This document shows, one piece after another, positions 1 through 25,937 of a DNA stretch of 25,937 bases (within the stretch, counting starts at the first letter, position 1; each line of letters begins with the position of its first letter). A program made the translations under genes and the position numbers. The DNA is from a virus. The notes below the pieces were generated by a model that made no database searches, had not been told where the DNA came from, and saw only the letters and a program-made list of their open reading frames with translations. The DNA is taken from positions 1-25,937 of the IMG/VR virus record IMGVR_UViG_3300027782_002632. One strand, 5' to 3'.

Positions 1-1491
1 ATTTTCTTTGCCTGTACCTTTGTCTTTGGCACTAACATTAAGAATACCATTAGCATCAATATCTAATGTAACTTCAATCTGAGGAACACCACGCATTGAA
101 GGTGGAATACCCTCTAAATTAAATTCACCTAATATCTTATTGTATGCAAATAAATCACGCTCACCTTGTGCAACCTTAATAGTTACTGCAGGTTGATTGT
201 CTTCCGCTGTACTAAACACTTGTGAATGTTTAGTTGGAATAGTTGTATTCTTCTTAATCAACTTAGTAAAGACTCCGCCTGATGTTTCAATACCCAAACT
301 TAATGGGGTCACGTCAAGTAACAATACGTCTGTTCGTTCACCGGCTAATACACTACCTTGAAGTGCTGCACCTGCCGCTACTGCTTCGTCTGGATTAACA
401 TCTTTGCGAGGTGCTTTACCAAATAATGATTCAACGATTTCCTGTACTTTTGGCATACGTGTCATACCACCAACAAGAATAACTTCATCAATATCAGATG
501 TTGATACACCGGCATCAGTCATTGCTTGTTTACATGGCTGAATACTACGTTGAATTAATTCGTCAACCAATGATTCTAATTTAGCACGACTTAACTTAAC
601 ATTCAAATGTTTAGGACCATTAGCATCGGCTGTAATATATGGTAAATTAACATCTGTTTGTGCTGAACTTGACAATTCAATCTTAGCTTTTTCAGCCGCT
701 TCTTTCAAGCGTTGTAGTGCTAACATGTCTTTCTTAAGATCAACCGCATTATCTTTCTTAAACTCATCAACCAAATAATCCATAATACGTTGGTCAAAGT
801 CTTCACCACCCAAGAATGTATCACCATTTGTTGATAATACTTCAATTTGTGTTTCACCCTCAACGTCTGCTAATTCAATAATAGATACGTCAAATGTACC
901 ACCACCCAAGTCATAGACGGCAATCTTGCGATCCTTCTTGTCTTGTTTATCTACACCGTATGCTAATGCAGCCGCTGTAGGTTCGTTGATGATACGCAAT
1001 ACTTCTAGTCCCGCAATGCGTCCGGCATCTTTAGTTGCTTGTCGTTGACTATCGTTGAAATAAGCTGGCACAGTGATAACTGCTTGAGTAACTGTTGTAC
1101 CCAAATAGTCTTCCGCAGTCTTTTTCATTTTACGCAAGACTTCAGCACTAATTTGTGGGGGTGCTAGTTTTTTATCTAGTACTTCTACCCATGCATCACC
1201 ATTCTCGTTTTTAACGATTTTATATGGCATCAAATCAATATCTTTTTGAACAGCGTTTTCTGTAAACTTGCGTCCAATTAATCGCTTGGCAGCATAGATA
1301 GTGTTTTTTGGGTTAGTAACTGATTGGCGTTTAGCACTTGCACCTACAAGAATCTCATCATTAGCATATGCAACGATTGAGGGTGTAGTTCTTGCACCTT
1401 CTGAATTTTCAATTATTTTGGGGATTCCGTTTTCAATAACGGCTACACATGAATTTGTGGTACCTAAGTCGATACCGATTACTTTGCTCAT
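1..1491 (-). CDS. dnaK: Chaperone DnaK (Hsp70), C-terminus beyond window
   Basis: Hsp70 chaperone: ATP-driven binding and release of unfolded polypeptides in the cytoplasm. The 497 codons present hold the whole nucleotide-binding domain and most of the substrate-binding beta domain. Visible marks: phosphate-1 loop GIDLGTTNS (6-14), DLGGGTFD (195-202) with the autophosphorylated Thr at 199 as in E. coli, VGGMTRMP (340-347), interdomain linker [11 protein letters not shown] (389-399), and [14 protein letters not shown] near the cut. E. coli DnaK is 638 residues, so about 140 (the helical lid) lie off-window. ATG at 1491 follows GGAGAAAACA, a strong ribosome site. No interruption is seen, so the gene looks functional. 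The sequence resembles betaproteobacterial DnaK, suggesting capture from such a host (inference). No dnaJ or grpE is in the window, so it would use the host's. It lies 108 bp downstream of rpsU and has its own structured leader. Confidence 0.97.
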
Positions 1492-1523
1492 TGTTTTCTC
1501 CTTTGTAAAGCAAGATTTTTTAT

Positions 1524-1561
1524 CTATAGACCCCTTAGGCATCTACAGAAAAGTATTTATT
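1524..1561 (-). promoter_or_regulatory. dnaK leader: late-type AATAAATA box plus 5' hairpin
   Basis: On the minus strand, AATAAATA (1554-1561), inside TATAATAAATA, resembles the T4 late-promoter core. About 6 nt downstream begins a 7-bp stem (1542-1548 with 1524-1530, one G-U pair) around an 11-nt loop. If the box is used, the transcript would begin almost at the hairpin. No TTGACA-like -35 lies 17 bp upstream, unlike the other promoters here. The A/T-rich octamer also occurs by chance, so the promoter call is weak. The stem itself is clear. Confidence 0.4.
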
Positions 1562-1599
1562 ATACTAGATTGTGTAAAGAAATATATTATTTAGGGAAA

Positions 1600-1818
1600 T
1601 TAGTACAACTTTTTAGGTAATTGCTGGTCACGCAAATATTTGTCCCAACGTCTTTTAGCCTGACTTTTAGCTAGTTTACGTTTAACAGTAGGTTTCACAA
1701 ATTCTTGTCGGTCACGGGTTTCCTGCAAAGTACCATAATCTGTAATCATTTTCTTGAACTTACGTAAGGCCTTTTCTGTATTCCCGTCATTAACTAAAAC
1801 TTTGCGTCCTCTAATCAT
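1600..1818 (-). CDS. rpsU: Ribosomal protein bS21
   Basis: A 72-residue small-subunit ribosomal protein close to the usual 70-71 residues. It has the typical pattern: an N-terminal strand, then KALRKFKKM, a conserved basic stretch with [20 protein letters not shown], and a basic C-terminus. bS21 sits at the platform near the anti-Shine-Dalgarno end of 16S rRNA and helps initiation. Phage copies are known from large phages and are thought to exchange into host ribosomes to favour phage messages (family knowledge; not shown here). The ATG overlaps the clpX stop as ATGA (1815-1818), so translation is probably coupled to clpX. I see no good Shine-Dalgarno within 12 nt of its own start. Confidence 0.93.
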
Positions 1819-3020
1819 ATTGCGGCTTTTGGCTGTAAAATTTGCTCCTGATTAATATTTATCTTTTTAATGTTGTTTTCACGGTATTTCTTAGTGTTAT
1901 ACATATGCGGCATCAAAGCCTTTTCAATCTCTGTATGTAACCCACGAGCACCAGTCTTTAATTTCATTGTATTTTCAGCTAACTGTGAGATAGCATCTTC
2001 ACTAAATTCTAGTTCAATGTCGTCTAAACTCAATAGATACTTATATTGGTCAATGTAGTTATTTTTAACTTTTGTCAGAACCTGAATCATTTCATCTTTA
2101 GTCAAATTATCTACATTTACAGTAGTTGTAAAACGGCCAATGAATTCAGGAATCATTCCAAATCGGGTAAGATCATCCGGACTAACCATAGACAAATCAC
2201 CATCTTTACGGGTGTCTTTGATTTCTGCCCCAAATCCAATACTTGTTCCATTTATTCTATTGTTAACAATATCTTTTAATCCAACAAAGGCACCGCCGGC
2301 AATGAATAGAATGTTCTTAGTATCAACTTCAATCATATCGCCACTTGGATGTTTACGTCCACCACCTGCTGGGATACGACATACAGTACCCTCAACCATT
2401 TTCAATAATGCTTGTTGTACACCCTCACCTGATACATCACGGGTAATACTTGCACCCTCACTCTTACGGGCAATCTTATCAATCTCATCAACAAAGACGA
2501 TTCCACGCTCTGCTAATTTACTATCACCACCGGCTGCATTAACCAGCATACTAATCATTGATTCAACATCATCACCTACATATCCTGCTTCTGTTAAACT
2601 TGTAGCATCAGCAACAATGAAGGGCACTTTGAGATATTTTGCAACTGTCTTAGCAAGCAATGTTTTACCCGACCCAGTTGGTCCGATTAGTAATACATTA
2701 CCCTTATGAATTTCTAAATCTTTGGGTGGATTGTTAATACGTTTATAGTGATTAGCAATAGCTACACTAAGAACCATTTTAGCATTCATTTGACCAATAA
2801 TATGTTGGTCTAGAAAATCTTTAATAGTTTCTGGATCGTACCTAAGATGGTCTTTTTCAATAACCTCTTCTGATGTATTATTTTCATCTACCATTAATTG
2901 GGTACATAGTTCAATACAGTCGCTACAAATAGCAACATCTTCTCCTACGATTAATTTATTAACGGTATCTTTATGATTACCGCAGAATGAGCAATGACTT
3001 AATTTTGTTTCTGTTGACAT
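1815..3020 (-). CDS. clpX: ATP-dependent Clp protease unfoldase ClpX
   Basis: AAA+ unfoldase of 401 residues (E. coli 424) that unfolds tagged proteins and feeds them to ClpP. Domains in order: N-terminal zinc-binding domain with C10, C13, C32, C35; AAA+ core with Walker A GPTGSGKT (113-120), pore-1 loop GYVG (146-149), Walker B IVFVDEID (174-181), the RKH substrate loop (222-224), arginine finger in PEFIGRF (R296) and sensor-2 GARGL (357-361). The ClpP-docking loop IGF (261-263) is intact, so this phage protein should pair with ClpP; no clpP is in the window, implying use of the host peptidase (inference). It is preceded by two lipoprotein genes and overlaps rpsU downstream. The likely transcript starts at the promoter at 4710-4738. 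Confidence 0.96.
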
Positions 3021-3033
3021 ACTAATACTTATC

Positions 3034-4041
3034 TTAATTATTTTTCACACACACTTTTTTAGGTACTACTGACAATTCAATTTTAGATAAATTTTGCATA
3101 ATATGTGTTAATTTACTATTTTGATGAATTTTTAATTCAATTTTATTGCTCTCACTGGAACTTTGATTAATACCTACATTAATTGTCTTTACATAATTAA
3201 TGTTATAATAATCACCTGTTCTACTATGTAGTTGTTTAGGTACAAAACATTCACTATATTGTGTTTTGTTATGGAGATCTTTAATTTCCATATTAATTCT
3301 AAGTTCATTCCAATCCATGATAGCATCTAATAATTTATTGGGAATAACAAACTCATTAAAGTAATACTTTTCAGATCCTACTCGTACAGTAGAAGGATAT
3401 TGTTGAGCAATTCCTTTTTCTACTGTCCAAAATGATGGTTTGCCGTCTGCTACTATTTTTATGGCATCATTCAATGATGCTATATAATTTGGATTCCATG
3501 CCAATGTATATGGAATAGTTAATGTTAGATTCCTATAAGTATCTAGCTTAACAACATAATCACTTTGTTTAATATCATATGCCCGTCTAGGGTAGTCATT
3601 CAGTACACTAGCAAGAATCATATCACCGTTCTGTTTATTTTCCAAGAACGATTTATATTGATTATCATGTTTAGCACCGTCAAGATTTTTGCTATCCTTA
3701 CCCTTAGATAGTATTCTATCACTTAATCTAAGTAAAGATAACTTAACATCTACAACTACCTTAACTTTATTGCCAATAATTTCCTGTGAGATAATTTTAT
3801 ACTCATCAACAAAGGCTGAACTATATGCTAGTATTTCATTCTTAATAAGTTTTTCGTTGTATGATTCACGTTCACTAGCAATCACTACACCAACTTGATA
3901 TTCAATTGCTTCTTTAAAAGCATTATGTTTGGCTTCTTCGTAAGTGTTACCAACACCAGTAGTACGAATGTAATTGTCAGATTTAGAGGTAGACGCACAT
4001 GCGGTAAGTATGAAACATACCGCTAGCAACAATAAACGCAT
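3034..4041 (-). CDS. Lipoprotein with LPP20/FlgT-like N-terminal repeat
   Basis: 335 residues with a bacterial lipoprotein signal: [15 protein letters not shown] with the lipobox LTAC at 12-15, so C15 would be lipidated and the protein anchored in the envelope. Residues about 28-105 ([23 protein letters not shown], then a beta-rich part) resemble the alpha-beta unit of LPP20/FlgT-type envelope proteins, in which a glycine-rich turn is followed by an E-A-x-x-x-A helix. The C-terminal 200 residues are unrecognised. I chose ATG at 4041, 2 nt after the preceding stop, over TTG at 4047 because the signal peptide begins cleanly there. It is the second gene of a lipoprotein-lipoprotein-clpX-rpsU unit. 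Superinfection exclusion or envelope reinforcement are possible roles, but nothing in the sequence proves either. Confidence 0.8.
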
Positions 4042-4043
4042 AA

Positions 4044-4679
4044 TCAATTACCGAATTTTTTACGCAGTTGATTAGAAACTTTTTCGGATTCTTTATCCCA
4101 ACGAATTGTAACAGCAACTTCTTGTGAACCAACTACTTCTTGTTTAGTGACCTTGAATCCACGTAAAATACCCTGAGCATTAACTCGAATGGTTTCGTTT
4201 AATTGATAGGCAGTATCGTTACTATTTTCACGCACAGAATGATTTGTATCTTTTTCTGCATCGGTATCACTCATTGCAACAACTTCTCCTGTAGTTGTAC
4301 GTGATTTCATACGGTCATTTGCTTTTTCAATATTCTTAGCAAGTGTATTTTGTACACGGGTACTAGAAACATCTTCTTGTATAAAGTGACGAACATTTGC
4401 ACGGGCACGATCACCTGCACGAATCAATGCTGTTCGGCGGTTGTTTTCACTATTGCCATTAGAACTAGCAGTACCTACCGACTCAATACTAGTAATTTCA
4501 CAATTTGATTTGTCCCATGTATACCAAGCACAATCAGTTTCAATACGGATTGTATCTTGTTTGAATGATGTGGATAATTTTTGATTACGAATTTGTTCAA
4601 ATTCACCCTCACCACGTTTCATGCCAGAACAGCCCGCTAGCGAAAGAGCAGTTACTAAGGCTAATAATTTGAAATTCAT
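4044..4679 (-). CDS. Lipoprotein, LPP20-like
   Basis: 211 residues beginning MNFKLLALVTALSLAGCSG: lipobox LAGC, lipidation at C17. After that comes a polar domain with an A-L-I-R-A-G-D-R-A-R-A-N-V helix typical of LPP20-like envelope lipoproteins, then a beta-rich end. The reading frame extends 4 codons upstream to a TTG, but GGAG of the ribosome site lies there, so ATG at 4679 is the start. It is the first gene after the TTGACA-N17-TAATAT promoter (4710-4738), giving a 5' leader of about 24 nt. Its stop overlaps the start region of the next lipoprotein gene, so the two are probably made together. Exact function unknown. Confidence 0.82.
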   Translation of the reverse strand: MNFKLLALVTALSLAGCSGMKRGEGEFEQIRNQKLSTSFKQDTIRIETDCAWYTWDKSNCEITSIESVGTASSNGNSENNRRTALIRAGDRARANVRHFIQEDVSSTRVQNTLAKNIEKANDRMKSRTTTGEVVAMSDTDAEKDTNHSVRENSNDTAYQLNETIRVNAQGILRGFKVTKQEVVGSQEVAVTIRWDKESEKVSNQLRKKFGN

Positions 4680-4709
4680 TTCAATCTCCAATAAGTTTAA
4701 GATACGTGT

Positions 4710-4738
4710 ATATTAACACACTATCCAATTATTGTCAA
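4710..4738 (-). promoter_or_regulatory. Sigma70 promoter of lipoprotein-clpX-rpsU unit
   Basis: Minus strand TTGACA (4733-4738), 17-bp spacer, TAATAT (4710-4715): -35 perfect, -10 five of six. The -35 touches the stop codon of the membrane-protein gene (4739). Predicted transcript start is near 4703, about 24 nt before the lipoprotein ATG. Confidence 0.85.
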
Positions 4739-6277
4739 TTAATTTTGGTTCTTTAGGAACAATTCTATCTGTTCTTTTTCAGTTTCGGATAACAACTCAA
4801 GGTCATACTCGCCCTTTTCTATCTTTTCAACCAAATATTTGATATATTTTTGGTTATGTAGATAGGTATCAGACTGTTCCTTTTGGACCTCAATCCATTT
4901 GCGGCTATCATATTTATAGACACGGTTCGGTAATGAATCTACTCGTACAAATACATCACCTTTATTAGCAACATCTGGAAATTTTATTCCAAAATTTGTA
5001 CTGATAGTACGTTGACTATCAGCCGTTACCATGAATATATCTGGGCGCAAACTTTTTAATGCATCCATTTGGTAATGCTTATCTTCAAACATTACATAAC
5101 CACCTTCTAATTCCTTATAAGGTTTTGTTGATTCAAGTAATACTTCTGTATCTATTTCTTCTTTTGGAGCAACCATTGGCTTAACATCAAAACTTACAAA
5201 TGGCTTACCTAAGTAAGGATGTTGTTCTAATATAGTTTTAGGTTCTTCAATTATTTCTTCTTCAAACGGACCATCTTTAACATCACACAATTTATTTGGA
5301 CAGAATAGACCAATGCCAGTAGCACTCACCAACTCAGTCCCACACATATAACAATTAATAGGATGTTTAGGAGTTCCCGCCATTGCAGTAATCTGTTTAA
5401 TTTGGTCATCAGTTAATGGTCCGTCATCCGATTCATATTCAGGTTCTGTGACAGCGGGAGTCAATGGTGTTTCATTCCCTAGAGGGCTGTCACCCTCCTC
5501 ATCTTTTTCTTTATCCCATTCTCTACTTGCATTGGCAGCTAACACTAATGCGATAGCTAATGGATCAAATACAATAACCAATAAAATAATAACCCAGCGT
5601 ACCGCTGCCTCTAACATATTGTTATCAGCATTGTCACCATAAATCAATGCGGCAATATACTTGACAGGACCCACTTCAGCTTCTATCTTACGATTATCAG
5701 CCGCAATAGGTGCTCGTTCTTCATTTAGTTTAGCAATTTCTTTTTGAGCATCACCAATTTCTTTTTGTAGTTTAGTACGTTCACCTGCTTGTTGTCTACG
5801 AATCTGCACCGCACGTTCAGCACTATTCTCGCTATCACCTCTGCTTAAACGCTGGTCAACTTGATTGTCCATTTGAGTTAATGCTTTACGTGCTAACTCA
5901 ATATTGTCTCGTTGTGTTTTAATCTTTTCATCGTAAAGAGATAGCTTGGCTTGACTATCACCAGTACTGATGCCATGTTCCATGTGTGCTTTACTTAAGA
6001 AGCCAAATATACCCATACTAGTTAATAACGCTAACGCAATAACGGCAGGCACAAGATATAGTTTTAATAACCAACCTGCTCGGTGCCAATACTTACGTAA
6101 CCAAACAGTGGTAGTAATCTTTCCTACTTCAAGGATACCTCCCATGATGATAACAGGAATAACCGCACCTGCAAAGATAGCGGTTAAGCCAATGATACTG
6201 TACCAGGCAGCTACTGAACTAAGTGATAGTGCTACTAATAGTGTGAGATTTGAGAATGATAAAAAATTAAGGCGCAT
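4739..6277 (-). CDS. Membrane protein with coiled coil and zinc ribbon
   Basis: 512 residues, conserved architecture in T4-like phages as far as I recognise it. Membrane segments at about 9-29, 31-50, 73-95 and 226-248; a long charged coiled coil at about 105-195 between the third and fourth; then an acidic soluble tail with a zinc ribbon (C309, C312, C326, C331). The strings GGILEVGKI, SMGIFGFLSKAH and VFDPLAIALVLAAN are typical of the phage family. Function is unknown; a large inner-membrane protein with a cytoplasmic zinc ribbon could act as an anchor or a lysis/host-takeover factor, but that is guesswork. ATG at 6277 lies 7 nt after the upstream stop with only a weak ribosome site. Confidence 0.85.
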   Translation of the reverse strand: MRLNFLSFSNLTLLVALSLSSVAAWYSIIGLTAIFAGAVIPVIIMGGILEVGKITTTVWLRKYWHRAGWLLKLYLVPAVIALALLTSMGIFGFLSKAHMEHGISTGDSQAKLSLYDEKIKTQRDNIELARKALTQMDNQVDQRLSRGDSENSAERAVQIRRQQAGERTKLQKEIGDAQKEIAKLNEERAPIAADNRKIEAEVGPVKYIAALIYGDNADNNMLEAAVRWVIILLVIVFDPLAIALVLAANASREWDKEKDEEGDSPLGNETPLTPAVTEPEYESDDGPLTDDQIKQITAMAGTPKHPINCYMCGTELVSATGIGLFCPNKLCDVKDGPFEEEIIEEPKTILEQHPYLGKPFVSFDVKPMVAPKEEIDTEVLLESTKPYKELEGGYVMFEDKHYQMDALKSLRPDIFMVTADSQRTISTNFGIKFPDVANKGDVFVRVDSLPNRVYKYDSRKWIEVQKEQSDTYLHNQKYIKYLVEKIEKGEYDLELLSETEKEQIELFLKNQN

Positions 6278-6284
6278 CTAATAT

Positions 6285-6497
6285 TTAGTCTAGTGTTACG
6301 TCAAATAAGTGACTATAATAACTAAGAAATTCTGCCACAGGTAAAACAAGTTTTTGAGGTATACTGGGTCCATGAGTCACATGATAGGTAACTAAATAAT
6401 CCCCACGATTCTCATCAGTCTTTTTTACCTGTATTATTTCAATCTTGTTACCATCTTCAAATACATAAGATTGTCCTACTAAAGTATATGCGTTCAT
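6285..6497 (-). CDS. Small conserved-type phage protein, 70 aa
   Basis: 70 residues, not recognised. Mixed beta-strand pattern (GQSYVFEDGNKIEIIQV, then DYLVTYHVTHG), no signal or membrane segment. Its ATG overlaps the stop of the acidic zinc-ribbon gene as ATGA (6494-6497), and the next gene begins 7 nt after its stop, so it is an ordinary member of the run. Short but supported by the tight spacing. Confidence 0.7.
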   Translation of the reverse strand: MNAYTLVGQSYVFEDGNKIEIIQVKKTDENRGDYLVTYHVTHGPSIPQKLVLPVAEFLSYYSHLFDVTLD

Positions 6498-7741
6498 TTT
6501 GTATTATGGTGTACATCAAATTGTGCCCACTGACCTCGCCAGTTATCATGTTCACTGTCCATACCATCATCACTAAGTTCTTCACCGTCATATACTAATC
6601 GTGTGACAACACTTGTACCCTGAACATCCCAGTTCAATACTTTAAGTTTGCGAGGATCAAATTCTTCACCTTCTTCAATAGTGATTGTAGTTTGAATACA
6701 ACTACCTTTACCACCTTGTGTCCACATCAACCAATAACCTTTACCTAAGTATTCAGGATATAGTTCTTCTAATTCTTCTGTAGCTTCCCAACGACTATCT
6801 TCTTCCCCATGTGCTTCAGCAATAAATGATTCTAAGTCACCTTCATAAATATTCTCGCCTTCATCATTCTCAATAGTCATGTGAGTATCATCTTGGTCAA
6901 ATCCCCAGAATGAAATCTTACCCTGATACTCATAGTATGGCAAATCAAATCGTGCCGCTTTAGGAGTTTCATTCTCATCATAATCATAATTCTCATTAAG
7001 AGCATCACTCAAATCATCTTCATGATCCTCATCACTCCAATACTCGTATTGAGCTTTCTTAATTTTGTGTACACCGATCTCACGTGTACGACCCCAAATA
7101 CGTATTGTATATTCACCAGCTGGATAATTAGGCAATAAATCTGGTTCTGCAACAAGTGTCTCAAACTCTGCCTTAAGTTCTTCTAATGCTGCCTCTAGTT
7201 CAGCTTCATCAACTGGATCTTCCTCTTCTTCCTCAGTTTCCTTAGCCCATCGTGCTGAACGTTCTGCACTTTCTTTTTCTGCTATGACACCGGCTTCTGT
7301 TAACTCTGTGTCACTTTCACAGTAAGGACATACTTTTCTAGGATCATCAATTTCATTTCCGTCTTTATCCATCCAAGACCACTCAGCATCATAACTCTGA
7401 CCGGTCCACTTGCACTTAGTGCATTTGTGAGTATGTGGTGGAGGCTCGGGTTCACTATGCCAACTAGACTCATCACCTAGTTCGTAGGTAACATCGTAAC
7501 CACCTTTGCGGTCAGTCCAACAATCATCATATTGAAATTCCCATTCAATCTCTACATCATTCTCGTAGGCATCATTAATAATATCTTCATAATCATATGT
7601 GCCATCAGCAATACCATCCAGTATTACTTTAATCTCATCTTCTTCCTTATCAGGATAAATTTCACTAAGTAATGCTTCATCAATTTCAATAGCATATTGT
7701 CTATCGTGTTGATGCCATTCGTGTTTAACTATTGTTACCAT
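6494..7741 (-). CDS. Very acidic protein with CxxC...CxxC zinc ribbon
   Basis: 415 residues, not recognised. Strikingly rich in Asp and Glu throughout, with an uninterrupted acidic stretch near 165-200 (EETEEEEEDPVDEAELE). A zinc-ribbon pair is visible: C107, C110 and C138, C141, with aromatic WTG between. Two later segments rich in Tyr/Trp and Asp look like repeated beta units. Start ATG at 7741 follows GGAGGCGCAAA, a strong ribosome site. A DNA-mimic or nucleic-acid-binding decoy role would fit the charge, but this is only an inference. Cytoplasmic; no signal peptide. Confidence 0.8.
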   Translation of the reverse strand: MVTIVKHEWHQHDRQYAIEIDEALLSEIYPDKEEDEIKVILDGIADGTYDYEDIINDAYENDVEIEWEFQYDDCWTDRKGGYDVTYELGDESSWHSEPEPPPHTHKCTKCKWTGQSYDAEWSWMDKDGNEIDDPRKVCPYCESDTELTEAGVIAEKESAERSARWAKETEEEEEDPVDEAELEAALEELKAEFETLVAEPDLLPNYPAGEYTIRIWGRTREIGVHKIKKAQYEYWSDEDHEDDLSDALNENYDYDENETPKAARFDLPYYEYQGKISFWGFDQDDTHMTIENDEGENIYEGDLESFIAEAHGEEDSRWEATEELEELYPEYLGKGYWLMWTQGGKGSCIQTTITIEEGEEFDPRKLKVLNWDVQGTSVVTRLVYDGEELSDDGMDSEHDNWRGQWAQFDVHHNTK

Positions 7742-7856
7742 TTTGCGCCTCCTTAGCGTTTTTATAAATTTTTGCCGCTACATCATATAGAGGCTTAATA
7801 ATAAAGATGCCCCAGATTACTCCGGAGACAAACATTGCAAATTCATTTAGTGTCAT
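7725..7856 (-). CDS. Tiny single-span membrane protein, 43 aa
   Basis: 43 residues: MTLNEFAMFVSGVIWGIFII is followed by a short basic/polar tail ending QNGNNS. One hydrophobic segment (about 6-21). ATG at 7856 comes 4 nt after the DNA ligase stop, and its 3' end overlaps the start of the next gene by 17 nt, filling the only gap between them. No independent ribosome site is obvious, so coupling to the ligase is likely. Small membrane proteins like this are common in phage operons. No homologue recognised. Confidence 0.6.
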   Translation of the reverse strand: MTLNEFAMFVSGVIWGIFIIKPLYDVAAKIYKNAKEAQNGNNS

Positions 7857-7860
7857 TGTA

Positions 7861-9210
7861 TCACTTATCGTCACGGAAACGAACAAATCTGGGGAAACGC
7901 AAACTATATGTTCCGTCTTGGTTCTGTGTAATCACATCACATAAGACTTCAGCAGTACGACCAATGACCAGATTACGGTTAGTCCAATAGTCATCTCTAT
8001 CAACATCACTAAAGCCACTACCCACATTGACTGTAATTTCTTTCCCGTCGTCAACTCCATGACAAACCAATGCTCCAAGTCTTCCCAAGTTTCTACCAGT
8101 TCCTTCTTCAACACCTACGACCTCCAAGTCTACAGTTAATGTTGGCTTCCATTTCATCCAATCTGTACTACGTTTACACAGATACGGGGCTTCTAATTCT
8201 TTAATCATAATGCCTTCAAACCCTGCATTGACATTATCCTTAGCATAACGTTCAAGTTGATCCTTACCTGCGGCTGTATCTAAGTCAACCATGATATGCG
8301 GCAACAACTCTACACTAATCATTGTATCAACGACAGGGCGCATACTATCAAGCAATGCAATACGCTTACGCAGTTGTGCGTTCCAATGTCCTGCACGGAA
8401 ATCACTTAATGGAATAATATCAAAGATATTAAATACACTATCTTCTGCTTGAACGTTATCTTTCCTACGTGCTTGACGCATTAGTTCTTGGAATGTATTA
8501 CCAATCACTTCACCGTCTAATACAAAGCCGTCAATCAAACTACGACCTTGATCGGTACTTTTACAAGCACGAACAATCTTAACAAAGTTATCACTAACTT
8601 GTTGTTCAATGTGACCAAAGTTGTCAAACTGTTTACCATTACGACTGAAACATATAGTAGTCACCCCCTCACTTGCACCGGGAATAACCATCAACAATAC
8701 ACGCACACCGTCTAACTTAGGCTCTAAACGTTTAGTGCCTTTCATCTCTGGTCTACCTTCGCTGTTAGTAGCAAGTTGACAACCGAATACAGGAATCTCG
8801 TACTCTGTTTTCTTACAGATTTTATTGATTGTCTTTTCGCTAACACCTGCACGTAAATCTCTACGAATAACAGGAGCACAGAATGTATTCCATTCACCGC
8901 TATCAAATCGTTCGCTCATTCTATCAATGGCTTCTAATGCGGCATTGCCTGTCAGTTGACGATGTCCTAACTGATTAAGTAATGAAATAAACTCATCCCA
9001 GGGATTCTCTGCATCAACAATACCAACTGTATCCGGTACTTTACGCACTCCGAATGTAACATAAGGATTGTATGTAAGTTTAGACAAAAACAAGAAATTG
9101 ATAGCATTACTGCTACCTAGGACACTTGCTTCTAATGCTTGTTTGATAACATCTTCCTTGTGCAGGCGGCTATCTGATTCGTTTAGTTTATTAATCCAAC
9201 TTGCTGACAT
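7861..9210 (-). CDS. ATP-dependent DNA ligase (T4-like)
   Basis: 449 residues. Seals nicks using ATP through an enzyme-AMP intermediate, joining Okazaki fragments and repaired strands. Adenylation motif I is KLDGVR with the nucleophile at K165; motif III lies in the FVLDGEV segment; motif IV is FEGIMIKE; motif V is DWMKWKP; a C-terminal OB-like part ends with SLRFPRFVRFRDDK. The N-terminal 150 residues correspond to the extra domain of T4-type ligases (T4: 487 residues). ATG at 9210 follows AGGATAAT, 3 nt after the upstream stop. A consensus promoter (9289-9317) inside the end of the previous gene should drive it, giving a 70-nt leader. Probably works with the exonuclease at 19347-20354. Confidence 0.95.
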   Translation of the reverse strand: MSASWINKLNESDSRLHKEDVIKQALEASVLGSSNAINFLFLSKLTYNPYVTFGVRKVPDTVGIVDAENPWDEFISLLNQLGHRQLTGNAALEAIDRMSERFDSGEWNTFCAPVIRRDLRAGVSEKTINKICKKTEYEIPVFGCQLATNSEGRPEMKGTKRLEPKLDGVRVLLMVIPGASEGVTTICFSRNGKQFDNFGHIEQQVSDNFVKIVRACKSTDQGRSLIDGFVLDGEVIGNTFQELMRQARRKDNVQAEDSVFNIFDIIPLSDFRAGHWNAQLRKRIALLDSMRPVVDTMISVELLPHIMVDLDTAAGKDQLERYAKDNVNAGFEGIMIKELEAPYLCKRSTDWMKWKPTLTVDLEVVGVEEGTGRNLGRLGALVCHGVDDGKEITVNVGSGFSDVDRDDYWTNRNLVIGRTAEVLCDVITQNQDGTYSLRFPRFVRFRDDK

Positions 9211-9213
9211 ATA

Positions 9214-9723
9214 TTATCCTGAGAATGGCCACGCTGTAGTTGCTACAAAAGGTGGCCGGGGTTTAAGTTCTACTGTTTCAATAGTCTCATTATACACGTC
9301 CTCATCAATTTTGTCAACTACAAACGGACCCAAAATAGTAATAGTATCTTCTTCTACTTCCCATTCACTATAGTCATATAGCCATGCCGCACCACTACGT
9401 TCATACTCATCATTTGGGTCACCGTTTGCCCAAAGTTCTTCAATTTGTTCTTTTTCTTCATCAGTAAAACTATCGTCAAACTCAAAGTCTACTGCACAAA
9501 GGTCCTCAAGTTCGCAACCCCAACCAATCGTAGGATCAACTGAATGATATCTATCATCACTAAAGGGAAGTTCACTCTCATCCTCAACAAATCCTTGTCC
9601 CCATCGATACAGTTCAGTTACACTCCAACCACGGATGTTACCTTGTTCATCTTTACTATAAACATCATAGTATGCCTCAATTGATTTTTTATCTTGTGGT
9701 TTGATGCGATATAAGATAGCCAT
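9214..9723 (-). CDS. Acidic hypothetical phage protein, 169 aa
   Basis: 169 residues, not recognised. Begins MAILYRIKPQDKKSIEAYYD and contains a highly acidic middle (ELEDLCAVDFEFDDSFTDEEKE) and many Trp/Tyr. No membrane segment. Its ATG shares one base with the stop of nothing upstream but its start region overlaps the 60-residue gene's stop as TAATG at 9723-9725. A full sigma70 promoter for the ligase sits inside its last 100 bases. Looks like a second acidic protein in the same run as the zinc-ribbon protein at 6494-7741. Confidence 0.75.
   Translation of the reverse strand: MAILYRIKPQDKKSIEAYYDVYSKDEQGNIRGWSVTELYRWGQGFVEDESELPFSDDRYHSVDPTIGWGCELEDLCAVDFEFDDSFTDEEKEQIEELWANGDPNDEYERSGAAWLYDYSEWEVEEDTITILGPFVVDKIDEDVYNETIETVELKPRPPFVATTAWPFSG
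9289..9317 (-). promoter_or_regulatory. Consensus sigma70 promoter inside a gene, for DNA ligase
   Basis: Minus strand TTGACA (9312-9317), 17-bp spacer, TATAAT (9289-9294), a perfect match to both boxes. It lies within the coding end of the acidic 169-residue gene, with predicted start near 9282, about 72 nt upstream of the ligase ATG. Its spacer is unlike the shared spacer of the 12.8-13.5 kb promoters, as expected for a site constrained by coding. Confidence 0.75.
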
Positions 9724-9905
9724 TATTTTGCCTTACGGTTATTACATTCTTCAATTACTTCGTCAGGTACATGCTCATAAGTACCTAGTTTGGAACACTG
9801 ATACTCTAGTACAACATAATCAGGATCGTCGGTACCCTCTCGTACAAACCAAATCATTCCTACGATTACTAGCATTGTTATAATTGTTGTTTTAATAGTG
9901 TCCAT
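9723..9905 (-). CDS. Small membrane protein, 60 aa
   Basis: 60 residues: an N-terminal hydrophobic span (about 6-21, TTIITMLVIVGMIWFV) followed by an acidic/polar domain with two Cys. ATG at 9905 is preceded by AAGGGTAACATC; the AAGGG lies in one arm of a 5-bp inverted repeat (9911-9915 with 9921-9925) that could mask the ribosome site. The stop overlaps the next start as TAATG. Function unknown. Confidence 0.65.
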   Translation of the reverse strand: MDTIKTTIITMLVIVGMIWFVREGTDDPDYVVLEYQCSKLGTYEHVPDEVIEECNNRKAK

Positions 9906-9930
9906 GATGTTACCCTTACGGGGTATTTAG

Positions 9931-10359
9931 TTACCAACTGCTATTGTAAAATACTTTTAATCCCAGGAACACTTCTGCCTTAGCGTTGTTTACAAATTCA
10001 AGGTCTTGTTCATAGTAATGATTGTCTGCAGGATTACCAAAGAAGAAACCTTCTGTATCCGGAAGTTTACCAGTACGAATAGCTCGTTCAAGATTATCCA
10101 AGTCATCCCATGTTAGTTCAAGTTCAATGCCGTTGAATATAGGCCAACCAACACTTTGTCTTGGACGACCTTTACTAATCCATAGTTGTTCCATCCAACC
10201 ATGCAAGTTGGGATGTTTACGCCAATAAGCAATTTCGTGCGGCTTAGTAACTGTTTCACTTTCAAAATCATTTGTTGTTCCATCAAACTCTGCGGTTTCG
10301 TAGAATTCATTATATTGCCCTCTTTTTTTAGCAACATAAGCATACATATCTAATCCCAT
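9931..10359 (-). CDS. MGLDMY-family phage protein
   Basis: 142 residues of a family I recognise only by its signature: N-terminus MGLDMYAYVAKKRG, then WRKHPNLHGWME. Seen in many T4-like and environmental phages, with no established function. The frame extends 11 codons upstream to a GTG that overlaps the preceding stop, but a strong GGTGGAGGAT lies just before ATG at 10359 and the family begins at MGLDMY, so that start is chosen. Soluble, rich in aromatic residues. Confidence 0.82.
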   Translation of the reverse strand: MGLDMYAYVAKKRGQYNEFYETAEFDGTTNDFESETVTKPHEIAYWRKHPNLHGWMEQLWISKGRPRQSVGWPIFNGIELELTWDDLDNLERAIRTGKLPDTEGFFFGNPADNHYYEQDLEFVNNAKAEVFLGLKVFYNSSW

Positions 10360-10388
10360 AATATCCTCCACCTTTTTACGTTTATATT

Positions 10389-10517
10389 TCACTTAGCTTG
10401 TTCAACAGTTACCTGTTTAACTTTTTCCACACCATTGTCAAGCATCTTAGCAATGCCACTAAATCCTACTGTAGCAACAATGATGCCAAATACTGTTCCA
10501 ATTAAAAAGTTTTTCAT
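10389..10517 (-). CDS. Tiny membrane protein, 42 aa
   Basis: 42 residues: MKNFLIGTVFGIIVATVGFS (hydrophobic span about 4-19), then a polar amphipathic tail ending VEQAK. Its ATG overlaps the hydrolase stop as ATGA (10514-10517). The residue pattern (FGIIVATVGFSGIAKMLDNGVEKV as a whole) looks like a conserved phage micro-protein rather than chance. It fills the only gap between the hydrolase and the MGLDMY protein. Possible envelope role, unproved. Confidence 0.75.
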   Translation of the reverse strand: MKNFLIGTVFGIIVATVGFSGIAKMLDNGVEKVKQVTVEQAK

Positions 10518-11266
10518 TCTTCAACTCCTATATGTTTCTTAAAAAATTCTTTGCTTCTTTGTTCTGCTTGTTTAGCAGTAACGGGATTATGTTCAAGATA
10601 TTGTTCTCCGAAACTACTTTTATATTTTCTAGGTGGTACATCTATGTCAAAACTATGTGTTGTGTTTTCATAGGAATAAAAGTCATAGGCATTTTTTATT
10701 GGAGTACAACGTGATATCGGAGTCCATTCATCGGTTAATCCTATGTGAATTTGTACGGGAACCTTGGGCATACCTAGTTCAACATCACACCATGGATAAT
10801 AAGCAACCATTGCAGATATTTTATCTGTAAGAGGGTTATTACTTGCTCTTAATATAGTCCAGCCCCCGTGACTAAAACCAATAACACCAATTTTTCCTTT
10901 ATGCCATTTTTGAGTGCTAACCCATTCTGCAACAGCAGAAACATCTATATTTCTTTGTTTAGTAGAAACTGATCCAGGTTGCATACAAATATTGCTAGGA
11001 CCTCGGTTACTAAAACTGTCCGGAAAAACTGCATTATATCCCCAATTATTAATAACTATACCCCATTTTTGGTAATGAGGTCGTAAACCATCACATCCGT
11101 GTAGTACAATTATAGTAGGAGAAGCATTCCATTTTGTAGATTTTGTAATTTCAATTTTTACTTCATCACCAAATGGGGGATCCGCAACTTTAATAGTATC
11201 ATTAAAAAAGGCGTTAGCATTACAAATAATGCTAAACAAAAATATTACACTATACTTTTTCATCAT
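10514..11266 (-). CDS. Secreted alpha/beta hydrolase, dienelactone-hydrolase type
   Basis: 250 residues with a cleavable signal peptide (cut probably after ANA, about residue 19). The mature part is an alpha/beta hydrolase: oxyanion HGCDG (56-60), nucleophile elbow GFSHGG with S132, acid D179 in GLTDEWTP, and H204 in THSFD. The fold and order match the dienelactone-hydrolase family, which cleaves ester or lactone bonds; the substrate cannot be told from sequence. Export to the periplasm is expected, so it may act on envelope or imported compounds. ATG at 11266 follows AAGG; ATG one codon later is equally possible. Codon use resembles its neighbours. An unusual cargo for a phage. Confidence 0.85.
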   Translation of the reverse strand: MMKKYSVIFLFSIICNANAFFNDTIKVADPPFGDEVKIEITKSTKWNASPTIIVLHGCDGLRPHYQKWGIVINNWGYNAVFPDSFSNRGPSNICMQPGSVSTKQRNIDVSAVAEWVSTQKWHKGKIGVIGFSHGGWTILRASNNPLTDKISAMVAYYPWCDVELGMPKVPVQIHIGLTDEWTPISRCTPIKNAYDFYSYENTTHSFDIDVPPRKYKSSFGEQYLEHNPVTAKQAEQRSKEFFKKHIGVEE

Positions 11267-11277
11267 TCAACCTTAAA

Positions 11278-11508
11278 TTAGATTTTTGGAAATTCGTATT
11301 TTTGCCAATCTTCAGCATACTCTGTTTCTAAAACAGTTGCCGCATCTGTATAGCCATGATTGACTAATGTTTGAGTGCAAGACTCAATAATCAAACTAGC
11401 AAATTTCGCAGGATCAAAGTCATGTGCATAGGTAAAAATATTACCCTCCTCATCAATTTCAATATAACCACCTGCTTGCTTAAACATAATTTGCATATCT
11501 TTATTCAT
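11278..11508 (-). CDS. Small protein, diverged KFAELIV-family member
   Basis: 76 residues. Contains DPAKFASLIIESC, matching the core DSEKFAELIVREC of the gene just upstream and of the gene at 18708-18890, so it is probably a diverged paralogue with an added N-terminal beta piece. ATG at 11508 (not GTG one codon earlier) follows GGAGATGAGTG, and it overlaps the upstream stop. Function unknown. Confidence 0.72.
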   Translation of the reverse strand: MNKDMQIMFKQAGGYIEIDEEGNIFTYAHDFDPAKFASLIIESCTQTLVNHGYTDAATVLETEYAEDWQKYEFPKI

Positions 11509-11728
11509 CACTCATCTCCTCAACTCCAAAATGTATTAACAAGTCTCTACCTAACAACGGACCATGTTCCCACACGCTACGGGCATAACGGTCACACTCA
11601 CGTACAATCAGTTCTGCGAACTTTTCACTATCAAACCGATCTACCATATAATTGTCAAACGCATTAGTACCACGCATTTCACGGACGATACATTGCGACT
11701 TCAATTTTTGAATTAATTCTGTATTCAT
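11501..11728 (-). CDS. KFAELIV-family small phage protein
   Basis: 75 residues. Core DSEKFAELIVRECDRYA (about 33-49) and a C-terminal HFGVEE; both occur in the 60-residue protein at 18708-18890. This N-x-E-K-F-A-E-L-I-V...HFGVE pattern recurs in environmental phage genomes; no function is known to me. ATG overlaps the upstream stop as TAATG (11726-11730). Confidence 0.78.
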   Translation of the reverse strand: MNTELIQKLKSQCIVREMRGTNAFDNYMVDRFDSEKFAELIVRECDRYARSVWEHGPLLGRDLLIHFGVEEMSDE

Positions 11729-12465
11729 TAAATAACCTTTACACGATTAAGTTGGGTACTGTTATCTCTATGTGCCTTAACAGTACCTGTAATGTTTAAT
11801 ACTTTACCAATGTCTAATGCTTCTTTATAAGAAAAGAACACTACCTGGTCATCACTAGTAATGCCAGTAACATAGTTTGTATTCCATTTCATTGAAAATA
11901 CTGATTTCAATACTTCAATAGAAGCATTCACCTTGTCACTAGCTTTACCAATGAAACCACCTGTAGCAAAGTTGATACGTTGGTCTGCTGTTTGACGTAC
12001 AACACCACGCTCATAGCATGATGGCAAACTAGCAATAACAGCAACATCATAGTTACCAGTAATAACTTCTCTGTTAGCAATCAACATTGCGGTGTTGTCA
12101 AAATCACTTAGTTGTTTACCTTGCAGGATCTTGAATGTATATGCCTGATAAAAAGCACGAACTTTTTTACCTTGTTCACGATCCTCGTCGGTGATACCTG
12201 ATAGGTCTGCCAACAATTGTTCAACAACCATACGATTAGATAACTTTGTTGTAGCAGGATCTGATTCGGATACTACACTCAACTTAATGTAACTTCCGTT
12301 GATACGTTGAGCCGCACATGCCGCACTCCACACATCATCGGCATTGTAGTTAACTGTAACCTTTTGTGTTCTAGTTTTAGAACGATAAGGAGTAGAATCA
12401 TCCTCGTGACCCATACGTTGAATTTGACGGCTAGTCATATTTGATACGTTAGTAAATCCGGGCAT
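11728..12465 (-). CDS. Conserved-type phage protein, OB-like C-terminus
   Basis: 245 residues, not firmly recognised. Begins MPGFTNVSNMTSRQIQRMG; a mixed alpha/beta body follows. The last 30 residues (FSYKEALDIGKVLNITGTVK, then AHRDNSTQLNRVKVI) resemble the closing strands of OB folds in nucleic-acid-binding phage proteins, which would suit a ssDNA- or RNA-binding role (inference only). A strong AAGGAG lies 7 nt before the ATG and overlaps the preceding gene's stop. Likely transcribed from the 12776-12804 promoter with the 88-residue gene. Confidence 0.75.
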   Translation of the reverse strand: MPGFTNVSNMTSRQIQRMGHEDDSTPYRSKTRTQKVTVNYNADDVWSAACAAQRINGSYIKLSVVSESDPATTKLSNRMVVEQLLADLSGITDEDREQGKKVRAFYQAYTFKILQGKQLSDFDNTAMLIANREVITGNYDVAVIASLPSCYERGVVRQTADQRINFATGGFIGKASDKVNASIEVLKSVFSMKWNTNYVTGITSDDQVVFFSYKEALDIGKVLNITGTVKAHRDNSTQLNRVKVI

Positions 12466-12475
12466 TGTCTTCTCC

Positions 12476-12742
12476 TTAAACTTCAGTTTCGTATTCGTAA
12501 AACTTAACAGATGGATCCAACTGTTTCAATTGTTTAGCGGCGGTCATCAATTCTTTGTAACGACGGTTAACTTCTGCACGGGGCAGTTCTCCATCACAGG
12601 TCAAATTCTCAGGGCTAAGAGCCGAGTCAATCATATCTGCTAAACGTTGACGACCAGCTTGAGTAGCAATTTCGTATTGCTCACCCTTAAAGAATGAGTT
12701 CCAGTGATTCTTCTGGTCAATGTATTTCTGTAGTGCTTTCAT
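12476..12742 (-). CDS. Hypothetical helical protein, 88 aa
   Basis: 88 residues, mostly helical and charged (KALQKYIDQKNHWNSFFKGE; later NRRYKELMTAAKQLKQLD). Not recognised. First gene after the promoter at 12776-12804 with a 27-nt leader and a GGAG-type ribosome site; its stop merges with the ribosome site of the next gene. Confidence 0.72.
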   Translation of the reverse strand: MKALQKYIDQKNHWNSFFKGEQYEIATQAGRQRLADMIDSALSPENLTCDGELPRAEVNRRYKELMTAAKQLKQLDPSVKFYEYETEV

Positions 12743-12775
12743 GTTTAACTCCGTTGTTTAACTGTTTAAGATTCT

Positions 12776-12804
12776 ATTATATACCCAAAGCCATTTATTG
12801 TCAA
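12776..12804 (-). promoter_or_regulatory. Consensus sigma70 promoter with shared spacer (copy 1)
   Basis: Minus strand TTGACA (12799-12804), spacer ATAAATGGCTTTGGGTA, TATAAT (12776-12781). Perfect boxes. The -35 overlaps the stop codon of the upstream gene (12801-12803). Predicted start near 12769. Spacer and downstream bases match copies at 13046-13074 and 13446-13474. Confidence 0.92.
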
Positions 12805-13013
12805 ATATAGAAATCTGACGTAAAGCCCAATTTAGCGTAGACAACTTCACGGACTTCTGTATCCATTGCTTCACCAAACAATTCATAGTCGCTATCGGCC
12901 AAGTCACGTAAATTTTGGTAGACAACGGGCCAAGTGCTTTTTTGCATTCTGTGGAATTCAATGATATCTGCAATTTGCTTGTTACCTTCATCGCTAAACA
13001 TTCCGTATGTCAT
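12801..13013 (-). CDS. MTYGMF-family small phage protein, 70 aa
   Basis: 70 residues, starting MTYGMFSDEGNKQIADIIEF and ending with VREVVYAKLGF and TSDFYI. The pattern MTYGMF...W..VY..L..L...(AE)A.DT.VRE.VY..LGF is one I recognise from T4-like environmental phages, function unknown. Has its own consensus promoter (13046-13074) and a 26-nt leader with AAAGGAC as ribosome site. Its stop codon lies inside the next gene's -35 box. Confidence 0.82.
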   Translation of the reverse strand: MTYGMFSDEGNKQIADIIEFHRMQKSTWPVVYQNLRDLADSDYELFGEAMDTEVREVVYAKLGFTSDFYI

Positions 13014-13045
13014 TTTGTGTCCTTTATCTAACTGTCTAAGATTCT

Positions 13046-13074
13046 ATTATAAGCCCAAATCCATTTATTGTCAA
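13046..13074 (-). promoter_or_regulatory. Consensus sigma70 promoter with shared spacer (copy 2)
   Basis: Minus strand TTGACA (13069-13074), spacer ATAAATGGATTTGGGCT, TATAAT (13046-13051). Perfect boxes, ending 2 bp from the stop codon of the upstream gene. Matches copy 1 through the spacer and for about 15 bases downstream. Predicted start near 13039. Confidence 0.92.
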
Positions 13075-13076
13075 AT

Positions 13077-13412
13077 TTAAGCGGCCAATAGTTGTTGCGT
13101 TTTAGCAACATTATCTTGGACCAACTGCTCAAATCCTGCTTTAGTGACTGGGTAGCCCTGTGCTTTGAGCATCTTTTTGATGTGGGGTTGAATAAAACCC
13201 TTAGATTGCAAGATTTCAAGTGGTGATTCACTATTTTCCAAACGCTCAAAATATTCCTCAACTGTAAAGTTCTTTGTAAGGAATGTAAGGAAACTTGCTT
13301 TGCTACCTTTAGCGTATTTGAAACGTGCTACAAACTTTGTAGTACCATCGACTGGGTTTGTGTAGTCAACGTACTCTGTACCGTAGAAATTGCCCTTGAT
13401 GAATTTAGTCAT
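13077..13412 (-). CDS. Hypothetical phage protein, 111 aa
   Basis: 111 residues, not recognised. Starts MTKFIKGNFYGTEYVDYTNP; a basic beta-rich first half, then helices with SPLEILQSKGFIQPHIKKML. Soluble. Own promoter at 13446-13474, leader of 27 nt, ribosome site AAAGGAC. Cassette-like organisation identical to its two downstream neighbours. Confidence 0.78.
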   Translation of the reverse strand: MTKFIKGNFYGTEYVDYTNPVDGTTKFVARFKYAKGSKASFLTFLTKNFTVEEYFERLENSESPLEILQSKGFIQPHIKKMLKAQGYPVTKAGFEQLVQDNVAKTQQLLAA

Positions 13413-13445
13413 AATTTAGTCCTTTTCTTTACTGTCTATATATGT

Positions 13446-13474
13446 ATTATATAGCCATATCCATTTATTGTCAA
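13446..13474 (-). promoter_or_regulatory. Consensus sigma70 promoter with shared spacer (copy 3)
   Basis: Minus strand TTGACA (13469-13474), spacer ATAAATGGATATGGCTA, TATAAT (13446-13451). Perfect boxes. It begins just downstream of the glycosyltransferase terminator. Predicted start near 13439. Confidence 0.92.
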
Positions 13475-13482
13475 ATTTTGGG

Positions 13483-13506
13483 TAAAAAAAAGCCCCGTTT
13501 TCGGGG
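13483..13506 (-). terminator. Rho-independent terminator of the glycosyltransferase gene
   Basis: Read on the minus strand: CCCCG (13506-13502), loop AAAA, CGGGG (13497-13493), then C and eight U (13491-13484). A compact GC stem and U8 tract right after the glycosyltransferase stop and just before the next promoter. It is the only strong intrinsic terminator I can see in the window. Confidence 0.9.
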
Positions 13507-13520
13507 TAAATTTTTGAATA

Positions 13521-14426
13521 CTAACGTACTACTGTTTTATCGGAGGCATTACCCCCTCCAAATTTACTTTCCCAGTCCTTGTCCATTAAAATATTATAGC
13601 CCTTTATATTTGCCATCCAACTAATTAAATCTCGTTCCATTTGTCCCACCTTACCTACATTGTTTGGAACTTTAACTGTATTGTTGGGTAATAGAATTCT
13701 GGATTTAGCGTGATGACCTACAATATTATTAAAATTTATATCTTTATGCCATATAGGATCTAAGTATTCCATACCAAATCTAGTTGCTACATTTAATGGT
13801 GCAAATTTATAACCACGTGATGCTAATACTGGTCTAAGTAGTCCTGTAAGTTGTACATCTTCATTCCAATTATGAATCCAGGGTTTAGCTTTTTTCATTG
13901 AATCATTTTTTAACATGATTGGATCAGGGCTAGTGTGTGTAATTCCTAGAACGTTACATGCTTCTAAAAATCTTTTACTTCTCAATGAGAAGCCACCGTT
14001 TTGTACAACCAATGTGTTGGGTTTATCAAGCCAATGAAATTGTAAAAATAAATGTTCAATATTAGAAGCATCATCATTAAATTGAAATCCGCAATGTGTC
14101 GGTGGACCAATGTAATCATATTCATAAAATTCTTCAGTAAATTTATCGCCGTTAAGTACCCAACCATCATCTTGCACCACTAGACAGTAATCTGTTTTAA
14201 TAAATGCATATAATGAATGCATCATAAAAACAGTATATTGTTTATAATTTAGAAAGTAGATATGATTCCATTCTATTTCAGGTGGAAGATTTTCTGGCTT
14301 TTCTATTGAAAGAAGTAACCCTTTACTGCCAGGCAACTCTTGCATACTTTTCATAATAGAAGGTATGGCAACAGAACCATTATTGTGACCAACTACGGAC
14401 ACAATGGTCAATCGGTCATGTAGCAT
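13521..14426 (-). CDS. Glycosyltransferase-like protein, DUF5672 type
   Basis: 301 residues. Marks of the DUF5672 glycosyltransferase-like family: a Rossmann-like start (RLTIVSVVGHNN), CLVVQDDGWVLN with the acidic motif QDDG at 85-88 (candidate metal/sugar-nucleotide site), YDYIGPP (103-109) and VQNGGFSLRSKRF (141-153). Transfers a sugar to an unknown acceptor; in a phage this could decorate DNA, virion proteins or host surface glycans (inference). No signal peptide. ATG shares a base with the upstream stop (TAATG, 14424-14428), so it is translated with the 89-residue gene, and the pair ends at the terminator at 13483-13506. Confidence 0.85.
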   Translation of the reverse strand: MLHDRLTIVSVVGHNNGSVAIPSIMKSMQELPGSKGLLLSIEKPENLPPEIEWNHIYFLNYKQYTVFMMHSLYAFIKTDYCLVVQDDGWVLNGDKFTEEFYEYDYIGPPTHCGFQFNDDASNIEHLFLQFHWLDKPNTLVVQNGGFSLRSKRFLEACNVLGITHTSPDPIMLKNDSMKKAKPWIHNWNEDVQLTGLLRPVLASRGYKFAPLNVATRFGMEYLDPIWHKDINFNNIVGHHAKSRILLPNNTVKVPNNVGKVGQMERDLISWMANIKGYNILMDKDWESKFGGGNASDKTVVR

Positions 14427-14695
14427 TATTTTTTACTAGAAGCTTGATTAACAAACCCGTACATTTTTTCAGCAGTTTCTAGTATCTTATCTAATCCTGG
14501 AAACTCTGGCATGTTTACTTTGTTAACAATTTGTCCAGTTTTTTCATCACGCTCGGCACTGACTTCCCAGCCCATATACTTAGCATGATATTCTTGACCT
14601 ACTAAGTCTTTGGCCATTGATAAAATATCGGTACGAATTTCGTAGCCATTCTTATTGAATTTAACTTCCGGTAGTTTTGGTGTGTAGTCTGACAT
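14426..14695 (-). CDS. Conserved myovirus small protein, 89 aa
   Basis: 89 residues with the pattern NGYEIRTDILSMAKDLV...(Y)..K..GWEVSAERDEKTGQIVNKV..P..P, which I recognise from T4-like cyanophage and environmental myovirus proteins of unknown function. Soluble, helix then beta. Ribosome site AAGGAAACACA before ATG at 14695. Driven by the promoter at 14726-14754 and coupled to the glycosyltransferase. Confidence 0.85.
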   Translation of the reverse strand: MSDYTPKLPEVKFNKNGYEIRTDILSMAKDLVGQEYHAKYMGWEVSAERDEKTGQIVNKVNMPEFPGLDKILETAEKMYGFVNQASSKK

Positions 14696-14719
14696 TGTGT
14701 TTCCTTACTGTGTTAATGT

Positions 14720-14815
14720 TCATACAGTATATATTACTTTTTTAGGTTGTTCAAATCTTTCGGGGAAATTCAGTCGTTCCCATTCTTCATCTGATACCGG
14801 CCACCAATTAGTCAT
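14720..14815 (-). CDS. Micro-protein, 31 aa
   Basis: 31 residues: MTNWWPVSDEEWERLNFPER followed by FEQPKKVIYTV. ATG overlaps the previous micro-gene's stop as ATGA (14812-14815). Aromatic and charged, no membrane span. Its last ten codons contain the promoter of the next gene (14726-14754). Very short, but the chain of three overlapping frames filling the gap supports it. Confidence 0.6.
   Translation of the reverse strand: MTNWWPVSDEEWERLNFPERFEQPKKVIYTV
14726..14754 (-). promoter_or_regulatory. Sigma70-like promoter for 89-aa gene and glycosyltransferase
   Basis: Minus strand TTGAAC (14749-14754), 17-bp spacer, TATACT (14726-14731). -35 four of six, -10 five of six; predicted start near 14719, 24 nt before the ATG at 14695, the same leader length as other promoters here. 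Confidence 0.65.
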
Positions 14816-14895
14816 TTTATCTTACTCGCTTTGTAGTCTTTGATAGACTGAATTGCTTCTAGTAGGCTATTGAATAGTTGTTTAAGTGTGTTCAT
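14812..14895 (-). CDS. Micro-protein, 27 aa
   Basis: 27 residues: MNTLKQLFNSLLEAIQSIKD plus YKASKIK, an amphipathic helix with a basic tail. Both ends are ATGA overlaps (14892-14895 and 14812-14815). I recall similar MNTL-type micro-proteins in environmental phages. Possibly a membrane-surface helix; function unknown. Confidence 0.62.
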   Translation of the reverse strand: MNTLKQLFNSLLEAIQSIKDYKASKIK

Positions 14896-15059
14896 AGAAA
14901 TCTCCAATTTGATTGTTTGCGATGGAACTCGTAGGTCAATCGCTCAATGTCGCCTATATCTTGTGGATTGCGGCCGACTATATATTTTTCTAACTCAGTG
15001 CCATAGGTGTCTGTAGAGAAACCCAGGAACACTAATAGTATTCCTAGAAATTTCTTCAT
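14892..15059 (-). CDS. Small exported protein, 55 aa
   Basis: 55 residues. Signal-like N-terminus MKKFLGILLVFLGFSTDTYG, then ELEKYIVGRNPQDIGDIERL with a C-terminal QSNWRF. The KYIV.RNPQ...(D/E).ERLT.EF.RKQ.NW motif recurs in phages as I remember it. ATG at 15059 falls 1 nt after the upstream stop (TAATATG). Stop overlaps the next micro-gene. Likely periplasmic or inner-membrane; function unknown. Confidence 0.72.
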   Translation of the reverse strand: MKKFLGILLVFLGFSTDTYGTELEKYIVGRNPQDIGDIERLTYEFHRKQSNWRFL

Positions 15060-15060
15060 A

Positions 15061-15348
15061 TTACTTAGTCTTTGTAGATTTAGCAGATTTTGCAGTATTG
15101 AAAGCAGGTACCATTGTTTTAATCTGGTCGCCCATTTCTGTATAGAAATCTTTGCTTGTGAAAATCATACCCAAAGCCATCATTGATTGCATTCCTGCAT
15201 CTGCGGCTGATTTTGTGTATTTTGCTTGTGCATCAACGAATGAATTCATTGCTGTTTTGATGCCTTCGTGTTGAACTGTTTGTTCTACGAATTTCTTTTT
15301 AAAGTCTGAAACGCCGTCAATAAAGGCGTAAGTTGCTGTGTTAAACAT
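15061..15348 (-). CDS. Helical protein, phasin-like pattern, 95 aa
   Basis: 95 residues, almost wholly alpha-helical with regular Ala/Met heptads (MNSFVDAQAKYTKSAADAG, MQSMMALGMIF) and a Lys/Ser/Thr tail. The pattern resembles phasin-family surface proteins, but that is only a resemblance; a small structural protein is as likely. No SD-strong start; ATG at 15348 follows AGAGATATAAA. Leader region carries a late-type box and hairpin (15384-15415). Confidence 0.72.
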   Translation of the reverse strand: MFNTATYAFIDGVSDFKKKFVEQTVQHEGIKTAMNSFVDAQAKYTKSAADAGMQSMMALGMIFTSKDFYTEMGDQIKTMVPAFNTAKSAKSTKTK

Positions 15349-15383
15349 TTTATATCTCTGTGTGTGTTTAAAAGTGGGTTTTT

Positions 15384-15415
15384 ATGAAGAACCCTTAACT
15401 TCATATATATTTATG
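15384..15415 (-). promoter_or_regulatory. Late-type CATAAATA box and 5' hairpin
   Basis: Minus strand CATAAATA (15408-15415) overlaps the upstream stop codon. About 4-6 nt downstream starts a perfect 6-bp stem ATGAAG/CTTCAT (15399-15404 with 15384-15389) around a 9-nt loop. An alternative GGGTT/AACCC pairing is also possible. No sigma70 -35 is present. Same layout as the dnaK leader. Weak as a promoter call. Confidence 0.4.
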
Positions 15416-15707
15416 CCGTCTGATAGATTTCTCTATATTTTGACATAGCCAATTCTCTGGCTAAAAACAATCTTAACTTGATATAATCAGTCAATTCCTC
15501 ATCGTTAGTTAAAGATGTTTCAATCTTTAATATGATACGACGGGAATTGACTAATATATCCTCATCACCAATTAGAACATTATTAGGATCAAGACCTAAA
15601 GTTCTAATCGCTGTAAGTCTGTATGGATTACTTCTTAGAAGCTTCGGCTTTTTTATCGTCGGCTTTGGCAGGCTTGGCTTCACTTTTAGAGTCTGCCTTG
15701 GGAGCAT
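15411..15707 (-). CDS. Conserved-type small phage protein, start uncertain
   Basis: The conserved-looking body is NPYRLTAIRTLGLDPNNVLI (about residues 27-46) followed by GDEDILVNSRRIILKIETSL and LFLARELAMSKYREIY, a pattern I recall from T4-like environmental phages (function unknown). The longest frame starts at ATG 15707 and overlaps the secreted Ala/Lys-rich gene by 80 bases in another frame; the first 25 residues there are just a basic read-out of that overlap. GTG 9 codons further in is a possible start. No ATG lies downstream of the upstream gene's stop before the conserved part, so some overlap seems unavoidable. Confidence 0.7.
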   Translation of the reverse strand: MLPRQTLKVKPSLPKPTIKKPKLLRSNPYRLTAIRTLGLDPNNVLIGDEDILVNSRRIILKIETSLTNDEELTDYIKLRLFLARELAMSKYREIYQTA

Positions 15708-15876
15708 CCTTTTTCTTAGCCAATTTCATTTCTTCTTTTGGTGCTTCTGCTTTAGCAGGTGCTGCCGGCGCTGTAGCAGCCGGAGCAGGTGTCGCTGGCT
15801 TAGCGGCGGGAGTTGCAGTCTGGGCAAATGCTGTTAGTGACAACGCTGATAGGATTACGATTGCTAATGTTTTCAT
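15628..15876 (-). CDS. Secreted Ala/Pro/Lys-rich low-complexity protein
   Basis: 82 residues with a clear signal peptide MKTLAIVILSALSLTAFA, then a low-complexity mature part: Ala/Pro repeats followed by Lys/Ala/Glu repeats ending KKAEASKK. Looks like the small exported Ala/Pro/Lys proteins common in Burkholderiales, hinting at transfer from such a host. Its Ala-rich middle is clearly richer in G+C than the flanking genes. Ribosome site AAAGGAAACTTAAA before ATG at 15876. Likely periplasmic; function unknown. Confidence 0.78.
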   Translation of the reverse strand: MKTLAIVILSALSLTAFAQTATPAAKPATPAPAATAPAAPAKAEAPKEEMKLAKKKDAPKADSKSEAKPAKADDKKAEASKK

Positions 15877-15966
15877 TTTAAGTTTCCTTTATGTTTAATG
15901 AAGTAGATTTTACAGTCTACATATATATAACGCAGTAGCCAACTGTTTCGTTGACATAAATACATT
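15877..15966. promoter_or_regulatory. Divergent control region, hairpin and AT-rich boxes
   Basis: 90 bp between the minus secreted-protein gene and the plus GDPD-like gene. Holds a 5-bp stem GTAGA/TCTAC (15903-15907 with 15916-15920), a TATATATA run, and on the plus strand both TTGACA (15951-15956) and CATAAATA (15955-15962). The sigma70 reading would start transcription after the plus gene's ATG, so the late-type box, starting near 15968, fits better. Both assignments are tentative. Confidence 0.4.
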
Positions 15967-16449
15967 ATGTTATATATATCTTATCAAGGAATCTTTGACG
16001 GAAAAGACTATGAAGATGCCAATACCCCCGACCAAATAGGAAGATCATTTAATAATGGTTTCTCTTGTATGGTTGATGTTTGGCGCATAGATGATACATT
16101 GTGTGTTGGACCAGAACAAGCACCTATCCCAGTTACTGACAAATATCTACAGGGTAATCGTTTTTGGATTAAATGCGGGAATCAGGAAACATATGATTGG
16201 TTTACTACACAATCATTAAGACAATATCCAAACTACTTCTATCAACCTAATAGTATGGTCAATGCACTAACTAGTAGTAATAGATTATGGACACCCGGTA
16301 CAGTACCAGTTAATGATACTAGTATCATTGCGCTTCCTGAAATTAAGGACCGCGGATTACTTAGTACAGTACATTTAAGATGCTACGGAATATGTAGCAC
16401 CTATTTGAATTTCATTAAACGTATGCGTAATGAGGGTCAGTGGTATTAA
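15967..16449 (+). CDS. GDPD-like protein with degenerate active site
   Basis: 160 residues, the only complete plus-strand gene here. Order of motifs follows glycerophosphodiester phosphodiesterase (TIM barrel) beginnings: ISYQG where GDPDs have (I)SHRG, ANTPDQI for ENTP..I, VDVWRID for the metal-binding E-x-D-V-W, and VGPEQAP in place of LGHDEP. The catalytic His residues of both motifs are absent, so hydrolysis is unlikely; length (160) is shorter than full GDPDs (about 250). It may bind a phosphodiester or sugar as a structural protein. C-terminus CYGICSTYLNFIKRMRNEGQ. There is no Shine-Dalgarno; the message may be leaderless. Family assignment is an inference. Confidence 0.72.
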   Translation: MLYISYQGIFDGKDYEDANTPDQIGRSFNNGFSCMVDVWRIDDTLCVGPEQAPIPVTDKYLQGNRFWIKCGNQETYDWFTTQSLRQYPNYFYQPNSMVNALTSSNRLWTPGTVPVNDTSIIALPEIKDRGLLSTVHLRCYGICSTYLNFIKRMRNEGQWY

Positions 16450-16610
16450 CCACCCCTACCCGTTCTACGTACAACACTTGAACCACCAAATCCTTTATTA
16501 GGTTTAGGGGCTTTTTGTTCTGTTTTCTTTCCATTAATCATTGGTGTATTTTTCTTTTTAGCTTCGTTAGCTAAATTAATGAATGGATTTGGGTTTTTCT
16601 TTTCTGTCAT
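16446..16610 (-). CDS. Small basic protein, 54 aa
   Basis: 54 residues, starting MTEKKNPNPFINLANEAKKK and ending GFGGSSVVRRTGRGG: a flexible Lys/Asn-rich protein with a Gly/Arg tail, perhaps RNA- or DNA-binding. ATG overlaps the upstream stop as ATGA (16607-16610), and its stop overlaps the plus-strand gene's stop by 3 bp (convergent). The NPF..LA.EA...KGFGG..VVRR.GRG pattern looks conserved in phages from memory. Confidence 0.75.
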   Translation of the reverse strand: MTEKKNPNPFINLANEAKKKNTPMINGKKTEQKAPKPNKGFGGSSVVRRTGRGG

Positions 16611-17014
16611 TTTTTTACCTTTATGCTATCTAAATATTCGTTTACATTTCCATACAGACTTATCATCATGGCAATTTTACTGTCATAAAATCGTATGTAG
16701 GGAAAACTTTTCTTTCCGTCTTTATTTAATCCCATATAATAGGGGCATTTGATTTTTTTATTAAGTTCTAGTATGTAAGCATGATATTGAGTTTCAGGCT
16801 GCATTTTAAGTTCATACTGATAGAATTCTATTTCTGCTGTTCTGAACGCTAGATCACCTACATCAGTTAACCGTAATCCATCTTGGCGCCCAGTCATCCA
16901 CCACTTGAAAAGTAGTTTATCTACCGAGCTGTTTTTTTCTTGGATTAATGAATCAGGAAGTTGAGCCAATACAACTTCTGTTATAGTTTCTTTAAGAGTC
17001 TTACGCTTACTCAT
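16607..17014 (-). CDS. Conserved-type phage protein, 135 aa
   Basis: 135 residues. Carries RLTDVGDLAF..A.IEFYQYEL, KKIKCPYYMGL, FYDSKIAMMISLYGNV and EYLDSIKVKK, which as a set I recognise from T4-like environmental phages; function unknown. A longer frame starts with TTG at 17026, but ATG at 17014 overlaps the preceding gene's end and is preferred. No membrane segments. Confidence 0.82.
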   Translation of the reverse strand: MSKRKTLKETITEVVLAQLPDSLIQEKNSSVDKLLFKWWMTGRQDGLRLTDVGDLAFRTAEIEFYQYELKMQPETQYHAYILELNKKIKCPYYMGLNKDGKKSFPYIRFYDSKIAMMISLYGNVNEYLDSIKVKK

Positions 17015-17300
17015 CTGGGTAGACAACTCTACCGGAATTCATAAACACTACGGTAAACTTATCTGTTTTGAATTGTACATTCAATTTACGACATAGATTA
17101 CGTGCATGTCCTGGGTTACTAAAGCTAGTTTTTTTATACTTAGGTGTTGCTTCATTATCTAAGTAATGTTGGCTTTTTAGATTGATAGGTTGGCCGTCAT
17201 AAAATACAGCCCATATTCCTGCGGCTTCTACAATTTGATCACATTTGTATGTTACTTTATCTACTAGTTCAAGTAATATTTTTGGTTGGGTTCTACTCAT
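17007..17300 (-). CDS. Conserved T4-like phage protein, 97 aa
   Basis: 97 residues. Pattern WAVFYDGQPINLKSQHYLDN then PKYKKTSFSNPGHARNLCRK, conserved among T4-like cyanophage relatives in my memory, no known function. Beta-rich with a basic middle. ATG shares a base with the upstream stop (TAATG at 17300). Confidence 0.84.
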   Translation of the reverse strand: MSRTQPKILLELVDKVTYKCDQIVEAAGIWAVFYDGQPINLKSQHYLDNEATPKYKKTSFSNPGHARNLCRKLNVQFKTDKFTVVFMNSGRVVYPDE

Positions 17301-17500
17301 TAAAATCTACCACCATTCATTTCTACTTGAAATACTGGTTCTACTGATGTTTTATTTTGTAACAATTCATAGTTATCTGCAAGTAGTTTAGTTAACTCAT
17401 CACGCAATCCGCGGGCCTCACCTATAGGAATAACCACATCTCTACCCTGTTTGCCTTCAATCAGGGTTATTTTGTCCACGAATCGCTTAATATGTATCAT
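17300..17500 (-). CDS. Conserved T4-like phage protein, 66 aa
   Basis: 66 residues: IKRFVDKITLIEGKQGRDVV, then IPIGEARGLRDELTKLLADN. The RDV(V/L)(I/L)P...ARGLRDELTKLLAD core is a recurrent phage pattern of unknown role; a strand pair followed by a long helix. TAATG overlaps at both ends place it in a tightly coupled set of four. Confidence 0.84.
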   Translation of the reverse strand: MIHIKRFVDKITLIEGKQGRDVVIPIGEARGLRDELTKLLADNYELLQNKTSVEPVFQVEMNGGRF

Positions 17501-17961
17501 TAGTTATTTATCATGCTTTTTGCTTCATCTTCTGTTTTATACGGACCCTGATATGGATAACGTTGAATAAAGATATATTTAGGGCAAAATATTGTTGTTT
17601 TTTCACTTCCCTGTTGTATTACAAACCATCCTGCGGCATGATAACACTTGCTTTTAGCGCCTGTTGTAAACAAATGCAATTTACGTTTAATATCTAACAT
17701 ACTATTAAACACTTTGCCTGTTGTGGGATATACCTTAAAGGGTAAATCGTGTTTAGTTTTATCTGCTTTTTGTACAGTTTCAAACTCAATATTTGTCTTA
17801 CGTTTAATAGCAGTAGTGTTTTTATAATGGCTTTTATTACCATTCAATTTAACTTCAAAGCCAGATCCATCAGCTAATACATTGCCAACTTTTTCTTTAC
17901 CATCTGTAACAATCCAAAATTGATTTTTAACTACGGGTTTTGCAATTAGTGTTTTAGTCAT
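17500..17961 (-). CDS. Conserved T4-like phage protein, 153 aa
   Basis: 153 residues. MTKTLIAKPVVKNQFWIVTD opens a beta-rich N-terminal domain; the middle has VYPTTGKVFNSMLDIKRKLH, then KSKCYHAAGWFVIQQ and CPKYIFIQRYPYQGPYKT, a combination I recognise from T4-like environmental phages. Role unknown. The frame extends to 17991, but that stretch is the promoter (17979-18007); ATG at 17961 with AGAGGAATAAAA is the start, giving a leader of about 11 nt. Confidence 0.85.
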   Translation of the reverse strand: MTKTLIAKPVVKNQFWIVTDGKEKVGNVLADGSGFEVKLNGNKSHYKNTTAIKRKTNIEFETVQKADKTKHDLPFKVYPTTGKVFNSMLDIKRKLHLFTTGAKSKCYHAAGWFVIQQGSEKTTIFCPKYIFIQRYPYQGPYKTEDEAKSMINN

Positions 17962-17978
17962 TTTTATTCCTCTGTGTA

Positions 17979-18007
17979 AGTATAACATCATTAAATGTAT
18001 TTGTCAA
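17979..18007 (-). promoter_or_regulatory. Sigma70 promoter of the 17.0-18.0 kb operon
   Basis: Minus strand TTGACA (18002-18007), 17-bp spacer, TATACT (17979-17984). -35 perfect, -10 five of six. It lies in the last codons of the upstream gene and just past its stop. Predicted start near 17972. Confidence 0.85.
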
Positions 18008-18275
18008 TCTTTGTACCCAAACTATATAGATATTGGTACTCCTGGTATTCTCTTGTGAGTTTTAACGATTCATATCGTTTAACTTCCTGTATGCTTTCTA
18101 AAAACAGTCTATTTTGATCCAAACGTTTGTCTGATTGTATACTTAATATTTTATCTTTTTCCCGATTATCATCCCTTTTAATATCATTTTTCTTTGTTGT
18201 TTCAATGATATCTTTTAGCATATTATACCGTAAGGTATAATTAAGTAAGGGAGTGGGTGCGGACACGGTGCTCAC
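17991..18275 (-). CDS. Charged helical protein, 94 aa, GTG start
   Basis: 94 residues, not recognised; charged helices (EKDKILSIQSDKRLDQNRLF, then EVKRYESLKLTREYQEYQYL). GTG at 18275 overlaps the upstream stop as GTGA and has AAGG 8 nt before it. An internal ATG at 18221 follows a 7-bp inverted repeat (18223-18240) and could be the true start of a 76-residue protein. Confidence 0.6.
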   Translation of the reverse strand: MSTVSAPTPLLNYTLRYNMLKDIIETTKKNDIKRDDNREKDKILSIQSDKRLDQNRLFLESIQEVKRYESLKLTREYQEYQYLYSLGTKIDKYI

Positions 18276-18511
18276 GTGAATAACCTTATATCTTTATGTT
18301 TAACAATTAAAACGTTATATACTACATTTTTGTATTTGATGGGCAAGTCTAAATGCACACTAATTCTAGGACCTTCAATTTCATTAATTAATGTGTCATT
18401 GCCCACTGTACCGACAAAGGGAATTTTATTCCATTTACCAATAACACGGTCACCGATACTGTATTTACCTGAGTATCGGTTAGCTTTGAAATATTCTGCT
18501 AGGGTTGGCAT
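18272..18511 (-). CDS. Conserved T4-like phage protein, 79 aa
   Basis: 79 residues: MPTLAEYFKANRYSGKYSIG, DRVIGKWNKIPFVGTVGNDT, then a beta-rich end with VHLDLPIKY and VKHKDIRLF. A small SH3-like or KOW-like barrel is a reasonable guess from GDRV.G.W....F.GTVGND. I recognise the pattern from T4-like environmental phages; function unknown. TAATG overlap with the upstream gene at 18511. Confidence 0.84.
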   Translation of the reverse strand: MPTLAEYFKANRYSGKYSIGDRVIGKWNKIPFVGTVGNDTLINEIEGPRISVHLDLPIKYKNVVYNVLIVKHKDIRLFT

Positions 18512-18708
18512 TATAACATAAACTGTTTAAGTACACTATGTGCTAAAGACAAATCCTCTACTAGTGGTTCATCTAGCATTTTACGATATTCTACAATGAT
18601 TTCCATAGCATATGTTTGATCCTCATCATCTAATGTATTCCACCACTCATATAATTCATCTGGTGTTTTGTTTAAAATATATTGTAAATTTTTATAATCT
18701 CTTGTCAT
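18511..18708 (-). CDS. Small acidic phage protein, 65 aa
   Basis: 65 residues, acidic and helical: ELYEWWNTLDDEDQTYAMEI then EYRKMLDEP. An EWW...DD.D..YA.E(I/L) motif occurs in other phage micro-proteins as I remember. ATG shares a base with the upstream stop (18708), and its stop overlaps the next gene as TAATG. Unknown role. Confidence 0.76.
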   Translation of the reverse strand: MTRDYKNLQYILNKTPDELYEWWNTLDDEDQTYAMEIIVEYRKMLDEPLVEDLSLAHSVLKQFML

Positions 18709-18890
18709 TATTCAACTCCAAAATGTTGTTTAATCAAATCCGAAGCAAGGAATGGTTCCGCAGTATCAGCAATATCAGCACATTTCCGAACAATCAATTC
18801 GGCGAACTTTTCTGAATTATCAACGTTCATCCATTTACCACTTACGTCGGTCCCTACTTGTTCAATCAATTCTTTAATTCGGTTATTCAT
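18708..18890 (-). CDS. KFAELIV-family small phage protein, 60 aa
   Basis: 60 residues: NSEKFAELIVRKCADIADT and C-terminal IKQHFGVE, the same core as the gene at 11501-11728 and, more distantly, 11278-11508. Start overlaps the AbrB-like gene's stop as ATGA (18887-18890). Three dispersed paralogues point to duplication within the phage lineage. Confidence 0.8.
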   Translation of the reverse strand: MNNRIKELIEQVGTDVSGKWMNVDNSEKFAELIVRKCADIADTAEPFLASDLIKQHFGVE

Positions 18891-19297
18891 TTTTCTTGGT
18901 CAGCCAATGTTGTGAAAAAGGTTTTAACTTTGGTATCATTATCCCATGATGTAGTATAATCATTATCTTTATCAGATAAAGCAATAGCCTCATCATACGT
19001 AAGTACACGATGGCTTACAATCTGTTCACCCAAATACTCTTGGCTAAACTCTTTTGCTTCTTCCATTGTTACTGTATCTAACGCCCACAATGATTTGTCT
19101 TTACCATAGTTGTCAGTACCTTTGGGCACTTCAACCATATAACGATTTCTAAATGTACTAACACATTCTACTAACACCCATTCTGTTTCTTGTTCACTTA
19201 ACATAAAACTTCCATCTCCGTTATCTTTCCAAATTAATGAATCGCCCTCACGCCATCCTACCTGCTCTAACACTTCGGGCGGAAACTCCAATATCAT
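18887..19297 (-). CDS. AbrB/SpoVT-like protein, apparent 5' frameshift
   Basis: 136 residues from the internal ATG. ILEFPPEVLEQVGWREGDSL plus IWKDNGDGSFML is the swapped-hairpin AbrB/MazE-like pattern (L.(L/F)P.E.L...GW.EGD.L.W) used for DNA binding or as a small structural module. The ATG at 19297 has no ribosome site, and it cuts the domain's first strand. Directly upstream the frame continues as KVWTVDLQEDPITSD, the expected beginning of such a domain, but it lacks a start codon; ATG at 19350 sits in another frame and would join it after a single added A (see 19298-19350). The C-terminal half (to EEAKEFSQEYLGEQIVSHRV) is unrecognised. Whether the product is made as 136 or about 154 residues is open. 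Confidence 0.75.
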   Translation of the reverse strand: MILEFPPEVLEQVGWREGDSLIWKDNGDGSFMLSEQETEWVLVECVSTFRNRYMVEVPKGTDNYGKDKSLWALDTVTMEEAKEFSQEYLGEQIVSHRVLTYDEAIALSDKDNDYTTSWDNDTKVKTFFTTLADQEK

Positions 19298-19350
19298 GTC
19301 TGATGTAATTGGATCTTCTTGTAAATCAACAGTCCATACTTTTTAATCAT
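19298..19350 (-). other. Out-of-frame 5' end of AbrB-like gene
   Basis: ATG at 19350 overlaps the exonuclease stop as ATGA, exactly like other starts here, but reads only MIKKYGLLIYKKIQLHQT before a stop. Five A lie at 19340-19344 (minus strand, in ATTAAAAAG). One extra A, or a ribosomal -1 slip at U-AAA-AAG, gives MIKKVWTVDLQEDPITSD joined in frame to the AbrB-like gene. Either a real deletion, an assembly error in a homopolymer, or recoding. Confidence 0.65.
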
Positions 19351-20354
19351 TTTACTAAACTTCCTGTATATGGTGAATTTAACCATGCCGCATACGAATC
19401 CGCTTGTGAACTAAGCTTGACCAAATCATACCGACCGCAGAATTTCATAAAATGAATTCCTACGTGAGGTGTAGTCTCAACTCGTACACTTTCACGGATA
19501 CGTTGATCCACAGCATCTTTGATTTCTTGGGGTTGTGCTGTCAAATCTATCAAGCCTCGGTTTCTTTCAAATGCGTCCCTAACTCGTATTTCATTGCCCT
19601 CATGGTCAATCCAGCGAGAAAGCATAAAATTATTGTGGTTGTAGCCCATCTTATGACGATCTTGAAACGCTTCAAGAATGCCAACTTTATTCTTAGTGCC
19701 CTTTTCTCTGGCTCCAGGATAGGCCGCAAAAATATTATCGCCAGGATCCCCCCGGCATAGCTTGCGAAAAAGTATATACTCAGGATCTTCTAGTAGTTTT
19801 GGTTCTTTAGTTTTCTTATCAATGACTGGCTTACCATTTTCTTTGAGATAGCCACGCAACGTTACTAACTCGTTAGTCACTCCATTAACCTGCGAAACTT
19901 TTTCGGTTATTAATTGGTGATAGTCGCTATCTGTACTCAGTATGTAGTGTGTGTCTTCCGGATGCAAGTGGATGAATCTTGCAATCATGTCATCTGCTTC
20001 AGCACGTTCATGTCGCAGGACGCTTACGTTGGTCCTCTCACGAATGTAGGTTGTAAATTTTTCGTAAGTTTCCCAAAACATTTTTGACTCTTCGGCCTCT
20101 TCCTCAGTAATAGACATAGCATCAACTACACGATTCTTTTTATATGGAGCATACATGTCCTTACGAAAGCTCCTACCCTCGAGACAAAACACCACGTGGT
20201 CAATACCAAACCGTTTTACTGCTTGATTGACACTTGCTAATGTCAGATGAAGGGCCATGCCTATCTTCTCCTCAGTTGTACTATTGCGTGACGCAACATG
20301 TCTTGCTCTGAAAAAAGTATTTGCGGTATCAATTAGTGCGTATTTTTGTGTCAT
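19347..20354 (-). CDS. 5'-3' exonuclease / flap nuclease, T4 RNase H-like
   Basis: 335 residues, close to T4 RNase H (305). Removes RNA primers and flaps 5'-3' during lagging-strand synthesis, before ligase seals the nick. Acidic metal ligands in FEN/5'-nuclease order: ALIDTANTFFRA with D9, EGRSFRKDMYAPYKKNR (helical arch, 60-75), RAEADDMIARF with E119, D121, D122, STDSDYHQL with D142 and D144, and CRGDPGDNI with D203 and D206. It partners functionally with the ligase at 7861-9210. A perfect promoter (20361-20389) would start the RNA at or next to the ATG, so translation may be leaderless; a GGAG 14 nt upstream would serve only a read-through transcript. Confidence 0.94.
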   Translation of the reverse strand: MTQKYALIDTANTFFRARHVASRNSTTEEKIGMALHLTLASVNQAVKRFGIDHVVFCLEGRSFRKDMYAPYKKNRVVDAMSITEEEAEESKMFWETYEKFTTYIRERTNVSVLRHERAEADDMIARFIHLHPEDTHYILSTDSDYHQLITEKVSQVNGVTNELVTLRGYLKENGKPVIDKKTKEPKLLEDPEYILFRKLCRGDPGDNIFAAYPGAREKGTKNKVGILEAFQDRHKMGYNHNNFMLSRWIDHEGNEIRVRDAFERNRGLIDLTAQPQEIKDAVDQRIRESVRVETTPHVGIHFMKFCGRYDLVKLSSQADSYAAWLNSPYTGSLVK

Positions 20355-20360
20355 GTGTCT

Positions 20361-20389
20361 ATTATATACTCCTATTTAGTTTTTGTCAA
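20361..20389 (-). promoter_or_regulatory. Consensus sigma70 promoter at the exonuclease start codon
   Basis: Minus strand TTGACA (20384-20389), 17-bp spacer AAAACTAAATAGGAGTA, TATAAT (20361-20366). Both boxes perfect. Only six bases separate the -10 from the ATG (20354), predicting a start at or next to the A of ATG. Confidence 0.9.
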
Positions 20390-20390
20390 A

Positions 20391-21587
20391 TTATAAGGCA
20401 CAAATCTTGTCTGCATAGTCAGTATTTGGTAATTGCATCAACGCATCAACTACGTTAATTTGATTACCCAATCGATTGACATATACATAACTACCTCTGG
20501 AACCAGTAACTATCCCCCCTTTACTCAGATAATCCTGATAGATAATTTCTACAACTGCCAACAATGCATTATCTTGCCCAGAAGGCTTCCAGTTTTCATT
20601 AGTCAATGCCTCCATTTTATTCATAGCTTTTACTGTAGCAGTCTTGGCACCTTCTAGTGATCCAAAGACCGTATCAATAATGTAATGATAATCATTCATT
20701 TGAGATTTAGTGATGTTCGGTAATTGGTCAAAGATGTTACCGTAAAAACCAAACATACCCGAACTTCTCTTATCCTGAGGCCAATGATTGTAATTTTCTC
20801 CTAGAATATATTTTAACCTATCAATATTTTTATTGCTAGCAATTGCATTGATATGAGTGATAGCTTCTTTGATCTTAGTGTCCTTATGTTTTTTAACTAG
20901 CGGTACACTATGTCCATCATTCAAACATGCCGAAACTTGTTCAAGTGCCAATTTATCTTCGTGTTTAGCATACTTGGGAAACAATCGTGCAATAGAACTC
21001 TTGCAACGCAAATGTTCAATCTCTCCCCATTCAAGCTGGGCCCCGCCGTTAATTTCTAATGCAATACGTAATGGGAAACTTGCATCGTCGGTAGTCCATA
21101 CCATTGTTGGTACTGGGAACTCTCTCCAGTTCTCCGGATCCCATCCTTTAATATTACCTGCTCTGATATTAACATATAGGGCCAGTAAATGATGGAATCC
21201 ATCTACTGTAATTAAATGATTATTCCAGCTGTGTTTTACTGCATAAACTGTAGTGAACGAACTAAATCTAAAGTGCTGGGCAATCTTTAACAAGTTAGCA
21301 GTGTCAACTAGACGTTGAACCAATTCAAGCCAATAGTGATCTCCCAATTTAGTTTCACATGCTTTACCTATGTTTGCCGGATCATAGTTAGGGTCTTTAT
21401 TAGCAACATTATTTGCTTTACTAGTTTTCAAGGCATTCTTGAGTAGAGTATTATTCATCAACTCATCTCCCTTGTCGGAAATACTAAATTTCTTAAATTC
21501 GTTGAGCAATTTAGTAAAGACATTATCAATCTTACTCAAGGTAGATTGGCCTTTGCGTGGTGTAAATATGCGTTTCTTTTGTGCCAT
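20391..21587 (-). CDS. ParB/DGQHR-like protein
   Basis: 398 residues, not firmly recognised. The string HLITVDGFHHLLALY (124-138) resembles the D-G-x-H-R box of ParB-like nucleases and of the DGQHR domain in DndB-type proteins, where it binds or cleaves nucleotides or nucleic acid; here the Arg is His. Before it a basic N-terminus (MAQKKRIFTPRKGQ); after it a long helical part (EQVSACLNDGHSVPL, KEAITHINAIASNKN). ATG follows ACAAGGAAATATC. It is 20 bp downstream of the candidate nuclease gene and probably shares its promoter (22254-22282). The family call is inference. Confidence 0.75.
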   Translation of the reverse strand: MAQKKRIFTPRKGQSTLSKIDNVFTKLLNEFKKFSISDKGDELMNNTLLKNALKTSKANNVANKDPNYDPANIGKACETKLGDHYWLELVQRLVDTANLLKIAQHFRFSSFTTVYAVKHSWNNHLITVDGFHHLLALYVNIRAGNIKGWDPENWREFPVPTMVWTTDDASFPLRIALEINGGAQLEWGEIEHLRCKSSIARLFPKYAKHEDKLALEQVSACLNDGHSVPLVKKHKDTKIKEAITHINAIASNKNIDRLKYILGENYNHWPQDKRSSGMFGFYGNIFDQLPNITKSQMNDYHYIIDTVFGSLEGAKTATVKAMNKMEALTNENWKPSGQDNALLAVVEIIYQDYLSKGGIVTGSRGSYVYVNRLGNQINVVDALMQLPNTDYADKICAL

Positions 21588-21607
21588 GATATTTCCTTGT
21601 GTGTGAA

Positions 21608-22222
21608 TTATTTTTTACGATTGAAGTTTTTTCTTGCGTTATCAATTAACATCTTTTGAAAGTTTTTAACCATTTCGTTGATATCAATTTTTTGAGTTAC
21701 TGCTGTTAAGTTTTTTGGTCCTGATATTTCAATGATATGATTAGATGCCACTACAATATCAATCTGTTTGTCTTTTTGCACTGTATTATGAACTGCGATA
21801 TTTTTTGGAATGATAAACGAACCATCTTTCATTATAACTAAAATAACATCACAAATTTCATCAGGTCTAATTTTACGTTTGGATCGTAGACTACATAACT
21901 TTACTGAAAAAATGTCTTTCAGTTTGCCTCGCCTATCGTACATTGTGTTGTTGAGTAGTGACTTACACTCTAGTGTAAGTTTTCGTTTTGGCATGGGTCC
22001 ATCAAAACGATCCCATCTAAAGTCTTTGTGATTTTCACCTACGAACACTAGCTGGTCATCTTGTTCCCCAATAACATCTTCTATCAATCCTCCACGTAAA
22101 AAATTGTATTGATTCCCTTTAATTTTGCCTACATGATTCAATGCAAAATCAATAATAAAGTCCCACTCAAATGACTTTAACGTTGAAATTACATTAGCAT
22201 CAATTGCTTGAATATTTGCCAT
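21608..22222 (-). CDS. Candidate PD-(D/E)XK nuclease, 204 aa
   Basis: 204 residues from MANIQAIDANVISTLKSFEW. A long N-terminal helix with IIDFALNHVGKIKGN is followed by WDRFDGPMPKRKLTLECKSL: an acidic D71-D74 region and E85-x-K87, the spacing of a PD-(D/E)XK core (weak, by eye). The C-terminal half is strand-rich (DVILVIMKDGSFIIPKNIAV, KQIDIVVASNHIIEI). The frame can be read 20 codons further to an ATG inside the promoter, but GGGAGAGCA before ATG at 22222 fixes the start, with a leader of about 25 nt. Located with a methyltransferase and a second candidate nuclease. Confidence 0.72.
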   Translation of the reverse strand: MANIQAIDANVISTLKSFEWDFIIDFALNHVGKIKGNQYNFLRGGLIEDVIGEQDDQLVFVGENHKDFRWDRFDGPMPKRKLTLECKSLLNNTMYDRRGKLKDIFSVKLCSLRSKRKIRPDEICDVILVIMKDGSFIIPKNIAVHNTVQKDKQIDIVVASNHIIEISGPKNLTAVTQKIDINEMVKNFQKMLIDNARKNFNRKK

Positions 22223-22253
22223 TGCTCTCCCTGAGTTAAGTTGATAAGTCTCT

Positions 22254-22282
22254 ATTGTATAGCCACATCCATTTAATGTCAA
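22254..22282 (-). promoter_or_regulatory. Sigma70 promoter with shared spacer (copy 4)
   Basis: Minus strand TTGACA (22277-22282), spacer TTAAATGGATGTGGCTA, TACAAT (22254-22259). The spacer matches 13446-13474 at 15 of 17 positions. Predicted start near 22247. Confidence 0.9.
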
Positions 22283-22293
22283 ATTTTTCTGGT

Positions 22294-23310
22294 TTATTCA
22301 AACACAAACAAGTCACTATGTGCCATTGTTGTAGTAGCGTCATATGAATAATATGCGTGTGAAGTTGTATTTTTGAAAACATAGGTTAAATCAAATCTAT
22401 TCAATTTCTTTTTATAGTTCTTAAAAGGGCTATCAATGCCCAAATGATCCACTAAGTCAAAACCCATATCTTCATGTAACTGGATAGTACGTTCTACTAT
22501 ATTTTCGCATCGTCCATTCATTACGTTATAACAGCTTAAACCGTCTTTTTTAAGTATAGATAGATTGCGGGTAATCATTGGTATATACCAATTATCCATC
22601 CAGCTATTATATTCAGAGTATTTCTGATAACTTTGATTACTATTTGATGCGTAAATTTCTATGTCAAAATAGGGAGGACTAGTCAATACAATATCAACCT
22701 TCTCAACAGATTCCAAATCTAAATCCTCATAGGGAATATTGTAAAGTGTCACCTTATCTTCAATATTTAAGAATGTAACCATTCTCATTAGATTGTTATA
22801 AGTTTCTACATTGGGTTCACATCCTACATATTTCCATCCGGAAGCTACTGTACCTAGTAATCTACCTCCCCAACCAGCACAAGGATCAAATAGAATTCCT
22901 TCTGTTTTTTGTGTTGATAGGATTATTTGTTTAGACAAGTGAGGTCTATAAAAGCTAGGATTGTGCATTCCCGATGCCATATAAACTGCTCTACGTATCC
23001 ATGACAGATACAATGCAGACATTTTTGATAGACCCCACAATCTAACTTTATCCATTAGTACAGGGTCATTCCATGATTTTACAAATGACTTTCCCTTTTT
23101 TGTTTCAATATCAAAAAAATTACTACAAAAATGTTGACACAGTTTTAGACCGGGTTTATATTGTGATCCAGTCTTAAAGACTGTTTCATTTTTTAACCAG
23201 TTCCAATCTTTCAATAGTTCTTTATCAGTATAGTTATAATGAAATTCAACCTTCATTAGATCCTGTGTTGTAATATCTTGCGGTAATGTTTTTTTTGATT
23301 TAGTTGCCAT
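22294..23310 (-). CDS. DNA methyltransferase (N4-cytosine or N6-adenine)
   Basis: 338 residues. SAM-binding motif I DPCAGWGGR (142-150), motif II-like VGCEPN (162-167) and catalytic motif IV TSPPYFD (200-206). The TSPPY form is typical of N4-cytosine and some N6-adenine amino methyltransferases; exact base and site cannot be told from sequence. The N-terminal 135 residues are a helical phage-type extension and may carry target recognition. Start ATG at 23310 overlaps the upstream endonuclease-like gene by 11 bases, so the two are coupled. Could shield phage DNA from host restriction or act with the neighbouring nuclease. Confidence 0.9.
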   Translation of the reverse strand: MATKSKKTLPQDITTQDLMKVEFHYNYTDKELLKDWNWLKNETVFKTGSQYKPGLKLCQHFCSNFFDIETKKGKSFVKSWNDPVLMDKVRLWGLSKMSALYLSWIRRAVYMASGMHNPSFYRPHLSKQIILSTQKTEGILFDPCAGWGGRLLGTVASGWKYVGCEPNVETYNNLMRMVTFLNIEDKVTLYNIPYEDLDLESVEKVDIVLTSPPYFDIEIYASNSNQSYQKYSEYNSWMDNWYIPMITRNLSILKKDGLSCYNVMNGRCENIVERTIQLHEDMGFDLVDHLGIDSPFKNYKKKLNRFDLTYVFKNTTSHAYYSYDATTTMAHSDLFVFE

Positions 23311-23869
23311 TATTTTTAATCCATTTTTTCTTTCTATTCTCTGTTTTTGTAATCAATTTAGAATAGAAAGAAACTGCTTCTTGACCCAAACGATGAAGCC
23401 ATTGTTCTTTTGTCAATGTTGTACGTGGAGATTCAAAAAAATTAACCATGTTTTTAATTTGCAATTGACCCACTCCCAAGTTCTGAATACTGAGATGTTC
23501 CCAATTTAATTCGTACACATCCAGTACAATGATATCTATAATTTTTTTCTCAATACTATCATATTTAACAAAATTATAGATAAGTGGTTTATTTAATGTA
23601 CGCAATCTATCAATGCTAATCAAGTTAGGCATTTTGAATTTCAATGCTACATCACTAGTCTTATGGTCAACATAACAATCATTAACTGTTATGTCCTCAA
23701 TACTTCTGCGACTTGTGGCAGGAACCACATTGGGAAATACTTCCGTAAGAATATTATTACATTCTAGTTCTATCTTATCTGCTATGCCACGTTGCTGTAA
23801 ATGATTGGATTCGGGAAAAGCCAATTTTTCAGACAAACATTTCTGAATTTCTTCTTTAAGTTGTTGCAT
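23300..23869 (-). CDS. Candidate type II restriction-like endonuclease
   Basis: 189 residues. SRRSIEDITVNDCYVDHKTS (about 53-72) fits a PD-(D/E)XK core: E58/D59 then D68-x-K70; it is followed by FKMPNLISIDRLR, a (M)PNLISI.RL string that accompanies D-x-K in some phage and bacterial restriction endonucleases. C-terminal helices are basic (KTENRKKKWIKNN). The frame runs 5 codons upstream, but AGGAAATCAC lies just before the ATG at 23869. It overlaps the methyltransferase gene, the layout of a restriction-modification pair, with a promoter at 23895-23923. Endonuclease role is an inference. Confidence 0.75.
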   Translation of the reverse strand: MQQLKEEIQKCLSEKLAFPESNHLQQRGIADKIELECNNILTEVFPNVVPATSRRSIEDITVNDCYVDHKTSDVALKFKMPNLISIDRLRTLNKPLIYNFVKYDSIEKKIIDIIVLDVYELNWEHLSIQNLGVGQLQIKNMVNFFESPRTTLTKEQWLHRLGQEAVSFYSKLITKTENRKKKWIKNNGN

Positions 23870-23894
23870 GTGATTTCCTATCATATAAAGATAT

Positions 23895-23923
23895 AGTATA
23901 ACACATTACCCGATTATTGTCAA
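23895..23923 (-). promoter_or_regulatory. Sigma70 promoter of the nuclease-methyltransferase pair
   Basis: Minus strand TTGACA (23918-23923), 17-bp spacer, TATACT (23895-23900). Predicted start near 23888, 19 nt before the ATG. One promoter for both genes means nuclease-first translation unless the methyltransferase has another source. Confidence 0.88.
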
Positions 23924-23955
23924 TTTTTATTTTGTTGCATTAAAACAACACCTTT

Positions 23956-24372
23956 TCAACTTACCTCAGTGCGGCCATTGCCGAGGTCCTTAGTACGGAT
24001 TACTCTGGAATCACGGTTTTCCGGATCTGCAACCTGCTGTTCATACATCTCTAAGGCTACATTGCGACATACTGTTTGAAACCAACGATCCACAATGATA
24101 ACATCAGTATCATCATCACGTTGTTTATACCCCGCTCTAATTAAATTCAATACAAACTTGTCATTAAAATCTAAATCAAATGCACCATCATTAATATTCT
24201 CAGGATTGATTTCTACTTTAGTAATAGCAATGTAGGGTTCACCTGCCGCTGTTGCTTTTTCTTTTTCAGTAAGTTCGGGTGTTGGGGGCTTTTGTTGTTT
24301 AGGCTTAGGCTCTTTCTTAACAACAGGCTCAACCTCTTGCTTTTTGAATAAGTTTTTTAATTTTTCAAACAT
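23956..24372 (-). CDS. Conserved T4-like phage protein, 138 aa
   Basis: 138 residues. Basic/proline-rich linker (residues 4-35), then ELTEKEKATAAGEPYIAITK, VEINPENINDGAFDLDFNDK and VDRWFQTVCRNVALEMYEQQ, ending RTKDLGNGRTEVS. A pattern I recognise from many T4-like cyanophage and environmental genomes; function unknown. Overlaps the UvdE stop by 16 bases, with a promoter inside the UvdE gene (24427-24455). Confidence 0.87.
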   Translation of the reverse strand: MFEKLKNLFKKQEVEPVVKKEPKPKQQKPPTPELTEKEKATAAGEPYIAITKVEINPENINDGAFDLDFNDKFVLNLIRAGYKQRDDDTDVIIVDRWFQTVCRNVALEMYEQQVADPENRDSRVIRTKDLGNGRTEVS

Positions 24373-25382
24373 TTGTATCTTTCGTATAATTTAAAGCTGG
24401 CAAGATTCTTTGCCTTTGATTCACACATCATATCAAAGTTATCTAAGAATGTCAATGCCCAATCATTCACCGCATCATTCCAATAGTAATCACTATGTGC
24501 CCGAAGCTTCTGTTTACTATGTCCTGCTTCAATCAACGCACCATGAGAGGGTAACTGTGATCCGGGATGGCCGACAAGTACATCTTCACGACTGACGGAG
24601 TAATGGAGAGTAGGGCGAACGCCACGCCAACTATCCCTAACCATTTTAACACGGTCGTCAGTAGGTTGAATATATTCACCCTCTCTAATCCAATTATGGT
24701 GAATGTCCATGACCGTAGGTACGAGGTCAGATAATGATAAGCAGTCTGTAAGTCCATGTGTGTATTCCTCATTTTCTAGTGTTAGTGTGTTTCTCGCTTC
24801 GGGGCTGAGTCTTCCGTAGACATCTCTGATTCCTTGTGGGCCTCTACGCCCAGATATGTGTATATTAATCTTAAAATCCTGGAAATTTCTACCGAACCCC
24901 ATCCATCTGGCCATATCTGCATGATATTCAAATTCTTCTATACTCTTATTTACTACCTCGTCACGGTCACTCGCTAAAACTACAAACTGGTCTGGGTGAA
25001 ATGACAAACGAACATCGTTGGCCCTAGCTGTTTCACCAATGGGTGCCATCCAACGTTCTAAGCTGTTCTGTACATCCGTACTATGCCAAAATTCTTTGTA
25101 CCCATCCATTGTATAGAAACTGAGCATATCGCTAGTAAGACGAACCATACGCAATTCGGGTTCTAATGTAGCAACACGCTTAACAAGTGCATGAGTGTTC
25201 ATAATGTTACGTTTAGCAACATCCATAATCTTTTCTTCTACTACATTGCGGCTATTACGCTTTGCCCATGCTTGTGTAGTGCCACCGGTGTTAAGGCCTT
25301 CGGCTGAAACTATCTCACCTTTGTGATTGATTTCTGCCCACTTGCAAGCAAAGCCGATGCGTTTGATAGATTGATTTGTCAA
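24357..25382 (-). CDS. uvdE: UV damage endonuclease UvdE
   Basis: 341 residues from TTG at 25382. Cuts DNA 5' to UV photoproducts, starting an alternative excision repair. TIM-barrel metal ligands can be followed: RIGFACKWAEIN (8-19), LSFHPDQF with H129, INIHIS with H175, TLENEEY with E203, VMDIHHNW with D226/H228, then RPTLHYSVSRED and KLRAHSDYYWN near the end. The frame extends 14 codons to an ATG at 25424, but that lies at the predicted -10 (25415-25420), before the transcript start, so it cannot be used from this promoter. TTG at 25382 lacks a strong ribosome site, so the start stays uncertain by a few codons. Repair of sunlight damage suits a surface-water phage. Confidence 0.93.
   Translation of the reverse strand: MTNQSIKRIGFACKWAEINHKGEIVSAEGLNTGGTTQAWAKRNSRNVVEEKIMDVAKRNIMNTHALVKRVATLEPELRMVRLTSDMLSFYTMDGYKEFWHSTDVQNSLERWMAPIGETARANDVRLSFHPDQFVVLASDRDEVVNKSIEEFEYHADMARWMGFGRNFQDFKINIHISGRRGPQGIRDVYGRLSPEARNTLTLENEEYTHGLTDCLSLSDLVPTVMDIHHNWIREGEYIQPTDDRVKMVRDSWRGVRPTLHYSVSREDVLVGHPGSQLPSHGALIEAGHSKQKLRAHSDYYWNDAVNDWALTFLDNFDMMCESKAKNLASFKLYERYKCLKN
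24427..24455 (-). promoter_or_regulatory. Sigma70-like promoter inside uvdE
   Basis: Minus strand TTGACA (24450-24455), 17-bp spacer, TATGAT (24427-24432). -35 perfect, -10 five of six. Inside the UvdE coding end; predicted start near 24420, 48 nt before the ATG of the 138-residue gene. Confidence 0.7.
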
Positions 25383-25414
25383 AGTAATAGTCCAAAGTGA
25401 TAAATAATAGATAT

Positions 25415-25443
25415 AGTGTAGCATACCTACGCAATAAAGTCAA
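25415..25443 (-). promoter_or_regulatory. Sigma70 promoter of uvdE, overlapping divergent control region
   Basis: Minus strand TTGACT (25438-25443), 17-bp spacer, TACACT (25415-25420). One mismatch in -35, two in -10. On the plus strand GATAAATA (25399-25406) faces the rightward gene, so early (minus) and possibly late (plus) transcription would overlap here. Confidence 0.7.
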
Positions 25444-25461
25444 CTATTTACGGATAACAAA

Positions 25462-25937
25462 ATGAGATTTACTGAAATTATATCTGAGAGTGCAGGAACC
25501 AGACTGAAAGACATAGCAAAAATTGCCACCAATATGCAGGATGCTGACTTTTGGTTAATCCGTAAAGGTAGTGATAAGACTGTAGGTAAGCCTGTTAAAG
25601 AATTTGATCCTTCAAGGATTGGAGTTAAAGTTGTAAAAACTGATGTTCTTGACCCAAACTATCTGTATTACGCAATGATGAATTTACACAACCAAGGACA
25701 TTTTGCTCGTATAGCAAATGGAACAACCAATTTAGTTAATATTACTGTAGCTGATATTGCTAATATTCCACTTGGGCAACAAAACGAATCATTAAATGAA
25801 TTTGCTCCTAGTAATGGTGATGACCATGAGCCAGATGAAGAAGAAATTCTAAAACAACTGGCTGCTCAATGGTGGCATGGAACAGAACAACAAATGGCAA
25901 AAGCACAAAAAACATTAGCTTCAATGGGTTGGGATAT
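25462..25937 (+). CDS. MRFTEI-type phage protein with HsdS-like pattern (3' end off-window)
   Basis: 158 codons, then cut. The N-terminus MRFTEIISESAGTRLKD is a short tag-like start recalled from large environmental phages. Residues about 31-105 (DADFWLIRKGSDKTVGKPVK, then GVKVVKTDVLDPNYLYYAMM and TTNLVNITVADIANIPLG) closely follow the order of a type I restriction HsdS target-recognition domain: a positioned P-x-Y-L-Y-Y, then a G-T-T-N...N-I..(D/I)(I)..I-P-L end. Then an acidic linker and WWHGTEQQMAKAQKTLASMG. Role unknown; the HsdS similarity is inferred from motif order, not a search. ATG at 25462 follows GGATAACAAA. It opens a plus-strand unit opposite to uvdE. Confidence 0.8.
   Translation, partial: MRFTEIISESAGTRLKDIAKIATNMQDADFWLIRKGSDKTVGKPVKEFDPSRIGVKVVKTDVLDPNYLYYAMMNLHNQGHFARIANGTTNLVNITVADIANIPLGQQNESLNEFAPSNGDDHEPDEEEILKQLAAQWWHGTEQQMAKAQKTLASMGWD

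Follow-up and report, generated by a model that had tools for sequence, protein, structure and literature searches.

Loss of TTTAAA from phage contigs that carry a predicted restriction nuclease without a neighbouring methylase

Four adjacent genes in a virus record, read in an initial annotation as one possible DNA-modification and nuclease island, raise the question of which DNA their products would attack and how the phage's own genome is spared. The window, that is, the whole 25.9-kb stretch analysed here computationally (virus record IMGVR_UViG_3300027782_002632), probably derives from the genome of a jumbo phage, because a related contig encodes a DNA polymerase whose nearest counterparts (46–48% identity) belong to jumbo phages such as Sinorhizobium phage Phosso and Agrobacterium phage Atu_ph07. 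By eye, its first part holds a DnaK-looking open reading frame (ORF; 1-1542), in a phage record, and a ClpX-looking one (1815-3020; phrog_4339, E 2e-95). All four genes were recovered where they had been placed, as minus-strand ORFs at 20391-23884, between two conserved neighbours:

C138, 23956..24372, minus strand: conserved gene flanking the variable site on the left (phrog_13349, E 3.4e-9; synteny).
N194-M338 promoter-like site, 23895..23923, minus strand: TTGACA-17-TATACT.
N194, ORF 23300-23884, minus strand: likely start at 23869, with an AGGAAA ribosome site ahead of it, giving 23300..23869 (189 aa).
M338, 22294..23310, minus strand: DNA methyltransferase (PF01555, E 3.9e-7).
B224-A398 promoter-like site, 22254..22282, minus strand: TTGACA-17-TACAAT.
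B224, ORF 21608-22282, minus strand: likely start at 22222, giving 21608..22222 (204 aa); conserved E-C-K.
A398, 20391..21587, minus strand: conserved motif VDGFHHLLAL.
Exo335, 19347..20354, minus strand: 5'-3' exonuclease, the conserved gene flanking the variable site on the right (PF02739, E 1e-18; synteny).

Both promoters claimed for the four genes are thus present (23923-23895 and 22282-22254), and sites of this kind (TTGACA, 17 bases and a -10 box matching at 5 or 6 of 6 positions) precede C138, N194, B224, and Exo335. The 6.8 kb from 18800 to 25600 contain five promoter matches of at least 11/12, four of them the sites just named, whereas 200 dinucleotide shuffles averaged 0.125. We placed the start of B224 at 22222 because the TTG at 22282 belongs to the -35 box of its promoter. 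Further near-perfect TTGACA-17-TATAAT sites occur on the minus strand at window positions 18007, 13474, 13074, 12804, and 9317.

Synteny showed that the interval between C138 and Exo335 is swapped among related contigs. Two of them (L011, L012) read C138-B224-A398-Exo335, three (L013-L015) read C138-N194-M338-Exo335 with small extra genes including one of HNH type, L005 has N194 alone between the flanking genes, L004 has N194 followed by a helicase/HNH gene, and the window has N194, M338, B224, and A398 together. Since relatives carry N194-M338 without B224-A398 and vice versa, these are two unrelated, independent two-gene cassettes at one variable site for nuclease genes. The reading as a single island therefore fails: the cassettes occur separately, and N194 often occurs alone. 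Among the other occupants of the variable site are a ResIII helicase with a C-terminal HNH domain (L004:6671-8479), an HNH-type ORF (L014:2186-2638), and a 195-aa ORF without assigned identity (L013:1238-1825).

B224 and A398 could form a second DNA-targeting system, either a modification-dependent or a Dnd/ParB-like nuclease, an idea that does not compete with the explanation of N194-M338 and that we hold only tentatively. The two genes co-occur in every locus reaching both (five contigs besides L002, the window's near-copy), share their own promoter, and encode the conserved E-C-K of B224 and the VDGFHHLLAL motif of A398, which is reminiscent of ParB/DGQHR proteins. However, B224 had no profile match up to E 10, four A398 members had no Pfam match up to E 10, and no ParB/DGQHR-type PDB profile matched. 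The structural models were of low confidence (pLDDT 46 for B224, for which Foldseek returned no fold match with E <0.001, and 34 for A398), no homologues of either protein were found in the annotated phages searched, and carriers showed no 4- to 6-mer avoidance on the scale of the TTTAAA loss described below. What stands of the PD-(D/E)XK-like and ParB/DGQHR-like assignments in the initial annotation is therefore the motifs, with nothing else speaking for the fold of B224 and no ParB or DGQHR profile match for A398 even at E 10. Its comparison with Dnd systems, supported by that short motif, was not upheld; it had itself seen no DndA/C-type gene, and none of DndA/C/D/E was found among the window neighbours scanned, relatives being compared by synteny only. 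A 7-deazaguanine connection was considered and rejected, as 25 fragments contained no TGT/DpdA and folE, queD, and queE were present with and without each cassette. In the L004 and L012 contigs (G002, G022), the region upstream of the variable site holds ORFs that by eye resemble folE, queD, and queE (7-deazaguanine synthesis), a glycosyltransferase, and an epimerase.

The N194 cassette was more informative. In an alignment of 20 sequences (46–85% identity to N194), D64, D73, and K75 are invariant and form a catalytic-type motif, D-x8-D-[HV]-K, alongside FKMPN and GQLQI blocks. The motif follows the PD-(D/E)XK pattern, from which we infer the fold; the earlier PD-(D/E)XK-like label agrees with these residues, and no library or PDB profile matched the family. 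Profile searches of the four proteins, as the initial annotation had suggested, matched M338 to PF01555 and left N194, B224, and A398 unmatched. Homologues of N194 were absent from the annotated phages and plasmids searched, and neither N194 nor M338 was confirmed in the genome contigs searched. N194 homologues occupy many genomic places and are solitary in most lineages: a methylase overlaps or abuts the homologue in 7 of 20 cases, and none adjoins it in 13 of 20. An M338-type partner (TSPPY, with methylase motif I ahead of IV) occurs in the window, L003, L013, and L014; L032 and L043 instead carry a different methylase, which has DPPY and matches PF01555 in full (L033 is truncated). In the N194 tree, whose support is weak, the paired state requires three changes. 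A search with PF01555 and PF02086 found no methylase in solitary-N194 parent records of up to 97 kb; these contigs are fragments, and a methylase may lie elsewhere in those genomes. The initial annotation had named a methyltransferase occurring alone in close relatives as counting against its reading; this was not observed, the solitary partner being the nuclease instead.

Because a nuclease without a partner has to leave the DNA that encodes it intact, we scanned the solitary-N194 contigs for absent palindromes of 4, 5, and degenerate 6 bases, without a prior. TTTAAA was the sole pattern near-absent in every contig with enough expected sites (highest observed/expected ratio (O/E) 0.08, next pattern 0.75). 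Pooled over 14 contigs (383 kb), 3 sites were observed vs 184 expected (O/E 0.02), the next hexamer reaching 0.22. Observed counts and those expected from a maximal-order Markov model were 0/44 in G016, 2/31 in G018, 0/32 in G007, 0/15 in G009, 0/15 in G014, 0/11 in G013, 0/10 in G002, 0/8 in G019, 0/8 in G020, 0/7 in G010, 0/5 in G015, and 1/7 in G006. Allowing for the overlap of G009 with G007 and the kinship of G016 with G018, these contigs represent about ten lineages. In such genomes a methylase is unnecessary, since the TTTAAA sites are missing.

The loss acts at the DNA level, because the Phe-Lys codon pair avoids TTT-AAA in solitary contigs: this spelling was used in 0/287 cases vs 312/790 in family controls (Fisher 5.6e-52, with ORFs picked mechanically and cells phylogenetically non-independent). 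It accounted for 17/46 cases in B224-A398 contigs and 5/42 in M338 contigs. All three residual TTTAAA sites of the solitary set (two in one G018 gene, one in G006) lie within GTTTAAAC, a context found at 16 of 616 sites in family controls. Without any loss, the solitary set should hold about 5 to 8 such occurrences, and GTTTAAAC is therefore probably not an N194 substrate, although the sample is small.

Phages without N194 retain the site. The 80 family control contigs (922 kb), chosen by DNA polymerase and independently of N194, contained 616 of 668 expected TTTAAA sites, and none of the 41 with at least 6 expected had zero. Among them, 47 parent records were searched with an N194 profile and yielded no N194; the same profile detects N194 in G016, G018, G007, and G002. 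Unrelated large phages without N194 gave 8/8.5, 13/15.6, 19/19.6, and 180/198, and contigs of the window's own group with B224-A398 and without N194 gave 51/63. A null test on the control sets flagged AGCGCT, which was set aside as a rare, low-count hexamer depleted family-wide, unlike TTTAAA. Contigs that pair N194 with a methylase also retain TTTAAA (window 5/18, G001 7/12, beta-methylase pairs 26/33). Those with M338 are intermediate, at about 13/40 including the small contigs L013-L015, vs 51/63 in their sisters without N194, perhaps because the methylase protects only in part, or because an already purged lineage acquired it recently.

Known cases of site avoidance in phages are attributed to host systems (PMC6286503), and halovirus genomes lose sites of host restriction (PMC7230728). 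The TTTAAA loss might likewise be due to restriction by bacterial hosts, N194 merely coinciding in the phages of those hosts, and the strong depletion of ACGT, AGCT, TCGA, and CATG in single contigs is what host restriction would predict. However, TTTAAA is the sole loss shared by about ten lineages that avoid otherwise different sites, and it is retained both in same-group contigs without N194 and beside N194-methylase pairs, which makes this account very unlikely. Slightly less likely still is that N194 is a homing-type selfish endonuclease spreading through phages that lack it: its solitary state in most lineages, its many genomic places, and the HNH-type genes that share this variable site in relatives would suit such an element, but a 6-base site met with in relatives about every 1.5 kb (616 in 922 kb) does not qualify as a homing site, and restriction enzymes are what typically combine paired methylases with complete purging across a genome.

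Other avoided sites were observed alongside. ACGT is absent or nearly so in G007 (0/85 expected), G009, L107-L109, L117, L169, and L030, with N194 present or not, which host restriction or another self-targeting nuclease could explain; ACGT, AGCT, or TCGA is likewise missing from several contigs. G016 and G018 strongly avoid AGCT (O/E 0.17) and GCWGC (0/118 in G016), probably a trace of host restriction.

M338 was confirmed as the TSPPY methyltransferase of the initial annotation: the motif is present, and the PF01555 match lies above the cut-off. Its ORF overlaps that of N194 by 11 bases. PF01555 marks an N6/N4-type methylase, and TTTAAA holds only A and T on both strands; lacking C, the site leaves N6-adenine as the protecting base methylation, so that M338, if it is the protector, is predicted to be an N6-adenine methylase of TTTAAA. 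Its family partners in these data are nuclease-like only, apart from relatives of <35% identity in annotated phages, and a relative with 51% identity lies behind a different PD-(D/E)XK-like ORF (L018-L020). There, in G024 and G025, the 177-aa ORF and the M338 relative that follows it may form a related pair whose site is of the TTAA type (TTAA 14/70 observed/expected).

On this evidence we consider it very probable that N194 cleaves TTTAAA except within GTTTAAAC, that M338 is its cognate protector, that solitary carriers are immune through site loss, and that host or rival DNA would be the target. N194 would act as a sequence-specific endonuclease, and M338, encoded in the overlapping frame, would methylate adenine in the TTTAAA sites of the phage's own DNA and so protect it. 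Many related jumbo phages keep the nuclease without a neighbouring methylase and would be immune because their genomes have been purged of the site. Expression during infection would then lead to cutting of host DNA and of unprotected rival phages or plasmids. The genome statistics support TTTAAA as the site, its link to N194, and its relief by a methylase; cleavage itself, the timing of expression, and the benefit to the phage as a weapon are what we infer from them. Of the features of a type II restriction-modification system, an adjacent DNA methylase is present in the window, with two kinds of methylase behind homologues, and a defined short recognition site is evident indirectly, through purging only where N194 is solitary. 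Methylation of TTTAAA is predicted to block cleavage by N194, in line with the sites retained in methylase-bearing contigs. The initial proposal, a nuclease and methylase directed against foreign DNA with the phage itself left unharmed, is accordingly well supported for N194-M338, for which a site can be named.

DraI and AhaIII are type II restriction enzymes with TTTAAA specificity. N194 resembles them, by description, in its predicted site and small size, and differs in being phage-borne, often without a methylase, and predicted to spare GTTTAAAC. Chlorella viruses and marseilleviruses encode restriction-modification systems discussed as a coinfection tool (PMC7253447); these share with N194-M338 a virus-borne nuclease and N6-adenine methylase (predicted here), whereas N194 belongs to tailed phages, in many lineages of which no methylase adjoins it and immunity would come from the missing sites. 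In Mom-REase fusions of jumbo phages, the nuclease is proposed to act against host or superinfecting DNA (PMC7824862); protection there is by base modification, and for N194 carriers we propose methylation or genome-wide site loss. An intron endonuclease of phage PhiPA3 harms a coinfecting phage (PMC11620839) and is a homing endonuclease, unlike N194, which is predicted to be a restriction enzyme whose site is short and frequent. In a limited literature search, no published case emerged of a phage that encodes a nuclease and is itself devoid of the nuclease's site, which is weak evidence of novelty.

We hypothesize, as the likelier course of events, that solitary restriction enzymes are a widespread phage strategy, in which immunity arose by complete site loss in about ten lineages and different methylases were acquired later, with sites returning. 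N194 represents a nuclease family that no searched library contained, and for which both a site and, as a finer point, the exclusion of GTTTAAAC are predicted. Its distribution suggests that a phage may be armed with a restriction enzyme while having no modification enzyme at all, and that the specificity of a phage nuclease can be read from the phages' own genomes.
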